Assembly: GCA_015075635.1 (NCBI GenBank)
Contig: JABTUA010000001.1
Location: 620,001-684,000 of the forward strand
DNA length: 64,000 nt
Reading direction: 5' to 3'
Origin: Polyangiaceae bacterium
GTDB lineage: Bacteria; Myxococcota_A; Polyangia; Polyangiales; Polyangiaceae
The position numbers and the translations under genes were made by a program. Below, one piece after another: positions 1 through 64,000 of the stretch (within the stretch, counting starts at the first letter, position 1; each line of letters begins with the position of its first letter). The notes beneath the pieces were generated by a model. The model was not told where the DNA came from, did no database searches, and worked only from the letters and a program-made list of their open reading frames with translations.

Positions 1-2010
1 GCGGGCGAGCGCGACCGCTGACGCCCCGCGCACGAGCGGCCAGCGATCCGACTCCAAGAGACCGGTGACGGCGCCGATGGCGAAGGCGCCCTCGGGTTTG
101 GTGAGCGTCTCCAGCGCGGCCTCGCGCACGCGCACCTCGGGATCGGCCAGGGCGTGCAGGAGCTCCTTCTGGAAGAGCGCCACACGCGGCACGCGACGCG
201 CGGCCTCCGCACGCACGTGATGGCTGGGATCCGCGGTGACGGACCGAGCGAGCGAGGCCCGCGCAGCCGCGTCGCGCTCGGAGAGCGCGGCGGCCGGACC
301 GAGCGCCAGGTAGCGCGCGCGAAAATCGGCATCGGGCTTGGACACCCGCGCCAGGGCCGAGGCGGACTCCGGCACGAAGGCCGAGGCCCGATCGCCGAGC
401 GCGCGCAACAGGTCGATGGTCGCGAGCTCCGGCAGCGTGGCGTCGGCGAGCAAGCGACGCACCTCCGGCACCGCCCGCGCGTCGCGCGTGGCCCAGCCGA
501 GCGCCTTGCGCAGCAGGCGGCGCCCCGGCGCGTCGCTCTGGGGGAGCAGCGGCACCACGATCCGCACGGCGCGCTCGGGCGCTATCAGCGAGAGCTCCGA
601 GGCCAAGAGCGGGCGCAGCCGCGGCGAGGCGGAGCGGAGCGCCTTGTCGAGCGCCTCGGCGGCGTCGTCCCCGCAGCGCCGCAGGCGATCGCGGCCGTGC
701 CGTCGCTGCGCGGCGAAGGGCCCGGTCAGCGCGCGCATGTAGAGCGGCACGGCGGCGGAGCAGGGGGCCTGGTCGATCACCGCCAGCGCGACACGGCGAC
801 CGCCCTCGTCCAGCGTTCCGAAGGCCTTGGCGATGGGCTCGAACGCCGCCGGGCCGAGCGCCCGCAGCGCGTCACCGGCGGCCTCTGCCCGCGCGCCGCC
901 GCCCGCCAGCGCGCCGACCAACGCCTCCATGGTGCTCTGATCGAACTCGGTTCGCGCCGTGAGCTCCGCGAACGTCACGCGCGACTCTTTCGTCGCGCCC
1001 TGCGCGCTCTCCGTCACCAACGCCAGGCAGTCGCTGGTGAGCGGCGCGTCGAGCGCGATCTCGAAGCGCGCCCCCGGCTCCTTCCAGGCGTCCTCCGGCA
1101 GCGTGACGTGGATCAGCCCGCGGGTGGTCGCCAGCCAGAAGTCCGCCGGCGCGACGCCGTGCTCCGGCGCCGAGCCCGGAGGCCGCACCACCAGCTCGAA
1201 GCCGTGGATGGGCAGCTGCGATGGCGCGTCCATCAGCACGAACTCGCCTCGCCCGTCGCCGCCTTTGTTCTCGGCCCAGGTGGTCTCGGGCTTGCCGTCC
1301 GTGAGCGCCGCGGGATCGCCCACCGCGCTGCTCGCACCGATGGCGCGCAGCAGGCGGTAGCCTTGGAGCGGCGCGTCGGGGGCGAGCTTCTTGGCCGCGA
1401 TCTGCTTGGCCTCCGCTCGCTCCGCGGAGCCCAGTCGCTGCACCTTGGCGGGCTTCAGCGTCAGATCCGGCGCGACCAGCTTGGGTGAGAGCACAGCAGG
1501 CCGACCGCAGATGGACAGGTCCTCACGCTGCTCGCCGATCACGATGCTCCAGGTTCCGTCGGCGTTGGGATCGCCGCGCTGGACCATCGGACCGCGTCGC
1601 CCGCCGGGCTCGCCCTCCACGAGACCGGCCCAGCCCCTGAACAAGGTCTTGGGCTCCGCGCTGCCGTCCACCGGGGCGGCGACCACCGCATGCCAGGTGC
1701 GCGAACGGCTGGGGTCGGGGATCTCCACCGTGACCAGCCGCCGCGCCTTCGCGATGCGCACCACCGCGAGCTTGGCGCGACCGCCGAGCGCCTTGGCCTC
1801 CGGCGGGAGCTCCAGGTTCATCCCCGCGTCGAGCGGGCAGCGCGCGCCCGGACAGGTCGCCGCTCGCAGCGTCTCGTCCGCGGCGAAGCCGACGCTCAGT
1901 GCCGGCTGGCGGTCACCCGCCGGTGCGTGAGCGACGACCGGACGGAGCTTTTGCGCGCTCGCCTCCTTCGAGGCGCACAACACCGCCAGGAGCACCAAAG
2001 CGCGACGCAC
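1..2010 (-). CDS. Exported HEAT-repeat protein, 3' end outside window
   Basis: This open frame reads leftward from a GTG at 2010 and has no stop before the window edge, so about 670 N-terminal residues are visible. An in-frame TGA lies four codons upstream of the GTG, which fixes the start region. Residues 1-19 look like a signal peptide (hydrophobic LVLLAVLC core, then ASA). Around residues 215-300 there is a discoidin (F5/8C)-like segment with a DGKPETTW motif. From about residue 340 the protein is a run of helical HEAT-like repeats. It starts 13 bp after the stop of the GNAT-like gene, so the two are probably co-transcribed. No enzymatic motif is seen; an envelope scaffold or binding role is inference. 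Plus-strand frames here are antisense shadows. Confidence 0.7.
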   Translation of the reverse strand, partial: MRRALVLLAVLCASKEASAQKLRPVVAHAPAGDRQPALSVGFAADETLRAATCPGARCPLDAGMNLELPPEAKALGGRAKLAVVRIAKARRLVTVEIPDPSRSRTWHAVVAAPVDGSAEPKTLFRGWAGLVEGEPGGRRGPMVQRGDPNADGTWSIVIGEQREDLSICGRPAVLSPKLVAPDLTLKPAKVQRLGSAERAEAKQIAAKKLAPDAPLQGYRLLRAIGASSAVGDPAALTDGKPETTWAENKGGDGRGEFVLMDAPSQLPIHGFELVVRPPGSAPEHGVAPADFWLATTRGLIHVTLPEDAWKEPGARFEIALDAPLTSDCLALVTESAQGATKESRVTFAELTARTEFDQSTMEALVGALAGGGARAEAAGDALRALGPAAFEPIAKAFGTLDEGGRRVALAVIDQAPCSAAVPLYMRALTGPFAAQRRHGRDRLRRCGDDAAEALDKALRSASPRLRPLLASELSLIAPERAVRIVVPLLPQSDAPGRRLLRKALGWATRDARAVPEVRRLLADATLPELATIDLLRALGDRASAFVPESASALARVSKPDADFRARYLALGPAAALSERDAAARASLARSVTADPSHHVRAEAARRVPRVALFQKELLHALADPEVRVREAALETLTKPEGAFAIGAVTGLLESDRWPLVRGASAVALAR

Positions 2011-2023
2011 GTCGCGGATTCAA

Positions 2024-2932
2024 TCAGGAGTCGGCCGGCTGCGCCAGCTTGCGCGACCAGAGGAAGGCGTCCACGCGGCGCTGACCGATCGCCAGGTGGC
2101 CACGGAGCACGCCGGTCCGGCGGAAGCCGTGTACGGCGAACACCGCCGAGAACCTCGGATCGTCGGCGGGGCTCAGGGCGAAACAGCCGACCATCTCACG
2201 CTTCAAGAGCTCGTCGCAGATCTGGCGAACGGCGCCCGAGGTCAGCGCCAGCTCCTTGTCCGTCTTCGGTGCGGTGAGCAGCTCGACGAACGCGTTGTTG
2301 AAGCAGGTCTGCGTCTCGACGGAGGCCCAGAGGGACTGCCCGCCACGCGCCGTGCACTGAAAGTAGCTGCGCACCACGTCGCGACCGAAGGGCTCGAATC
2401 CGGTGAGCGCGCGACCGGCGCGAACCGCGGCCGCGACGGGCTTGGCGACGTCCGCTTCCTTGACCTGCGACAGCTTCACCGCGAGCGCGGGCAAGGCCTC
2501 CACGTCCTTGATGCAGCGGCGCGCAGCCTGATAGGCGCGGTCGGTCTCGACGTCGTCGCCGCTCTCTGTCAGCGCGGGGCGGGTCCCCGACTGCTCGTTC
2601 TCTTCGTACTGCTCGTCGCTGCCCACCAGCGCGCCCAGCACGAACGCGTCGCTGCGCTTGTAAAAGCCCGGGATGTTGCCCTCTCGGGCTAAACCCATGC
2701 GCGCCCAGGCCCCACACTCGTCGCGTTCGACGAGGGTGAAGACCCGCTCCACGCCCTCCTTCCGAGCCGTGCTGAGCACCAGCGCCCGCTTCACGGGACT
2801 GGGCCCGCTGCGGAAGTCGACGACTCGGAGGGTGCGCGCCCGGCGGTTCAGCAGCAGGCAGAGCGAGACGCCGGGTTTGTAGATGAAGATCTCTTCGGAG
2901 ACGCGGGTCGCGTTGGTGGTTCGGGCGGACAT
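2024..2932 (-). CDS. GNAT-like N-acetyltransferase family protein (AblB-like)
   Basis: 302 aa, ATG start. The N-terminal half contains EGNIPGFYKRSDAF (about residues 84-97), resembling the end of GNAT domains of the beta-lysine acetyltransferase (AblB) type. The C-terminal half ends in a second GNAT-like strand pattern (FAVHGFRRTGVLRGH, then AFLWSRKL), so the protein looks like two degenerate GNAT modules. No clear acetyl-CoA P-loop (Q/RxxGxG/A) is visible, so catalytic activity is uncertain. It precedes the HEAT-repeat gene on the same strand. The family call rests on recognition of motifs, not on an alignment. Confidence 0.5.
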   Translation of the reverse strand: MSARTTNATRVSEEIFIYKPGVSLCLLLNRRARTLRVVDFRSGPSPVKRALVLSTARKEGVERVFTLVERDECGAWARMGLAREGNIPGFYKRSDAFVLGALVGSDEQYEENEQSGTRPALTESGDDVETDRAYQAARRCIKDVEALPALAVKLSQVKEADVAKPVAAAVRAGRALTGFEPFGRDVVRSYFQCTARGGQSLWASVETQTCFNNAFVELLTAPKTDKELALTSGAVRQICDELLKREMVGCFALSPADDPRFSAVFAVHGFRRTGVLRGHLAIGQRRVDAFLWSRKLAQPADS

Positions 2933-3088
2933 CGACCCCCCTTGGGACGGCTGAAGCCGGGTGGGTCGGACCAGGCTTCGCGAGGTTGTGCGCTCTTTGG
3001 GACGAGCGCGCTTTCACATTTGGAAGCGCCGCTTAGCATGGCGCCCTGACCTGGGCAACGCACCCCGGGGCCCGATTGCCGCAGCGCG

Positions 3089-3988
3089 TCACGCGAAGCG
3101 AGCGGCGGCTTCGGGCTCGGCTCCGAGCGCGGCGAGGACCGCCGGCAGCCGCTTCACCGGCAGGGACACGCGGGTGGGCATGCCGCCCGACAGGCCGAAC
3201 AGCGTCAAGAAGTTGAGCCCGCTGTCGAAGCGGGCAGCGATCGCGACGTTGTTCTGATCGACGACCACGCTGACCGGCTCGCGCTCCTGCCCCAGCAGCA
3301 GCAGCAAGGTCTTGTCGATCTTGCTGAAGCCCTGGCGCACGTCCACGATGGCGATGCCCGGAGGCAGGCGTTCGTAGCGCTGCGCCGCCCGCCGCGTCTC
3401 CTGCTCGACGGGGATGAGCTCGGCAGCCGCGCGGTCCACGGGCTCCCAGAGGCTCGAGTCGCGGAGCCCGGTGGCCAGGTGCCGGACGATCAAGCCGAAC
3501 AAGCCCGCGTCGTTGGGCCGCGCGCGCAACGCGCGATCGAAGCGCTCTGCCACACTGCTCGGCTTGCCGATACGTGTGTCGATGGCGCGCGCGTCGTCGT
3601 CGCAGCCCGGGTAGGGCTCCACCCCTTCGCGCATCCACTTGGCCGCGCTCGCCAGGCCGTCGAAGTCGGTGTGGCAGACGATGGTCTCGACGGGCCCCAC
3701 CCGCGCGACCAGCTCCGGGTCGATCATCTCGGGGCAGGCCCCGTGCTCGACCTTCTTCGCCAGCACGAAGCGCGGATCGTCCGCGAAGCGCGCGTGCTCC
3801 TCGTGGTCATGGTGATCGACCCAGGCGCGGAGCCTGTCGCCCAGCGCGGTGATGAACGGCAGGGTCACCTTCTCGAAGCCCGAGCCGAGCCCCGCGAAGG
3901 CCACGTCGACGACCACCACCCGACCGGAAAGCTGCTCTGCTTTCGGCAGCTTGCGCGGCGTGGTGAAAGAAAGTGCGGGAGAAAGCAT
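3089..3988 (-). CDS. DHH-superfamily phosphoesterase-like protein
   Basis: 299 aa from ATG 3988; the open frame extends upstream of it, but that part is arginine-rich, antisense to the neighbouring gene and unlikely to be translated. Motifs typical of DHH-type metal-dependent phosphoesterases are visible: DHHDHEEH near residue 58 and HTDFDGLASA near residue 103. The C-terminal part has a DHHA1-like glycine-rich strand (LFGLSGGMPTRVSLP). Known family members cleave phosphodiester bonds in nanoRNA or cyclic dinucleotides; the substrate here is not predictable. It is divergent from the SH3-domain protein gene with about 85 bp between them. Confidence 0.55.
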   Translation of the reverse strand: MLSPALSFTTPRKLPKAEQLSGRVVVVDVAFAGLGSGFEKVTLPFITALGDRLRAWVDHHDHEEHARFADDPRFVLAKKVEHGACPEMIDPELVARVGPVETIVCHTDFDGLASAAKWMREGVEPYPGCDDDARAIDTRIGKPSSVAERFDRALRARPNDAGLFGLIVRHLATGLRDSSLWEPVDRAAAELIPVEQETRRAAQRYERLPPGIAIVDVRQGFSKIDKTLLLLLGQEREPVSVVVDQNNVAIAARFDSGLNFLTLFGLSGGMPTRVSLPVKRLPAVLAALGAEPEAAARFA

Positions 3989-4073
3989 CGGTTCTCGGGT
4001 CCTCCGCGTCCAACGCCTGACATGACAGACGCGCCCGCCTCGGGCAGAACTGGGGAGGGAGACCAGAGGTAGC

Positions 4074-5099
4074 ATGCTTTCAGCAAGAACCACCGCGGCT
4101 CTCGTCGTTCTTGGAACTGCCGGTCTGGCACTCACGCCCTTGACCGAGCCCGCGCGCGCCGACACCGCGTCCCTGGTCTCGTGCACGCTCAGCGGTAGCA
4201 CGCTCCCGGCCATCGACACGGTCATCTACGAAAAGTCCGACGGCTCGAGCGCGATCGCCAAGCTGACCGGAGGCAAGATCGGCATCAGCGCCTCGGACTT
4301 CTTCGCCGGCGGGGGCGACCGGGTCCGCGTCAAGACCAGCGCCGGCGCCGGTGGCTTCCGCATCGAAGGCTGGATCGACGCCGCGAAGCTCCCCGTCTTC
4401 ACCAGCAAGGACGTGCCCGTGGTGCAGAACCACGTCTGGATCGCCGCGCAGCGGGAGGTCAGCCTGATCGCGGCGGGCAGCGGCAAGCTGCGCGTGAAGC
4501 GCCAGGTCGGCTCGCCCTTCAGCCAGGCGTTCACCGGCTGGGCGCCCTGCGCCTCGCTCTCGCTCAGCGCCACCACTCCCGTCGGATGGTCCCCAGCAGG
4601 CAACGCTCGCGGCTACGTCGCCAAGAAGGACGTCGAGCTCTACGACAGCGGCGGCGAGGGACGCAGCCTGATCACCATGCTGAGCCCCGACTCGAGCAGC
4701 GACGGCATCCTGCTCTGGAGCACCGAGAAGAAGGGCGCCTTCGTCCACCTGGTGCACCACTCCGACGTGGTGATCGACGCCTGGGCGCGGGCCAGCGATC
4801 TGAAGGCGCTGCCCAAGGGCGAGACGCAGGACTCGCAGCCCGCCGGGACGACCCGCCGCAACCCGCCGACGTTGAAGCTCGGTGGTGACGCCAAGGTGAT
4901 GGTCGCCTCGACCGATCTGGAGATCCGCGCGAGCGCCAGCGACAAGGGCAAGGTCATCGGCACCCTCGAGTCCGGCGCCGAGGTGTACCGGCTCGACGTG
5001 GTGGCCGGCTGGGCCAGCGTCTTGCCCAAGGCCCTGAACGTCGCACCGCATGGCGAAGACCAGTCGTTCTGGGTGAAGGCGAAGGGCCTCACGCCGTGA
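4074..5099 (+). CDS. Exported protein with bacterial SH3-like domain
   Basis: 341 aa. The N-terminus has a signal peptide (hydrophobic AALVVLGTAGLAL, cleavage near ARA-DT). The C-terminal 80 residues form an SH3b-like module (VMVASTDLEIRASAS, then GKVIGTLESGAEV and WASVLP), and a related strand pattern occurs around residues 180-245, so there may be two SH3-like repeats. SH3b domains often bind peptidoglycan, which would place the protein in the periplasm. It ends 13 bp before purC on the same strand. No catalytic domain is visible. Confidence 0.65.
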   Translation: MLSARTTAALVVLGTAGLALTPLTEPARADTASLVSCTLSGSTLPAIDTVIYEKSDGSSAIAKLTGGKIGISASDFFAGGGDRVRVKTSAGAGGFRIEGWIDAAKLPVFTSKDVPVVQNHVWIAAQREVSLIAAGSGKLRVKRQVGSPFSQAFTGWAPCASLSLSATTPVGWSPAGNARGYVAKKDVELYDSGGEGRSLITMLSPDSSSDGILLWSTEKKGAFVHLVHHSDVVIDAWARASDLKALPKGETQDSQPAGTTRRNPPTLKLGGDAKVMVASTDLEIRASASDKGKVIGTLESGAEVYRLDVVAGWASVLPKALNVAPHGEDQSFWVKAKGLTP

Positions 5100-5112
5100 T
5101 AGCGTCCGCCCC

Positions 5113-6087
5113 GTGCCAAGCGTGGACGAACGGACGATCCGACAGGCCCTGAGCCACACCCTGGACAAGAGCGACTTCCCCGAGCTCGGGAAGAAGTACG
5201 AGGGCAAGGTCCGCGACAACTACAGCTCGGCGGACGGCAAGCGCTACATCGTCGTCACCGACCGCATCAGCGCCTTCGATCGCATCCTGGGCACGCTGCC
5301 GCTCAAGGGTCAGCTCTTGAACCACGTCGCCGCCTGGTGGTTCGAGAAGACCCGCGAAGTGGCGCCGAACCACGTGATCGCGGTGCCCGATCCGAACGTG
5401 CTGATCGCCCACGAGTGCACGCCGCTGCCGGTCGAGATGGTGGTGCGCGCCTACCTCACCGGCACGACCTCGACGAGCATCTGGGTCCACTACGAGAGCG
5501 GCGCTCGCAGCTTCTGCGGCCACGCCCTCCCCGACGGCCTGAAGAAGCACCAGCGCTTGCCGGCGCCCATCCTCACCCCGAGCACGAAGGCAGCCAAGGG
5601 CGGCCACGATGTCTCCGCCAGCCGCGACGAGATCCTCGAGCTCTCCGGCATGCCCGCCGCGGACTTCGACGCCGCCGCGGCCATGGCCATGGCGCTCTTC
5701 GCCGCCGGCCAACGCATCGCCGCCGAGCGCGGCCTGATCCTGGTCGACACCAAGTACGAATTCGGCAAGACCCCCGACGGCCGCATCGTGGTGATCGACG
5801 AGATCCACACGCCGGACTCTTCGCGTTACTGGAAGACCGCCACGTACGACGAGCGTTTCGCGGCTGGGCGCGACCCCGAGAGCTTCGACAAGGAGTACCT
5901 GCGCCGCTGGCTCGCCGAGCGCGGCTTCACGGGAGACGGGCCGATCCCTGCGATCCCCGACGACATCCGAGTCGAAGCGACGAAGCGCTACCTGGAAGCG
6001 ATCGAGACGCTGACAGGTGAGGCGTTCGTGCCGAATCTCGAGGAGCCGATCGCGCGGATGCGCCGGAGCCTCGGGCTCGCGGGCTGA
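5113..6087 (+). CDS. purC: Phosphoribosylaminoimidazole-succinocarboxamide synthase
   Basis: 324 aa, GTG start. PurC joins aspartate to CAIR with ATP to give SAICAR in de novo purine synthesis, in the cytosol. Recognisable blocks in order: GKVRDNY (phosphate loop, about residue 31), TDRISAFD (about 49), GQLLNHVAAWWFEKT, PVEMVVRAYLTGTTSTS (about 110), LVDTKYEFGK (about 208) and DEIHTPDSSRYW (about 228). The length fits the longer bacterial/yeast-type enzyme. It stands apart from other pur genes. Its last 16 codons and the following 30 bp are duplicated imperfectly 822 bp downstream, beyond a DUF559 gene (see repeat features). Confidence 0.95.
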   Translation: MPSVDERTIRQALSHTLDKSDFPELGKKYEGKVRDNYSSADGKRYIVVTDRISAFDRILGTLPLKGQLLNHVAAWWFEKTREVAPNHVIAVPDPNVLIAHECTPLPVEMVVRAYLTGTTSTSIWVHYESGARSFCGHALPDGLKKHQRLPAPILTPSTKAAKGGHDVSASRDEILELSGMPAADFDAAAAMAMALFAAGQRIAAERGLILVDTKYEFGKTPDGRIVVIDEIHTPDSSRYWKTATYDERFAAGRDPESFDKEYLRRWLAERGFTGDGPIPAIPDDIRVEATKRYLEAIETLTGEAFVPNLEEPIARMRRSLGLAG

Positions 6088-6119
6088 GGCGTCGGCAGAG
6101 AGTTGCGCAACGACGCAAC
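6040..6119 (+). repeat. Direct repeat copy A: purC 3' end
   Basis: These 80 bp include the last 16 codons of purC, its stop and 30 bp beyond. They match 6862-6941 with 13 mismatches by my count and no gaps. The DUF559 gene lies between the two copies. Confidence 0.8.
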
Positions 6120-6137
6120 GACGCAACGACGCAACGA
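6102..6137 (+). repeat. Short 8-bp tandem repeat after purC
   Basis: The unit AACGACGC is repeated about four times directly after purC. Part of the first unit lies in direct-repeat copy A. No function is evident. Confidence 0.7.
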
Positions 6138-6175
6138 AAGAAGAAGTCTTTGTCTCAGAGGCAGAAGCGCCTCCG

Positions 6176-6541
6176 TCAGCCCACGAGAGCGTCCCTCAAC
6201 TGCCGGAGCGCGACCGGCAACGCGCGAAGCACGAGCTCCGCGTCGAGCCTGAGCACCCGGTAGCCGAGCTTCGCGAGCTTGCGATCGCGACGGGCGTCGG
6301 CGGCGCACCGACCCCGGTGGGCGCTGCCGTCTACTTCGATGACGAGCCACGCCGAGGTCACCACGAAGTCGGCGATGAAGTCCCCAATCACCACCTGGCG
6401 TCGCACCTCGACGCCGAGCTGACGGGCGCGCAGCGCACGCCAGAGCGCGGCCTCCGACGCGGTGGGCGCGGCACGCATCACGGCGGCGCGGGCGGCAAGA
6501 AGCTGTTGGCGGCGGAGCTGTTGGCGGTCGCGAGCGAGCAT
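6176..6541 (-). CDS. DUF559 endonuclease-like protein
   Basis: 121 aa from ATG 6541 (the frame is open upstream to 6604). It has the DUF559 pattern related to the Vsr/restriction-endonuclease fold: SEAALWRALRARQLG, then VRRQVVIGDFIADFV (catalytic-type D in the IADF segment) and LVIEVDGSAH (E-V-D-G-x-x-H), ending with LGYRVLRLDAELVL. Such small proteins often occur alone and scattered between genomes, and most are uncharacterised. It converges on purC and lies between two copies of the purC 3' end, suggesting it arrived on a mobile segment. Its DNA target is unknown. Confidence 0.75.
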   Translation of the reverse strand: MLARDRQQLRRQQLLAARAAVMRAAPTASEAALWRALRARQLGVEVRRQVVIGDFIADFVVTSAWLVIEVDGSAHRGRCAADARRDRKLAKLGYRVLRLDAELVLRALPVALRQLRDALVG

Positions 6542-6782
6542 GGTTCCTCCGAGGCCCGGCGTGGTGGGCGGGCTTCGCGACCCAGGGCGCACGATCTGTG
6601 ACACGCCGCCCCATTGCTGCTCGAGCGCGCAGACGCGGGCGAGCTCACCATTACGCGTCAGCTCACCGAGCGGCGTGGCGCAGAGCGTGCGCCGATGAGC
6701 GGAGCCCGACCGCCACGCCGGGCCGAGGAACCACCAGCCGCTCGTGGTGCTCTGCGACGACGCTTCGGTCTAGGAGCGACCC

Positions 6783-6821
6783 GTCTTCCCCATTCGGGCG
6801 AAGCCCGAATTTGGGGAAGAC
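6783..6821. repeat. Long inverted repeat, possible terminator or mobile-segment hairpin
   Basis: The arms GTCTTCCCCATTCGGGC and GCCCGAATTTGGGGAAGAC are complementary apart from a 2-nt bulge, around a GAA loop. No T-tract follows, so it is not a classical intrinsic terminator. Confidence 0.75.
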
Positions 6822-6861
6822 CGACGCCGCGAAGCGGCGGCGAGTTGGGGCAGGAAGGTTG

Positions 6862-6941
6862 GAGGAGCCAATCGGAAGGATGCGGCGGAATCTGAGGCTC
6901 GCGGGCTGAGCCGTCGGAGGAGAGTTGCGCGACGACGCAAC
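6862..6941 (+). repeat. Direct repeat copy B: displaced purC 3' end
   Basis: Degenerate copy of 6040-6119 (about 84 percent identical by eye). It retains the purC reading frame to the stop codon but has no purC body before it. Confidence 0.8.
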
Positions 6942-7012
6942 CAGCATGAGCGGAGCCGCCTGCCTTCGGCGCCCTTGATCCTCTGCGATTCCCGCAGGTA
7001 GCTTCGCTGCCG

Positions 7013-7390
7013 ATGCTCGATCACCTCTCCATTGGCGTGGCGGACCTCGCGCGCGCGGGCGCCTTCTACGACGCCGTGCTCGCGACGCTCGGGTACGTGC
7101 GAGTGCTCACGCACCCTCGCGCGCTCGGCTGGGGAGCGCCGGGCGCGAAGGACGAGGCGTTCGCGATCTTGTCGTCGGGTGAGGGCGCGCGAGCGCCTGG
7201 TGTCGGCTGTCACGTCGCTTTCGTCGCCACGAGCCCGTCGCGGGTGGACGAGTTTCACGCAGTGGCCCTGCGCGAGGGTGGCACGGACGAGGGAGCAGCG
7301 GGACCCCGGCCAGAGTACGGTGAGGGCTACTACGCCGCGTTCGTGCGAGACCTGGACGGCTACCGGATCGAAGCGGTCTTTCATCGCTGA
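7013..7390 (+). CDS. VOC-family (glyoxalase/bleomycin-resistance-like) protein
   Basis: 125 aa, ATG start. It has one vicinal-oxygen-chelate fold: starting MLDHLSIGVADLARAGAFYD with the metal-ligand-type His at residue 4, a middle His in CHVAFVA, and an ending YYAAFVRDLDGYRIEAVFH that carries the usual DPDGN-like turn and terminal Glu. Members are metal-dependent lyases, dioxygenases or drug-binding proteins; the substrate cannot be told. The upstream region carries the purC-tail duplication, so this gene may originally have followed purC. Confidence 0.85.
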   Translation: MLDHLSIGVADLARAGAFYDAVLATLGYVRVLTHPRALGWGAPGAKDEAFAILSSGEGARAPGVGCHVAFVATSPSRVDEFHAVALREGGTDEGAAGPRPEYGEGYYAAFVRDLDGYRIEAVFHR

Positions 7391-7430
7391 GACGGTTGTG
7401 CGGCGTCGAGGGTCGGCCTAGTGTCGCTCC

Positions 7431-7925
7431 ATGGTCGTCGACGGGGTGAGGCGAACCGCGCGCCTCGGGGCGGCGGTGCTGCTGCTCGCTCTGGTCTGCT
7501 GCAAGCGAAGCGAACCGAGCGGGAACACGGGCTCCCCAGCGCCGGCGCAGCCGGCCGAGCCCTCGACGCCGACAGGTGACGCCTGTGGCGCGCAGGGCAC
7601 GTGGCGCTTCTCGTGCCCCAGCGTCAAGACCGACGAGGCCTGTAACATCCGCACCATCGGGGCCATCGTGCAGCGCTTCACGGTGAGCAACGACGTCGCG
7701 CTGTCGGGCGGAACCTGGACGGCGGGAGACCACAAGTACACTTTCGATCGCACCACCTGCGAAGTGTCCGGCTCCACGTCCGGCATGCCGTGTCGGGACC
7801 TTCACTTCGAGGCCAACCTCCGCACCAAGAGCGGGCGCAACGTCTATGGCTGCTGGGACGGCGCCAACAAGTGCCAAGCGACCTGGAGCAGCCCGCCTGG
7901 ACACTGCTCCGTGACCAAGGAGTGA
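7431..7925 (+). CDS. Small exported lipoprotein, unknown function
   Basis: 164 aa, ATG start. N-terminal signal with a hydrophobic AAVLLLALV core and a lipobox-like ALVCC, then a Ser/Pro-rich linker and a compact domain with eight or so cysteines (GDACGAQGTWRFSC through WSSPPGHC), likely disulphide-bonded in the envelope. I do not recognise the family. It lies 40 bp after the VOC gene. Confidence 0.6.
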   Translation: MVVDGVRRTARLGAAVLLLALVCCKRSEPSGNTGSPAPAQPAEPSTPTGDACGAQGTWRFSCPSVKTDEACNIRTIGAIVQRFTVSNDVALSGGTWTAGDHKYTFDRTTCEVSGSTSGMPCRDLHFEANLRTKSGRNVYGCWDGANKCQATWSSPPGHCSVTKE

Positions 7926-7964
7926 ACGCGCCGCCGCGTGGGACCGGGGCGCGTCGAGCTCGGG

Positions 7965-8810
7965 TCACTTCGTGGCGAGCAGCGCGTCGAGCGCGGCCGT
8001 GAGCGCGTCGGGCAGCTCGTCGCGCGCGTACACCCGGTGGCGCTCCGTGCCCGTGCTCTGCACCGGGATGTAGTCGAGGTAGGTGCCGCTCAGCGTCGCC
8101 TCGGTGCGCAGCTCGCGAAGCTCGTCGGCGTCCGCTCCTTCCACACGCTTTCCGGCCTTGCCAGCGTTCGTGGCGGGCAGCGAGCTGACCGGCCACGCGA
8201 GCGGCCACGGGACCGGGGTCACGTTCGGCGCGGGAGACGTGTCTGCATTGGCCGCGGCGGCAAGCGGCCCCCCGATCGGCTCGCCCTGCGCGAGCAGCGT
8301 GGTGTGCCAGCTGAAGGCGCCGTCCTGCGCGGCTTCGAGGCCCGCGGGCGCGTCTGGGTCGCAGCCGCAAGAGCACCACGCGAAGCTCTTGCCGTCGGAG
8401 ATCGAGTTGCGCCCGGCGTCCGGACAGCCCTGGTCCTCGTGGTCCTTCCAGGACGCGATCTTGCTCAAGCGAACGTCACTCGCGAAGGTCTCCGCCTGGA
8501 CTTCCGACAGCGTCGCGACGCGGACGCCGGTCATGTAGTCGCCGGCGACGTACGCTTCACACTTGCCGGTGACCACCAGGTAGGTCGAGCCGTAAGGGCT
8601 GGTGAACGAGTACTCGGGCTCGACGTAGCCGCCGCCGCTCGTCAGCAGGAACCGGATCGAGTCGCTTCCGTCGCAGAGGGGCCCGGTCTGCGTTCCGCCG
8701 CCGGAGCCGCCGTTGCTCTCCGACTCCCCGCCGCAGGCGACGACCGAACAGCCGAACAGGAGCGCGACGATCCATGTTGCGCGAGTCATTGATGGGTTTC
8801 GCCTTTTCAT
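7965..8810 (-). CDS. Lipoprotein, unknown function
   Basis: 281 aa from ATG 8810 (ATG 8789 is the alternative). The start was chosen to place the charged KRR n-region before the hydrophobic TWIVALLFGCSVV segment and lipobox VVAC. A Gly/Ser/Asn-rich linker typical of myxobacterial surface lipoproteins follows. The remaining 230 residues contain several cysteines (CPDAGRNS, WCSCGCDP) but no known domain. It is the first of several consecutive minus-strand exported-protein genes. Confidence 0.6.
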   Translation of the reverse strand: MKRRNPSMTRATWIVALLFGCSVVACGGESESNGGSGGGTQTGPLCDGSDSIRFLLTSGGGYVEPEYSFTSPYGSTYLVVTGKCEAYVAGDYMTGVRVATLSEVQAETFASDVRLSKIASWKDHEDQGCPDAGRNSISDGKSFAWCSCGCDPDAPAGLEAAQDGAFSWHTTLLAQGEPIGGPLAAAANADTSPAPNVTPVPWPLAWPVSSLPATNAGKAGKRVEGADADELRELRTEATLSGTYLDYIPVQSTGTERHRVYARDELPDALTAALDALLATK

Positions 8811-8886
8811 TCTTGGTGTGTGAACGTCGGTGAGAGGGCAATACCCCGGTTCCCCGACCGGCGGGCGGCAGCCGGCGCCGCCCGAG

Positions 8887-9408
8887 CTACAGAGATGGTG
8901 ACTCGTCGGGATCGATCTCGAGCTCGATGCTGGCGCTCGGAGGCAGACGGGCGATGGCCTCGCGCACCAGGCGAACGTGCTCGATCTCCTCGTCCCGCAG
9001 CTCGGCAAACAGCTCTAGGATCTCCGGATCGCTCACGTGGCCGAGGGCTTCGTCGTAGAAGTCTTGAGCCTTCTGCTCCGAGGACAGCGCCAGCTCGAAG
9101 GCTTTGAGCGCGGACATGCTGCGTCGCGGCGCGCCCATCTCCGGCGCCTCGACGTCGAACAAGTCGTCCAGCGTCACCCGCGCGGGAGTGAGACCGAACC
9201 TGGCCTTGCGGCGCGCTTCGAGCTGCTGGCCGTGCTTGGCCTCGTTCTCGGCCATGCTCGCGAAGACGGAGGCCGCGTCGCCGGGGCCGTGATGACCGAG
9301 CTGGGCAGCGAACACCTTGTAGCGCCGGTAAGCCTCCACCTCGATCAACACCGCGAGATCGAGGGCGTCCATCAGGCTGAGGGTGGAGAAATCGAGACGA
9401 GTGGGCAT
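8887..9408 (-). CDS. Ferritin-like (rubrerythrin-type) di-iron protein
   Basis: 173 aa from ATG 9408. It is a four-helix bundle with carboxylate/His pairs expected for a di-iron site: EVEAYRRYKVF in helix 1, ENEAKHGQQ in helix 2, SSEQKAQDFYDEA in helix 3 and RDEEIEHVRLV in helix 4, i.e. two ExxH motifs. The rubredoxin zinc-finger tail of true rubrerythrin is missing, so it is closer to short ferritin-like proteins. A role in peroxide or iron handling is inferred from the family. The minus-strand neighbours encode exported proteins, but this one has no signal peptide. Confidence 0.8.
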   Translation of the reverse strand: MPTRLDFSTLSLMDALDLAVLIEVEAYRRYKVFAAQLGHHGPGDAASVFASMAENEAKHGQQLEARRKARFGLTPARVTLDDLFDVEAPEMGAPRRSMSALKAFELALSSEQKAQDFYDEALGHVSDPEILELFAELRDEEIEHVRLVREAIARLPPSASIELEIDPDESPSL

Positions 9409-9507
9409 GACTGCGCCCGGATTGTGCGCGATGCGGGCGCGGCACGCTTGCGCAAAAAGTTCGCTCACTCACACCAACATCGAGAGCGTCGTGTGATCGT
9501 GGAGCCC

Positions 9508-10257
9508 TCACTCCTCCGCCGACTCGAACCACCACGCGTACGGCGCCGGATAGTCGCAACACGCCGGCTGATGAGCACGCACGACCGACGCGTTCCATTT
9601 CTGTCCGGCGAGCTCGAGGCTGACGACCTGATTCACCGCCACCGGAATCGGCGCCTGACCGGGTGCGCCGAACGCCAGCTCGACCTGAGCGCCGCCCCAG
9701 CACGCGACCGGCGTGGCCGTCACCTCGAAGGGCGCGTCGGGGTTCGCGAGCACCCCGTCCGCCAGGAGCAAGTACCAGTGCGAGGTGGTCGCCACGGGGT
9801 TGTCGGTCCCGCCCCAACTCGGAACGTTGCGGATACCGAGGGTCAGCGGCGGGTTCATGTACCCACCCGTGGGGCCGATCACGAAGTGCGCCTCCACGAA
9901 TGCGCCCACCGGCGCGACGAAATCGAGCTGATACGCCGTTATCGTGAGCTCGCGGAGCGTCGGGCTGCACGAGGCGCCAGGCGCGCACTCGTCGAGGGTG
10001 AGCTGGTTCTTCGCCGACGCGACGACCTTCCCCGTCGCAGACCAATCGATGGCGGTTCCGCCGTCGGTGGCGGGGTTCGGAGACACGGACACCCAGAGGT
10101 TGCCCGTCGGCCCCGAACACTGAGCGCCGCCGTATCCGGCCGCTCCGGCGGCGCCGGCGGCGCCACCAGTGCCGCCATCGCCGCTCGGCCCGCCGTTCTC
10201 CGAGGCGCAGGCTGCGGCCGACAACGACCAGGCGAGGATCCAGAGCGCGTGCCGCAT
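9508..10257 (-). CDS. Lipoprotein with Gly/Ala-rich linker, unknown function
   Basis: 249 aa from ATG 10257. Signal MRHALWILAWSL followed by lipobox SAAAC, then a Gly/Ala/Ser linker (GGTGGAAGAAGAAGYGG) that tethers a beta-rich domain of about 200 residues. No catalytic motif was recognised. The open frame upstream of 10257 is arginine-rich and antisense to nothing real, so I excluded it. Likely outer-membrane-anchored. Confidence 0.6.
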   Translation of the reverse strand: MRHALWILAWSLSAAACASENGGPSGDGGTGGAAGAAGAAGYGGAQCSGPTGNLWVSVSPNPATDGGTAIDWSATGKVVASAKNQLTLDECAPGASCSPTLRELTITAYQLDFVAPVGAFVEAHFVIGPTGGYMNPPLTLGIRNVPSWGGTDNPVATTSHWYLLLADGVLANPDAPFEVTATPVACWGGAQVELAFGAPGQAPIPVAVNQVVSLELAGQKWNASVVRAHQPACCDYPAPYAWWFESAEE

Positions 10258-10292
10258 GTCGTGAGAATTGCCAGCCTGGCCGTCGCGGGCAA

Positions 10293-11072
10293 CTACGGCC
10301 CCAGCGGGCCCGACTCGAGCACGACCAAACGCCCGGCTGCTGGGTTGTCGAGCACGAGGACAGACTCGATCGTGGCCCGCTTCGCGAGCTCGTCGGCCAG
10401 CGGCGTGTCGCCGAGCTGCTGCATCGCCTCCGCGATCGCGCTCGGGTCGAGCGGCCCAGAGCTCGGCACCTGCCCACCGCCGAGCAGCAGACCCTTCGCG
10501 CTGGGCAGCGCGACGCTGGTTCGGCACGCGGGTGGAACGGTCCAGCTCGTCTGGGGCGGGTCCGCGATGCTCCCGCCCGAGGGCGTCCCTCCGACGCAGC
10601 ACGCGGTCTTCACTCGAGCTGCGAGCAGACCCGTCTGCGCGCTCACCACCGCGACGCCTCCGGAGTCCATTGGGTCGTGGAAGAACACGTAGGCTTCGGG
10701 CAGAGCGTCCTTCGCGAGCGCCCAGTAGGGCGGCCCGTGGGGCGGATCCGTGAACAGGGCCTCCGCAGAGCCTTGGGTGACCGTCGTGACCGGCCCGCAG
10801 CTCACGCGGTAGAGGGTCTCCTTCTCCGAGATCCGGAGCACCGAGGTGCAGACCTCACCCGCCTGCGCTTCAGCGACCGCGCCGCCGAGCTGCGACGCCG
10901 TGCAGGACGGCAACGCGGCACCGTCGGGAGAGCCGTCAGCCGCGTCAGCCGAGCCATCGGCGCCGGAGTCGGCCGCGTCGACGGCCTCGCTCGGGCCGCA
11001 TGCCGGCAAGAGCGCGCTGGCCAGGGCGGCGAGGCCCAGGACGCGGCGTCGAGACCAGGTGCGGTGTGCCAC
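10293..11072 (-). CDS. Tat-type lipoprotein, unknown function
   Basis: 259 aa from a GTG at 11072 (start uncertain; TTG 11114 is also open). The N-terminus carries a twin-arginine-like motif SRRRVLGL followed by a hydrophobic stretch and lipobox LLPAC, so export by the Tat pathway as a lipoprotein is likely. An Asp/Ala/Ser-rich linker leads into a 200-residue domain with cysteines (PSCTASQL, RVSCGP, KTACCVGG). No known domain is evident. It lies 35 bp downstream of the end of the lipoprotein gene to its left and 64 bp from the vWA gene. Confidence 0.6.
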   Translation of the reverse strand: MAHRTWSRRRVLGLAALASALLPACGPSEAVDAADSGADGSADAADGSPDGAALPSCTASQLGGAVAEAQAGEVCTSVLRISEKETLYRVSCGPVTTVTQGSAEALFTDPPHGPPYWALAKDALPEAYVFFHDPMDSGGVAVVSAQTGLLAARVKTACCVGGTPSGGSIADPPQTSWTVPPACRTSVALPSAKGLLLGGGQVPSSGPLDPSAIAEAMQQLGDTPLADELAKRATIESVLVLDNPAAGRLVVLESGPLGP

Positions 11073-11136
11073 GAAGGGTATCGAAGCAAGGGCCGTGCCC
11101 GCGATTTGGCGCAACTTGGGCCAGGGTGCGCGGCGC

Positions 11137-12324
11137 TCAGTTCACCTGAGTCTTGCAGCCGAGCACGACCTCGACCTTGCCCTTCTGGTTCGTGACCAGA
11201 TCGCAGGCGGCGGGGCAGAGCATGATCTGCGAGGGGCTCGCCGGGTTGTCGTAGTACCAGCCGATCTGGCCCAGGCAGCTCGCGGCGTCCGGGACCTGCT
11301 TGATCAGCGTGCCCTCGCCGCCACCGTCCGGCGTGAAGAGCACGTTGACCTTGCCCGGGTCCGCCTTGCCGCCCACCGGGATCAGGTACTGGCAGCCGAC
11401 CGCGCCGCGGATCTTGTTGAGCGCGTCGAGGAACTCTTTCTCCGCGTTGCCGGAGCTGACGATGATGGCCTTGTCGGTGCCGCCGGCCGCTGCCACGGAG
11501 TTGAGCGCGGAGAGATCGCCCACGCCGATCACGAAGGTCTTGATGCTGGGCGTCTGGCCGGCGCCTTCCGCCGCGTGCTTCGCCATGTCCGAGACCGTGT
11601 TGGGAGTGCAGTTGGTCGGCTCGCCGTCGGTGGCCAGGATCACCACCACCACGCGATCGGTGTGCTGCTGCTGCCAGATGGTCGCGTGATCGATGGCGCC
11701 TTCCAGCGCCGGAGCGCTGGGAGTGGACGCGCCTTGCGGGCTCGCCGTGTCGAGGGCCGAGATGATCTTCGACGACACGCCCGGGAACGCCTCGATGCCC
11801 ACCACGGGTGTCTGGTAGTCCGTCGCCACGCACGAGTCGTTGCCGGCGAGCGAGCCGGAGCACAGGTTGAAGCCCGGCACGCACGGCCCGTAAAAGCCGC
11901 ACTGCTGGTCGCTGGTGCACGCACCCGGGATCGGCGTCTTGGCCGGCGTGGGGAAGAACGCCAGGCCCATGCCGAGCTTGTCGAGCCCGGGCAGCACCAC
12001 GAACTTCTTCACCGCGGTGGTGACGGAGCTCCACTTGCCGCTGTCCTGCATCGAGCCGCTGCGGTCGAACATCATGTACATGTCCACCGGCACCAGCTCG
12101 CCGCCGAAGGTCTCCTTCGCGCAGCCGGTCAGCGCGCCGGTGCCACCGCCACCGTCCACGTTGATGCCGCCGCCGGAGCCGCCGACGTTGATGCCGCCGC
12201 TGCCGCCGACACCCGCGCCGTTGCCGGAGCCGCCGGAGCCTCCGCTCTCCGAGGCGCTGCTGCACGCAGCGCCCGAGAGGACCACGATGACCGACCCGAG
12301 CAAGACACCATAGCCTCGACGCAT
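11137..12324 (-). CDS. von Willebrand factor A-domain lipoprotein
   Basis: 395 aa from ATG 12324 (MRRGYGVLL, lipobox SGAAC). A Gly/Ser-rich linker of about 50 residues precedes a vWA domain with a MIDAS start DRSGSM near residue 88 and a later VILATDGEPTN strand (about residue 228). A cysteine-containing insert (CTSDQQCGFYGPC) interrupts the domain. vWA domains bind ligands through a divalent metal; the partner is unknown. This lipoprotein/linker design is common in Polyangia. Confidence 0.8.
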   Translation of the reverse strand: MRRGYGVLLGSVIVVLSGAACSSASESGGSGGSGNGAGVGGSGGINVGGSGGGINVDGGGGTGALTGCAKETFGGELVPVDMYMMFDRSGSMQDSGKWSSVTTAVKKFVVLPGLDKLGMGLAFFPTPAKTPIPGACTSDQQCGFYGPCVPGFNLCSGSLAGNDSCVATDYQTPVVGIEAFPGVSSKIISALDTASPQGASTPSAPALEGAIDHATIWQQQHTDRVVVVILATDGEPTNCTPNTVSDMAKHAAEGAGQTPSIKTFVIGVGDLSALNSVAAAGGTDKAIIVSSGNAEKEFLDALNKIRGAVGCQYLIPVGGKADPGKVNVLFTPDGGGEGTLIKQVPDAASCLGQIGWYYDNPASPSQIMLCPAACDLVTNQKGKVEVVLGCKTQVN

Positions 12325-12411
12325 GCGACGCTCCTTCGCGCCGAGCGACCCGCGAATCCCTCGGCGCGAAGGAAATAGCACGGCCACGGGGCCGGGAGCC
12401 AGAACAGGCGG

Positions 12412-13275
12412 CTAGACGCGGCGCGCCACGGCGAGCCGCTCGAAGGGGCTGACCCGCCGCGCTTCCCGCGCCGGCCAGCGCTCGGCCCACTCGAGCGCCG
12501 AGTCGTCCTGCTCCACCTCGAAGCCCCGTGCCTCGAGCCGCCCAGCCAGCTCGGGCGCATCCTGCTGGCACTTGAGCGCCTCGCCGATCCACATGGCGCC
12601 GACCTCGCCCACGGTCCGGAGCCAGGGGCTGGCGTATTCCCGGGGCAGGTAGGTCACCGCGAGCCGACTGCCGCTGGCAGAGAGCCCCGCGACCGCGTCC
12701 AGCGTCGCCTCGATGGCCTCGAGGCTCAGGTACATCGTCACGCCCTCCCAGACCCAGACGCTGGGCGCCTTCGGATCGAAGTCGTGCTCACCGAGCACGT
12801 CGGGAATGGTCTGGCGCTCGAAGTCGATGGAGCAGAAGCGCACCTCGCGGGCGAGCGGGCGAAGCTCCCGGGTCCCCTCGCGCTTGAACGCTTGCGTGTC
12901 GGGGTGGTCGAGCTCGAACACGGTGACTTCCGCGAGGTCGGGCATGCGCCAGGCGCGGGCGTCGAGCCCCGCTCCGAGCAGCACCAGCTGGCGCGTGCCC
13001 TGCTTCACGGCGCCGGTCACCGCGTCGTCGATGGCCGCGGTCCGCAGCGGTACGCCATAGCTGAGGCCGCGGGTGGCCGCGCCGATCAGCCGGTGCGCGA
13101 CGCGCGTGCCGAGCGGCAGCGCCGTGGCCGCCCGCACCATCGCGCCGAGCCCCGGGGGCAACAGACGCGCAGCAACTGCGTCGTCGAAGATCGCGAGCTC
13201 CGCGGGGGCCTCGCTGTAGAGCGCGCGCAGCGCCGCCACCCAGTCACTGGTCCGGCTGCGATTCCCGGGGCGCAT
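12412..13275 (-). CDS. SAM-dependent methyltransferase, leucine carboxyl methyltransferase-like
   Basis: 287 aa, ATG start. It fits the PF04072/TIGR00027 group: RTAAIDDAV (about residue 78), the SAM-binding strand LVLLGAGLDARAWRM (about 97-111), the acidic loop FELDHPDTQAFKRE, and WVWEGVTMYLS (about 174). It acts on an unknown small-molecule or protein carboxylate or hydroxyl. It is divergent from the thiolase gene with about 94 bp between start codons. Confidence 0.85.
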   Translation of the reverse strand: MRPGNRSRTSDWVAALRALYSEAPAELAIFDDAVAARLLPPGLGAMVRAATALPLGTRVAHRLIGAATRGLSYGVPLRTAAIDDAVTGAVKQGTRQLVLLGAGLDARAWRMPDLAEVTVFELDHPDTQAFKREGTRELRPLAREVRFCSIDFERQTIPDVLGEHDFDPKAPSVWVWEGVTMYLSLEAIEATLDAVAGLSASGSRLAVTYLPREYASPWLRTVGEVGAMWIGEALKCQQDAPELAGRLEARGFEVEQDDSALEWAERWPAREARRVSPFERLAVARRV

Positions 13276-13369
13276 GGCCCATACTTAGCGCGAACGCCCC
13301 GCGGGGGGGTGGCCGGCGGGTTTGAACCGCGTTAGACCGCCTGGGTCCCAGCGAAAGGGAGCAAAAGCC

Positions 13370-14560
13370 ATGACCCATCACGTTTCCCCGGTTTACGTCG
13401 TCAGCGCGACGCGCACCCCGATTGGCTCCTACCTCGGCGCCCTGGCGTCGCTGCCGGCCCCGCGCCTCGGCGCGGTCGCCATCAAGGCTGCCATCGAGCG
13501 CGCCAAGATCGAGCCCGGGCGCGTTCAGGAGGTGTTCATGGGCAACGTGCTCGGCGCCGGTGTGGGTCAGGCCCCAGCGCGGCAGGCCGCCATCTTCGCC
13601 GGCGTGCCCGACAGCGTGCCGGCCACCACCGTGGGCAAGGTCTGCGGCTCCGGTTTGCAAGCGGTGATCTTCGGCACCAAGACCCTGATGCTCGGCGACG
13701 CGGACGTGGTCGTCGCGGGCGGTATGGAGTCGATGTCGAACGTGCCGTATTACCTGCGCGAAGCCCGCACCGGCTATCGCATGGGCGACGGCAAGCTCGT
13801 GGACGGCATGATCTTCGACGGGCTGTGGGATCCGTACGGCAACTTCCACATGGGTGAGGCCGGCGAGAAGTGCTCGAAGGAGTACGCTCTCAGCCGCGAG
13901 GCCCAGGACGAGTTCGCGAAGGAGAGCTACCGCCGCGCCCTCAGCGCCCAGAAGGAGGGGCTCTTCGACGCCGAGATCGTGCCCGTCGAGATCCCGCAGA
14001 AGAAGGGCGATCCGATCAGCGTCAAGCTCGACGAGGAGCCGGGCAAGGGCGACCCCAGCAAGTTCGACAAGCTGCGCCCCGCCTTCGCCAAGGACGGCAC
14101 CATCACCGCCGCCAACGCCTCCAGCATCAACGACGGCGCCTCGGCGCTGATCCTGGCCAGCGAGAAGGCCGTGAAGGAGCAGAACCTGACCCCGCTCGCG
14201 CGCATCGTCGGCTACGGCGGCGCGGCGCAGGCTCCGGACTGGTTCACCACCGCGCCGTCGAAGGCCATCGACGCCACGCTGACCAAGCTGGGCATGAAGA
14301 AGGAGCAGATCGACCTCTGGGAGATCAACGAGGCCTTCTCCTGCGTGACCATGGCCTGCTCGAAGATCTCGGGCCTCGACCCGGCCAAGGTCAACGTGCG
14401 CGGCGGCGCCGTCGCCATGGGTCACCCCATCGGCGCGTCCGGCGCCCGCATCCTGACCACGCTGCTCTACGCGATGCGCGACCAGAAGGTGAAGCACGGC
14501 CTGGCCACCCTGTGCATCGGCGGCGGCGAAGCGGTGGCCGTGGTGGTCGAGCGCGTGTGA
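13370..14560 (+). CDS. Acetyl-CoA C-acetyltransferase (thiolase)
   Basis: 396 aa from ATG 13370, preceded by a good AAAGGGA ribosome site. Biosynthetic-type thiolase: nucleophile Cys in GKVCGSGLQAV (Cys92), GGMESMSNVPYY, NEAFSC (the N-E-A-F motif), GGAVAMGHPIGASGAR with the catalytic His, and the second Cys in TLCIGGGEA. It condenses or cleaves acetoacetyl-CoA (atoB/phaA type). It heads a chain of five genes in which each stop overlaps the next start, beginning with GTGA at 14557-14560. Assignment to a precise pathway is not possible. Confidence 0.92.
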   Translation: MTHHVSPVYVVSATRTPIGSYLGALASLPAPRLGAVAIKAAIERAKIEPGRVQEVFMGNVLGAGVGQAPARQAAIFAGVPDSVPATTVGKVCGSGLQAVIFGTKTLMLGDADVVVAGGMESMSNVPYYLREARTGYRMGDGKLVDGMIFDGLWDPYGNFHMGEAGEKCSKEYALSREAQDEFAKESYRRALSAQKEGLFDAEIVPVEIPQKKGDPISVKLDEEPGKGDPSKFDKLRPAFAKDGTITAANASSINDGASALILASEKAVKEQNLTPLARIVGYGGAAQAPDWFTTAPSKAIDATLTKLGMKKEQIDLWEINEAFSCVTMACSKISGLDPAKVNVRGGAVAMGHPIGASGARILTTLLYAMRDQKVKHGLATLCIGGGEAVAVVVERV

Positions 14561-15399
14561 TCCGCCCGCGTGACGTCGCCGACGGAGTCGCGGCCTTCCC
14601 GACTCGAACGCCCACGCTTCCGCCGGCGACGCACACGCAGAGTTACGCCCTGGGCACGCGGCAGCTGCTGCTGGTCGAGCCCGCCACTCCCTACGCCGAC
14701 GAGCAGCGGGCCTGGCTCGACTGGGCGCGCGGCCTGCGGAGCGCGGGGCGCGAGCTCGTCGCCATCGTGCTCACGCACCACCACGTCGATCACGTCGGCG
14801 GCGCGGAGACGCTGTCCCGCGAGCTGGGCGTGCCGCTCTGGGCGCACGCGGAGACGGCCGCGCGCCTGCCGGAGCTGCCGATCGCGCGCCAGCTGAGCGA
14901 GGGCGACGTGCTCGCGCTCGACGGCCCCACGGCGCAGGCCTGGCAGGTCCTGCACACGCCCGGGCACGCCGCCGGTCACGTGTGCCTGTTCGAGCCGGCC
15001 CTGGGCTGCGTCGTGGTCGGCGACATGGTCGCGAGCGAGGGCACCATCCTGATCGAGCCGAACGACGGCGACATGGCGGAGTACCTGAAGCAGCTCGGAC
15101 GGCTCGAAGCCCTGGGAGCGCAGACGGCCCTCCCGGCCCACGGCGACCCCATTCCGGAGCCGAGCCGGCTCTTCGCCCATTACGTGGCCCACCGGCTGGA
15201 ACGCGAGCGCAAGGTGCTGAAGGCGGTCGAGGACGCCGGTCCAGCGGGGACCTCGGACGTCTTCCTGGTCCCGAGCGCCTATGCCGACACGCCGAAGGCC
15301 GCCTGGCCACTAGCCCTCTTGAGTGTGCGCGCGCACTTGGTCAAGCTGAGGCGCGACGGCCGGATCCGAACCGACGGCGAGAAGTACTGGACGACGTGA
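14557..15399 (+). CDS. Metallo-beta-lactamase-fold hydrolase with C-terminal winged-helix
   Basis: 280 aa from a GTG that overlaps the thiolase stop by 4 bp. The zinc-binding signature THHHVDHVGG is at about residues 70-79, further ligands lie in HTPGHAAGHVCL and VVVGDMVA, and ALPAHGDPI supplies the last His. The C-terminal 80 residues look like the winged-helix tail of LACTB2-type hydrolases/RNases. The substrate is probably a thioester, lactone or RNA; next to a thiolase a CoA thioester is attractive but unproven. Confidence 0.85.
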   Translation: MIRPRDVADGVAAFPTRTPTLPPATHTQSYALGTRQLLLVEPATPYADEQRAWLDWARGLRSAGRELVAIVLTHHHVDHVGGAETLSRELGVPLWAHAETAARLPELPIARQLSEGDVLALDGPTAQAWQVLHTPGHAAGHVCLFEPALGCVVVGDMVASEGTILIEPNDGDMAEYLKQLGRLEALGAQTALPAHGDPIPEPSRLFAHYVAHRLERERKVLKAVEDAGPAGTSDVFLVPSAYADTPKAAWPLALLSVRAHLVKLRRDGRIRTDGEKYWTT

Positions 15400-15614
15400 C
15401 GAACCCCGACGACTTCGAGCGCGCCTTCGTGGCCGTGAGCTACTTCCTGGACCAACGCGGCGATGCGCTCACGGCGCCGCTCGGCGGCGGCGGCGAGGCC
15501 GCGCGGCGGCTGGCGCTCGCGCTCGGTCACCCGGAGCGCAACGCCCGGGCCGTGGTGCTGGCCCGCGAGCTCGCGCGCGTCGCCCAGGCGCTGGAAGCGC
15601 GGAGGCTCGCGTGA
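15396..15614 (+). CDS. Small 72-aa protein in overlapping gene chain
   Basis: A short reading frame from GTG 15396 that overlaps the hydrolase stop (GTGA) and ends by overlapping the next start in the same way. It is acidic at the N-terminus (NPDDFERAFVAVSYFLD) and helical/Ala-Arg-rich after that. The perfect stop/start coupling on both sides is the main argument that it is real. No family was recognised. Confidence 0.6.
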   Translation: MTNPDDFERAFVAVSYFLDQRGDALTAPLGGGGEAARRLALALGHPERNARAVVLARELARVAQALEARRLA

Positions 15615-16264
15615 GCGTCACGCGCGGACGCCTGTTGCGCGCAGAGAGCGTGCACGACGTGAAGCCCATCGCGCTGGCCACCACGGCTCCGGTGCCCTTC
15701 GGCCGGCGCGTGCCGCGCGCGATCGTGGACGCCGACGAGCGCGCGCGCCACCTGCTCGCCCAGGCCGAGGAACGCGGGCGGCTCCTGCTCGAGAGCGCCG
15801 CCCGCGCCGCCGGCGACGCTCGCCTGGCGGCAGAGGCGGAGGGGCGCGCGGACGGCATCGCCGCGGTGGCTGCCAAGGCGGTGGCGCTGGCCGCGCTCGA
15901 AGCGCGCGCGGACGAGCGCGGCCTCGAGCGCAGCGTCGAGCTCGCCCGTCTGCTCGCGGAGCGCCTGCTGGGCGAGGAGCTGCGCCAGGATCCCGCGCGC
16001 ATCACCGCGCTGGCCCGGCGCGCGCTCGGCGAGGCCCGGGGCGCGCGCCGCGTGCGAGTCGTCGCCCACCCGGACGACGCCGCACGGCTCGAGGCCGAGC
16101 GCGAGACCCTCGGCGCGGCCCTCGACGTCCTCGAGATTGTGGCCGATCCGGCGCGCCCGCCCGGCGACCTGCGCCTCGAGACCGAGATCGGCGTGCTCGA
16201 CGCCGCTCTCGCGCCGCAGCTCGATCGGCTGACCCAGAAGCTCCGCGAGTCGCTGAAGAAATGA
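15611..16264 (+). CDS. SctL/FliH-like stator protein
   Basis: 217 aa from GTG 15611. The middle is a long Ala/Arg/Glu-rich coiled coil (about residues 38-110). The C-terminal part matches the FliH/YscL/V-ATPase-E type: ELARLLAERLLGEEL, then a hydrophobic strand and the conserved ending GDLRLETEIGVLDAALAPQL. In type III secretion and flagella such proteins link the ATPase to the cytoplasmic ring. No other secretion or flagellar gene is visible here, so it is either an orphan or has another role. Start and stop overlap the neighbouring genes. Confidence 0.7.
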   Translation: MSVTRGRLLRAESVHDVKPIALATTAPVPFGRRVPRAIVDADERARHLLAQAEERGRLLLESAARAAGDARLAAEAEGRADGIAAVAAKAVALAALEARADERGLERSVELARLLAERLLGEELRQDPARITALARRALGEARGARRVRVVAHPDDAARLEAERETLGAALDVLEIVADPARPPGDLRLETEIGVLDAALAPQLDRLTQKLRESLKK

Positions 16265-17310
16265 GCTCGCCGAACGGAGACTGGCGCTTCCCGGCGCCGC
16301 CAGAAGGAAGCGCGCCGGTGTCCCAACCAGTGTCCGCGCGGATGGAGGAGCCCCCCGTGAGCGAGCCGGCGTCGGCGGACGCGCCGCGGCGCGTGCGCTG
16401 GCCGATCAACCTGCTCTTGTTCGCCGTCACGGTTTGGAGCGTGTTCGAGGTCGGACAAGCCTGGAACGGCAAGGCGGAGGTGCCCGGCTTCAAGGGCTGG
16501 CTCGGGGGCTGGCCGTTCGCGGTGCCGCTGCTCGGCATCCTCTTGTTCCACGAGTTCGGCCACTACATCGCCGCGCGTTTCCATCGCGTGCCGGCGTCGC
16601 TGCCGTACTTCATCCCGTTCCCCAAGCTGAGCCCGTTCGGCACCTTCGGCGCGGTGATCGTGATGCCGAAGCGCATTCGCTCCGCGAATGCCCTGCTCGA
16701 CATCGGCGCGGCGGGGCCCTTGGCGGGGATGCTGGTCGCGATCCCGGTGATGCTGATCGGTCTAGCCTACTCTACGGTCGGTCCACGCAGCGAGAGCGGC
16801 TTCATCCAGGAGGGGCAGAGCATCCTGTACTGGCTGCTGAAGCGCATCGTGCACGGGCCCATTCCCGCCAATCAGGACGTGTTCCTGCATCCGACGGCGC
16901 TGGCAGCCTGGGCCGGCTTCCTGGTGACCTTCCTCAATCTCCTGCCGTTCGGCCAACTCGACGGCGGCCACGTGGCCTACGCGCTCTTGGGCGAGCGCCA
17001 GAACCGCCTGGCGCGCTTCGCCGTGTTCGTGCCGCTGGTGATGGTGCTCTACAACGCCTGGGTCCACGTCCGCCCCATCGTGCTCCGCGCGATGAAGGAG
17101 GGCTGGGGTCAACAGAACTGGATGCCCGTGAGCGCGGCCACGGTCTGGATCAGCATCTTCGTGCTGCTCTGGCTCTTGCGCGGGGTGTCGGGCGCGAACC
17201 ATCCGCCCGTGGACGACCCGCAGCTGTCCCCGAAACGCCGCGTCGTCGCCATCTTCACGCTGGCGCTCTTCGTGCTCTTGTTCATGCCCACGCCGTGGGC
17301 GGTGTTCTGA
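16261..17310 (+). CDS. Site-2 protease-like M50 zinc metalloprotease
   Basis: 349 aa from ATG 16261, overlapping the previous stop (ATGA). It is a polytopic membrane protein with a proline-rich cytoplasmic N-terminus of about 45 residues. The zinc motif HEFGH lies in a membrane segment (LLGILLFHEFGHYIAA, about residues 89-104) and the second motif LPFGQLDGGH is near residue 237. At least six hydrophobic segments are visible. Site-2 proteases cut membrane-embedded substrates such as anti-sigma factors; a substrate is not apparent here. Last gene of the overlapping chain. Confidence 0.88.
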   Translation: MSSPNGDWRFPAPPEGSAPVSQPVSARMEEPPVSEPASADAPRRVRWPINLLLFAVTVWSVFEVGQAWNGKAEVPGFKGWLGGWPFAVPLLGILLFHEFGHYIAARFHRVPASLPYFIPFPKLSPFGTFGAVIVMPKRIRSANALLDIGAAGPLAGMLVAIPVMLIGLAYSTVGPRSESGFIQEGQSILYWLLKRIVHGPIPANQDVFLHPTALAAWAGFLVTFLNLLPFGQLDGGHVAYALLGERQNRLARFAVFVPLVMVLYNAWVHVRPIVLRAMKEGWGQQNWMPVSAATVWISIFVLLWLLRGVSGANHPPVDDPQLSPKRRVVAIFTLALFVLLFMPTPWAVF

Positions 17311-17334
17311 CTCGGCAGACAGCGAAGGTCGAGG

Positions 17335-17829
17335 CTAAGCCTTGCCGAAGCGCCGCTTGAGCGCCGCGACCACGTTGGGCGGGGCGTAGCGGGTGATGTC
17401 GCCGCCGTGGCTGGCGATCTCGCGCACCAGCGAGGCCGAGATGAAGCCGTAGTTGGTGCGGGTGGGCAGGAACACGGTGTCGATCTCCGGGCGCAGATCG
17501 GCGTTCGCGTGGGCGATCTGCAGCTCGTACTCGAAGTCCGTGGCGGCGCGCAGCCCGCGCACGATGACGCGGGCGCCCACGCGCTGCCCGTAGTCGATGA
17601 GCAAGCCCTGGAACGAGTCCACCTCGACGTTGCCGTAGGGCGAGACGATCTCGCGCAAGAGCGCCTGGCGCTCCTCCGCGCTGAGCAGCGGCGTCTTGGT
17701 CGGGTGGACGCCGACCGCCACGATCACCCGCGGGAAGAGCTTCGCGGCGCGCTCGACCAGATCGAGGTGACCGTAGGTCGGAGGGTCGAAGCTGCCCGCG
17801 TAGACGGCGAGCTGCGGCCCACCGTTCAC
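17335..17829 (-). CDS. coaD: Phosphopantetheine adenylyltransferase
   Basis: 164 aa from GTG 17829, which overlaps the stop of the upstream gene (GTGA on the minus strand). CoaD transfers AMP from ATP to 4'-phosphopantetheine in coenzyme A synthesis. Motifs: AVYAGSFDPPTYGHLDL (TxGH nucleotide motif, residues 7-23), KTPLLSAEER, ARVIVRGLRAATDFEYE (about residue 83) and NYGFISASLVREIA (ISSS-type motif, about residue 124). Length is normal. It is translationally coupled to a lipoprotein gene with no obvious metabolic link. Confidence 0.96.
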   Translation of the reverse strand: MNGGPQLAVYAGSFDPPTYGHLDLVERAAKLFPRVIVAVGVHPTKTPLLSAEERQALLREIVSPYGNVEVDSFQGLLIDYGQRVGARVIVRGLRAATDFEYELQIAHANADLRPEIDTVFLPTRTNYGFISASLVREIASHGGDITRYAPPNVVAALKRRFGKA

Positions 17830-19358
17830 GGCTTGCCTCCCGGCGCGGGCGCGGGCGCCTTGAGCGCGGGGGGCTGGTTGCCACCCGGCGCGGGCGCAGC
17901 CTTCGGCGCGGGCGCCGGCGCCGGCGCGGGCGCGGGTGCCGGCGCTGGCGCGGCCTTCGGCGCGGGCGCGGGTGCCGGCGCTGGCGCGGCCTTCGGCGCG
18001 GGCGCGGGCTTCTTCGGCGGAACCCACTTCTTCGCGCCCGGCTTGGCGGGAGGCGCTTCCTCTTCCTCGGCGCCTTCCTCGTCGGGCAGGTCCCCGACGT
18101 CCGGCAGGTTCGGCAGCTTGGGCGGCGCGATCAACGCCTCCGGCGGCAGATCCTCGAGCCACATGGTGCGGCCGCCGTCCACCAGCGTGACCCGGAAGGT
18201 GGCCAGGAGGCCCGAGCCGACCAGGCCGTCGAGATCCACGTCCAGGCCCTTCTCGAGCTCCGCCACCGGCGCGCCCAGCACACCCGGGACCTGCGGCACG
18301 GTGAACGCCCCGAGCCGGAGCTGCGGCAAGATGCCCGCGCGAAGCCCGCCCGCGTTGGGGATCGAGCGCAACGAGGAGGTCGCCACGCCGGCCTTCTTCC
18401 AGCCCCCCTCGTCGAGCGCGAGGGGGAAGGTCATCGACGTGTCGATCAGCAGCGCTGCTCCGGGCGACGTGGCGTCCGAGCCGAAGGCCCCGCGCATCAT
18501 CATGCCGCCGCCCCGCACGTAGCTGACCCGTACCGTGGTCGCTTGCGGCGGAGGCGGTGGGTCGAAGCTGCGCACGACGAACTGGCTGCCCGCGAAATCC
18601 ACCGTGGGGTGCAGGTGGCGCAGCAGGTTCACGCCGATCAGCACCTTGATGGGCGCGTTCAACTGACGAGAGATCCCCGACAGGTCTTTGGAGAGCGCGG
18701 GGACGTCCCTCACCTCGATGCGCTCGCCGAAGCGCAGGGAGATCCACTTCGGATCGCCCCCGGGGCCGCCGCTGTCCACGACCGCCTCCGCGGTGCCGGT
18801 GGCGATGAGCCCGAGGGCGGGCTCGCCGTTGACCTCGACCGGAACCACCAGCGACGTGGACGCCACCTGCGGCATCTCCATCACCGCTACCAAGCCGCCG
18901 CTCATCCGGAACGGTTTGCGACCCGTGCCCCGGCGCGCGAGCTTCGCCACCTCGGTGGCCCAGAGGTCGCGCACCTCGGGATCGGCGACCAGCTTCTCGA
19001 GCTCGTCCGCCGCCTTGTCCACCTGCCCGGAGTACCAGTACGCGCGCCCCCGGATGGCGCCCGCGTCGGAGCTCTCGACACCAGCCAGCAGCTGCGTGGT
19101 GCGATCGTACTCGAGCCGAGCCAGAGAGATCCGCGCGGCCAGCACGCGCACGCTGGGCTCGTCCGGCAGCACGCGCAGCGCGTTGCCGACCGCGACCTCG
19201 GCGTCATCCACGTCCCCGACGCGGTAGCTGGCTTGGGCCCGGTCGAACCATTTCTTGGCCGACTCCGGCCACACCGGCTCGCTGCTCGTCACGGCGGGGC
19301 CGCACGCGACGGCGGAGAGGGCGAGCGCGATGGCGCTCGGGATCAGGACTCGTTTCAC
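17826..19358 (-). CDS. TPR lipoprotein with aspartyl-protease-like domain and Pro/Ala tail
   Basis: 510 aa. Lipoprotein signal with lipobox SAVAC at the N-terminus. Residues 30-140 form TPR-like helical pairs (DRAQASYRVGDVDDAEVAV). Residues 160-390 resemble a retropepsin/pepsin-like fold: VPVEVNGEPALGLIATGTAEAVVDSG has the position of the catalytic loop but reads ATG where an active enzyme has DTG, and a second half has LLIDTSMTFPL. The last 80 residues are an Ala/Pro/Lys repeat (PAPAPAPK units), probably a periplasm-spanning tail. Probably a non-catalytic binding protein; the protease-fold call is tentative. Confidence 0.6.
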   Translation of the reverse strand: MKRVLIPSAIALALSAVACGPAVTSSEPVWPESAKKWFDRAQASYRVGDVDDAEVAVGNALRVLPDEPSVRVLAARISLARLEYDRTTQLLAGVESSDAGAIRGRAYWYSGQVDKAADELEKLVADPEVRDLWATEVAKLARRGTGRKPFRMSGGLVAVMEMPQVASTSLVVPVEVNGEPALGLIATGTAEAVVDSGGPGGDPKWISLRFGERIEVRDVPALSKDLSGISRQLNAPIKVLIGVNLLRHLHPTVDFAGSQFVVRSFDPPPPPQATTVRVSYVRGGGMMMRGAFGSDATSPGAALLIDTSMTFPLALDEGGWKKAGVATSSLRSIPNAGGLRAGILPQLRLGAFTVPQVPGVLGAPVAELEKGLDVDLDGLVGSGLLATFRVTLVDGGRTMWLEDLPPEALIAPPKLPNLPDVGDLPDEEGAEEEEAPPAKPGAKKWVPPKKPAPAPKAAPAPAPAPAPKAAPAPAPAPAPAPAPAPKAAPAPGGNQPPALKAPAPAPGGKP

Positions 19359-19456
19359 GGCTACCTCGGCGATGGCCCCCGGGGGCCTTGGCCGCGACGA
19401 GATAGCCCATCACCGGGCGTGGGTCGAGGCTCGACCGTCATGCTAAGCTCCACGCC

Positions 19457-20074
19457 GTGAGCTCCACAGGCAGCGGCCCAAGGCTACGACCCGGCACACG
19501 CCGCGACGTGCTGTCGCTGCCGGTACTGCTGCTCAATCGCTACTTTTCGCCGGTCAGCGTGACGCCGGCCCGGCGCGCCGTGGTGCTGCTCTTCGGCGGC
19601 TCGGCCCTGGCCCTGGACGACGACGGCGCGATGCACGATTTCACCCGCTGGCGCGCGCTCCCGGTGCGTTCCAGCGACGACGGCATCCCGATGGTCGGCG
19701 GGCAGCTCCGGGTTCCCCGAGTCCTTCACCTCACGCGCTACGACCGCGCGCCTCGGGTGATCGTGCGCCTGACCCGGCGCAACCTGATGCTCCGAGACGA
19801 CCACCAGTGCCAGTACTGCGGGCGTCGCCCGCATGTGCGCGACCTGAACCTGGATCACGTGCTGCCCCGCTCGCGCGGGGGCGGGGACAGCTGGGAGAAC
19901 CTGGTCGTGTCCTGCCGGCTCTGCAACCTGAAGAAGGGGCGCCGGACGCCCGAGGAGGCCGGGATGACGCTGCTCCGGCGCCCGCAGAAGCCGCGCTGGA
20001 CCACACCCGCCCAGATCCTGATGGCCGAGCGCGAGCCCTTCAGCGAGTGGCAACCGTACCTGGCGACGGGCTGA
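19457..20074 (+). CDS. HNH endonuclease family protein
   Basis: 205 aa, GTG start. The nuclease domain is near the C-terminus: zinc ligands CQYCG (about residue 117), the HNH core LNLDHVLPRSRGGGDSWENLVVSCRLCN split into DHVLPRSRGG and ENLVVSCRLCN, and KKGRRTPEEAGM. The N-terminal half (LLNRYFSPVSVTPARRAVVLLF) matches the common bacterial group of stand-alone HNH proteins. Such proteins may act in DNA repair or defence; no partner gene is adjacent. Divergent from the lipoprotein gene to the left. Confidence 0.88.
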   Translation: MSSTGSGPRLRPGTRRDVLSLPVLLLNRYFSPVSVTPARRAVVLLFGGSALALDDDGAMHDFTRWRALPVRSSDDGIPMVGGQLRVPRVLHLTRYDRAPRVIVRLTRRNLMLRDDHQCQYCGRRPHVRDLNLDHVLPRSRGGGDSWENLVVSCRLCNLKKGRRTPEEAGMTLLRRPQKPRWTTPAQILMAEREPFSEWQPYLATG

Positions 20075-20119
20075 GCGGCGGGGCTGGGCCGTCGGCCAGC
20101 GAGCGCCTATGATGCGCGC

Positions 20120-20638
20120 ATGCTGTCCTGCACCAAGCTGAACGTCGCTGCCTCGCTCACGCTCGTGACCCTGATCTCGTTCGCGGGCTGCGCCGGTCAG
20201 AAGCCCGACGCCGCTGCGCCCTCCGCCGGGGCCGCCGGCGCCGGAGCGACCGAGCCCAAGAGCGACGAGCCCCGCGCGGGTGGCGAGGAGAAGAAGCCCG
20301 CCGAGCCGGCCGAGGGCGACGAGCCCGCGGCGGGCGACAAGGAGACGCGCACCACGGAGGTGATTCAGGCGCTGGTCCAGGAGAACCGCAAGCCGGTGCG
20401 CGAGTGCTACGAGAAGGCCAGGAAGCAGATCCCCGATCTGAAGGGCACGATGGTGATCCACTTCGTGCTCGATCCCGAGGGCAAGGTCAAAGAGGCCGTG
20501 CTCAACGTCGAGAAGAGCGAGGTCAAGTCGCCGGACATCGTCAACTGTGCCGTCGCCGTGATCAAGAAGATCAAGTTCCCACCCTCGTCGCGCGGGATGG
20601 AAACCACCATCAACTACCCGTACACCTTCAATCCCTGA
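20120..20638 (+). CDS. AgmX/PglI C-terminal domain lipoprotein (TonB-like)
   Basis: 172 aa. Lipoprotein signal (LISFAGC lipobox near residue 24), then an acidic Ala/Pro/Glu/Lys linker to about residue 72. The C-terminal 100 residues have the AgmX/PglI pattern of myxobacterial gliding-associated proteins: VIQALVQENRKPVRECYE, LKGTMVIHFVLDPEGKVKEA, and VNCAVAVIKKIKFPP, a TonB-C-like fold. In Myxococcus such domains occur in motility/envelope complexes; here its role is inferred only from the domain. It ends 19 bp before the next gene. Confidence 0.8.
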   Translation: MLSCTKLNVAASLTLVTLISFAGCAGQKPDAAAPSAGAAGAGATEPKSDEPRAGGEEKKPAEPAEGDEPAAGDKETRTTEVIQALVQENRKPVRECYEKARKQIPDLKGTMVIHFVLDPEGKVKEAVLNVEKSEVKSPDIVNCAVAVIKKIKFPPSSRGMETTINYPYTFNP

Positions 20639-20657
20639 GCAGAACGACCGCCGGCCG

Positions 20658-22268
20658 ATGACCGACCCGCCCGCCAAGCGGAGCTACATGCCGTCCGTCG
20701 CTCCGGGCGGCGATCCGTACAGCGAGCTCCTGGCGCGCACGCGCGGCATGCGTCGCACGCAACGCGTGCAGCGCGACGCCTGGTTCAACGGGCTGCCGAT
20801 CGAGAGCAAGGACGACGTCCTGTTCGAGCTGGAGGTTCTGCTCAAGGCCAGCGCCTGCTTCGTCAACCCGCGCAATCACCCGGGCAATCCCCGCCGCGCC
20901 CCGGTCGTCGCGCAGGACTTCCGCGAGGCGACCGTGCTCTTCCGCGACGGCATGCAGCACGCGCTCGGCCTGGTCCGGCATCTGCTCGGCAGCCGCGACC
21001 GCGCGCTGGTGTTCCACCGCTACCTGGAGACGGTGCTGCCGGAGGATCGGCTGCGCACGCAGCTGGCCGGTGAGGGCGCCGACCACGGCACGCCGGAGGA
21101 GAGCTTGGTCGCGCTGCGCCACGCGCTCTCGCGCTGGGTCGAGGTGCTGGAGGGCATCCTGCGCGGACCGCGGGTGCCTTACCGGCTCTACTACGCGGTG
21201 CTCTCGACCATCCAGCGCGAGGTGGGCTCGAACGCCTTCTTCAACCCGCTCTCCGCCCTGGAGTTCCGGCCGGAGTTCGACCGCATCAAGTCGCCCCACG
21301 TGCTCGACCTGATCCGCGCCGTGCCCGGCGACGAAGCGCACCGCCTGGTGGCGCTGACGTTCCTCTCGCTGTTCCGCCTGCTGCGCTACTTGCGCCTCTT
21401 GAGCCGCATCGCCAACGAGCCGGGCGGCCGCCGCCGGCGCATAGCGGGCCGCGCTTACCTGGTGCTGAGCGTGCTGCGCTCCGACGCCCGAGCTCTGGGC
21501 GATCACCTGCGCCGTCGAGCCGGCGGCCTGCTGGCCCAGAGCTTCGAGCGCGACCTCTTGCGGGTGAACGTGCGCGATCTCGCGACGCGTCGCGACGAGC
21601 TGCGCGCCAACGGCCACCGGCTGATCGGCATCAAATCCGCGCTGGAAGGCGTGGCCGGAAGCCTGCGCCTGGAAGCCCGCCGTGCCTTCCACCACGAGCT
21701 CCCGCCCGTCGGGCAGAACGTCGGCGAGGCGGAGCTCCGAGCCGCGCTCCACCGGGCCGCCAACGACATGCGACCGGCGCTCCGGAACGCCATCCTGTTC
21801 CTGGGCAAGGCCCTGGGCACCAGCCTGGACGAGACCGGCGTGTTCGACGACCACGCAGCGCGGCGCGAGACCAGCGATCGGCTGCGCCGCGACGTATGGA
21901 TGTTCGCGCAGATCGTCCGCGCGTTCGCCGCCAAGGCCGAGCACACGCCGACCGACGATCGCTGGGCGTTCGTCCACAACTTCCAGTACGTGCGCGAGTT
22001 CCTCTCGTACTTCCGCACCATGGGCTACCCGCTTCTGCGCAGCGCCGACTACCCGCGCTTCGACTCGTTCATGCGCGCCATGGAGCGGCTCGAGGACACG
22101 GATCTGGTCGACCCCGCTCGGTTGGAGGCGGCCATCGACGAGTGCGTCGCCTTCCACAGCTTCTTGCTCCAGCTGTTCGACGACATCTCCAAGCGAGACG
22201 TGCTGGCGGGCGTGCCGTTCGATCGCCGAGCGGCCGCGGGGGCGCTGAAGCTCTACATCAGCGATTGA
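20658..22268 (+). CDS. Conserved helical protein, unknown function
   Basis: 536 aa, ATG start, no signal peptide or membrane segment. Almost wholly alpha-helical by composition, Arg-rich, with stretches such as RLYYAVLSTIQREVGSNAFFNP and NFQYVREFLSYFRTMGYP. I recognise no domain. The tight spacing to the upstream AgmX-like gene suggests co-transcription. A structured inverted repeat (22276-22331) follows directly after its stop. Confidence 0.65.
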   Translation: MTDPPAKRSYMPSVAPGGDPYSELLARTRGMRRTQRVQRDAWFNGLPIESKDDVLFELEVLLKASACFVNPRNHPGNPRRAPVVAQDFREATVLFRDGMQHALGLVRHLLGSRDRALVFHRYLETVLPEDRLRTQLAGEGADHGTPEESLVALRHALSRWVEVLEGILRGPRVPYRLYYAVLSTIQREVGSNAFFNPLSALEFRPEFDRIKSPHVLDLIRAVPGDEAHRLVALTFLSLFRLLRYLRLLSRIANEPGGRRRRIAGRAYLVLSVLRSDARALGDHLRRRAGGLLAQSFERDLLRVNVRDLATRRDELRANGHRLIGIKSALEGVAGSLRLEARRAFHHELPPVGQNVGEAELRAALHRAANDMRPALRNAILFLGKALGTSLDETGVFDDHAARRETSDRLRRDVWMFAQIVRAFAAKAEHTPTDDRWAFVHNFQYVREFLSYFRTMGYPLLRSADYPRFDSFMRAMERLEDTDLVDPARLEAAIDECVAFHSFLLQLFDDISKRDVLAGVPFDRRAAAGALKLYISD

Positions 22269-22275
22269 GACAAAA

Positions 22276-22331
22276 CAGCTAGCGGGTAGACCGACCGGTA
22301 GTCTCCTACCGACCTGTCCACCCGCTAGCTG
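22276..22331. terminator. Nested inverted repeat, probable bidirectional terminator
   Basis: The outer arms CAGCTAGCGGGT and ACCCGCTAGCTG are perfect 12-bp complements; an inner GGTAG/CTACC pair makes a branched or extended hairpin. It lies 7 bp after a stop codon and before the convergent histone-like gene. No T-tract is present, so terminator function is inferred from position. Confidence 0.5.
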
Positions 22332-22533
22332 CTGCCGACGCGGCGCCCCCGAGCGCGCGATCGAGATCGCGGAACGGAGTCGCCTCCCGGCGGAAGGGTG
22401 CCACCACGCCGTCGTGGGGCATCGCCCTCCCTCTATTCGCGCGCCAGAGCCCCTTCTTGCGGTCGCCCCGGGCCACCCCTCTCGAGGCGGCCCCAGGGCT
22501 GGGCAGGCATCTGCCGCGCTACCGACGTGCCAA

Positions 22534-22695
22534 TCAGGCCTTCTTGGCGGCCTTCTTGCGGCGCGCCTTGCGCTTCGCCGGCGCCTTGGCAGCAGCCTTC
22601 TTCGCCTTGCGCTTCGTGCGGCGCTTCGCGACCTTCGGTGCCTTCTTGGCGGCGGGCTTACGAGCGGACTTGGTACGGGTCTTCTTTGCGGCCAT
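22534..22695 (-). CDS. Histone-H1-like basic protein, 53 aa
   Basis: 53 aa from ATG 22695, with a strong AGGAGG ribosome site 8 nt upstream. The composition is extreme: nearly all Lys, Arg and Ala (MAAKKTRTKSARKPAAKKA at the start, KARRKKAAKKA at the end), with one Val and no acidic residue. This is the pattern of bacterial histone-H1-like (HC1/HC2-type) nucleoid proteins that bind DNA non-specifically. A consensus-like promoter lies upstream on the minus strand. The 200 bp after its stop hold nothing recognisable. Confidence 0.85.
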   Translation of the reverse strand: MAAKKTRTKSARKPAAKKAPKVAKRRTKRKAKKAAAKAPAKRKARRKKAAKKA

Positions 22696-22760
22696 TTTCG
22701 ATGCCTCCTACGAGCGTGGGGATAAAGGCAATGAAGCTCATCCCGAGGTATGTTGCACGA

Positions 22761-22790
22761 CGTATATTGCCACCTATTGTGATGTGTCAA
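22761..22790 (-). promoter_or_regulatory. Sigma-70-like promoter of histone-like gene
   Basis: On the minus strand TTGACA (22785-22790) is followed 18 bp later by TATACG (22761-22766). The box pair lies 66 bp upstream of the start codon in an AT-rich stretch that stands out from the surrounding high-GC DNA. Confidence 0.65.
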
Positions 22791-22935
22791 CGAAAAAAGT
22801 TCAGCTTGCATTTCGCGGAACCCGGAAGCCTCCGCTGAAACGCATGCAAGAGCTGCAGACCGATCACCCTTTCAGTGCCCTTCAAGCGCCCTTCAAGCTC
22901 AGCGCAAACCCCGCGAAACTCTGACGAAAATCACG

Positions 22936-22966
22936 GCTTGACGCGCGTGCCGCGGGCACGCTACGG
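22936..22966 (+). promoter_or_regulatory. Possible promoter of OmpA-like gene
   Basis: TTGACG followed after 18 bp by TACGGC, about 45 bp before the ATG at 23011. The -10 match is weak, so this is only a candidate. The rest of the 22696-23010 gap holds the opposite-strand promoter and no gene. Confidence 0.35.
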
Positions 22967-23010
22967 CTGTCCCCTTCCGGGCGCCGAGCCCCACCCTCAA
23001 GACCACGACC

Positions 23011-23808
23011 ATGCGCATCCGAACCCTGTCAGTTTTTCTCGCCGCAACCCTCCCCGCGCTGCTCGTCGGCTGCGGCTACTCGCAAGAAGAGTGGGACCAG
23101 AAGGTCCGCGAGAACGAGAGCCTCCGCAACCAGCTGGCCGCGCAGCGCCAGGCGCACAAGAAGTGCGAGACCGACTACGCCGACTCCCTGCACGAGATCG
23201 AGGATCTCAAGAAGAAGCTCAAAGAGCGCGGCATCAACATCGACAACCTGAGCGCGAAGCTCGACGAGGAGCGCAAGGCCCTCGAGGAGTACCGCCGCCG
23301 CGCCGAGCAACTGGACCAGATCCGCAAGCGCTTCGACCTCCTGCGCAGCAAGCTCCAGAAGCTGACGCAGCTCGGGCTCAAGGTCGCGGTGCGGGACAAC
23401 CGCATGGTCATTCAGCTCCCCGGCGACGTGCTCTTCGACTCCGGCAAGGACAAGCTGAAGAAGGACGGCGAGGACATCCTGAGGCAGGTCGCCGACGTCG
23501 TGAAGAACGACTCGGACCTGAAGAACCGCGAGTTCCAGGTCGCCGGCCACACCGACGCCAAGCCGCTCAAGGGCGGCGAGTTCAAGGACAACTGGGGCCT
23601 TTCGGCCATGCGCGCCCGCTCGGTGCTCATCTACCTGACCGGTGACGGCGGGCTCGACCCCAAGAACTGGAGCGCCGCCGGCTACGCCGACACGGATCCG
23701 GTGGCCGGCAACGACAGCGACGAAGGCCGCGGCAAGAACCGGCGCGTCGAGCTGGTGGTGCTGCCGAACGTCGAAGAGATGCTCAACCTGAACAGCCTGG
23801 CCCAATGA
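23011..23808 (+). CDS. OmpA/MotB-domain lipoprotein with coiled coil
   Basis: 265 aa. Lipoprotein signal with lipobox LLVGC (Cys21). Residues 25-120 form a long coiled coil (ENESLRNQLAAQRQAHK, LKKKLKERGINIDNL). The C-terminal 140 residues are an OmpA-like peptidoglycan-binding domain: GDVLFDSGKDKLKKDG, FQVAGHTDAKPL and SAMRARSVLIYL, then GRGKNRRVELVVLPN. It probably links the outer membrane to the cell wall. It is followed after 11 bp by the Ppx/GppA gene. Confidence 0.9.
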   Translation: MRIRTLSVFLAATLPALLVGCGYSQEEWDQKVRENESLRNQLAAQRQAHKKCETDYADSLHEIEDLKKKLKERGINIDNLSAKLDEERKALEEYRRRAEQLDQIRKRFDLLRSKLQKLTQLGLKVAVRDNRMVIQLPGDVLFDSGKDKLKKDGEDILRQVADVVKNDSDLKNREFQVAGHTDAKPLKGGEFKDNWGLSAMRARSVLIYLTGDGGLDPKNWSAAGYADTDPVAGNDSDEGRGKNRRVELVVLPNVEEMLNLNSLAQ

Positions 23809-23819
23809 GCTAGGCCGAA

Positions 23820-24737
23820 ATGCCCCGCGCCGCGGCGATCGACATCGGCACCAACACGGTGCTCCTGACGATCGCCGAGCGGCGAGCCGGGGCGATCGTC
23901 GCGTCCTGCGAGCGCGCGACCATCACCCGCCTCGGCGCCGGCGTCGATCGCACGCGCGCCATCTCCGACGAGGCGCGCGCCCGCACCGTCGCCTGCCTGG
24001 AGGAATACGCGGAGCTGATCGCTGCGCACGGCGTCGACTCCGTCGACGCCGTCGGCACGAGCGCGCTGCGCGACGTCGGCTCCGGCAGCGCTTTCCTCGA
24101 CGACGCGGAGCGAGTGCTGGGTGTGCGACCGCGCGTCGTCACGGGCAGCGAGGAGGCGGAGCTGACCTTCGAGGGCTCGCTAAGCGGCCTCTCGCTCGAG
24201 GGCGACGTGCTGGTCTTCGACGTGGGCGGCGGCAGCACGGAGCTCGTGCTCGGCAACGCGGGCGCGGGTCGCGCGATCGCGAGCAGCGCGAGCCTCGACA
24301 TCGGCAGCGTGCGCTTGTTCGAGCGCCACGTCGCCAGCGATCCGCCGACCTTCGACGAGCTGGAGCGGGCTCGCGCTGCGGTGCGTGAAGCGCTGGCTTC
24401 GTGCAGAAAGCCCGCACCGGGCTGCCAGCTCGTGGGCGTGGCAGGAACCGTGACGACGCTCGCGTGCCTGCGTTACGGAACCAGCGTGGCGCGCGCCGGA
24501 GAGGTACACGGCACCCGGCTCGCGTCGCACGACGTCGAGCGCTTGGCGAGAGAGCTCGCGAGCCTGTCGCTCGCCGCGCGCCTCGGCCTCGGCGGGCTCG
24601 ATCCCGGACGCGCCGACGTCATCCCCGTCGGGGCCGCGCTGGTGAGCGAGATCTGCCGCTGGGCGGGCGCGAGCGAGCTGCTGGTGTCGGACCGCGGCGT
24701 GCGCTGGGGCTTGCTCGAGCGCCGCTTGGCCGGCTGA
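23820..24737 (+). CDS. Ppx/GppA phosphatase family protein
   Basis: 305 aa, ATG start. Actin-like ATPase-fold phosphatase: phosphate-1 loop AAIDIGTNTVLLTI (residues 5-18), DAVGTSALRDV (about 77), the catalytic Glu in TGSEEAELTF (about 109), and phosphate-2 loop VFDVGGGSTELVLG (about 137). It matches the short (about 300 aa) form that hydrolyses exopolyphosphate or pppGpp. The end (DRGVRWGLLERRL) is typical. The gene may be co-transcribed with the OmpA-like gene. Confidence 0.9.
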   Translation: MPRAAAIDIGTNTVLLTIAERRAGAIVASCERATITRLGAGVDRTRAISDEARARTVACLEEYAELIAAHGVDSVDAVGTSALRDVGSGSAFLDDAERVLGVRPRVVTGSEEAELTFEGSLSGLSLEGDVLVFDVGGGSTELVLGNAGAGRAIASSASLDIGSVRLFERHVASDPPTFDELERARAAVREALASCRKPAPGCQLVGVAGTVTTLACLRYGTSVARAGEVHGTRLASHDVERLARELASLSLAARLGLGGLDPGRADVIPVGAALVSEICRWAGASELLVSDRGVRWGLLERRLAG

Positions 24738-24830
24738 GGGATTTGCCTCGGGATCCAGCCGACTTGCGCGGACGCCCTACTCGGCCCAAGCTTCCTCACG
24801 CGCGCGGAGTCACAAATCGGCAGCAATTGA

Positions 24831-24859
24831 TTGACAGAATAGTCCGAGCTGACTAGAGT
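24831..24859 (+). promoter_or_regulatory. Consensus-like sigma-70 promoter of cdnL
   Basis: TTGACA (24831-24836), 17-bp spacer, TAGAGT (24854-24859). It gives a leader of more than 200 nt before the cdnL start at 25083, the only plausible target on this strand. Confidence 0.75.
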
Positions 24860-25038
24860 GCCGCGCCTGGCGACCCCTAACCTCCGGTTGCCGTCAGTCG
24901 CCCGTAAGCATTGGAATGAATCACTTATCCGAACTGTTCGTTAGAGACCTCTGAGTGGGGTCGCGAAGCACGAACAGGCTCGGGTGACAGGCATACGAAT
25001 CTGTTCAGCGTCGGGGCGCAGCGCACCACGTGCGCCCG

Positions 25039-25068
25039 GCTGGCTCGTCGGAGCCAGCGGTCTTTTCT
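25039..25068 (+). terminator. Terminator-like hairpin in cdnL leader (possible attenuator)
   Basis: GCTGGCTC (25039-25046) pairs with GAGCCAGC (25051-25058) around a 4-nt loop and is followed by GGTCTTTTCT. It ends only 14 nt before the cdnL start and just before the AAGGAG ribosome site, inside the transcribed leader. The rest of 24860-25038 holds no gene. Confidence 0.5.
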
Positions 25069-25082
25069 GCCAAGGAGTACAC

Positions 25083-25589
25083 ATGCCCGCAAGTCCGGAA
25101 GTTGAGTTCAAGGTCGGCGACAAGGCGGTTTACCCCGCTCAAGGTGTCGCGGAAGTGATCAGCATCGACGAGAAGGACATCGCCGGCTCGCGGCAGCGTT
25201 TCTACGTGCTGCGCATCCTCGACACCGACCGCAAGATCATGGTCCCGGTGAGCAATGCGAACGCAGTGGGGCTGCGCCAGGTCATCAGCGAGCAGGAGAT
25301 CCGTGAGATCTTCGACATCCTGAAGGAGCGCACCATCGGCTTCGACACGCAGACCTGGAACCGTCGCTACCGCGGCTTCATGGACAAGATCAAGACCGGC
25401 TCGATCTACGACGTGGCCGAGGTGCTGCGCGATCTGTACCGGCTGAAGGCGAACAAGCAACTCTCCTTCGGCGAGCGCCGCATGCTGGACACCGCGCGCA
25501 CGCTGATCGTCAAGGAGATCGCCATCGCGCGCGCTCAGACCGAAGAGCAGGTCAAGAACGAGATCGAAGCGATCTTCTTCTCGAACTGA
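25083..25589 (+). CDS. cdnL: CdnL/CarD-family transcription regulator
   Basis: 168 aa from ATG 25083, with AAGGAG 6 nt upstream. The N-terminal CarD/CdnL Tudor-like module (VGDKAVYPAQGVAEVISI, residues 10-27) binds the RNA polymerase beta subunit, and the helical C-terminal domain (WNRRYRGFMDKIKTGS, LSFGERRMLDTARTLIV) contacts promoter DNA. Length matches Myxococcus CdnL, an essential activator of sigma-A promoters including rRNA promoters; the DNA-binding HMGA tail of CarD itself is absent. It has a long leader with its own promoter and a terminator-like hairpin. Confidence 0.93.
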   Translation: MPASPEVEFKVGDKAVYPAQGVAEVISIDEKDIAGSRQRFYVLRILDTDRKIMVPVSNANAVGLRQVISEQEIREIFDILKERTIGFDTQTWNRRYRGFMDKIKTGSIYDVAEVLRDLYRLKANKQLSFGERRMLDTARTLIVKEIAIARAQTEEQVKNEIEAIFFSN

Positions 25590-25652
25590 GCACCGCGAAC
25601 CGCCACGGGACGCGCCGTCGGAAGACCGCGCGTCCCGAGGCGTTTTGTGCCG

Positions 25653-26102
25653 TCAGATCCCGGCGTCCTCGCGCTGCTGGATCGGCGGCACGGGCGGCAT
25701 CTCGACCACCACTCGCCAGCCGCCGTCTTCGCGCACGCACTTCATTCGTTCGCGCTGCGTGTCCGGCGCCTCACCGGTGACGGTGACCACGGCCCAGTCG
25801 CCCTGGATTTCCGCCGTGTAGCGCCGCGGAGAGAAGCGCAGCGAGAAGCGCGACGGCGCCAGCATCTCCTCGGGCGCCACCTTGCGCCCGGAGAGCGCGC
25901 TGGCGCGCTTGGCGCGCTCCGCCAGGTTCTGCTTGCCCTCCGACCAGATCAGGTCGTAGGCGCCGCGGGCGCTGGTCGGGTTGCCGTGTACGCGCTGCAT
26001 GCGTTCCACGAACTCCTGCACCACGCGCTCCGGGCGCGAGTCCGCCGACTCGCGCTCGCACGCCACCACGAGCACGGCGAGGGCGACGCCCCAGCGGCTC
26101 AC
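25653..26102 (-). CDS. Small lipoprotein coupled to trpS
   Basis: 149 aa from GTG 26102, which overlaps the trpS stop by 4 bp. Short signal with lipobox VVAC at residues 12-15, then a domain of the NTF2-like/DUF4878 kind by its pattern (RVVQEFVERMQRVHG, WAVVTVTGEAPDTQRERMKCVREDGGWRVV). This fold call is tentative. Co-translation with trpS is suggested by the overlap; no functional link is known. Confidence 0.65.
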   Translation of the reverse strand: MSRWGVALAVLVVACERESADSRPERVVQEFVERMQRVHGNPTSARGAYDLIWSEGKQNLAERAKRASALSGRKVAPEEMLAPSRFSLRFSPRRYTAEIQGDWAVVTVTGEAPDTQRERMKCVREDGGWRVVVEMPPVPPIQQREDAGI

Positions 26103-27112
26103 GGCTTCGGCGCCCGCACGTTCATACCCATCGCTTCTCTCACGTCGGCCATGGTCTCGCGCGCGATCCCGCGCGCGCGCTCGGCGCCGGCCTCGAGCAC
26201 GTCGAGCACGCGCTTCGGCGACCCGCGCAACTCGGCGGCGCGGGCCTGAATCGGCGCGAGCTCCGCGTTCATGCTCTCGGTCAGCCGCTTCTTGCACTCG
26301 CCGCAGCCCAGGGCTCCCGAGCGGCAGTCCGTGTCGATGCGCTTCACCTCGGCGGCCGCCGTGAGCGCGGTGTGCATGGTGAAGACGTTGCACACCTCCG
26401 GCCGACCCGGATCCCCCAGCTGCAGCTTCTGCTCGTCGGTGAAGGCGCGCTTGAGCTTCTTCTCCACGGTCTTCGCGTCGTCGAACAGGTCGATGGAGTT
26501 GCCGAGCGACTTGCTCATCTTGCGCTTGCCGTCGAGGCCCATGATGCGCGGCGTCTGGGTGAGCTTGGGCTTCGGCTCCGGGAAGACGTCGCCGAAGCGG
26601 GCGTTGAATTTCCGGCAAATCTCCCGGGAGAGCTCCAGGTGCTGCACCTGATCGTTGCCGACGGGCACGACCGTGGCGCGGTAGAGCAGGATGTCCGCCG
26701 CCATCAGCACCGGATAGGTGAAGAGGCCGGCGTTGACGTTCTGCTTGTACTGATCGCTCTTCTCCTTGAACTGCGTCATGCGGTGCAGGTCGCCCATCGG
26801 CGTGACCGTGGACAGGTACCAGGCGAGCTCCATGTGCTGCGGCACGTCGCTCTGCGCGAACACCGTGCAGTGCGCGGGATCGAGCCCGGCGGCCAGGTAC
26901 GAGAGCGCAGTGCCGAAGATGCGCGTCGGCATCTCCTTCGGGTCGTACTCCGCCGTTGCGGCATGTGCGTCCACGACGCAGAAGAGCGCGTCGTAGGTAC
27001 CTTCCTGACTGAGCGCCACCCAGTTCTTCAGCGCGCCCAGGTAGTTGCCGATGTGCAGCTCGCCGCTGCCGGTCGGCTGCATGCCCGAGAAGATGCGGGG
27101 CGTGGAGGTCAT
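26099..27112 (-). CDS. trpS: Tryptophanyl-tRNA synthetase
   Basis: 337 aa from ATG 27112. Class I aminoacyl-tRNA synthetase charging tRNA-Trp in the cytosol. Signatures: [21 protein letters not shown] (the HIGH-like HIGN near residue 20), [16 protein letters not shown] (about 152), and KMSKS in [13 protein letters not shown] (about 200). The C-terminal region has the CGECKKRL motif of the usual bacterial type. The frame upstream of 27112 is open but lacks conserved sequence. Confidence 0.97.
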
Positions 27113-27215
27113 GATGGGAGGGCCGTCAGGTAGCCTCCCGCGCCGAGCGGGGCAAGTCGGAAGCGCGCTGAACTTGGCCGTCACCAGGCGCGCCTCGCTA
27201 CGATTTCACTCGAGA

Positions 27216-28259
27216 ATGAGCGGTCCAAGGCAGACGATTCGGCTGGAGTGGCCCGGCAAGGGCGCGCGCCGAACGACGCTCTCGGCGCGCCTGGAGGCGG
27301 CCCGCGGCGGCCACCCGGGCTGCATGCTGGTGCAGGGCGACAACCTGCTCGCGATGCGCGCGCTGTTCGAGCGCACGGGCCCGGCCTTCTCGCTGGTCTA
27401 CCTGGATCCGCCGTTCTTCACCGGGCGGCAACACGCACGCGTGGATCGCCGCCGCGATCCCGAGACGGGCAACGTGATCCGCCTGCTGCGCCCGGCCTTC
27501 GACGACCGCTGGGAGGGGCTCTCCCACTACTTGAGCGAGCTGGGCGAGCGCATCGAAGCGGCGCGAGAGCTCCTGGCGCCGGACGGCTGCCTGATCGTGC
27601 ACGTGGATCCGAAGACCAGTCACTACGCCAAGGTGATGTGCGACGAGGTGTTCGGCGCGGAGTGCTTCGCCAGCGAGATCGTCTGGCGCTATCGCCGCTG
27701 GCCTGCCAAGACCAAGAACTTCCAGCGCGTCCACGACGTGCTCTTGCGCTACGTGAAGGACGCGGGCGTCGAGCCGAAGTTCCGCCAGCTCTACGAGCCG
27801 CTGGCGGCGTCCACGCTGCAAACCTGGGGCGACAAGAAGCAGCGCGCCGTGGTCGGGAGCGACGGCCGGCGCCAGCGCTCGAGCCGCACCGAAGAGCAGA
27901 CCCCAGGCACGCCGATGGGCGACGTCTGGGAGATCGGCATCGTCGCGCCCATCGCGAGGGAGCGCACCGGCTACCCGACGCAGAAGCCCGAGGCGCTCCT
28001 GGAGCGGCTGATCGAGGCCTGCACGGACCCGGGTGACCTCGTGCTCGATCCCTTCGCCGGCAGCGGCACCACGCTGGCCGTGAGCGCGCGGCTCGGCCGG
28101 CGCTCGGTCGGTATCGACGCCGGTGGCGAGGCCATCCGCGTGGCCCGCAGGCGGCTGCGTGCCCAGGGGCTCAGGCCCTTCGAGGAGCGCGTGGTGGTGG
28201 AGGCGCCGGGGCCCGCCAAGGCCGGCCGGCTCCGGCGACCGAGCGCGCTGGCGGGTTAG
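27216..28259 (+). CDS. Site-specific DNA methyltransferase (N4/N6, beta class order)
   Basis: 347 aa from ATG 27216. Catalytic motif IV DPPFFTG (about residue 64) comes before the SAM-binding FAGSGTTLA (about residue 279), the beta-class order for adenine-N6 or cytosine-N4 methylases. [15 protein letters not shown] (about 252) is the conserved block before motif I. The target-recognition region (about residues 150-240) is Arg/Lys-rich. No restriction endonuclease gene is adjacent, so it is a solitary methylase, possibly regulatory or a leftover of a restriction system. Divergent from trpS. Confidence 0.88.
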
Positions 28260-28271
28260 ACTGCGGCGGCC

Positions 28272-29504
28272 GTGCCGTCCCGCTTCCATCTGCCGAGCGG
28301 CGCCCAGGTCGAGCTGGGCGTGGGGGAGCCCATCGAGCTCGACGGGCCCATCGGCGCCGAGCTCCGTGCCCTCCGCGTGCGGTTGAGCGTCCCCCTCGAC
28401 GCGCTTCCGCTCGGTGACTTGCACGTGCTCCGGGCCATCGCGCGCAGGCTCGGTCTGGTGGACGAGCCCGAGCTGGCGATCCGTTGCAGCAACTGTCACG
28501 GGGAATTCAGGGTGAAGCCCTGCTCCACGCTGGAGCTCGGCCCGTTTCGCGATGCCGAGCTCGACGATCCGGAGGTGGACGCGGACTTCGACTTCTCCCG
28601 CACCCATTCCATTCCGGCAGTCCGGGACGACCGCGACGAATCGAGGGTGAGGCTCGCGCCGTGCAGCGTGGGGCAGGCGCGGGAGCTTCACCGCGCGCTC
28701 TCCAGGGACCGACCGCTCCGCGTCACCTCGCGAGTGGTGCGAGGGATGGGGATCGTCGAGCTCGACGGCGAGACCGACCCCAGGCGGATCGCTCGCCTGC
28801 TGGCGGCCGCCTCGGATGACTGCTTCGACGCCGTGGGCGCGTTGTTCGAGGACGCCCACTATCCGCCCCGTCTCGACGTGCCCCACGCTTGTCCGAGCTG
28901 CGGCCTCTCCGAGTGGCTCTCGGTCCCGCTCTCGCGCGAGCTCAGCCTGGAGCCGTCCGACGACGCGGCCCCGCCGCCTCCCCCGGACGACCGGAGCTTC
29001 ATGGACCTGGACGAGTTCGAAGCCCTGGTCCGCGAGGAAGCGGCGTCGGCCTACGCCGACCTGGGCGTGAGGGAGATCGACCTGGCGGTGATCGAAGGAC
29101 CGGCGGAGGTGGACGACGGCGGCGAGCCGCTGCTCGGCTGCTACCGGCCGCCGGACCCCGAGGGCCTGGTGCCGCGTCCCGCTGAAATCCGGCTATTTTA
29201 CCGGACTTTTGCCAACATCGCGCACGACGAAGGCGCCTACGACGTGCGCGCGGAGGTGCGCGAGACCATTCGCCACGAGCTCGAGCACCACTTCGGGCAC
29301 CTGTCCGGCGACGACCCGCTCGACGACGAGGAGCACGCCGAGATCCAGCGCGAGCACGCGCGACGCGTGGGTCAGCGCGAGCTCGAACGGCGAGCCGTGC
29401 GGAGCTTCTGGAGCGAGCTTCGGACCTTCTTCGCCCGCACTTGGCTGGTCTGGCTGATCGCGCTCTCGGTGACGCTGCTCGCCGTGCTGGCGGAGTCGCG
29501 CTAG
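28272..29504 (+). CDS. Zinc-ribbon protein with metallopeptidase-like HExxH and C-terminal membrane anchor
   Basis: 410 aa, GTG start. Two Cys-pair sites (CSNCHGEFRVKPC near residue 74 and CPSCGL near 207) suggest zinc ribbons. Near residue 334 is IRHELEHHFGHLSGDDPLDDEE, resembling the minimal MMP-like zincin domain (PF06262). The final 20 residues are hydrophobic (WLVWLIALSVTLLAVLA), a tail anchor. The combination looks unusual to me. It starts 12 bp after the methyltransferase and may be co-transcribed. Confidence 0.6.
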   Translation: MPSRFHLPSGAQVELGVGEPIELDGPIGAELRALRVRLSVPLDALPLGDLHVLRAIARRLGLVDEPELAIRCSNCHGEFRVKPCSTLELGPFRDAELDDPEVDADFDFSRTHSIPAVRDDRDESRVRLAPCSVGQARELHRALSRDRPLRVTSRVVRGMGIVELDGETDPRRIARLLAAASDDCFDAVGALFEDAHYPPRLDVPHACPSCGLSEWLSVPLSRELSLEPSDDAAPPPPPDDRSFMDLDEFEALVREEAASAYADLGVREIDLAVIEGPAEVDDGGEPLLGCYRPPDPEGLVPRPAEIRLFYRTFANIAHDEGAYDVRAEVRETIRHELEHHFGHLSGDDPLDDEEHAEIQREHARRVGQRELERRAVRSFWSELRTFFARTWLVWLIALSVTLLAVLAESR

Positions 29505-29514
29505 GTTCGGGCCC

Positions 29515-30012
29515 GTGAAGAAGAAGGCCGAGCCGCCGCCTCCGCTGAACAAGCGCGGTAGCCCCGAGGCCATCGCCAAGCGACGCTCCGCGCGTGCCTT
29601 CAACGAGCTCCTGGATCCGAGCGGGGCGTCACGCCTCGACGGTCGAACGGAGCAGCGGCGGCGGCGCTTGCTCTCGGAGCTGGAGTCCGGCAAGACGCGC
29701 GGCTCGGGCAAACCGCTCAAGCCGGTTGACGTGCTCTCGCACGTCACGGAGCTGCTCGAGCTCGGCGAAAGCGTGACGACCATCCGCAAGGTGTGCCGCC
29801 CGCGTCCCGCGCCGGCGGCGGACGCGCGGCTGATCGAGCTGCTCGGCCGCCTGCACCGCGCCTACGGCTTTCCCAAGGAGGCCTACGCCTTCCTCGGCAT
29901 CGGGGACGAGACCCTGCGCCGGGCCGGGGTGCTCGGCGCGCGTCCGGGGCGGCGCAGCGTCCCGCCGGAGGCCGAGGCCCCCGCATCTCGGCGGCGTCGC
30001 GCTGAAAGCTGA
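29515..30012 (+). CDS. Hypothetical basic protein
   Basis: 165 aa, GTG start, 10 bp after the preceding gene. Lys/Arg-rich ends and a helical middle (VTELLELGESVTTIRKVC, RLHRAYGFPKEAYAFLGI). The second half resembles a helix-turn-helix-like arrangement but I recognise no family. Codon usage is like the neighbours, supporting a real gene. Confidence 0.5.
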   Translation: MKKKAEPPPPLNKRGSPEAIAKRRSARAFNELLDPSGASRLDGRTEQRRRRLLSELESGKTRGSGKPLKPVDVLSHVTELLELGESVTTIRKVCRPRPAPAADARLIELLGRLHRAYGFPKEAYAFLGIGDETLRRAGVLGARPGRRSVPPEAEAPASRRRRAES

Positions 30013-30058
30013 GCTCGGCTTGCCGGCACCCGGGCGCTCTTCTAGAACCGTCGTCGCC

Positions 30059-31051
30059 ATGCGCCACCCGATCGCCCTGGCCCTCGCGCTGATCGCCAGC
30101 ACGGCGGTCGCCCAGAGCCCACCCGCGCCCGCGGGCAAGTCGGACGTGGCGCTGACGGTCGGCGAGTCGAGCATGACCGTCGCGGAGATCGAGCGACGGC
30201 TGAGCAGCATCCCGCATTTCCAGCTGGCTCAGTTCGGCAAGACGCCGGCGGAAATCCGCAAGGGCTTCGTCGAGAAGGTGCTGGTGCCGGAGCTCCTGTA
30301 CGTGGAGGAGGCGCGCCGGCGCAAGCTGGAGGCGGCGCCGGGGACGCGCGATCGGATCCGCGACGCCCTGCGGCAGGCCACCGAGATGGAGCTGCGTGAG
30401 GCGGCCAACAGCGTCAGCCCGGAAGAGATCAAGTCGTACTACGACGAGAACCGGCACCGCTTCAACACGCCCCGGCGCATCAAGCTGTGGCGCATCTTGG
30501 TGCGCGACGAAGCCTCCGCGAAGAAGATCCTCGGGGCCGTGAAGGGCAGCGAGCTCGAGGGCGCCAACCGCTGGAACAAGCACGCGCGGGACGACTCCAT
30601 CGACAAGTCCACGAACATGCGCGACGGCGACCTCGGCTTCGTGAGCCCGGATGGCCAGACGGAGATGCCGCAGCTCCGGGTCGATCCCGCCTTGTTCACC
30701 GCCGCCGAGAAGGTGAAGGACGGCGAGCTGGTGCCGGAGCCGGTGAAGGAGGGCGACAACTGGGCGGTGGTCTGGCGCCGGGGCAGCCTGGAGGCCGTGA
30801 ACCGCACGCTGGCGCAGGAAGCGCCGGCGATTCGCCAGATCCTCTCGCGCCAGAAGGTGTCGGGGCAGGTGACGGAGCTCGCCAAGAAGCTCCAGGCCGA
30901 GCAGGTCAAGAACGTGAGCCACGAGCTCCTGAGCTACGTGAACGTCGATCCGTCCGGCGACGTGGGGGCGCGGCAGCGCCCGGGAGTCATCCCTCGCCAT
31001 CGCGCGCGGGCGCCCGGCGCGCCGCAGCGGGACGAGCGCGGCCTGCGCTGA
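30059..31051 (+). CDS. Periplasmic parvulin-type peptidyl-prolyl isomerase
   Basis: 330 aa from ATG 30059. Signal peptide (ALALALIASTAVAQ). A SurA/PrsA-like chaperone N-domain (MTVAEIERRLSSIPHF, VEKVLVPELLYVEEARRR) precedes one parvulin domain: VSPEEIKSYYDENRHRFNTP, RIKLWRILVRDEASAKKIL, DLGFVSPDGQTEMPQL. It assists folding of exported proteins. The tail is Arg/Pro-rich. The last codons and stop are duplicated 45 bp downstream. Confidence 0.85.
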   Translation: MRHPIALALALIASTAVAQSPPAPAGKSDVALTVGESSMTVAEIERRLSSIPHFQLAQFGKTPAEIRKGFVEKVLVPELLYVEEARRRKLEAAPGTRDRIRDALRQATEMELREAANSVSPEEIKSYYDENRHRFNTPRRIKLWRILVRDEASAKKILGAVKGSELEGANRWNKHARDDSIDKSTNMRDGDLGFVSPDGQTEMPQLRVDPALFTAAEKVKDGELVPEPVKEGDNWAVVWRRGSLEAVNRTLAQEAPAIRQILSRQKVSGQVTELAKKLQAEQVKNVSHELLSYVNVDPSGDVGARQRPGVIPRHRARAPGAPQRDERGLR

Positions 31052-31105
31052 GCCGCGCTACGCGGCGCAGCGGCGACCAGCGCGGCCTGCGCTGAGCCGC
31101 GCTAC
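31034..31105. repeat. Tandem duplication of parvulin gene 3' end
   Basis: GCGCGGCCTGCGCTGAGCCG and the following CGCTAC occur twice, near 31036 and 31080, so the parvulin stop codon and the sequence after it are repeated 45 bp apart between two convergent genes. Confidence 0.7.
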
Positions 31106-31515
31106 TTGTCCGGCAACGGGAAGCCGAGCTGCTTGAGCACGCCGCGCAGCACGCGCTCCTCGTCGCGGGCGCGCTGGTGGTAGACCAGGAAGCGCTGTGC
31201 GTTGCCGTCCTTGGCGGCCTCGGCGGCGCGCTCGTGGTTCTCGAGCACGAGCAGCAGGTGGGGGTGGGCCTGCGCGATCTCCTTGGGCACGGTCATGCCG
31301 CCGGCGGCCTTGACCCGCGCCTCCGCCATGGCGTGGATGACGCGCGCGAGCTCGCGATCGGAGAGCCGCGCGCGCAGGTACTCCGAGTCGTGGTTGGCCT
31401 GCCCGATCAAGAGCGAGAGCCGGTCGAGGTAGCTGCCAGCCAGCGCGGGCGACGCGACGAGCACCAAGCCCAGCGCCAAGCACGCAACCAACAGACCTCG
31501 GCGAGTGGTGGTCAT
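31102..31515 (-). CDS. Small exported protein coupled to rnc
   Basis: 137 aa from ATG 31515, overlapping the rnc stop (ATGA). Signal peptide (LLVACLALGLVLVASPALA). The mature part is helical and charged (YLRARLSDRELARVIHAMAEARVK, split by a short Gly-Gly turn, and HPHLLLVLENHERAAEAA). I do not recognise a family. The overlap with rnc suggests co-translation. Confidence 0.65.
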   Translation of the reverse strand: MTTTRRGLLVACLALGLVLVASPALAGSYLDRLSLLIGQANHDSEYLRARLSDRELARVIHAMAEARVKAAGGMTVPKEIAQAHPHLLLVLENHERAAEAAKDGNAQRFLVYHQRARDEERVLRGVLKQLGFPLPDK

Positions 31516-32201
31516 GACTCCTTCCCTTCGATCTGGGCGCCCGCGTCCAGGGCGGCTCGTGCCGCGGCGAACTCCGCGGCGCGCTTGGAGCGCCCGCGAC
31601 CGCGGCCGAGCTCCCGGCTGCCGACCCGCACGGCCACTTCGAACCAGCGATCGTGCGCGGGGCCGCCGCTGTCGGTGACGTCGTAGCGCGGGGTGTCCCC
31701 GCGCGCCGCCTGGACGCGCTCCTGAAGCTCGCTCTTCGGGTCGCGCGTGCTCCCCGCGTCGATGCCCTCGAGCTGCGGCTCGAGGATCTGCGCGCAAGCC
31801 GACCGGGCGGCCTCGAGCCCGGAGTCGAGGTAGGCCGCGGCGACCAGCGCCTCGACCGCGTCGGCCAGGACGTTGGTGCTGGTGCGCAGCCCGCTCGACT
31901 CTGCGCCGCGCCCGAGCAGGAGCGCCTCCGCAATGGCGTTGTCGCGCGCCCAGGCGGCCAGGGCATCTGCGTTGACCAAACGCGCTCTCAGGCGCGTCAG
32001 GGAGCCCTCGTCGGCCTCCGGGAAGCGCTCGTACAAGAGCTCGCTGGCGCACAGCCCGAGCACGGCGTCGCCCAGGAACTCCAGGCGCTGGTTGTCCGGC
32101 TCGCCGCGCTGCTCGTTGGCGAAGCTCGGGTGGGTGAGCGCGACCTTGAGGTGAGGGGCGAGCTCCGAGAGCCCGAACTGTCTTGCGATCTCGGTGAGCA
32201 T
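31512..32201 (-). CDS. rnc: Ribonuclease III
   Basis: 229 aa from ATG 32201. Cuts double-stranded RNA in rRNA and mRNA maturation. The family signature NQRLEFLGDAVLGL (about residue 38) holds the catalytic acidic residues, the second acidic site is in LADAVEALVAAAYLD (about residue 112), and the C-terminal dsRNA-binding domain begins with DPKSELQERVQA and ends KRAAEFAAARAAL. Length is normal. The usual era partner is not adjacent. Confidence 0.95.
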   Translation of the reverse strand: MLTEIARQFGLSELAPHLKVALTHPSFANEQRGEPDNQRLEFLGDAVLGLCASELLYERFPEADEGSLTRLRARLVNADALAAWARDNAIAEALLLGRGAESSGLRTSTNVLADAVEALVAAAYLDSGLEAARSACAQILEPQLEGIDAGSTRDPKSELQERVQAARGDTPRYDVTDSGGPAHDRWFEVAVRVGSRELGRGRGRSKRAAEFAAARAALDAGAQIEGKES

Positions 32202-32321
32202 CGTCGTCCCGCGAGGGACCAAGGTGTAGCCAAACGGCGCCAAATGTCATCCCGGGAACCTCGGCCGGGGTGAGGCTGTCGGTCCCCGTCGAGGTCGACC
32301 GTCGTGGGATATGCTCTTGCC

Positions 32322-32990
32322 GTGGCGCGCCTGATGGCCTGTCCGTTCTGCCGCGAGCTCTTCCCCGAGGGCGAGGCCAAGGCCTGCCCGGAGTGCGGTG
32401 TGTCGCTGGAATCGTTGGCGAACTTGCCCCCCAGCCTGGACGCGATGGCGGACGAGGTCGAGGAGGGGCAGGTGACCCCGCCGGAGCACCGGGAGCTGCC
32501 CTGGAGCTACTTCGGCCGGGGCCGCGGCGCCCTGCTCGTCCTCGCAGTGCTGGGCCTGGTCGCGTTCTGTCTGCCCTGGGTCGTGCTCACCGCGCCGAGC
32601 GACGTGAGCATGAGCGGCTTCGATCTGGCGCGGGGACGCGCCGGCTGGCTCTGGGGTGGCGCGGTGGGCTGGTTCATCATGCTGCCTCTGGTCTGGACCC
32701 GACGCACCATCGCGAAAATGCGCGGGGTACGCATCGTGACCGTGGCCTTCGCGGCGCTCACGCTGATCGAGGTGGGCATGATGTTGTCACTGCCACCGCA
32801 GAGCAGCCGCCTCCGTCCAGTGGAGCTGGCCTGGGGATTCGGCATCTACATGAGCGCCGCGGTGTCGCTGGCGGCGATCGCGGTCGCGGCGAGATTCGGC
32901 GGTAGGATCGACGACTTGCCCGCGATGCCGTGGCGCGACGAGCGCGGCCGGCGCCGGCGCGATTCGAGCGATGGCGAGACGCTGCACTGA
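32322..32990 (+). CDS. Zinc-ribbon membrane protein
   Basis: About 222 aa from GTG 32322 (ATG 32334 is an alternative). It begins with a zinc ribbon (CPFCRELFPEGEAKACPECG), then an acidic linker and four hydrophobic segments (LLVLAVLGLVAFCLPW, GWFIMLPLVW, IVTVAFAALTLIEVGMM, SAAVSLAAIAVAA). A charged Arg-rich tail follows. No family was recognised; similar zinc-ribbon/membrane proteins are common in myxobacteria. The next gene has the same design. Confidence 0.6.
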   Translation: MARLMACPFCRELFPEGEAKACPECGVSLESLANLPPSLDAMADEVEEGQVTPPEHRELPWSYFGRGRGALLVLAVLGLVAFCLPWVVLTAPSDVSMSGFDLARGRAGWLWGGAVGWFIMLPLVWTRRTIAKMRGVRIVTVAFAALTLIEVGMMLSLPPQSSRLRPVELAWGFGIYMSAAVSLAAIAVAARFGGRIDDLPAMPWRDERGRRRRDSSDGETLH

Positions 32991-33129
32991 GCGCACGCTC
33001 GCCGAGCGGCCCAACTCGTGGTAGCGCTCGGATGTGCGGCAGGCGGGAGCTCGAGGGGCTCCGCGGGGCTCCGCGGAAGCCGAACGGGCGTCGGAGATCG
33101 ACGCTCCGAGCGACTCTTCGCTCGAGCTG

Positions 33130-33888
33130 ATGGACGTTCCCGCCGCCGTCGTCTGCGCGCTGTGCGGCGATCCGGGCTGCCTGGGCGGCTGCGTCGAGGA
33201 GACCACGCAGACCTCCGGCATCGTCGCCATCGTGCCCTGGGAGCGCCCGGGCTCCGCGGCGGGCCGGCTCTGGGGGACCGCCAAGCTCAGCACGCTCGGC
33301 TCGGAGTCGTTCTTCGCCGCGCTACCGGACGGCGAGATCGCGGCTCCGCTGCGCTTCGCGCTCTTGGCGGAGGCGCTCGCGGTCCTCGGCATGGGCGTGG
33401 TGGCCATCCCCGTGGTGTTGGCGTTCGCGCCTTGGCTCTTCGACGCCGTCAGCCGGGATCCCTGGCTGCGCGCCTGGCTCGTGAAGCTGCTCGCCTTCGG
33501 CATGCCGGGGCTGGCGCTCCTGATGGTGGTGCTGCACTCGGTCCACGGAGTCAGCCTCGATCTGGGCGCGCGCCGCGTGGGCGCCCGCGCCCGCACCACC
33601 CGCGGGCTGCGCTTCGGCCTGTACTCCTGCGGCTGGGACCTGGTCACGCTGCCCGCGGGCATCGGCGTCCTGGCCATCACCGACGGCTTCCGCGCCGCCC
33701 GGCGCGCCATGCCGTTGTCGCTCACGGTGCCGCGCGTCGCGACCCGCGCCTTCCTGCGCGGGGTTTACCAGCTGGACGACGAAGCGTCGGCTCGAGCTTC
33801 GAGGCGCGCGATGTGGATCGCCGGCTCGCTGGCCCTGGTCGCGTGCGCGCTGTTCGGCGTCGCGATGGTCGCGTTGGCGTTGGCCTAG
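33130..33888 (+). CDS. Cys-motif membrane protein, unknown function
   Basis: 252 aa from ATG 33130 (GTG 33034 would add 32 poorly conserved-looking residues). An N-terminal zinc-binding-type motif CALCGDPGCLGGC is followed by four or five hydrophobic segments (LAEALAVLGMGVVAIPVVLAF, FGMPGLALLMVVLHSV, DLVTLPAGIGVLAI, IAGSLALVACALFGVAMVALAL). It resembles YIP1-type membrane proteins in layout only. The 240 bp after the preceding gene's stop hold nothing else. Confidence 0.6.
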   Translation: MDVPAAVVCALCGDPGCLGGCVEETTQTSGIVAIVPWERPGSAAGRLWGTAKLSTLGSESFFAALPDGEIAAPLRFALLAEALAVLGMGVVAIPVVLAFAPWLFDAVSRDPWLRAWLVKLLAFGMPGLALLMVVLHSVHGVSLDLGARRVGARARTTRGLRFGLYSCGWDLVTLPAGIGVLAITDGFRAARRAMPLSLTVPRVATRAFLRGVYQLDDEASARASRRAMWIAGSLALVACALFGVAMVALALA

Positions 33889-34105
33889 GCTCGACTTGGG
33901 CAGTCTTGCCATGATCAGATCACGATCGTCGAGAGTGGCGAAGACCCAAGGAAACTGCCGGCGAAGCCGGCGGATGCTTCCTCTTCCCGTGGGATGGGTC
34001 GCGACTTTCTTGCAGCTCACGCTCCCGGGCTGACCTCGACGGAACGCAGGCGCCGCGGGTTTTCGATTGCGCGAAGGTGCGCAACTCGAGCCTAGTGGTC
34101 CGCGC

Positions 34106-35221
34106 TCAGAACATCGCGCCGAGCTCGAAGGAGACGGTCCACTGGCGCGGGACGCCGTCGAGGTCCTTCTTGTCGGTGTCGGAGTTCTGCGCGTCCGCGG
34201 GATCCACGATGTCGGTGATGAACTGGCCGCCGACCATGACCATCTCGTAGCGGTAGTTCAGACCGAAGATCAGGCGCTGGCGCTCGAGCCGGGTCTTCTT
34301 GAACACGGCGTTGTTGTTGAAGTCGAGCGGTGAGCCGTCCACGCAGATGGGCTGGCCGTCGTGGATGCCTGCCTTCGCGGGGTCCGGATCCGGATTGCCG
34401 GGCAGGTTGGCGCCGGCGTAGTTGCAGTAGCCCACGGGGTCCGTGGCCGGCGTCAGGTCCACCAGACCCGAGTCGCCGAAGATCCAGACGTACTGGTAGC
34501 CCACGTAGGGCGTGATCACCGAGGAGTCCGCGATGGGCAGCGGCTTGGAGATCTGCACGTCGAGACCCGCCACGGTGAGCTGGAACTGCGGGGTGCCGGT
34601 GATGGTGCGCACGCCGCCGCCCACCGCGATGTCCGGCAGGATGCCGGGCACGCCGGTGCGGAAGCCCTCGAGCAACGACAGGCGCACGTCCGCGCCGCCG
34701 GAGACCAGGCTGGTGTTCGGCATGAAGCCGACCTGACCCGTCAGCTCGAGCCCGAAGCCGAAGCTCTTGCGGATCTTGACCGAGTACAGCGACAGGATGT
34801 CCGACGGGCTCTTGTTGCTGACCGAAGCCTTGTTGCTGTTCGGGTCGATCTTGCCGCGGGTGCCCTTCTTCCAGTAGTCGGCGTCCGAGTCGATCTTCGT
34901 GTAGTCGGCCTCGAGCGAGAGGTGGAACCCGCCGAAGCCGGTGGTGCGCGCGGAGTGCATGGCGGTCGGCGCGAACGCGAAGCCGAACTGATTGATCAGG
35001 CGCTTGAACGCCACGTGGTCCGGGGTGCACCACGCCCGACCGGTGTCCGCCTGGAGCTGCGCGAGCGTCGTGGGGTCATCCACGTACTCGCCGACCTCGG
35101 TCCGGCAGCGCGGGTCCGTGACCAGGCGCTCGAGCGCCGGGTCCATGGGCTCCGCAGCCGCCAGCGAGGCAGCGGTCGTCACGAAAATTCCAGCAGCTAG
35201 AGCTGCGTAGCGAGCCTTCAT
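34106..35221 (-). CDS. Outer-membrane beta-barrel protein
   Basis: 371 aa from ATG 35221 (GTG 35227 is 2 codons upstream). Signal peptide (ALAAGIFVTTAASLAAA). After about 80 residues the sequence alternates hydrophobic/polar as in transmembrane beta strands (FGGFHLSLEADYTKID, FGFGLELTGQVGFMP, ITPYVGYQYVWIFG, LIFGLNYRYEMVMVGGQFI), and it ends in Phe (WTVSFELGAMF), the BAM recognition signal. Probably a porin or surface barrel; specificity unknown. Confidence 0.75.
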   Translation of the reverse strand: MKARYAALAAGIFVTTAASLAAAEPMDPALERLVTDPRCRTEVGEYVDDPTTLAQLQADTGRAWCTPDHVAFKRLINQFGFAFAPTAMHSARTTGFGGFHLSLEADYTKIDSDADYWKKGTRGKIDPNSNKASVSNKSPSDILSLYSVKIRKSFGFGLELTGQVGFMPNTSLVSGGADVRLSLLEGFRTGVPGILPDIAVGGGVRTITGTPQFQLTVAGLDVQISKPLPIADSSVITPYVGYQYVWIFGDSGLVDLTPATDPVGYCNYAGANLPGNPDPDPAKAGIHDGQPICVDGSPLDFNNNAVFKKTRLERQRLIFGLNYRYEMVMVGGQFITDIVDPADAQNSDTDKKDLDGVPRQWTVSFELGAMF

Positions 35222-35335
35222 TCCCACCGCTATCTCCGCCGGGCGAGGCTACTTGCCGGCTGGGATCATCGTCAAGCTCGGGGGGTTACGCCCGGCCAAT
35301 GGGCCGGGAAGTGGGGTGCGCTAAGCTGCCCGGCC

Positions 35336-35863
35336 ATGCCCGCCGAGCCCGTCCGCCTCCGCGGCCAGAGCGCCGAGCGGCCCTTCCACGTGGTGCTGGT
35401 GGAGCCCGAAATCCCGCCCAACACGGGGAACGTGGCGCGGATCTGCGCTGCCACCGCCTGCCCGCTCCACCTGGTGGGGCGCCTCGGCTTCAGCATCGAC
35501 GAGCACGCCGTGCGGCGCGCGGGCCTCGACTATTGGCACCTGGTGGAGGTGCACCAGCACCCGGACCTCGCCAGCGCGGAGCGAGAAATCGCTTCCCGGA
35601 GCTGGCTCTTCAGCGGCAAGGCCGAGCGGAGCTACCTCGACGTGGACTTCCGACTGGGTGACGCGCTGGTGTTCGGCAAGGAGAGCGTGGGGCTGCCGGA
35701 GGAGCTGCTCGCCGCTCGCGCAGAGCAGGTGATCGGCATCCCCACGCTCGGGCCGGTGCGCTCGCACAACCTGGGCAACGCGGTCGCCATCGCGCTCTAC
35801 GAGGCGCTGCGGCAGACCGGGCTGCTCGCGCCGCGTCAGCGCACGATCACGCGCGGCGACTGA
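35336..35863 (+). CDS. trmL: tRNA (cytidine/uridine-34-2'-O)-methyltransferase
   Basis: 175 aa, ATG start. SPOUT-fold methylase that 2'-O-methylates the wobble base of certain leucine tRNAs. Motifs: VVLVEPEIPPNTGNVARICA (residues 19-38), LVFGKESVGLPEELL (about 102) and the SAM-knot segment RSHNLGNAVAIALYEALRQ (about 142). Length and start are typical. Its 3' end overlaps the 3' end of the convergent kinase gene by 28 bp. Confidence 0.93.
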   Translation: MPAEPVRLRGQSAERPFHVVLVEPEIPPNTGNVARICAATACPLHLVGRLGFSIDEHAVRRAGLDYWHLVEVHQHPDLASAEREIASRSWLFSGKAERSYLDVDFRLGDALVFGKESVGLPEELLAARAEQVIGIPTLGPVRSHNLGNAVAIALYEALRQTGLLAPRQRTITRGD

Positions 35864-37530
35864 TCGGTGAAGTCGGCGTGCACGGAGCGCTTCGCGCCGG
35901 CGCTCAGCGTGACCTGGGTGCCGGTGCGCAGGTTGAGCGTCGCGTTGTCGAAGCCCACGTAGTAGCTCCCGGGCGCGAGGGGGACGGACGCCGGCGTGGT
36001 GTACGATCGGCCACCCACGCTGACCGTGCTCGGCGGTGAGGCCGTGAGCGTCAGCGACGCGCGCGCGCCGGGCTCGACGACAGCGGCGTCGCCAACGGGC
36101 TGCGGCACGGACGCCGGAGCGGCGGGACGCGTCGGCGGCAGCGCGCTCGGAGTCGGCACGGGGGCAGCGCTCGGCGGCCCCGAGGGCGGCGCGACCGGCG
36201 TGGCGCTCGGGGTCGCTGCGGCGGCTGGCACCGAGGCGGCTGGGCGTGGGTCTTGCGCGGGAACCACCGGCGCCTGCGCCCGCGAGCCCCACCAGATCGC
36301 CGTCGCGACGGCACCCACCAGGAGCAGCGTGACCAGTGGCCGGCCAGCTCGGTTCGGCTCGGAGCGACGCTCTTCACCCGCGGTGATCGGAGCCGTCTCC
36401 TCCGGCGCCGAGCTCTCGAGCGGGCGGGTGGACATCACCTCACTCGCGGGGGCGGGCTCGACCACCACGTCGTCGGGAGGCGGCGGCACGCTCGGCAGCT
36501 TGCGCGTCCACTCGACCAGGTCGTTCCGCACCGCGAAGGTCTGCGTGTCGCCGATGCTGGGCGCGCGCCGGGTGGAGACGTCCGGCTTCTCCTCCGCCGG
36601 CTCCCGCTCACCTTCCCCGAACAGCCAGGGGCTCGAAGCCAGGAGCTTGCGCCGCGTCTTTCTCACCCGCGCGCCGACGCGCCGCGCGACGTCTCCGAGA
36701 TCGGCGCTCTTGACGAACTCGCGCAGCGGTCGCGCGAGCTGCTCGGCCGTCTCGGGTCGATCTTCCGGCCTCTTGGCGGTGGCGCTCGCGATCAAGTCCG
36801 CCAACGGCGCGAGCTCCGGCAGCTCCTCGTCCAAGCGCGGAGGCGGTGTCTCGAGGGCCTTCAGGCACTCGGCGGGAGTCTTGCGGCGAAAGGGCGGCTT
36901 TCCAGTCCATGCTTCGATCAGGAGCACCGCCACGGCGAACACGTCGGTGGCGGGCGTGAGCGCGTCGCCCGCGATCTGCTCCGGCGCCATGTGCCCGGGT
37001 GAGCCGAACAGCTCGCCCCGGGAGACGCCGCCGTCCTCCGGCAGCGTCACCGGCGCAGCGATGCCGAAGTCGATGATGCGCACGGCGCCCTCCTCGTCGA
37101 GCATCACGTTGCGCGGTGTGATGTCGCGGTGGACGATGCTCGCGCGGCGGTGCGCGTAGTCGAGCGCGCGACAGATCTCGATGCCCAGGTAGGCGCCCTC
37201 CTCGGGGGAGAACGTCCCGGTCTCGTTCAGAACCTCCGAGAGCGTGACGCCCTCGCAGAACTCCATCGCGATGTAGTAGACGCCTTGCTCGACGCCCAGC
37301 TCGTAGACCGGCACGATGTTCGGGTGGCCGAGCTCGACCGCGGTCTTGGCCTCCTCGACGAAGCGCCGCACGAACGCGTCGTCGGAGGCCAGCTCCGGGC
37401 GGATCTGCTTGACCACGAGCCGCTTCTCGAATCCCACGGCTCCGCGTAAGGTGGCGAGGAACACCTTGGCCATGCCTCCGGCAGCGATCTCTCGCTCGAG
37501 CACGTACTTGCCGAAGAGCTGCGGGAACAT
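35836..37530 (-). CDS. Membrane-anchored Hanks-type Ser/Thr protein kinase
   Basis: 564 aa from ATG 37530. Kinase domain residues 7-270: Gly loop IAAGGMAKVF, VVKQI lysine, catalytic loop VHRDITPRNVM, DFG in IIDFGIA, and APE in GHMAPEQIAG. A juxtamembrane segment, one transmembrane helix (LVTLLLVGAVATAIWW, about residue 408), a Pro/Ala-rich linker and a C-terminal PEGA-like extracytoplasmic domain (ASLTLTASPPSTVSVGGRSY) follow. Its start codon shares the CATG with the divergent lipoprotein gene. The frame stays open far upstream but that part is antisense to the neighbour. Confidence 0.9.
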   Translation of the reverse strand: MFPQLFGKYVLEREIAAGGMAKVFLATLRGAVGFEKRLVVKQIRPELASDDAFVRRFVEEAKTAVELGHPNIVPVYELGVEQGVYYIAMEFCEGVTLSEVLNETGTFSPEEGAYLGIEICRALDYAHRRASIVHRDITPRNVMLDEEGAVRIIDFGIAAPVTLPEDGGVSRGELFGSPGHMAPEQIAGDALTPATDVFAVAVLLIEAWTGKPPFRRKTPAECLKALETPPPRLDEELPELAPLADLIASATAKRPEDRPETAEQLARPLREFVKSADLGDVARRVGARVRKTRRKLLASSPWLFGEGEREPAEEKPDVSTRRAPSIGDTQTFAVRNDLVEWTRKLPSVPPPPDDVVVEPAPASEVMSTRPLESSAPEETAPITAGEERRSEPNRAGRPLVTLLLVGAVATAIWWGSRAQAPVVPAQDPRPAASVPAAAATPSATPVAPPSGPPSAAPVPTPSALPPTRPAAPASVPQPVGDAAVVEPGARASLTLTASPPSTVSVGGRSYTTPASVPLAPGSYYVGFDNATLNLRTGTQVTLSAGAKRSVHADFTDQSPRVIVR

Positions 37531-39382
37531 GCGGCTCGGCAAGCGTAGCGCCGTCTGGGCGATTCTGCTGCTTTCTGGCTGCTCTCCGGAGCCCGAGCCG
37601 GACCGAGTCCTCCGCATCGAGGTCCACCTGCCCGCCGCCAGCGGCGCCGCCCCTCCGGATCTCTCCATCGAGCTCACCGCCCTGGGCGACTTCGAGGGTT
37701 CGGCCTTCACCAGCAAGATCGCCCCGGGCAGCGCGCGCGCGCTGCCGTTGCCCTTCCCGGGGAGCACGCGGGCCGTCAGCGCGCTGGCCGAAGGCGACCA
37801 CCAGAGCTTCAGCGGGGTCGGGAGCGCCGACGGCGCTGGCAACATCGACGTGCTGCTCTGGCGCACCAAGGATTCCACCCCGCTCTGGCCGGCGGGCGAC
37901 GCGAGCTTCCCCGAGCAGGCGCCGGGCGTGGCGTTCGGCGTGCACGGCCGCCACCTGCTCGCGGCGGGCTCGCTCTCGGCGAGCGCCGACGCATCGCGCG
38001 CGTTCACCGTCGATCTGGCCACCGGTCGCGCCAGCGAGGTCGCCGAGGGCATGCTCGGCGCGCGCGCCTTCGCCAGCGTGACCGCCTTCGGCTCGGAGCT
38101 GATGCTGGTGGCCGGAGGCGTGGACCCGACGCTGTCGCCGAACGATCTCGCGGCGGCCCCTCCGCTGGACACGGCCACCGAATACGACGTGCGGCAGGGG
38201 CGCTTCGACCGCACGCGGGTCATTCCGTTGGCCCAACCGCGAGCCCGACACGCGGCCGTGGTGCTGGCGAGCGGCGAGACGCTACTGGTGGGCGGCGCCG
38301 GCCCGAACGGCGTCGCGCTCGGGACGCTGGAGGCGGTCTCGCCGAAGGACCACGCCTCGCGCAGCGCAGGCCTGGCCACCCTGAAGCAACCCCGCATCGC
38401 GCCCGTCGCGCTGCGCCTCAGCGACGACCGGGTGTTCGTCGGCGGCGGCTCGTCCGCTTTCGGCACCGTGAACGTCCTGGAGTGGTTGTCGCCGGACGCG
38501 CGCGTGCTGTCCTTCATCCAGGAGAGCTTCGTCGTCGCGGACGCACACGGCTTCGCCGCCATGCCCGGCGGTGGCGTGCTCGCCGTGGGGGTGTGCGTGC
38601 CGAAGGGCGTGCCGAGCTGCCTCACGCCGGCCGAGAGCGTGACCTGGTTCCGCGCGGACGGCAGCGCCGACGTGCTGCCTTCGCTGTCCTTCGCGCCGAC
38701 GCAGGTGGCCCTGATCGCGGCGAACGACGGCGCACCGTGGCTCCATGCACGCACCAGCACGGCCGTGCTCTGGAAGCGCTTCGATCCCTGGACCGGTCGC
38801 TTCGACGAGCCCAAGACACGACCCGAGCTGGGCCCCGACGCGGATCTCCCGGTCCCACTCGGCGTGGACGCCGGCGCTTTCGTCTGGCTCGAGCGCGCGG
38901 GCACGCCGAAGCTCGCGGGGTTCCGCCACGACGTGCGCGGACCCTTCGCCCGCGACATCGCGCCGCTCCTGCTCGCGGGGCGCGAGAACGTCGCGCCGAA
39001 CCGCTTCCCGATGGGCGTCGCCGCCACGGGCATCGAGTACTCCGGGGCGGGGCTCGGCCTGAGCGGTGAAGACACCCTCGCGCTCGTGGCCGACACGAGC
39101 TACGCCGACTTCGATCTCGAGCTCGCGCTGACCTCGGGGCCCCCGCCGGTGGTGGTGCTGGGCGGCACGCGGGTCGGCGGCGAAGAGTGCCCTTGGACGT
39201 CGCTGGACGCGGCGGCGCCCGGCGAAGTGCTGAGGCTGTTCCGGCGCGGGGACCAGGCGACCATCGAGCGCTCCGGCGAGCGTCGCGGGTGTCCGGTCGG
39301 CAGTGGGCGCCTGTCGGTCGGGCTCTCCGCTGCCGGACCGAGCGCGACCTTCGTGCGCTCGCTGGAGATCCACCGGCGCTGA
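37529..39382 (+). CDS. Kelch-like lipoprotein
   Basis: 617 aa from ATG 37529, chosen because the lipoprotein signal (MRLGKRSAVWAILLLSGC) begins exactly there. The middle contains Kelch/galactose-oxidase-type blades (RHAAVVLASGETLLVGGAG, LSDDRVFVGGGSS, FAAMPGGGVLAVGVC). The last third is a beta-rich domain (CPWTSLDAAAPGEVLRLF). Probably a surface beta-propeller. The start overlaps the kinase start by 2 bp on the opposite strand. Confidence 0.75.
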   Translation: MRLGKRSAVWAILLLSGCSPEPEPDRVLRIEVHLPAASGAAPPDLSIELTALGDFEGSAFTSKIAPGSARALPLPFPGSTRAVSALAEGDHQSFSGVGSADGAGNIDVLLWRTKDSTPLWPAGDASFPEQAPGVAFGVHGRHLLAAGSLSASADASRAFTVDLATGRASEVAEGMLGARAFASVTAFGSELMLVAGGVDPTLSPNDLAAAPPLDTATEYDVRQGRFDRTRVIPLAQPRARHAAVVLASGETLLVGGAGPNGVALGTLEAVSPKDHASRSAGLATLKQPRIAPVALRLSDDRVFVGGGSSAFGTVNVLEWLSPDARVLSFIQESFVVADAHGFAAMPGGGVLAVGVCVPKGVPSCLTPAESVTWFRADGSADVLPSLSFAPTQVALIAANDGAPWLHARTSTAVLWKRFDPWTGRFDEPKTRPELGPDADLPVPLGVDAGAFVWLERAGTPKLAGFRHDVRGPFARDIAPLLLAGRENVAPNRFPMGVAATGIEYSGAGLGLSGEDTLALVADTSYADFDLELALTSGPPPVVVLGGTRVGGEECPWTSLDAAAPGEVLRLFRRGDQATIERSGERRGCPVGSGRLSVGLSAAGPSATFVRSLEIHRR

Positions 39383-41146
39383 TCAGCGCTTGAAGAACTT
39401 GCCGAGCAGGCCCTTGTCGTCCTTGCCCTTGCCCTTGCCGGAAGCCAGAGACTTCTTGTCGGGCTCGCCACCGCGCATGGTGTAGAGGCGCACTTCGCGC
39501 GCGGCCTCCAGGTTCTTCGGGTGGTAGCGCGCGACCCAGCGGAAGTCCGCCACTGCCTGGTCGAGCTTGCCCGCTCGCTTCAGGAGCTCGCCCCGCGCCA
39601 TGCGCACGCGCTCGTTCTCGGGCTCCTTCTTCACGGCCTCGTCCATCAGCTCGATCAAGTCGCGGTAGTCGCCCTTCGCAGCGCGCTCCGGTCGCTGCGA
39701 CACGCACTGGACCCAGAGCGCGGTGTACTCGGACTGGCCGGGATCGCCATCGCGAGCTTGTTTCGCCAGCTCCTCGGCCTCAGCCAGGTTGCCCTTGCGG
39801 TAGTAGACCGTCGCCTTCTGGTAGGCGACGACGGCGTTCATGATCTTGTTGACCTCTTCCTGCTCGGCCTCGGTCCCGCCGCCGTCCTTGACCAGCTCGT
39901 CGTAGTTGCGACGCTTCTCGTCGTCGGTCAGCGTCTGGTGCGCCTCGGTCATCTTGGCGAAGAGCTTGACCGCCTCGTCCTTCACTGAGCCGTACTCTGG
40001 ACCCAGCCGATCGGGGTGCCACTTCTTCGCCAGGTTGAAGAAGGCCGCCGAGATCTCCGCGCTGGCCGACTTGATCGGCACGCCGAGCATCTCGTAGTAG
40101 TTCTGGTTGGGCATCTTCGCCGAGAGCTCCGCGAGCTCGCGCCGGAACTCCAGCACGTGCGAGGGCTCGCTCGGGGGCTTGACCGCTCGGGTCGACGGCG
40201 GCGGCGCCGCGACCGGCGACGAGCCGACGAGCGCAGCGATGGGCGACGAGATCAGCGGCGCCGAGACCGACGGCGACGAGGGCAGCGCGGGCTCGGCCTC
40301 TCGAGTGGAGACGGCGATGGGCGGCGGCGGCGGCGGGGCTGCTCGGGCCGGCGGCGGCGGGGCCCCCCGGGCCGGCGGCGGCGGGCGCGCGGCACCTGCG
40401 GCGCCAGTGCCCAGAGGAACGCCGCCGATGTCCAGGTGGCGCGTGATCATCAGCGCGTAGATCAGGCGCTTGACCTCGATGGGCTCGCCCACCCCGGACT
40501 GAAGCAAATCGACCAAGGGCTGCGGCTTTGCCCGGAGCAGGTCCACGACCGCGCGCTCCATGTCGCTGAGCTGGAAGCGCGCGACCTGCGCCCCGACGTG
40601 CAGCTTGAGCGGGCGCGGCCCGAGCCGGGCCAAGGCGGCGTCCACGCGCTGGACGTTCTCGTAGCGACGAATTCCGCGCCAGATCAGCGCGAGCGGCTCC
40701 ACCTGGACCGGGCCGCCACCCCAGCGGTCCAGGAAATTCTTGCCGGCATAAAACGCGTATCCCGTCTTGGGCCCGAGCGAGAACATCCAGACCACCTGCC
40801 GCAACAGCTGCTCGGAGAGCGCGGCCTCCAGCGTCTCCTGATCGAGAGCCCCGACCTCGATCAGGAGCTTGCCGTGCAGCTGGCGCTCCTTGGCGACGCG
40901 AGTCAGCGTCTGGTTGTAGGCGCCCTCGTCGATCTTGCCGAGCTCGAGCAGGAGCCGGCCCAGGTGGATGACGGGCTGCGCGGTCTTGGCGTTGGCGGGC
41001 GCGCCGTCGACGCAGTAGAGCGCGCTCTTCTGTCGGTCCGGCGTCTGGAAGATGAACGAGCCGGTCAGCCGCTTGTCGAGCGCGTAGACCAGCAGCTGGG
41101 AGAGCGGAGTCGCCTCCAGGTTGCCGGTCGCCGTCGCTTCGGACAT
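39383..41146 (-). CDS. DUF4388/PATAN and J-domain protein with TPR tail
   Basis: 587 aa from ATG 41146. Residues 1-150 match the DUF4388 (PATAN) pattern (GNLEATPLSQLLVYALDKRL, TGSFIFQTPDRQKSALYCV). A Pro/Ala-rich linker of about 90 residues leads to a J domain at about 365-430 with the HPD signature (AFFNLAKKWHPDRLG), which stimulates Hsp70 ATPase. The C-terminal part contains TPR-like helices (ATVYYRKGNLAEAEELAKQA). This architecture is characteristic of myxobacteria. It ends directly at the stop of the convergent lipoprotein gene. Confidence 0.85.
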   Translation of the reverse strand: MSEATATGNLEATPLSQLLVYALDKRLTGSFIFQTPDRQKSALYCVDGAPANAKTAQPVIHLGRLLLELGKIDEGAYNQTLTRVAKERQLHGKLLIEVGALDQETLEAALSEQLLRQVVWMFSLGPKTGYAFYAGKNFLDRWGGGPVQVEPLALIWRGIRRYENVQRVDAALARLGPRPLKLHVGAQVARFQLSDMERAVVDLLRAKPQPLVDLLQSGVGEPIEVKRLIYALMITRHLDIGGVPLGTGAAGAARPPPPARGAPPPPARAAPPPPPPIAVSTREAEPALPSSPSVSAPLISSPIAALVGSSPVAAPPPSTRAVKPPSEPSHVLEFRRELAELSAKMPNQNYYEMLGVPIKSASAEISAAFFNLAKKWHPDRLGPEYGSVKDEAVKLFAKMTEAHQTLTDDEKRRNYDELVKDGGGTEAEQEEVNKIMNAVVAYQKATVYYRKGNLAEAEELAKQARDGDPGQSEYTALWVQCVSQRPERAAKGDYRDLIELMDEAVKKEPENERVRMARGELLKRAGKLDQAVADFRWVARYHPKNLEAAREVRLYTMRGGEPDKKSLASGKGKGKDDKGLLGKFFKR

Positions 41147-41265
41147 GGGAACGCAGACTGTAGCAGAGCCACGGGCGCGCGGGACCCGGCGAAAAACGGC
41201 GCGGCGCGGCGCGGATTTCGCTGCCGCTTGGCGTCGCACAATTGTCTTGGCAAGGTCCGGTCCCC

Positions 41266-42642
<1,377 letters not shown>

Positions 42643-42664
42643 ATCGTCGGCTAGACTCCGGCGG

Positions 42665-43591
42665 GTGAAGACCGCACGCCTGGCCCTGGCACTCTGCACG
42701 CTCCTCTGCGCGGCCCTGCTCCTCGGGCCCGGCTGTGGCACGCGCACGGCGCTCAAGGCATCCGACGAGGACGGTGGCGTCGGCGGCTCGGACGCCGGCG
42801 CGACCTGCGGTGACGGCGCGTGCAAGGGAGGGGAGTCCTGCTCGAGCTGCCCGCTGGACTGCGGCTTGTGCAAGACCTGCGACGACGGCGTGTGCGATCC
42901 CGACGAGAGCTGCTCGTCGTGCCCGGAGGACTGCGGGCTGTGCACGACGTGCGGCAACGGCAGCTGCGACCCGAACGAGAGCTGCCTTTCTTGCACCGAA
43001 GACTGCGGCGCCTGCAAGACCTGTGGCGACGGCTTCTGCGAGGGACCGGAGACCTGTCAGTCGTGCGCGCCGGACTGCGGCAACTGCAAGACCTGCGGCG
43101 ACGGCAGCTGCTCGACCGCCGACGGCGAGTCTTGCTTCACCTGCCCGGACGACTGCGGCAAGTGCGCCGGCTGCGGCGACGGCAAGTGCGCAGGCAGCGA
43201 GACCTGCTCCTCGTGCGCGCAGGACTGCGGCGTGTGCAGCGTGTGCGGCAACGGCAAGTGCGAGGCGACCCAGTTCGAGACCTGCTCGAACTGCCACCAG
43301 GACTGCGGCGAGTGCGACCTGATGTCGTGCTTCATGATCGTGACCTGCGCCCTGGGCTGCGTGGAGCTGCAGCAAGACCCGCCCAAGTTCAGCGTCACCT
43401 GCGTGGCGAACTGCGTGTCCAAGGGCTGCGCCGACGTGCAGTTCTTCGTCGATCAGACGTTGAGCTGCGCGTTCCAGAACATCAACGACATCGCCGACTG
43501 CGCCGACGGCCCGGGCAGCATCATCTCCTGCGCGGAGAAGTACTGCGGCCCGGAGATCCAGGCCTGCTTCGCCGCCAGCTGCGACGGCTGA
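42665..43591 (+). CDS. Exported cysteine-rich repeat protein
   Basis: 308 aa, GTG start 23 bp after the regulator. Lipoprotein-like signal (LCTLLCAALLLGPGC). Residues about 45-225 are seven near-identical repeats of 24-28 residues built on CGDGxCxxxESCxxCxxDCGxC, e.g. CGNGSCDPNESCLSC. A different cysteine-rich domain (LMSCFMIVTCALGC onward) forms the C-terminus. Likely a disulphide-stabilised surface rod. Antisense frames look repetitive because of these repeats. Confidence 0.8.
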   Translation: MKTARLALALCTLLCAALLLGPGCGTRTALKASDEDGGVGGSDAGATCGDGACKGGESCSSCPLDCGLCKTCDDGVCDPDESCSSCPEDCGLCTTCGNGSCDPNESCLSCTEDCGACKTCGDGFCEGPETCQSCAPDCGNCKTCGDGSCSTADGESCFTCPDDCGKCAGCGDGKCAGSETCSSCAQDCGVCSVCGNGKCEATQFETCSNCHQDCGECDLMSCFMIVTCALGCVELQQDPPKFSVTCVANCVSKGCADVQFFVDQTLSCAFQNINDIADCADGPGSIISCAEKYCGPEIQACFAASCDG

Positions 43592-43598
43592 GCGCGGC

Positions 43599-46439
43599 TC
43601 AGATCTTCAGCTTCTTCAGCCGCGCGTTGTTCGGGTCGAGCTTCTTGGCCTCCGCCGCGTGCTTCTGCGCTGCGGGCCGGTTCGGCACGAGCAAGTATGT
43701 CTCGGCCAGCTGCGCGTGCGCGTCGGCCTTCTCCTCCGGCCGGCCCGGGCACAGGACGGCGCTCTCCAGCTCGAAGACGGCCCGCGGGATCATCTTGTTG
43801 GCGACCAGCACCTCGGCGAAGAGCGCGTGGGTCTTCAGGCCGTTGACCTCGACCCAGACGGCCATCTCGCCCACGTCCTTGGCCTCCTTGTAGAGCTTCT
43901 TGTCGAGCAGCGCGCGCATCAGCCGCCGGTGCACGCGCCCGTCGTGCTCCTCGATGAGAGAGAGCTTGCGCAGGCCCGCGAGCTCGTCGTCCACGTTGCC
44001 CTGCTTCTTGGCCATGTCCACCAGCGCCTGGATGGGCTCGGAGGCGGACGGATCGTGTTTGTGCGCGTTCTCCAGCGCCGCCTTCATCTTGCCCTGGTCG
44101 CCCTTGGCCTCGGCGATGTCCGCGAGCGCCATCTGCACCGAGTAGCCGTCGTTGCCGCCGTCCACCATGCTCTTCAAGAGCGCCTCGGCCTCCGGCACCT
44201 GCTTCTTGCCGAGCGCGATGCGGGCCTTGACCCAGAGCGCGTCGGGGAACTTCGGGTCAGCCTTCAGCGCGGCATCCAGCGCCTTCAGCCCCTCGTCCTT
44301 CTTGCCGCTCTTCAGCGCGGCCAACGCGTACACGGTCTGCTTCAGCGCGTCGTTCGGCGCCTTCTCGGCCTCGGCCTTGGCCTTCTCGTACGGGCCGGTG
44401 CGCGAGATGGGCACGAACTGCGTCTTGAAGCGGGTCAGCCGCTGCTCGGCCCAGCCCCGGAACTCCTTGTCGAGCGCCTCGGGGCTCTGGCCGAGCGCCG
44501 TCTGGACCACCTCCGGCGTGGTCTTTCCGTCTCCCCAGAGCTCGAGCATCTTCGCCATCTTGCCCATGCCGTGCTTCTTCACCAGCATGACCATGATCTG
44601 GCTCGAGGCGTAATACGCCGTGGCCACGTCGCTCATCTCCTCGGCGCGGGTGAAGGCCTTCGTCATCGCGCCGACCTGCGGAAGCCGATCGTTGCGCAGC
44701 GCCTGGTACAGATCCGGATCGTGCTCGCGCGCCCACTCCGGGCGCTCCACCAGCGTCTCGTACTCGGCCAGGCCCTCGGTGAACCAGCGCGGCACGTGGC
44801 TCTTCGACTGCTGGATGTGGAAGACGTGGGCGAGCTCGTGCCAGAGCGTCATGCCCAGGTTGAACTTCTCCTGCATCGGGCTCATGGAGGCGAGCGTCTT
44901 GCCGAAGCAGACGCCCTGGATGGCCGTGGTCGGCAGGCCGCTCGTGCGGATGGCGAAGTTCTGCCGCTCCGCGTAGAGCTCGACGCCCACCGGGGTCGAG
45001 GGCGAGAAGCCATACCCCTTCACGAACTTCTTCCAGGCATTCTCCATCATGCCCGGCACGTAGCGCTCCAGGATCGCTTTTTCGTCCTTGTGGTAGCGGA
45101 AGGTGAAGAGCTTGTGCTTGACCGTGACGTAGTCCTTCGGGATGTCGCGCTCGTACAGGTTCAGCGTGTTGTAGACGCGGACGTTGAACGGATCCTTGTC
45201 GAAGGCGGTCTTCAGCGACTTCAGCGCCTCGTCGTCACGCCCCGCCCGAATCAGGTTCAGGCCGAGCTGCGCGTGGGCCTTGGCGTCGTGCCGATCGATG
45301 CGCACCGCCTCCTGCATCATCTTGACGATCTCGTCGTAGCGGTGCTCCCAGTCGGCGAAGTCGCCGATGATCTGGAACAGCTTCGTGTAGCGCGGGTTCA
45401 ACCCCAACACAGCCTTCTTCGCCGCCTCGAACCCGGACAGGTCGTCGGCCAGGAAGCGCGCGGCGGCGCGCATGCTCAGGAGCTCCAGATCCCGCGGGTT
45501 GTGCTTCAGGCCCTCGGTGACGTGCTTCTCCGCGTCCGCGAGCTCCATGTCGCGGAGCGCGATGCCGGCGAGCACGACGTAGGGCCGCCCGAGCTTCGGG
45601 TTCACCGCCAGCGCCTTCCGCGCCAGGCGCTCCGCCTCCTCGAAGTCGAAGGCCTGATCCAGCTTCACGAAGGCCATGGTGACCAGCGCCTCGGGGTGCT
45701 CGGGCGCCTTGGCCAGGATCTCCTTGGTCACCTCCTCGGCGTGTCCAGGGTCGTACTTCTCCAGGAAGAGCTCCGCGCGCCAGAGCAAGGTCTGCGTGTC
45801 GCCCTTCAGCGCGCGCTCCGCCTCGTTGAAGGCGTCGTTGGCGTCGCGCGCCGCGTGCATCAGGTGCGCGGCGCGGCCGACCAGGGACAGGCCCTTGCCG
45901 TCGCTCTTGGTGATCTTGTCGTCGTTGTAGTCGCTGACCAGCGTCATCAGCACCGACTCGGCGTCTTGCTCCGCGCCGCGCTCGAGCAGCACCTCGCCGA
46001 GCAAGAGGCGCGCGCGCCGCGCCTCCGGCTCCTTCTCGACCTTGCGCAGCGCAGCCTCCGCCTCCGCGAGCTTGCCCTGCCGGCGCAGCGCTTCGCCCTC
46101 GACCCAGGCGGCTTCCGCCTTCGTGGTCTTCTCGCCCGCCGCCGACCGCGCGCTCTTCACGGCCTCGTCGTAGCGGCCGGTGACGAGCAGCGTCTCGGCC
46201 AAGCCGAGCTGGGCTGCGGCCCCCCGCGCCGCGCGGAAATGCGCCTCGGCGTCGGCGTATTTGCTGGCGTCGAGGGCCTCGCGGCCCGCCTTCAGCCGAT
46301 CCGCGACGGGCGCGGGCTTCTTGGCGGCGCTGGCCGTCTTCGGCGCGGCGGGAGCGGGCTGCGCGACAGCCGGGGCACAAGCGAACAGCTCCGCGCTGAC
46401 GAGCGCGGTGGCGACCAGAAGGGAAGTACGGGGGCGCAT
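43599..46439 (-). CDS. Large exported TPR protein with HExxH metallopeptidase domain
   Basis: 946 aa. Signal peptide (SLLVATALVSAELFACAPAVAQ region). Residues 40-420 and 690-940 are TPR repeats (DRLKAGREALDASKYADAEA, AKAHAQLGLNLIRAGRDDEA). In between is a gluzincin-like peptidase: LWHELAHVFHIQQSK (zinc ligands His-His, about residue 531) and WFTEGLAEYE (third ligand Glu) as in the peptidase-MA family. Probably acts in the periplasm; substrate unknown. The 971-aa plus-strand frame across it is an antisense shadow. Confidence 0.85.
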   Translation of the reverse strand: MRPRTSLLVATALVSAELFACAPAVAQPAPAAPKTASAAKKPAPVADRLKAGREALDASKYADAEAHFRAARGAAAQLGLAETLLVTGRYDEAVKSARSAAGEKTTKAEAAWVEGEALRRQGKLAEAEAALRKVEKEPEARRARLLLGEVLLERGAEQDAESVLMTLVSDYNDDKITKSDGKGLSLVGRAAHLMHAARDANDAFNEAERALKGDTQTLLWRAELFLEKYDPGHAEEVTKEILAKAPEHPEALVTMAFVKLDQAFDFEEAERLARKALAVNPKLGRPYVVLAGIALRDMELADAEKHVTEGLKHNPRDLELLSMRAAARFLADDLSGFEAAKKAVLGLNPRYTKLFQIIGDFADWEHRYDEIVKMMQEAVRIDRHDAKAHAQLGLNLIRAGRDDEALKSLKTAFDKDPFNVRVYNTLNLYERDIPKDYVTVKHKLFTFRYHKDEKAILERYVPGMMENAWKKFVKGYGFSPSTPVGVELYAERQNFAIRTSGLPTTAIQGVCFGKTLASMSPMQEKFNLGMTLWHELAHVFHIQQSKSHVPRWFTEGLAEYETLVERPEWAREHDPDLYQALRNDRLPQVGAMTKAFTRAEEMSDVATAYYASSQIMVMLVKKHGMGKMAKMLELWGDGKTTPEVVQTALGQSPEALDKEFRGWAEQRLTRFKTQFVPISRTGPYEKAKAEAEKAPNDALKQTVYALAALKSGKKDEGLKALDAALKADPKFPDALWVKARIALGKKQVPEAEALLKSMVDGGNDGYSVQMALADIAEAKGDQGKMKAALENAHKHDPSASEPIQALVDMAKKQGNVDDELAGLRKLSLIEEHDGRVHRRLMRALLDKKLYKEAKDVGEMAVWVEVNGLKTHALFAEVLVANKMIPRAVFELESAVLCPGRPEEKADAHAQLAETYLLVPNRPAAQKHAAEAKKLDPNNARLKKLKI

Positions 46440-46452
46440 GGGGGTCAGACGC

Positions 46453-47235
46453 CTAAGCTAGTCGATTGTTGGGCGCGGCCTCGCGCAGAAACACTCCGGC
46501 GCCCCGCTGAACGCCGAGGACGCTCGACGCGTTCCCGTTCCGCACGGCGATCTCCAGGGTGTCGAAGGAGCTGACCAGGGCCACCGCTTCCTGGTCCGGC
46601 ACCTCGGCGTAAGTGCCGGCGATGGGAAGCTCCCGCCCCGCCACGACCACCACCGGGCGCGCGAACGCCGCGAGCGCGCTCGCCTCGATGTCCGTGATCA
46701 GGTTGCCGAAGCGATCGACGCTGACCACCCGAGGTCCGGCCGCGGGCGTCAGCCGCCGCGCTCCCCCCTGCGGCCCCACGCCATCCAAGGGCAGGCGCCC
46801 CGCGGCCAGCTCGGCGGCCACCGGCGCGAACACGTCCCGCCCGTGGAAGGTCCGGCTCGGCGGGCCGAGGCCCACCCGTTCCAGATCGACGTGGCGCACC
46901 TCGGCGTCCAGCGTGTGGGCGATCTCACCCAAGAGACCGTTGTCGGGCGCGACGAAGAAGCGCTCGTGCGCCGCGACCACCAGCGCGGCACGCGCCGTTC
47001 CGACCTCCGGATCCACCACCGCCACGTGCACGCTACCGGGCGGAAACCAGCGGTACGAGCGTTCCAGCCAGAAGGCCGCCTCGTCCAACGCCTGCGGCGC
47101 GACGCCATGAGAGAGGTCCACGACGCGCCCCGCCGGGAAGCGCGAGAGGATCACGCCGTGCATGACGCCCACGAACGGATCGCGCAGCCCGAAGTCGGTG
47201 AGCAGCGTGATCACTCCGGACGGAGACGGAGCCAT
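46453..47235 (-). CDS. SAM hydroxide adenosyltransferase (DUF62)
   Basis: 260 aa, ATG start. Matches the SAM-dependent hydroxide adenosyltransferase/halogenase family: VITLLTDFGLRDPFVGVMHG (residues 8-27), VVDPEVGTARAALVV (about 73), FVAPDNGLLG (about 93), TFHGRDVFAPVAA (about 128) and DRFGNLITDI (about 173). Bacterial members convert SAM plus water to adenosine and methionine rather than making chlorinated products. It is the last chromosomal gene with a recognised function before the integron. Confidence 0.92.
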   Translation of the reverse strand: MAPSPSGVITLLTDFGLRDPFVGVMHGVILSRFPAGRVVDLSHGVAPQALDEAAFWLERSYRWFPPGSVHVAVVDPEVGTARAALVVAAHERFFVAPDNGLLGEIAHTLDAEVRHVDLERVGLGPPSRTFHGRDVFAPVAAELAAGRLPLDGVGPQGGARRLTPAAGPRVVSVDRFGNLITDIEASALAAFARPVVVVAGRELPIAGTYAEVPDQEAVALVSSFDTLEIAVRNGNASSVLGVQRGAGVFLREAAPNNRLA

Positions 47236-47247
47236 CGAAGGTCGAGC

Positions 47248-47628
47248 CTAGCACTCGCGCTCGGGAGCGAGACGCCAGCGCGTGATGCGCCGCGGCCAGG
47301 GCGCCGCGTCCGCGCCGCGGCGGTTGCGCCACTCCGCGCGCAGGATGGCGCTCACCGCCTGGCGCAGCCACGCCGGCGCCTCACCTCCCAGCTCGAATCG
47401 CACCGCGCCTTCGGCGTCCACTTCGACGCAGCCGTGCCAGCTCTCGCGCCCGGCCGAGAGCTCCGCCCGGTAGCGCACCGCCGGTCCCACCGAGCCCACC
47501 GAGCCCACCGGTCCCGCCGAGCCCACCGAGCTCGCCGAGCCCACCGGTCCCGCCGAGCCCACCGAGCCCGCCGAGCCCACCGAGCCAGTGCTCGGCTCGA
47601 GCCTGAGGTTCAGCCTGCCGCTGCTCAC
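47248..47628 (-). CDS. Hypothetical protein with Gly-Ser-Val repeat
   Basis: 126 aa, ATG start. The N-terminal third is a low-complexity run of Gly/Ser/Val/Ala triplets encoded by imperfect 9-bp tandem repeats (about 47487-47585). The rest ([45 protein letters not shown]) is well-formed and looks like a conserved small domain, but I cannot name it. It is divergent from intI. Confidence 0.55.
47487..47585. repeat. 9-bp tandem repeat array
   Basis: Imperfect units of CCCACCGAG / CCCGCCGAG / CCCACCGGT. On the minus strand they encode the Gly-Ser-Val repeat of the small hypothetical protein. Confidence 0.8.
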
Positions 47629-47722
47629 ACGGCGAGCCTACATGTGGCGATCGCCACTGGCGAGCATGGCGATCGCCAGGCTGTCGGCGGGCGAGTCCCG
47701 GGAAATCTGCGCGCGCTGCCGC

Positions 47723-47738
47723 TGGCACCCTGGTTGCA
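47723..47738 (+). promoter_or_regulatory. Sigma-54-like -24/-12 element before intI
   Basis: TGGCAC, 5 bp, TTGCA is an exact match to the -24/-12 consensus. Its predicted transcription start (about 47749) falls at or inside the proposed intI start codons, so the site may be fortuitous unless the message is nearly leaderless. Confidence 0.35.
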
Positions 47739-47752
47739 GCGCGTCGATGTCG

Positions 47753-48913
47753 ATGACGCCGAAGCCACCGAAACCGCCACCCCGCGATCCCCGAACGCCG
47801 CGCCTGCTCGATCAGGTCAGCGGCGCCCTGCGCTCGCGCGGCATGAGCCCACGGACCGAGAAGGCGTACTGCCACTGGATCCGCCGCTTCATCCGTCACC
47901 ACGAGCTCCGCCACCCCGCCGAGCTCGGCGCGACCCACGTCTCCGACTTCCTGACCCACCTCGCCACCCAGCTCGACGTCAGCGCCTCTACCCAGAACCA
48001 GGCCGCCGCCGCGCTGCTCTTCCTCTACACGGAGGTCCTCGGCCGCGACATCCGCGCCTTCGACGACGTCGTGCGCGCGAAGCGACCCAAGCGGCTCCCC
48101 GTCGTCCTCTCTCGCCAAGAGGTCGCCGAGGTCCTCGGTCGCCTGTTCGGACGGAACTGGCTGATGGCCTCCATCCTCTACGGCGGCGGCCTACGGGTCA
48201 CCGAGTGCGTGCGCCTTCGCATCAAGGACATCGACCTCACACGGCACGAGATCGTCATACGCCGCGCCAAAGGCAACAAAGACCGCGTCACCATGCTCCC
48301 CGTCTCCCTGGTGGAGGCCGTGATGTGCCACATGGCCGAGGTCCGCGCCCAGCACGACGCCGACCTGCGCCAAGGCCTCGGCAGCGTCGAGCTCCCCCAC
48401 GCGCTGGACCGCAAATACCCCAACGCCCCCCGCGAGTGGGGGTGGCAGTGGCTCTTCCCCGCCGAGCGCCACTACACGGACCGCCTCACCGGCGAGCGCC
48501 GCCGCCATCACACGCACCCGACCGTCTTGCAGCGCGCCATCCGCATCGCCGCCCTCGAGGCCCGCATCGCGAAGCACGTGAGCTGTCACACCCTGCGCCA
48601 CTCCTTCGCGACCCACCTCCTGGAGGCCGGCTACGACATCCGCACCATCCAGGAGCTCCTCGGCCACCACGACGTCAGCACCACCATGATCTACACCCAC
48701 GTCCTGAACCGCGGCGCCCTAGGCGTGACCAGCCCCCTCGATCAGCTGGCCACCGCCGTCCCTCCGTCCCTCCCGACCCCCAAGCGACAATTATCGTCTT
48801 ATGCAGCCCTACCTAACACGCCGCCCGCCCTCCCCCCAAAGCCCAACACCTTGGATCTACAGGAAGGCGCTCCACCCCCAAAGGGCATCCGCAGAGAGAA
48901 GTCTCCGAGGTAG
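47753..48913 (+). CDS. intI: Integron integrase (tyrosine recombinase)
   Basis: 386 aa from ATG 47753 (ATG 47747 equally possible; the frame is open further up). N-terminal SAM-like DNA-binding domain ([32 protein letters not shown]) and catalytic domain with Arg in [18 protein letters not shown], Lys in RRAKGNKDR, the HxxR box [26 protein letters not shown] and the nucleophile Tyr in [10 protein letters not shown]. The integron-specific extra domain is present ([20 protein letters not shown]), separating it from XerC/D. A 60-residue Pro-rich tail follows the catalytic Tyr. The gene reads toward the cassettes, the reverse of the class 1 layout. Confidence 0.96.
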
Positions 48914-48930
48914 AATGTTAGTTATACAGA
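48911..48930 (+). other. Putative attI core site
   Basis: GTTATAC at 48921-48927 lies 7 bp after the intI stop codon and begins the first cassette. It matches the core sites at the attC ends. Further attI binding sites probably overlap the 3' end of intI but are not identifiable by eye. Confidence 0.7.
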
Positions 48931-49401
48931 TCAGATTCTTCCATCGGGGAGGGCAGCGCTGCGAACCAGCACCGCCGCGACTCCATCACCGCCGTAAGTC
49001 ACTCGCGCCTCCGGTCGCGCCTTGCCAAGCCCCGACCGTCGTGCCGCTCGAGGCCGTGCCCACCGCGAACGAAGGCGGCGCTGCTTGGTGGCCCAACGCG
49101 GCGGCGCTTCGTGTTTCGTACTCGAACGCCGAGCAAGCAGAACCGCGCCGCGCTGAACCCGAGCTCCAAGACCACGGCGCTGCGACAAACGGTGACGCCA
49201 GGAGCCTCAGTGCCCAGAATCACCGAGTTTCCTGCGCACTGTATAACTTGTCGTTCCACCCGCCGAACGCCGGCTATGCCCTGTTTCACCGTCCGTTCCG
49301 CGCCGGCGGGCGACACACTGTCTTCGGCGCTCGCCCGCCGCTGCAGCGCCTCGCGCTCTGTTAAACTCAGGAGCCGGCGTTCGCGGGTGAACGCCAATTC
49401 G
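48922..49401 (+). other. Cassette 1, no credible ORF
   Basis: 480-bp cassette, ending in attC1. No frame with plausible codon use lies outside the attC. It shares modules with cassettes 4, 5, 12 and 18: TCCGGTCGCGCCTTGCCAAG from 49010 and CTCCAAGACCACGGCGCTG at 49166-49184. Its first 10 bp and last 25 bp before attC (CTCAGTGCCCAGAATCACCG) are nearly the same as in cassette 12. Confidence 0.75.
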
Positions 49402-49407
49402 TTATCC
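49241..49407 (+). repeat. attC1
   Basis: R'' GTATAAC at 49241-49247, R' GTTATCC at 49401-49407. Apical arm GCGGGCGA/TCGCCCGC-type (subtype i). 167 bp. Confidence 0.92.
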
Positions 49408-49801
49408 AGCCGAAGTTTTCCGCGCTGTTGTGCAGCGCCGGCGAACCACTGCGCCTCGCCCGCGGTTGGACTTTGAAAGTCACTCGCGCGTTCCCACGCG
49501 TCTCGCGCAGCCCTGAGCTCGTGCCGCTGGAAGCGGAGCCACCAGTGGCGTACCGGCGCTGCTCGCGGTCCATGGCGCTTTGGCCAGAATCACCGTCAGG
49601 AACCGACGAAGCACGGAACTTCACCGTCGATTTTCAACGCTGGCTAACTCGACGTTGCACCCGCCGAACGCCGGTAGTGGCGAGTTTCACCGTCCGTTCC
49701 GCGCCGGCGGGCGACCACTCTGTCTTCGGCACTCGCCCGCCGCTGCAGCGCCTCGCGCTCTGCTAAGATTATCTCCGGCGTTCGCGGGTGAACGCCGTTC
49801 G
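49402..49801 (+). other. Cassette 2, no credible ORF
   Basis: 400-bp cassette. Open frames here overlap the attC and have no plausible start. It shares CAGCGCC-containing openings and a GTGCCGCTGGAAGCG-like segment with cassette 1, so it belongs loosely to the same ORF-less group. Confidence 0.65.
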
Positions 49802-49807
49802 TTAGAC
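49642..49807 (+). repeat. attC2
   Basis: R'' GGCTAAC at 49642-49648, R' GTTAGAC at 49801-49807. Subtype i apical arm. 166 bp. Confidence 0.92.
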
Positions 49808-49812
49808 GGACT

Positions 49813-50184
49813 GTGGGTATCACCTCTCATTGGAAGGCTTGGGTAAACTGCACGACCGAGGCGAAAGCTCGCACCGTGGTCGGCAAGCTGCTTGACGTTG
49901 CGTTTGCCGGCACGCCCGCGGTCACGCTTGAGCCCTACTCGAAAGGCGGATTCGTGAGCTGCTGGACGTTCGAAGTTGCGCCCGGCTGGAACGACGCAGT
50001 CGTTGAATCCATCGCGTTGGGGCAACGTCTTGGTTCCGGCTGGCTCTTGTCTGGCAACGTGGCATCCGACGTCGAGGCAGTTCTCACAAACACCGGCGGC
50101 GGCCACTGTGTCATTTCCGGTGTAACCATGATCTCGTGGTCGCTTCTTCGCGACACTTCGGGCTCTCCCGGCCGAGCCGTCTAA
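49813..50184 (+). CDS. Cassette 3 protein, unknown function
   Basis: 123 aa from GTG 49813, only 11 bp after the cassette junction and without an obvious ribosome site. The TAA stop lies inside the R'' core of attC3 (GTCTAAC). No signal peptide; a Gly/Val-rich globular sequence (GKLLDVAFAGTPAVTLEPYS, WLLSGNVASDVEAVLTNTG). I do not recognise the family. Confidence 0.65.
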   Translation: MGITSHWKAWVNCTTEAKARTVVGKLLDVAFAGTPAVTLEPYSKGGFVSCWTFEVAPGWNDAVVESIALGQRLGSGWLLSGNVASDVEAVLTNTGGGHCVISGVTMISWSLLRDTSGSPGRAV

Positions 50185-50343
50185 CTCACGTTGCACCCGC
50201 CGAACGCCGGCCTTCCGCGCTTCACCGTCCGTCCCGCTTCCGCGGGCGAACATTCTGATGCGGCACTCGCCCGCGTCTGTGGCGCCTTGCCCACTGACGA
50301 CTTGACGCTTGGCGTTCGCGGGTGAACGTGTGTCTCGTTATCC
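50179..50343 (+). repeat. attC3
   Basis: R'' GTCTAAC at 50179-50185, R' GTTATCC at 50337-50343. The L'' arm carries two extra bases (G and C) relative to L', i.e. extrahelical bases in the fold. Subtype ii apex (GCGGGCGAAC...CTCGCCCGCG). 165 bp. Confidence 0.93.
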
Positions 50344-50763
50344 AGCTTTGTCGCTTCGCTGTTGGGCAGCGCCGCTCACGCGACCCACAGCGCCTTGCCC
50401 GCGGTTAAAGCTGACGGTCTCTGACGCTTGCACAGCGCCTTGCCAAGCCCCAACCGGTCTCGCGCTCGAGGCGATGACGACTGTGAAGTCGCGGCGCCGC
50501 ATCCAAGACCACGGCGCCATGACTGCTGCACCGCTCGGACAAGCAGAACCAAGCCCACGCGCCTCGCTGCTTTCCCGAGAATTACCGCCGTGCCAAGACC
50601 TGTATAACTCGCGGTTGCTCCCGACGAACGCGGGTCTGGCCTTGCCCAACCGTCCGTTCCGCAGCGGCCGGCGCCCTCTCTGTCTACGGCTTGCGCCGGC
50701 CTCGGATTACGCCTTGCCGTCTGTTACGATAGAGCCCGCGTTCGCGGGAGAACGCGACGATCG
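50338..50763 (+). other. Cassette 4, no credible ORF
   Basis: 426-bp cassette. Shares GCGCCTTGCCAAGCCCCAAC at 50435-50454 and ATCCAAGACCACGGCGCC at 50501-50518 with cassettes 1, 12 and 18, and GACAAGCAGAACC with cassette 1. The 103-aa minus-strand frame starts inside the attC and is not convincing. Confidence 0.75.
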
Positions 50764-50769
50764 TTATAC
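50602..50769 (+). repeat. attC4
   Basis: R'' GTATAAC at 50602-50608, R' GTTATAC at 50763-50769. Subtype iii apex (GGCCGGCGC/GCGCCGGCC). 168 bp. Confidence 0.92.
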
Positions 50770-51165
50770 CGCTGTCTCCCAAGCGGAAACGATCACGCAA
50801 GATCACCAGCGCCCCGCCGACTGTCTTTGCCGCGCTGCGGTCTCAGAGTGCTTCGCCCAAGCGCCACGCGCAGCCCCAAGCGCCTTGCCGACCGTGGCGC
50901 TGTGAACAGAAGCCGCGCGAGCTGGCACCGAACTCCGAGATCACGGCGCCAGGCGAGCTGCGACGCCAGTCGTCGCTACTCCCCGAACAACCGTGGCTCC
51001 ACCACGGTATAACTCGCGTTCCACCCGCCGAACGCGCGCCTTGCCGACTTCACCGTCCGTCCCGCGGCGGCCGGCGCCCAATTTTCAACGGCACGCGCCG
51101 GCCTCGAAAATGCCGCGCGCTCTGTTACGATGACCTCGCGCGTTCGCGGGTGAACGCGTGTCTCG
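50764..51165 (+). other. Cassette 5, no credible ORF
   Basis: 402-bp cassette. Its second half (CTCCGAGATCACGGCGCC at 50933-50950 to the attC) resembles the second half of cassette 18, including CCGAACAACCGTG just before the attC. Its first bases (TACCGCTGTCT) also resemble cassette 18. Confidence 0.75.
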
Positions 51166-51171
51166 TTATCC
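51007..51171 (+). repeat. attC5
   Basis: R'' GTATAAC at 51007-51013, R' GTTATCC at 51165-51171. Subtype iii apex. 165 bp. Confidence 0.92.
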
Positions 51172-51188
51172 GGCCGAACTCGAGACCC

Positions 51189-51701
51189 ATGTCGCAGACG
51201 CGGTCACTGCTGCTGGTTGGGGCCGTCGCGCTGCTCTCGTCGCAGTGCAGCCGGCGAAGCCCGCCCGGCGGTCCTCCAGTTGCCTCCTCGTCCGCGGCGC
51301 CCTCCGCACCAGGCGCCGTGTCGCCCGCACCCTCGCCTTCCGCATTGTCTCATGTTCAGCTAACCGGAGTGATTGGATACGGGATCATCACGCTGCCGAA
51401 CTACCCCGAGGCGAAACTCTCGCGAGCTGCGTGGCTTGATTTCGTCCGCGGCGAGGCCTTACTGAAGGCTCGCGACTCCTTCAGCGGGATCAACCCTTTC
51501 ACGCGCGAGCCTGTCGTCTTTGACGTCCCGGGCAGTGCCCAAGTCGTTCAGAACGGCAACGCGGTCGGGATGTTCATTTGGCAGGACGGCCGCGTCTTCG
51601 CGGATGGTGAGGAGGCCGTGCTCACGCCCATTGCGCTGCGGTGCGCGAAAGCGCTTAACGCGCGCTTCGAGGACGAGGATGGAAACCCGATTCAGCCCTG
51701 A
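51189..51701 (+). CDS. Cassette 6 lipoprotein
   Basis: 170 aa from ATG 51189, 24 bp after the junction. Lipoprotein signal (MSQTRSLLLVGAVALLSSQC), Ser/Pro/Ala-rich linker to about residue 52, then a 115-residue domain (GVIGYGIITLPNYPEAKLSR, FDVPGSAQVVQNGNAVGMFI) of unknown family. The frame continues upstream through the attC but the lipoprotein signal fixes the start. Downstream attC6 is interrupted by an IS66-family element. Confidence 0.75.
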   Translation: MSQTRSLLLVGAVALLSSQCSRRSPPGGPPVASSSAAPSAPGAVSPAPSPSALSHVQLTGVIGYGIITLPNYPEAKLSRAAWLDFVRGEALLKARDSFSGINPFTREPVVFDVPGSAQVVQNGNAVGMFIWQDGRVFADGEEAVLTPIALRCAKALNARFEDEDGNPIQP

Positions 51702-51723
51702 GTTCCATCCAACGGGCAGCGCC

Positions 51724-51834
51724 GTATAACTCGACGTTGCACCCGCCGAACGCCGGCCATGGCGGGCTTCACCGTCCGTTCCTCGCCGGCGGGCGACCAC
51801 TCTGTCTTCGGCACTCGCCCGCCTCTGCAGCGCC
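51724..51834 (+). repeat. attC6, left part (split by IS)
   Basis: R'' GTATAAC at 51724-51730 through the apical arm (subtype i). The site is cut after GCAGCGCC by the IS66-family element and resumes at 54231. Joined without the IS and one target copy it would be 168 bp, matching the other attC sites. Confidence 0.9.
51827..51834 (+). repeat. Left target-site duplication of IS66 element
   Basis: GCAGCGCC, repeated at 54223-54230. Eight bp is the duplication size known for IS66. Confidence 0.92.
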
Positions 51835-51886
51835 GTGACCGATCAGCGACGCCGGGATGCGCGGCGGGTGGAATCGTGCGTGGGGC

Positions 51887-53392
51887 TCAGCCGAGGGTCT
51901 TCTTGAACGCGGCGGGGGTCAGGGCCTCGAGCGGCAGCGCGAAGACATCGCGGTGGGTCCCGAGGCGCTCGAAGGCCCAGGTGAGATAGGCCTGCGCAGG
52001 GACACCTAGAGCTCGACAGGTGGCGATGATGCCGAGGAGCACGCAAGCACGGTGGGCGCCTTCCGTGCTGCCGGCGAAGAGCATGTTGAGGCGCAGCTTG
52101 GCGACGTTCTGAAACTCGCGCTCGGTGGGAGAGTTGTCGATGGGGACCAGCGGGTCGTCGACGAAACGGAAGAGCGCGTCCCGATGGTTCTTGTAGTACC
52201 GAATCGCCGCCGCCAGCGGCTCGGAGGGCAAGAGCGTCGGCTCGACGGCGTCGCGCCAGCGCTCGAAGTCCTGGACGATGGGGCGAATGCACCGCTGGCG
52301 ATGTTCTCTGAGCGCCTCTCCGACCAGGCCGAGCTTCTGCGCCTCTCCCTCTTCGCCGTAGATCGCGCCCAGGAAGGCGCCGCCTTCGAGAGCGAGCACC
52401 GGCTGGGTGTCTTCTGCGTCACGGAACTTGCGACGGCCGTGGGCGTTGCACCCGGCCTCGAGCACGCGGCCTGAAGCGAAGACGTCGTTGAAGCGATGCT
52501 CGGCATCGGCGGTGAGGGTACCTCGGAAGGGTCTGAGCTTCGCGGCGACGACCTCGCCGCTCTTGTCGGGCTCGTACTGAAAGACCGCGACGTCGTGGTT
52601 GCGGTAGAGCTCCACGTAACCGTTGTGCGCAGCGGGAAGCTTCTTGATGATGACCTTCAACCCGGTGCCGTCGGTAGCCATCCAGGAGCCGGCGAGCAGC
52701 TGCTTCCAGTGCAAACCGTCGATGCCCGACAGCAGGTCGGCAGCGCGCTCGATGAAGGTCACCAGCGTGCTCATCGCGATCGGGACTCCGCGCTCGGCGA
52801 GGTCGCGCCGGATGCGGTCGAGCGGCGTGAGCAGCCAGAACTTCTGGTACACGAGCCACGCGAGCCACTCGCAGGTGACCTTGGAGCGCTCGTAAGGGGC
52901 AGGCAGAGAGCGCAGCGTCGTGCGCTCGCCACACTCGCGACAGCGACACGTGTAGCGACGAACGACGCGCCGGCGCTGGTGTTCCTTGACGACGTGGAGC
53001 TTCTCCTCGACGAGCTCGTCGACGACGTCCAGGGCAGCTCCGCCGCACTCGCCGCACGCATCGGGGCGGAGCTCGTGCTCTTCGGCTTCGAGGTGGCTGG
53101 GGATCGGCTTGCGCCCCGTTGGCCTCGCCTTCTTCTTCGGCGGAGGCTCGGCGGCAGGCTTGTCCGGGGCCTTGGGCCGCTCCTCGAAAGCACGCTGGGC
53201 TTCTCCCTCGACGACGGGCGGGGCAGCGGCTGGCGCTGCAGCGCCGGGAGCAGGAGCCTTTCGCTGCTTGCGCTGCGCTACCGCGAGCAGCTCCGAGACG
53301 CGATCGTTGAGCCGTGCCAGCTCGGTGAGGAGCTGCGCGACTTGCGCACGGAGCTCGGCGTTCTCCTTGCGCAGCGCTTCCAGCCCGTCCAC
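51887..53392 (-). CDS. tnpC: IS66 transposase TnpC
   Basis: 501 aa, GTG start. DDE transposase of IS66: N-terminal leucine-zipper-like coiled coil (MDGLEALRKENAELRAQVAQ), Pro/Ala linker, IS66 zinc-finger domain (CGECGGAALDVVDELVEEK and CRCRECGERT), then the catalytic core with SWMATDGTGLKV, GCNAHGRRKFRDA and PIDNSPTEREFQNVAK, and an IS66 C-terminal element (GIIATCRALGVPAQAYLTW). Full length, no frameshift seen. Confidence 0.95.
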   Translation of the reverse strand: MDGLEALRKENAELRAQVAQLLTELARLNDRVSELLAVAQRKQRKAPAPGAAAPAAAPPVVEGEAQRAFEERPKAPDKPAAEPPPKKKARPTGRKPIPSHLEAEEHELRPDACGECGGAALDVVDELVEEKLHVVKEHQRRRVVRRYTCRCRECGERTTLRSLPAPYERSKVTCEWLAWLVYQKFWLLTPLDRIRRDLAERGVPIAMSTLVTFIERAADLLSGIDGLHWKQLLAGSWMATDGTGLKVIIKKLPAAHNGYVELYRNHDVAVFQYEPDKSGEVVAAKLRPFRGTLTADAEHRFNDVFASGRVLEAGCNAHGRRKFRDAEDTQPVLALEGGAFLGAIYGEEGEAQKLGLVGEALREHRQRCIRPIVQDFERWRDAVEPTLLPSEPLAAAIRYYKNHRDALFRFVDDPLVPIDNSPTEREFQNVAKLRLNMLFAGSTEGAHRACVLLGIIATCRALGVPAQAYLTWAFERLGTHRDVFALPLEALTPAAFKKTLG

Positions 53393-53405
53393 AGACGAGT
53401 AGAGA

Positions 53406-53795
53406 TCATACTTGGAGATCCGTGTCGATCCCCTTGCGTGCTTTTTCGAATCGAGGCCGCCGGTACCAGCCGCGCCGCGCCGCTGTGAAGTCGATCCCAG
53501 CCAGCAGCGAGGCGAACGCCGAGCCGTCGATCACCACCTGCGGCTTGTCGCCGTCCAGCAGCGGAAGCTGAAAGCTCCCAGCCTCGAGGCGCTTGGCGAG
53601 AACACACCAGCCCGACCCGTCGAACCACAGAGCCTTCGCGATCCGCCTGCGCTTGTTGAGGAAGAGATACAGGTGGCCATCGACTGGATCGAGCCCCAGG
53701 CCGCGCACAGCGCCGGCGAGGGCGTCGAAGGAGCCGCGCATGTCGAGCGGGGCCACCGCCACGAACACGCGCACCGTCGGAGGTAGGCTCAGCAC
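53406..53795 (-). CDS. tnpB: IS66 accessory protein TnpB
   Basis: 129 aa. Matches IS66 Orf2: VFVAVAPLDMRGSFDALAGA at residues 10-29, VDGHLYLFLNKRRRIAKALWF and CVLAKRLEAGSFQLP. Required for IS66 transposition; biochemical role unclear. It overlaps the end of tnpA by 7 bp and lies 13 bp before tnpC. Confidence 0.95.
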   Translation of the reverse strand: MLSLPPTVRVFVAVAPLDMRGSFDALAGAVRGLGLDPVDGHLYLFLNKRRRIAKALWFDGSGWCVLAKRLEAGSFQLPLLDGDKPQVVIDGSAFASLLAGIDFTAARRGWYRRPRFEKARKGIDTDLQV

Positions 53796-54148
53796 GAGCG
53801 CAAAGCCTCGAGTACCCGGTGCAGCGTCTCGACCGAAACGTCGTCACCGAACTCCACCCGAGCCCTGGCAACCTCGAGAACGTACCGGCCCCTCCCGGCC
53901 ACGGCGATGCTCGGCGAAGCGGGAACAAGCTCGACCAACGCGTGCGCCGTCGCTGCCGCCTTCGACTTTCGCCGTTGCGGCTGAGCGCTCGCTCCCCGCC
54001 GTTCGAGATTCACCCGCCACGCGTTCAGAGACCGCCCGTCGATGTCGTGCGCCCGCGCCCACTCCCCGGCGCTCAGGCCCTTCCGCTTCGCCGCGAGCAG
54101 GCACCGCCGCGCCTCCGCCTCGTCCTCGATCTTCCGTCCATTTGCCAC
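53789..54148 (-). CDS. tnpA: IS66 accessory protein TnpA
   Basis: 119 aa, GTG start. Begins with a helix-turn-helix (CLLAAKRKGLSAGEWARAHD, GRSLNAWRVNLERR), as in IS66 OrfA/TnpA proteins, followed by a Ser/Ala linker and a short C-terminal domain (GRYVLEVARARVEFGDDVSV). First gene of the IS operon. Confidence 0.92.
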   Translation of the reverse strand: MANGRKIEDEAEARRCLLAAKRKGLSAGEWARAHDIDGRSLNAWRVNLERRGASAQPQRRKSKAAATAHALVELVPASPSIAVAGRGRYVLEVARARVEFGDDVSVETLHRVLEALRSC

Positions 54149-54222
54149 TGATGACCTCCGCGTCGAAGCCGAGCCTGGCGGCCACGTCCGCGGAAATCAT
54201 CCCGGTGTCGCTGATGGGTCAC

Positions 54223-54230
54223 GCAGCGCC
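54223..54230 (+). repeat. Right target-site duplication of IS66 element
   Basis: GCAGCGCC, identical to 51827-51834. Confidence 0.92.
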
Positions 54231-54287
54231 CCGACGTCTGCTACGATGATCTCCGGCGTTCGCGGGTGAACGCGAATGTCGTTATGC
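54231..54287 (+). repeat. attC6, right part
   Basis: Continuation of attC6 after the IS, with L' and R' GTTATGC at 54281-54287. Confidence 0.9.
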
Positions 54288-54294
54288 AGCTGCA

Positions 54295-54768
54295 ATGACC
54301 GATTTGTTGCCCGAAGGAATGGCGGCGCTCGGGCGCCTGCGTCTCCCCGTCCGTGAAGCGACGCTCTCACTGCGTGATCGCGGCGCGGAGCCTATCGAGT
54401 GGACTCTCGAGGCGGAGACCGCTCGGCTGCAAGACGACGACGACGAGTGGCAGCTCTACTTCTACGGACACGGCGTGCCCATCGACGGAGCGCGTCTTCC
54501 GCTCCGCGCCGGTGACGTCTACACGCCTCCCACCGAAAACGAGCGAGGCGAGCATCAATTCACGCTGTACACCGGTGCGCACCAGGCGGCATACGATGTC
54601 CGTATCGCGGTGTTGCACGTCGAGGCTGCGCAAGTACGCCTCCGGGTGTCGGGAAAGTGCGATGTCGGTTGGTCCCAGGAGTTCGCCACCGCAGTGCCGT
54701 TCGAGATCCACGCTGACTTTCAGCTCGAGCCCCCGCGCCCGGACCCCTGGCTGCGCGTACACCAGTAG
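54295..54768 (+). CDS. Cassette 7 protein, unknown function
   Basis: 157 aa from ATG 54295, 13 bp after the junction. No signal peptide; acidic and beta-rich (REATLSLRDRGAEPIEWTLE, DEWQLYFYGHGVPIDGARLP). No family recognised. After loss of a functional attC6 upstream, it can only be excised together with cassette 6. Confidence 0.7.
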   Translation: MTDLLPEGMAALGRLRLPVREATLSLRDRGAEPIEWTLEAETARLQDDDDEWQLYFYGHGVPIDGARLPLRAGDVYTPPTENERGEHQFTLYTGAHQAAYDVRIAVLHVEAAQVRLRVSGKCDVGWSQEFATAVPFEIHADFQLEPPRPDPWLRVHQ

Positions 54769-54783
54769 CGCGCACTGGCCACT

Positions 54784-54949
54784 GCATAACTCACGTTGCA
54801 CCCGCCGAACGCCGGTCTGGCCTTGCCCAACCGTCCGTTCCGCTTCCGCGGGCGAACATTCTGATGCGGCACTCGCCCGCGTCTGTCGCGCCTTGCCGCC
54901 TGACGACTTGACGCTCGGCGTTCGCGGGTGAACGTGTGTCTCGTTAGGC
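54784..54949 (+). repeat. attC7
   Basis: R'' GCATAAC at 54784-54790, R' GTTAGGC at 54943-54949. Subtype ii. 166 bp. Confidence 0.93.
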
Positions 54950-54957
54950 GGACTGCG

Positions 54958-55323
54958 TTGAGGGTGCCGACAGTACTCGTGGCCTTTGCAGGCGTGCTCG
55001 CGCTCGGCACACGCGCGTGCTCGCAGGGCGGCACTGGCGATCCATCCCACAAACAGTGTCCACCCGAGTATCCCCCGATCCCATCACAGATCGAGTTCTC
55101 GTGTGCGCCGAGCGCGCCAGACGGCGGAGGCTGCCGCTATCCGGGCCCGTGGGGCGACCCCAACGCCGTTGATGGCGCCGCAGTTGAGAGCAGGTATCCG
55201 CTTGGCTGCCGCGTGACGTACCCGATGGAACACCCCGCCTTCGAGTGCATGCCGGCCGACTGCGACTGTCTCCAGAATCCGTATTTCAGCGACGGTGCGC
55301 CGCATTGGTCTTGCCCACTGTAG
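54958..55323 (+). CDS. Cassette 8 exported cysteine-rich protein
   Basis: About 121 aa from TTG 54958 (GTG 54964 is an alternative; no ATG lies in frame). N-terminal signal (RVPTVLVAFAGVLALGTRA). The mature part is Cys-rich (CPPEYPPIP, CAPSAPDGGGCRYPGPWGDP, CMPADCDCLQNP). Family not recognised. The start is 14 nt from the cassette junction. Confidence 0.6.
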   Translation: MRVPTVLVAFAGVLALGTRACSQGGTGDPSHKQCPPEYPPIPSQIEFSCAPSAPDGGGCRYPGPWGDPNAVDGAAVESRYPLGCRVTYPMEHPAFECMPADCDCLQNPYFSDGAPHWSCPL

Positions 55324-55338
55324 TGTCCCGACCGTGCC

Positions 55339-55507
55339 GCCTAACTCGCGTTCGACCCGCCGAGCGCCGGTCGTGGCGAGTTTCACCGTCCGTTCCGCGA
55401 CGGCCGGCGCTCTCCCTGTCTACGGCTTTGCGCCGGCCTGCGAAAACGCAGTGCCGTCTGTTACGATGAGCCACGGCGCTCGCGGGTCAACGCGTGCCCC
55501 GTTATAC
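55339..55507 (+). repeat. attC8
   Basis: R'' GCCTAAC at 55339-55345, R' GTTATAC at 55501-55507. Subtype iii. 169 bp. Confidence 0.92.
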
Positions 55508-55511
55508 CGCC

Positions 55512-55820
55512 ATGAACCAGCACTCACGTGTCGTGCTGTCGGTGCCGGTGGTGCTTCTTGTTGCCGGCCTATTCTCGGCGTGCGGCAGCGTCGGCGTGAA
55601 CGTCCATCTCTACATGCGAAGCATGGACACCCTCGCGAACAGCGATGTGCCGACGGAAGAGAAGTCCCGCGCCCTCGGGGAGTCCGTCGCGCTCATGATG
55701 CGGGTTCGTCGCATTACCCGCATCACGATTCCGGTCGGGATTCTCGCCGCGCTTGGTGGCGCCATTCTGCTCATTGCAGCTCGAGCACGTTCCCGTGGGA
55801 AAGAAGACCCGCCCGAGTAG
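55512..55820 (+). CDS. Cassette 9 lipoprotein with C-terminal membrane helix
   Basis: 102 aa from ATG 55512, 10 bp after the junction. Lipoprotein signal (VVLSVPVVLLVAGLFSAC), a charged helical middle (MDTLANSDVPTEEKSRALGE) and a second hydrophobic segment (ITIPVGILAALGGAILLIAA) near the end, so it may link both sides of the membrane. Unknown family. Confidence 0.7.
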   Translation: MNQHSRVVLSVPVVLLVAGLFSACGSVGVNVHLYMRSMDTLANSDVPTEEKSRALGESVALMMRVRRITRITIPVGILAALGGAILLIAARARSRGKEDPPE

Positions 55821-55835
55821 GCCGCGACGCCTGCG

Positions 55836-56001
55836 GTCTAACTCGACGTTGCACCCGCCGAACGCCGGTCTGGCCTTGCCCCAGCGTCCGTTCCACGACC
55901 GCGGGCGACCACTCTGTCTTCGGCACTCGCCCGCGACTGTAGCGCCTCCCGCTCTGCTAAGATGCTCTCCGGCGTTCGCGGGTGAACGCCGTTCGTTATC
56001 C
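55836..56001 (+). repeat. attC9
   Basis: R'' GTCTAAC at 55836-55842, R' GTTATCC at 55995-56001. Subtype i. 166 bp. Confidence 0.92.
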
Positions 56002-56046
56002 GGCCTAGATTTCCTGTGCCCCCTGGCAGACGATAGAGTCGTTCAC

Positions 56047-56388
56047 ATGCGACCTGGATATCTCATCCCGTGTCTCTGCGTTGTAGCGCTAGCCCAGTCC
56101 GCGTGCCGAACAACGATCACACCCGACATGGTCAAACAGATCAAACTCTGCGTGACCACCCACAAGGAGCTCGAGGAGATGCTGGGCGGCCCCGACCAAG
56201 TCGGAAGGCTCGGCGACCGCACGACTTGGCGCTACAACACCTCGGACATGGCCGATGCGTACAAGAAGCCACCGCGGCTTCTCCTGCTCTTCTCCGAGGA
56301 TGACTCTCGCGTTGCCGATCTTGCCTACAACCCGTCGGGGGTTGTCGAACTCCGAGACCGTTGCCAGAAGTCGGGCAAGAGCAAATAG
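56047..56388 (+). CDS. Cassette 10 lipoprotein, BamE/SmpA-like pattern
   Basis: 113 aa from ATG 56047, 51 bp after the junction. Lipoprotein signal (LIPCLCVVALAQSAC). The mature part (VTTHKELEEMLGGPDQVGRL, RTTWRYNTSD) recalls the SmpA/BamE fold, where a helix pair and an lGxP turn precede a W-x-Y strand. This resemblance is weak. Probably envelope-located. Confidence 0.65.
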   Translation: MRPGYLIPCLCVVALAQSACRTTITPDMVKQIKLCVTTHKELEEMLGGPDQVGRLGDRTTWRYNTSDMADAYKKPPRLLLLFSEDDSRVADLAYNPSGVVELRDRCQKSGKSK

Positions 56389-56398
56389 CTCGCACGCC

Positions 56399-56563
56399 GT
56401 ATAACTCACGTTGCACCCGCCGAACGCCGGTCTTGCCGACTTCACCGTACGTCCCGCTTCCGCGGGCGAACATTCTGATGCGGCACTCGCCCGCGTCTGA
56501 AGCGCCTCGCCGACTGACGACTTGACGCTCGGCGTTCGCGGGTGAACGTGTGTCTCGTTAGAC
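56399..56563 (+). repeat. attC10
   Basis: R'' GTATAAC at 56399-56405, R' GTTAGAC at 56557-56563. Subtype ii. 165 bp. Confidence 0.93.
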
Positions 56564-56576
56564 AGACGAGGATCCG

Positions 56577-56990
56577 ATGAGTTGGGACATCGTCGTACAG
56601 GATATTCCGGCCGATGCGCGGGCCGTGGACGACATCCCCGACGACTTTGAGCCTCGTGCCCTGGGCACCCGATCGGACCTGCTCAGTCGCATAATGGAGG
56701 TCGTGCCGAACGTTGACTTCTCCAACCCTGCATGGGGAGTCGTCGAGAGCCCGGAGCTCTCTGTCGAGTTCAACATGGGTGAAGATGAAGAGGTGATGTC
56801 CTTCGCACTCCACGTTCGCGGAGGCGAAGCGGCAGCCGGATTGGTCGCCGACCTTCTGAATCGATGCGGCTGGCGAGCATTTGACCCGTCGTCGGATACC
56901 GGTCTCTTCGAAGCCAGCGGCGCTGTCGAGAGCCTCCGGAAGTGGCAAGCGTATCGAGATCGTCTGTCTGATCGCGGCAGTGCTGTCTAA
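56577..56990 (+). CDS. Cassette 11 conserved hypothetical protein
   Basis: 137 aa from ATG 56577 with a GAGGAT ribosome site, 19 bp after the junction. No signal peptide. Acidic and globular (MSWDIVVQDIPADARAVDDI, VDFSNPAWGVVESPELSVEF, MSFALHVRGGEAAAGLVADL). The pattern looks like a small conserved protein family of unknown function. The stop overlaps the R'' core of attC11. Confidence 0.75.
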   Translation: MSWDIVVQDIPADARAVDDIPDDFEPRALGTRSDLLSRIMEVVPNVDFSNPAWGVVESPELSVEFNMGEDEEVMSFALHVRGGEAAAGLVADLLNRCGWRAFDPSSDTGLFEASGAVESLRKWQAYRDRLSDRGSAV

Positions 56991-57150
56991 CTCACGTTGC
57001 ACCCGCCGAACGCCGGCCATGGCGAGTTTCACCGTCCGTTCCACGACCGCGGGCGAACACACTGATGCGGCACTCGCCCGCGTCTGCAGCGCCTCGCCGA
57101 CTGACGACTTGACGCTCGGCGTTCGCGGGTGAACGTGTGTCTCGTTATAC
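56985..57150 (+). repeat. attC11
   Basis: R'' GTCTAAC at 56985-56991, R' GTTATAC at 57144-57150. Subtype ii. 166 bp. Confidence 0.93.
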
Positions 57151-57624
57151 AGATCAGGCTTCTCCAACCGGAGAGACAGCGCCGAGCGCGCCAGTACCGC
57201 CGCGACGACGGACGACGCTGACGGTCTCTCGCGCATCCGGTCGCGCCTTGCCGACCCCCAACCGTCTTCGCGGCTGAAGCGACGACGACTGCGAACGCAA
57301 GCGGCGCTGCATGGGCATCGGAAGCGCCACGCCGAGCAACAGGTCCGAGAAATGCCCAGCACTCAGCACCCGCGCCGGCTGAGCTCGAGTTCCAAGTCCA
57401 CAGCGCCCCGACTCACGGTGACGCCGGAGTCTCAGTGCCCAGAATCACCGATATTTCAAAGCACTGTATAACTGCCGTTCCACCCGACGAACGCCGGCCT
57501 GGCCTTGCCCCACCGTCCGTTCCGCGCCCGCGGGCGACACACTGATGCGGCACGCGCCCGCGTGCGTTCACGCCCCGCGCTCTGTTACGATGTTCCTCGG
57601 CGTTCGCGGGTGAACGTCATCTCG
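57145..57624 (+). other. Cassette 12, no credible ORF
   Basis: 480-bp cassette, the closest relative of cassette 1: same opening (TACAGATCAG), TCCGGTCGCGCCTTGCC at 57236-57252, TTCCAAGTCCACAGCGCC at 57390-57407 and CTCAGTGCCCAGAATCACCG before the attC. Frames between the conserved pieces differ, which argues against a coding role. Confidence 0.75.
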
Positions 57625-57630
57625 TTATAC
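57466..57630 (+). repeat. attC12
   Basis: R'' GTATAAC at 57466-57472, R' GTTATAC at 57624-57630. Apex mixed between subtypes i and ii (GCGGGCGACA...GCGCCCGC). 165 bp. Confidence 0.91.
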
Positions 57631-57642
57631 AGCCCGAGGAAC

Positions 57643-57963
57643 ATGTCGTTGATTCGGCCAGTGCTCGCCGCGTTGTTCCTGCTGCCGCTGGCCGCCGCGT
57701 GCGGAAGCGACGCGCAAGCTGAACCCACATGCCCCGCTTGCGCGAAGGACTACACCTCCTGCTCGTTCCCCAATCTCCAGGAGTCCATGTCGTTCCATAT
57801 TGAAACTCGCGATTCCAATGGGTGCTCAGGCGTCGTCCAAGGCGCCCCGATGCACCTGAAGTGCGAGCCTCTCTTGGTCTGTTGGGACAAGCTGGGAACG
57901 TGCGAATCGGCGAAGTTCACGGACGAGAAGTTGTTCATTAGCGGCAACGGAGTGTGCGGCTGA
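57643..57963 (+). CDS. Cassette 13 cysteine-rich lipoprotein
   Basis: 106 aa from ATG 57643, 18 bp after the junction. Lipoprotein signal (LIRPVLAALFLLPLAAAC), then ten or so cysteines (CPACAKDYTSCSFP, LKCEPLLVCWDKLGTC) in a small disulphide-rich domain. Unknown family. Confidence 0.7.
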   Translation: MSLIRPVLAALFLLPLAAACGSDAQAEPTCPACAKDYTSCSFPNLQESMSFHIETRDSNGCSGVVQGAPMHLKCEPLLVCWDKLGTCESAKFTDEKLFISGNGVCG

Positions 57964-57966
57964 GCT

Positions 57967-58132
57967 GTCTAACTCGCCGTTGCACCCGCCGAACGCCGGT
58001 AGTGCCGAGTTTCACCGTCCGTTCCGCGCCGGCGGGCGACCACTCTGTCTTCGGCACTCGCCCGCCTCTGCAGCGCCTCGCGCTCTGCTAAGATCATCTC
58101 CGGCGTTCGCGGGTGAACGCCGTTCGTTATAC
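57967..58132 (+). repeat. attC13
   Basis: R'' GTCTAAC at 57967-57973, R' GTTATAC at 58126-58132. Subtype i. 166 bp. Confidence 0.92.
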
Positions 58133-58162
58133 CGCCACGCTGCACCCGAGAAGGCCGATGCG

Positions 58163-58855
58163 ATGGACACACCGGAGCGCGTCTACGTGGAATTCAAGGG
58201 AGAGTCCGATCGTGCCGTCGCCCTGCTTGCGGCCGCGTTTCTCGATCACGAACTCGAATGCCTCCTTCGACGGTTCTTCCGGGAAGTTCGCGTCGCCGAC
58301 TCGCTTTTTAAGCCGATGCAGCCGCTCTCGTCGTTTAGCGCCCGAACCAAACTGTCGTACGTGCTTGCCCTGATCGACGTCAGATCGTATCGAGATCTCA
58401 ATCGGATCCGAAAGATTCGAAACGTCTTCGCACACGACCGTCACCCGCGAGCGTTCGCTGATCCCGAGATCTCTTCTCTCTGCGCTGCGCTCGAATGGCC
58501 AGCGGTGCTCCCGAACCATGCCCGCGAAGCCCAGACTCCTCGCGCGCGTTTCGAAACCGCAGCCTTCGGAATGTTGGGCGCAATCAGCACCCTTCAAGAC
58601 CAAGCGCATTCACAGAAGCGTGTCGCGTTAGACGAACAGGACTTCGCCCCGGACCGAGAATTTTCGCACAGGGAAGTAGACCTGTGCACTTCAATCTACG
58701 AAGGTCGAGGACCAAAGTCAGCACAGTTGACGATCACCTATGCAACTCCTTCGCCGATTGTGATCAACTGGGATCGGGTCGAGCCCGTCAGAGAACTGAT
58801 GCGCCAGCTCCGCATAGTCGAAGCAGCGCTCTCCACGCCTGCGGCCCAAGAGTAG
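58163..58855 (+). CDS. Cassette 14 MltR-like (mannitol repressor family) protein
   Basis: 230 aa from ATG 58163 with AGAAGG 8 nt upstream. Residues 15-125 match the MltR/MtlR pattern: DRAVALLAAAFLDHELECLL, PLSSFSARTKLSYVLALIDV, DLNRIRKIRNVFAHDRHPRA, FADPEISSLC. In enterobacteria MtlR represses mannitol genes, but the domain is also widespread in stand-alone proteins of unknown role. The C-terminal 90 residues are unlike MltR. Confidence 0.75.
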   Translation: MDTPERVYVEFKGESDRAVALLAAAFLDHELECLLRRFFREVRVADSLFKPMQPLSSFSARTKLSYVLALIDVRSYRDLNRIRKIRNVFAHDRHPRAFADPEISSLCAALEWPAVLPNHAREAQTPRARFETAAFGMLGAISTLQDQAHSQKRVALDEQDFAPDREFSHREVDLCTSIYEGRGPKSAQLTITYATPSPIVINWDRVEPVRELMRQLRIVEAALSTPAAQE

Positions 58856-58877
58856 GCAATTCGGGCCACTCGGTGCG

Positions 58878-59045
58878 GTCTAACTGGACGTTGCACCCGC
58901 CGAACGCCGGTAGTGCCGCGTTTCACCGTCCGTTCCGCGCCCGCGGGCGACCACTCTGTCTTCGGAACTCGCCCGCGTGCGTTCACGCCCCGCGCTCTGT
59001 TACGATATTCCTCGGCGTTCGCGGGTGAACGCCGTTTCGTTAGGC
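58878..59045 (+). repeat. attC14
   Basis: R'' GTCTAAC at 58878-58884, R' GTTAGGC at 59039-59045. Apex as in attC12. 168 bp. Confidence 0.92.
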
Positions 59046-59051
59046 GGACCG

Positions 59052-59678
59052 ATGGCGGAACTCGACACCGTCAAGCATGAGAATGAAGCGCGGATTCGGG
59101 CGTGGGGTCTCGAAGTCAACCCCGGCCTTCCGCTCATTGAGTCCCTCGACGAGGTGTCACCCAGGACCGCTCGAGATGTCGCCGCTCGAGGCTCCGCGTT
59201 GGGCTACGTTGTGGGCATCGGATTCGGGGCCGACCCCGTGGAACTGCGCCGCGATCTCGAACGCTTCGGGCTATGGGACTGGGTGTCCGCCCGCGAGCGG
59301 GGCATGCTGACCGAGGGTGCCTCTCGTCAGGATGAGATCGACTGCACCTGGCTTACGGAGGGCATCCAGGCGCTTGGCTACTGCCTTGGGATCGTCGACA
59401 TGGACCCGAGTCGTCACTGCGACGATGACCTTGCCGACAGGTTTCCGCTCGGCGTCGACCCGCAGCGGTTTATCTCCGCCGCAACGCTGCGCCCCCTCGA
59501 CGAGATCCAAGCCCAGGTCGATCTCCACTACAGATTGCACTGGTACGTCCGGCAGTGTGAGCTCACCGGCGTCCCGCCCAAGTTCGTCGATGGCGGCGTC
59601 ATCAGGGAGCGCCGACGAGCACTTGATTGGGTCTACGGAGTCGAGGCCGATTGGGACGACGTTCCATGCGACACGTAG
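59052..59678 (+). CDS. Cassette 15 DUF4272 family protein
   Basis: 208 aa from ATG 59052, 12 bp after the junction; the GGCGGA of the core site may itself serve as ribosome site. Matches DUF4272: DEIDCTWLTEGIQALGYCLG (residues about 95-114), LDEIQAQVDLHYRLHWYVRQ (about 155) and the ending VIRERRRALDWVYGVEADWD, DVPCDT. The function of the family is unknown. Confidence 0.8.
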   Translation: MAELDTVKHENEARIRAWGLEVNPGLPLIESLDEVSPRTARDVAARGSALGYVVGIGFGADPVELRRDLERFGLWDWVSARERGMLTEGASRQDEIDCTWLTEGIQALGYCLGIVDMDPSRHCDDDLADRFPLGVDPQRFISAATLRPLDEIQAQVDLHYRLHWYVRQCELTGVPPKFVDGGVIRERRRALDWVYGVEADWDDVPCDT

Positions 59679-59698
59679 CCGACGCTGCTGCGCAAGCC

Positions 59699-59863
59699 GC
59701 CTAACTGGACGTTCCACCCGCCGAACGCCGGCCAGGCGAGCGTCACCGTCCGTTCCGCGTCGCAGGCGCTCTCACTGTCTGCGGCACTGCGCCCGCTCTG
59801 CAACGCCACGCGGTCTGCTAGGATAACGCTCGGCTTTCGCGGGTGAACGCCGCTCCGTTATGC
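59699..59863 (+). repeat. attC15
   Basis: R'' GCCTAAC at 59699-59705, R' GTTATGC at 59857-59863. The most divergent of the intact sites (CGGCTTTCGCGGGTGAACGC in L'). 165 bp. Confidence 0.88.
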
Positions 59864-59925
59864 AGCTCGACCAATAGCTTCCCATCCACGGGAATGCGCC
59901 CGACGACGGCCGGGTTCAGTGGCCA

Positions 59926-60435
59926 GTGATCGCCGATGCGCGCCTTTTCGTCGGGTGCGCGGTTCCGCTCTTCGCACTGGGTGCCACCTCGCCCGAAATC
60001 CCCCTCGGCCCGCCGTCGTCATCCGAGTCGCCGCGCGAAACCGCGCACCTCTCGTTCGAGCATACCGAGCTGCGTGCACGGCAATGCGAAGGCGCGCAAT
60101 GCTGGCCGGATCTCGTTCGGCGGGCAGCCGTCGGGTCACTCCAGGTCGAGGCAGTGCCGGTCCCAGAACCCCGACTCGGGCGAAGGGACGAGCGTCAGAC
60201 CAAGGACATCACCGTCCCCGCTGGGCGCACGCCGGGTCGCGCCAGTCTCACGCTTGCCCCTGGCGAGTGGGAACTGCGCGTTCCCGCGGGACGCCCCCTT
60301 CGCGTCAGGCTCGGCGATGCCGACACCATGAACATTCGGATCTGGACCGTCTTCGGCCAGTGCGTGCAGGGCGAGAAGGGTTGCTTGCTCCACGCCGCTG
60401 GTTTGCGACGGAGGATCTGGCCGCCGCAGCCCTGA
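59926..60435 (+). CDS. Cassette 16 putative exported protein
   Basis: 169 aa from GTG 59926, 68 bp after the junction; the start is uncertain. A short N-terminal hydrophobic stretch (RLFVGCAVPLFALGA) may be a signal peptide. The rest is Arg/Pro-rich (SLQVEAVPVPEPRLGRRDER, ASLTLAPGEWELRVPAGRPL), resembling a carbohydrate- or carboxypeptidase-regulatory-type beta domain at most. Two other frames are open here, so confidence is low. Confidence 0.5.
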   Translation: MIADARLFVGCAVPLFALGATSPEIPLGPPSSSESPRETAHLSFEHTELRARQCEGAQCWPDLVRRAAVGSLQVEAVPVPEPRLGRRDERQTKDITVPAGRTPGRASLTLAPGEWELRVPAGRPLRVRLGDADTMNIRIWTVFGQCVQGEKGCLLHAAGLRRRIWPPQP

Positions 60436-60440
60436 CCACT

Positions 60441-60605
60441 GCATAACTCGCGTTCCACCCGCCGAACGCGCGCCTTGCCGACTTCACCGTCCGTCCCGCG
60501 GCGGCCGGCGCCCAATCTTCAACGGCACGCGCCGGCCTCGAAAATGCCCCGCGCTCTGTTACGATGATCTCGCGCGTTCGCGGGTGAATGCGTGTCTCGT
60601 TATCC
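60441..60605 (+). repeat. attC16
   Basis: R'' GCATAAC at 60441-60447, R' GTTATCC at 60599-60605. Subtype iii; L' reads GGGTGAATG instead of GGGTGAACG. 165 bp. Confidence 0.91.
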
Positions 60606-60684
60606 GGACTTCGCACCGGCCCCGATTGCTCCGAACCCCGACCACTCCTCGCGGCCCGCGCTTCAGGCGCACCTTGTCAAGTCG

Positions 60685-61137
60685 CTAGCGCGGTGTGCAG
60701 GTCCAGACCGAAGTCCGGCGCCCGGCGTCGAAAATCAGCGCCGTTGCCGACGGGCCGCGTCGTTGGCACAACCGACCTCCGACGAGAAGCCCGTAGCCTT
60801 CGTCGATCATCGCCGACACGTTTTTCCCGACCACGGCGACTTCCACGCCATTCCTGTCGAGCATCCGCACCTCCTCGTACGCGAGAAATCCAAACTGGTT
60901 CGATTCGAGCGCGTGCATTAGCTCGTCGTCCGGAATTTCTCCGCCGTCGGCGTATCGGGGGCGGGCGCCTCTCGGTGACGATCGGGTGGGCTCCGTGGAA
61001 GCGGAGGTCCGTACGTCAGGAGAAACTGGAGGGGCTTTCTCCGCCTCGCAACTACATCGCCACAAAAGCGCGACCACCGCCGTAAGTCCGGCCCCAACCA
61101 GAGTCCAGAGGACCGGCGCGACCCTCTCACGTTCCAT
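60685..61137 (-). CDS. Cassette 17 membrane-anchored protein, reverse orientation
   Basis: 150 aa from ATG 61137, read against the array. One N-terminal membrane segment (VLWTLVGAGLTAVVALLW), a polar linker, then a small domain (DDELMHALESNQFGFLAYEE, VGKNVSAMIDEGYGLLVGGR). No family recognised. Being reversed, it cannot use an upstream array promoter and must have its own. Confidence 0.65.
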   Translation of the reverse strand: MERERVAPVLWTLVGAGLTAVVALLWRCSCEAEKAPPVSPDVRTSASTEPTRSSPRGARPRYADGGEIPDDELMHALESNQFGFLAYEEVRMLDRNGVEVAVVGKNVSAMIDEGYGLLVGGRLCQRRGPSATALIFDAGRRTSVWTCTPR

Positions 61138-61175
61138 TACTCGGGATGTATACAACGATGCGCGCGGGGGCGTCA

Positions 61176-61340
61176 CTTGCCCAAGGGAGGGTGGGCAGTC
61201 GGCCCGGTGGATGCCACCGGGATCGCCAGCGCGTTCTATCGACCTGTCCACGGCATCGCGCCACTGCGCCCGCCCTGGAGCGCCCCGACGCCTGTTGCGA
61301 CGAACCTCGACGTTCGCGGGCGAACGCGATCACGGTGCCT
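61176..61340 (+). repeat. Decayed attC inside cassette 17
   Basis: The segment ending CGACGTTCGCGGGCGAACGC aligns with the L' arm of the other sites, and CACTGCGCCCGCCCTGGAGC with the apical arm. The R' core GTT has become GGT, and no R'' core is left. It probably marks a former cassette boundary. Confidence 0.6.
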
Positions 61341-61446
61341 TGCACGACCGCGCACGCGGAGGACGGGCGAGGGCGCGAACACGCCCTGCCCCCAGCCCAT
61401 GGCCGAAGAGACGTTCTGCGCGCTAGCATGCTCAACAGGCAACCGT

Positions 61447-62133
61447 ATGGAGGTTCTTGCTTTCTTTGGCTGCTTCGGCTTCGTGATTGTCGCCGTTCTA
61501 TGGTTCGCGCTCTCCGCAACCAAGCAGATCTCAGTCGCTCAGCACGTCGAAGAGAGAAAAGACGAACTGTGGGCGAAGGCAGTACGAGACACATTCATCG
61601 CCGATCCGCTGGGTTCAAATCCTGATGATTTTGCTGACCGCGTCCTCGACCATCTCTCGAGGACGTCCCGGATCCACGACCGCACGCAACTCCGTGGCGC
61701 CGTTGAAGCGCTCGCGCCCAGCCAGGTCGGCGAGTACATCCGGTTTGCCGAACAGCACGCCGTCGCGGCGGTCATGGCCCTCTCGGGTGCCGATCGTGAG
61801 TCTTTGACTTTCTCGGCCCTCAAGGAGCAACTGCGCGCGGCCATCACAAGCCGCCAAGTCGATGAACTCGCCCGGCTCACGGGAGAGCAGATTGACGACG
61901 CGGTAGGACTCCGCCGCGCGCTACTCGAGCGCGCGGCATGGTCGGTCTTGCCGTTTTCAAACGTAGTTTCGGGCAGCGACGACTGGATTCCGACCAGGGG
62001 CGTCCTCGTGTGGCCATGCCCACACTGCGACCTCTTGATGCGCGACATGGCAAGGAACACGTGCCGCGGCTGCGGGCACGACTTTCAGGATCCCGCATCA
62101 GCGAAGCGCAGCCCGCTGACCGCATCCGAGTAG
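61447..62133 (+). CDS. Membrane protein with C-terminal zinc ribbon
   Basis: 228 aa from ATG 61447 (the frame extends upstream through the decayed attC). N-terminal membrane segment (VLAFFGCFGFVIVAVLWFAL), a 150-residue helical cytoplasmic part (DELWAKAVRDTFIADPLGSN, VGEYIRFAEQHAVAAVMALS) and a zinc ribbon CPHCDLLMRDMARNTCRGCG near the end. Unknown family; a sensor or adaptor role is possible. It lies downstream of the decayed attC. Confidence 0.7.
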   Translation: MEVLAFFGCFGFVIVAVLWFALSATKQISVAQHVEERKDELWAKAVRDTFIADPLGSNPDDFADRVLDHLSRTSRIHDRTQLRGAVEALAPSQVGEYIRFAEQHAVAAVMALSGADRESLTFSALKEQLRAAITSRQVDELARLTGEQIDDAVGLRRALLERAAWSVLPFSNVVSGSDDWIPTRGVLVWPCPHCDLLMRDMARNTCRGCGHDFQDPASAKRSPLTASE

Positions 62134-62179
62134 TGCAGATGCCGCAATGAGGCGCACCAACCGGTGACTGCGAGACCGG

Positions 62180-62959
62180 CTACTCCGCTATCCGGATCAC
62201 GCCTGGACGCCGTACCGCGAAATCTCGGACGGTCACTGACCCCTCGCCGGCATCCTCGAAGACGTCCCAATCCAGAACGGTCTCAATGTCCGTGCAGAGC
62301 GTGTATTGTTCGCTGGCCGAGCAGGCGACCCCGTGGACGAACACCGTTCCGCAGTGGACAAGCGGTCCTCCGCTTGCCCCGCCCAAATCCGCCAGTCCCG
62401 ATCCCGGTGGTGGGACGATGCCCGTCGAGTAGGCCGGCCACTTCGCGAGTCCAACCCCGCCAGGATGGTGCTCGAGCACTTCGCCCTCGTAGAAGTCGGG
62501 CGTGACTGTGAATGAGGTTAGTGCAACGCCCTCATCGCTCAGCGCGTGCTCGCTCAGACTCTTCGGGTACCCCAGGATGGCCACCCACTCGCCAGGTTCC
62601 AAGCGGCGGCGAGACAGCGTCATTGGCCTCGGTCGGGTGGGCGCCGCCGGACTGATATTCGCGATGCCCAGCGCGACGTCTGCCGTCGGGTGGCGAATCA
62701 CCATAGCGACCGGCATCACCGAGACCCCCGCGCCGCCGATGATCATCACGGCCAACTTTGGCTCTATTGGCGGGTGATCTTCGACGACGTGAGCGGCCGT
62801 CAGGAAGAAGCCGTCGTCCGAAATGAAGAACGCGGTACCGTGAAGTTGGTGTACTCCAACCGCGCCGTTTGGAGTCTCCTCGATTCGAACAAGAAGTCCT
62901 GCGGCTTGAAGCGGCGCGACAGACTTGTTCGCCCAAGGTGACGGGTTCACGGAACTCAT
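62180..62959 (-). CDS. Trypsin-like serine protease, reverse orientation
   Basis: 259 aa from ATG 62959, against the array direction. Chymotrypsin/HtrA-type catalytic triad visible: His in FFLTAAHVVED, Asp in PTADVALGIANI, Ser in LGGASGGPLVHCG. GTAFFISDDG is the typical entry strand. No signal peptide is evident from this start (an upstream frame is open to 63094), and no PDZ domain, so it is a small one-domain enzyme. Such proteases are common in defence and stress proteins; here it is an isolated gene in an integron cassette. Confidence 0.82.
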   Translation of the reverse strand: MSSVNPSPWANKSVAPLQAAGLLVRIEETPNGAVGVHQLHGTAFFISDDGFFLTAAHVVEDHPPIEPKLAVMIIGGAGVSVMPVAMVIRHPTADVALGIANISPAAPTRPRPMTLSRRRLEPGEWVAILGYPKSLSEHALSDEGVALTSFTVTPDFYEGEVLEHHPGGVGLAKWPAYSTGIVPPPGSGLADLGGASGGPLVHCGTVFVHGVACSASEQYTLCTDIETVLDWDVFEDAGEGSVTVRDFAVRRPGVIRIAE

Positions 62960-63083
62960 CCTGCCACGGGGCACCCGCGCGGGCCACCGCACGACTGCGC
63001 CCACGTCATGCGAAACCGACCGGCGCTCTGCATGGACGCGTCTCCGAAGATCCAATGTCTGCCAGCTCAGCGCGACCGGCGCC

Positions 63084-63248
63084 GGATAACTCACGTTGCA
63101 CCCGCCGAACGCCGGCCTTGCCGACTTCAGCGTCCGTTCCGCTTCCGCGGGCGACCAAACTGATGCGGCACTCGCCCGCGTCTGTGGCGCCTTGCTGACT
63201 GTCGACTTGACGCTCGGCGTTCGCGGGTGAACGTGTGTCTCGTTATCC
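63084..63248 (+). repeat. attC17
   Basis: R'' GGATAAC at 63084-63090, R' GTTATCC at 63242-63248. Subtype ii. 165 bp. It closes the 2.6-kb composite cassette 17. Confidence 0.92.
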
Positions 63249-63771
63249 CGCTGTCTTCCGACGGGTGACGCTCGAGCAAGACTACGGCGCCGTGCCCGCT
63301 GTTCTCTTGACCCTGCGGGGCCAGAGTTCCTCCGCTTCCAACCAGCGCGGCCAAGACCACAGCGCCGTGTCCCCGGTCAACGTCGAAGGTCACCCACGCC
63401 TCCGGTCGCGCCTTGCCAAGCCCCGACCATCGTTGCGCTCGAGAACGAGCCAGCTGTTGAAGTAGCCGCGCTGGGACCAAGCCCCGCACGCCTTGCCCGC
63501 TGAACCGATCAACCAGAAGACGGGCGGGCCGTCGCCGAGCTCCGAGATCATGGCGCTGTGGCGCGCTGCGACGCCGACGGTCGCTGCTCCCGGAACAACC
63601 GTGAACCCTCACGGTATAACTCACGTTCCACCCGCCGAACGCGCGCCTTGCCCTCTTCACCGTCCGTTCCGCGGCGGCCGGCGCCCAATTGTCTACGGCA
63701 CGCGCCGGCCTCGAAAATGCCCCGCGCTCTGTTACGATGATCTCGCGCGTTCGCGGGTGAACGTGCTTCCG
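63243..63771 (+). other. Cassette 18, no credible ORF
   Basis: 529-bp cassette that joins two module sets: the first half has GGCCAAGACCACAGCGCC (63349-63366) and TCCGGTCGCGCCTTGCCAAG (63401-63420) as in cassette 1; the second half has CTCCGAGATCATGGCGCTG (63540-63558) and GGAACAACCGTGAACC as in cassette 5. It looks like a mosaic of the two. The 177-aa minus-strand frame is not supported by the relatives. Confidence 0.75.
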
Positions 63772-63777
63772 TTATGC
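63614..63777 (+). repeat. attC18
   Basis: R'' GTATAAC at 63614-63620, R' GTTATGC at 63771-63777. Subtype iii. 164 bp. Confidence 0.92.
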
Positions 63778-63790
63778 AGCTGGGGCCACG

Positions 63791-64000
63791 CTACAGCGGA
63801 GGCCCGGCGCCCCGACCGCCGTACCACACCGCGGTGATGGTCACGGTCTTGGAGGCCGAATCAACCTCCCAGTACACGTGATACCGGGACGCGCCGATCA
63901 CGACGCGCCGCACGCCGGGCACTGGCGCAGCGGTGTACTCGGTTCCTAGCTCAGGCCAGTCCTCCAGCAAACGCACGGCGGCGTGCAGCTCCTCCTTGAA
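63791..64000 (-). CDS. ParE/RelE-type toxin, 5' end outside window
   Basis: The last 69 codons and stop are visible; the frame stays open to the window edge (FKEELHAAVRLLEDWPELG), so the start lies to the right. The pattern VPGVRRVVIGASRYHVYWEV, then VTITAVWYGGRGAGPPL matches the C-terminal half of ParE/RelE toxins (conserved R near the strand, Y-x-V-Y-W, and final R-G-x-x-P). An antitoxin gene would be expected just beyond the edge. It runs against the array, as toxin-antitoxin cassettes with their own promoter may. Confidence 0.8.
   Translation of the reverse strand, partial: FKEELHAAVRLLEDWPELGTEYTAAPVPGVRRVVIGASRYHVYWEVDSASKTVTITAVWYGGRGAGPPL

Follow-up and report, generated by a model that had tools for sequence, protein, structure and literature searches.

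A DUF559 nuclease unit between purC and a displaced purC end in a Polyangiaceae bacterium: a probable homing-type mobile element

In the 64,000-nucleotide stretch of a Polyangiaceae genome analyzed here (the window), purC is separated from a second, displaced copy of its own 3' end by a 750-bp unit, and the sole recognisable open reading frame between the repeated ends is a DUF559 nuclease gene; the unit contains no recombinase or integrase gene (Table 1). We consider it probable (roughly 0.6) that this unit moves as a free-standing element of the homing type, which would invade genes at their 3' ends and supply each with a replacement, the resident end being left on the far side of the unit. 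What we observe with a bearing on mechanism is anatomy, relatedness and substitution pattern only, and homing of the unit into purC is the best inference from these sequences rather than a demonstration.

Table 1. Features of the purC locus, with positions in the window
Feature	Position	Strand	Basis
purC (SAICAR synthetase), host gene; last ~48 bp a putative replacement end	5113..6087	+	Pfam PF01259 E 7e-66; relatives compared
Repeat copy 1: end of purC as now present, its stop, and the first part of the unit's left end	6040..6119	+	repeat comparison
Unit left end: CGACGCAA tandem repeats, then AAGAAG-type sequence	6088..6175		common to other units
DUF559 / Vsr-like nuclease gene, 121 aa; E30, D58, E69, D71, H75 kept	6176..6541	-	Pfam E 9e-25; 30-protein alignment; model pLDDT 91.5
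Region upstream of the nuclease gene: conserved promoter side, long imperfect palindrome	6541..6736		inverted repeat, unit alignment, RNA folding
Unit right end: covarying hairpin and terminus GAGTTGGGGCAGGAA	6781..6856	+	unit comparison, covariation, pattern search
Displaced genus-type purC end including stop	6859..6909	+	repeat and relatives comparison
Apparent left-end remnant following the displaced purC end, which points to a previous occupant	6910..6941	+	second repeat half; left-end identity from other units

The purC locus and its two gene ends

The 80-bp direct repeats with 13 mismatches reported in the initial annotation (6040-6119 and 6862-6941, spacing 822) were confirmed; they align without gaps at 84% identity, far beyond chance (BLAST E = 1e-19 in a search within the 3.3-kb locus). 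As had been described, they cover the purC C-terminus, the stop and a stretch beyond, the first copy consisting of the final 15 codons and stop (48 bp, 6040-6087) followed by 32 bp, and both the DUF559 gene (its Pfam match lies above the cut-off) and a long hairpin, an imperfect inverted repeat at 6541-6578/6699-6736, lie between them. In the displaced copy, whose last 32 bp are the beginning of a left end, homology extends 3 bp further leftward (TTG, 6859-6861), where the sequence is like that of congener G001 and unlike the present purC.

Comparison of the regions downstream of purC in relatives, proposed at the outset, covered 30 loci: only at the window locus do the 1.5 kb downstream contain a second copy of the purC end that is convincing, and there is a DUF559 match within the purC flank at the window and G002 loci only. 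In congeners G001 and G002 the displaced purC ends sit on contigs other than that of purC, and because gene order downstream of purC is not conserved there, no clean empty purC site can be read in these two genomes. Junction positions within purC vary among the three congeners. Behind purC of G132, a member of another genus, lie short tandem repeats and AGAAGAAGTC, in a style like that of the unit's left end (L258, 1260-1500).

Sequence comparison makes the displaced purC end look native, whereas the one now in use looks foreign. In a 36-bp alignment, 31 positions of the displaced end agree with each of the two congeners, against 30 and 28 for the current end, although the gene ends compared in this study are short (36-141 bp), with few substitutions, and composition may contribute. 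The current end is the closer of the two to 27 of 32 purC ends from outside the genus, a resemblance that may be due to GC-rich codons; its best outgroup match (32/36) is to G132, and in the purC body G132 and the window have only 74% identity, as against 86-87% for the congeners. The same purC unit did not turn up in any possible donor species. For uppS, one of the further loci described below, the two ends are almost equally close to the congeners (108 for the current and 112 for the displaced end, of 141), and the native end is not discernible.

Differences between current and displaced ends are mostly synonymous (synonymous:nonsynonymous 6:3 for purC in the window, 7:0 for purC of G001 and 12:5 for uppS; a MoxR-like pair has 1 difference in its coding part), which suggests that the displaced ends diverged as working gene ends. 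Polarised with relatives, changes on the displaced branch are 8 synonymous to 2 nonsynonymous, where the neutral expectation is about one quarter synonymous (P ~1e-3, or 0.005-0.015 with ambiguous sites counted against). The genus-like displaced end and these mainly synonymous differences support the initial proposal of an element that, on insertion at the 3' end of a gene, carried in a substitute for that end.

The unit, its nuclease and its dispersal

Units of this family have a recurring order, namely 8- to 9-bp tandem repeats and AAGAAG, nuclease gene, conserved promoter side, palindrome, hairpin and GAGTTGGGGCAGGAA, and the displaced gene ends begin at this fixed right end. Positions 6088-6146 of the window have a 93% match near another DUF559 copy (C1:2815165). 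RNA from 6541-6862 folds with z = -7.8 relative to shuffles, and the compact right-end hairpin (6785-6819) shows covariation, with changes on both sides in 5 of 20 pairs; a search with the hairpin pattern returned 13 copies in this genome and 5 and 6 in the two congeners, and 0 in the reversed control. The Rfam GA-cis RNA aligned to 6779-6861 over its full length at a sub-threshold score (19.7 bits against a gathering value of 34.7), which we take as chance or a lead. At L012 (527-1449) the right part of the unit is present in three tandem copies of ~312 bp each, without the nuclease gene.

The nuclease gene most likely starts at ATG 6541, preceded by GGAGGAACC, and the five residues listed in Table 1 are invariant across the aligned proteins. 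These acidic and histidine residues, together with the predicted fold, bear out the expectation that DUF559 proteins are Vsr-like: the closest structure to the model is 3hrl (Z 14.4), with Z 12.2 for I-Bth0305I (3r3p) and 9.8 for E. coli Vsr (1cw0). A profile search gave 3hrl at 1e-27 and I-Bth0305I at 8e-5. By sequence and predicted fold, the window nuclease is therefore related to the catalytic domain of the EDxHD (Vsr-like) homing endonuclease I-Bth0305I, a common fold being no proof of function. I-Bth0305I is a multi-domain protein with a ~60-bp target (PMC3943268), whereas the window protein is a single domain that does not have its extra DNA-binding regions, and for that reason specificity is not explained by the homing model. 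A DUF559 tree neither supported nor refuted a sister relationship of units at the same site.

The genome from which the window derives (9.47 Mb, 5 contigs) has 27 DUF559 matches. In the unit alignment, L003 to L006 are ~99% identical and lie at different sites, which shows recent movement of the unit; signs of mobility, the absence of which had been named in the initial annotation as grounds against the proposal, are thus present. Distribution across the order is patchy, DUF559 being found in 69 of 183 genomes and not in the other 114. At some intact units (L006, L018) no displaced end can be seen, and the right end of L003 is interrupted by another insertion: L003 (2185-3304) and L007 (19-1127) have a common insertion of >1 kb that interrupts both right ends at one place, GGCGAG/GCATAAGACGGGGG. 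A different DUF559 subgroup, represented by L009 (3-1346) and the near-identical L010, L011, L013, L021 and L025 (G000 C2, first ~152 kb), adjoins an IS91-like transposase gene, recognised by inspection, in several nearly identical copies. Searches of plasmids (as DNA) and phages (as protein) gave no match.

Displaced gene ends at other loci

The same arrangement is found at other genes, whose names, except for purC, come from inspection of translations. In the window's genome a unit separates uppS from a displaced 142-bp copy of its end. Congener G001 has a MoxR-like gene with a 230-bp displaced copy, stacked gene ends at another locus and, on contig C148, a purC end of ~90 bp that abuts a unit right terminus, while G002 has purC ends, some of them decayed, beyond at least four right termini that lie on four contigs. 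Looser forms of the anatomy, which extend to other genera, include a DUF559 gene among four serial tRNA-Arg(CCG) 3' ends in G159, which belongs to another genus, as well as a gene end present three times around DUF559 (L168) and a decayed gene end 1.3 kb away (L173). Within the G159 locus (L220, 76-2860), each tRNA-Arg(CCG) 3' end is preceded by similar right-end-like sequence, around one DUF559 gene. Since the protein-level screen for displaced ends was noisy in this high-GC DNA, only matches also seen as DNA repeats were kept; some of the repeats beside DUF559 genes (L148) proved to be palindromic repeats of the dispersed kind rather than gene ends.

Serial relics in G002 and G159, together with the left-end remnant in the window, suggest that sites have been invaded more than once. 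The suggestion of homing into purC is accordingly refined in two respects: the family is not specific to purC, as it also occurs at uppS, the MoxR-like gene, others and tRNA-Arg, and the purC site itself appears to have been invaded repeatedly.

Beside the purC ends of G001 and G002 lie integron-type cassette arrays that have DUF559 units and displaced purC ends within them. Repeated attC-like sites are seen at L253 (5814-13889), L254 (1671-4167), L249, L250 and L251 of these genomes. Probes made from the attC of G001 and G002, a variable element, had no match at the window, uppS, MoxR-like, L168, L173 and G159 loci.

Proposed mechanism, alternatives and significance

Under the homing reading, the nuclease is predicted to cleave target-gene alleles that carry no unit, close to the gene's 3' end. 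On the side of the gene, the broken DNA would invade a donor allele carried in incoming DNA, and the donor's gene end and the unit would be copied so that they follow the recipient gene in frame. The opposite side of the break would be joined at the unit's right terminus, with the resident gene end remaining as a relic. These steps would account for the anatomy seen. Such a unit would cost little because the host gene stays intact, and one site could be invaded repeatedly because the relic would give the next incoming unit homology on that side. By default, we regard selfish spread as the function of the unit.

This reading is favoured because the same right terminus meets displaced ends at purC, uppS, the MoxR-like gene and another gene, because the displaced purC end is closer to congeners and the current one to most outgroup ends, because the protein is related to I-Bth0305I in a unit without a recombinase gene, and because almost identical units occupy different sites. 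It is weakened by the near-equal closeness of both uppS ends to the congeners, by the units without a visible displaced end and by the location of displaced purC ends on contigs apart from purC in G001 and G002.

The main rival, which we judge unlikely, is a long target-site duplication, in which a transposition-like insertion copies 80-230 bp of target and the copies then diverge in place. It would restore the gene at many unrelated loci without a donor allele for each, and it fits the nearly identical coding parts of the MoxR-like pair and the features that both uppS ends have in common and congeners lack. A discarded copy would be expected to decay, however, yet the displaced branch is dominated by synonymous changes, and the genus-like purC copy is the discarded one rather than the one kept. 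We also know of no DUF559 chemistry that makes long duplications. Less probable still is the action of an integrase in trans, a recombinase encoded elsewhere that puts units and cassette material into gene and tRNA 3' ends with DUF559 as a passenger. The 3' ends of tRNAs, and gene 3' ends that receive a replacement, are well-established sites of integrase action, and prophages and islands at the 3' ends of genes or tRNAs (such as e14 at icd) give a replacement 3' end and displace the old one, using their own integrase and one crossover site. The tRNA-Arg array of G159 and the attC-like cassette arrays beside the purC ends of G001 and G002 are consistent with this, but the ~750-bp unit has a nuclease gene and no recombinase, its purC junctions vary among the three congeners and the attC probes matched none of the other loci.

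Very improbable, in our judgment, is ordinary recombination debris, in which the flanking repeat would be a tandem duplication that arose by chance and DUF559 a repair-type nuclease gene standing alone. For this speaks VsrA of Caulobacter, a DUF559-containing protein with a proposed role in mismatch repair (PMC12907096). That one right terminus recurrently meets the displaced ends of several genes unrelated to each other, and does so in three species, counts strongly against the debris reading, as do the many dispersed copies in one genome and their absence from 114 of the 183 genomes.

Among known systems, the DUF559 unit comes closest to the mobile ORFs of fungal mitochondria that bring foreign C-termini, described in Allomyces atp6 and in Glomus atp6, atp9, cox2 and nad3, where identity to a close relative is 91-98% for native ends and 64-81% for inserted ends (PMC3630166). 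In both, an endonuclease gene lies behind the host gene and the native end is displaced downstream (here at purC of the window, uppS and others), and an apparently foreign in-frame 3' end, with a displaced end closer to relatives, is seen here for purC. The mitochondrial nucleases are LAGLIDADG or GIY-YIG proteins, whereas the unit encodes a Vsr-like DUF559 protein on a bacterial chromosome and, unlike the mitochondrial ORFs, has a defined structured right end, dispersed copies and, once, a tRNA target. Intronless homing in T-even phages (SegF and others) likewise involves a free-standing nuclease gene adjoining its presumed target gene and co-conversion of flanking gene sequence, but it is described without a displaced gene end, in phage genomes and with GIY-YIG/HNH nucleases (PMC2988022). 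In the literature searched, mostly papers outside subscription, we found no description of a bacterial DUF559 arrangement of this kind.

A broader generalisation, which we hold tentatively and with some doubt, is that bacterial DUF559 units are widespread free-standing homing elements at the 3' ends of protein and tRNA genes, with donor-end rebuilding, serial relics and integrase-free seeding of islands. To our knowledge, the function of the large DUF559 family is not settled; if homing into gene ends is true, the family gains one, and bacterial chromosomes have a counterpart of the end-swapping mobile ORFs of mitochondria; most known cases of gene-end invasion in this style come from fungal mitochondria. 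A single nuclease, instead of an integrase, may then have given rise to some of the islands found behind tRNA and protein genes, and short horizontal replacements of the C-termini of essential genes would be predicted as a class. The relics left behind units would make the history of invasion readable.
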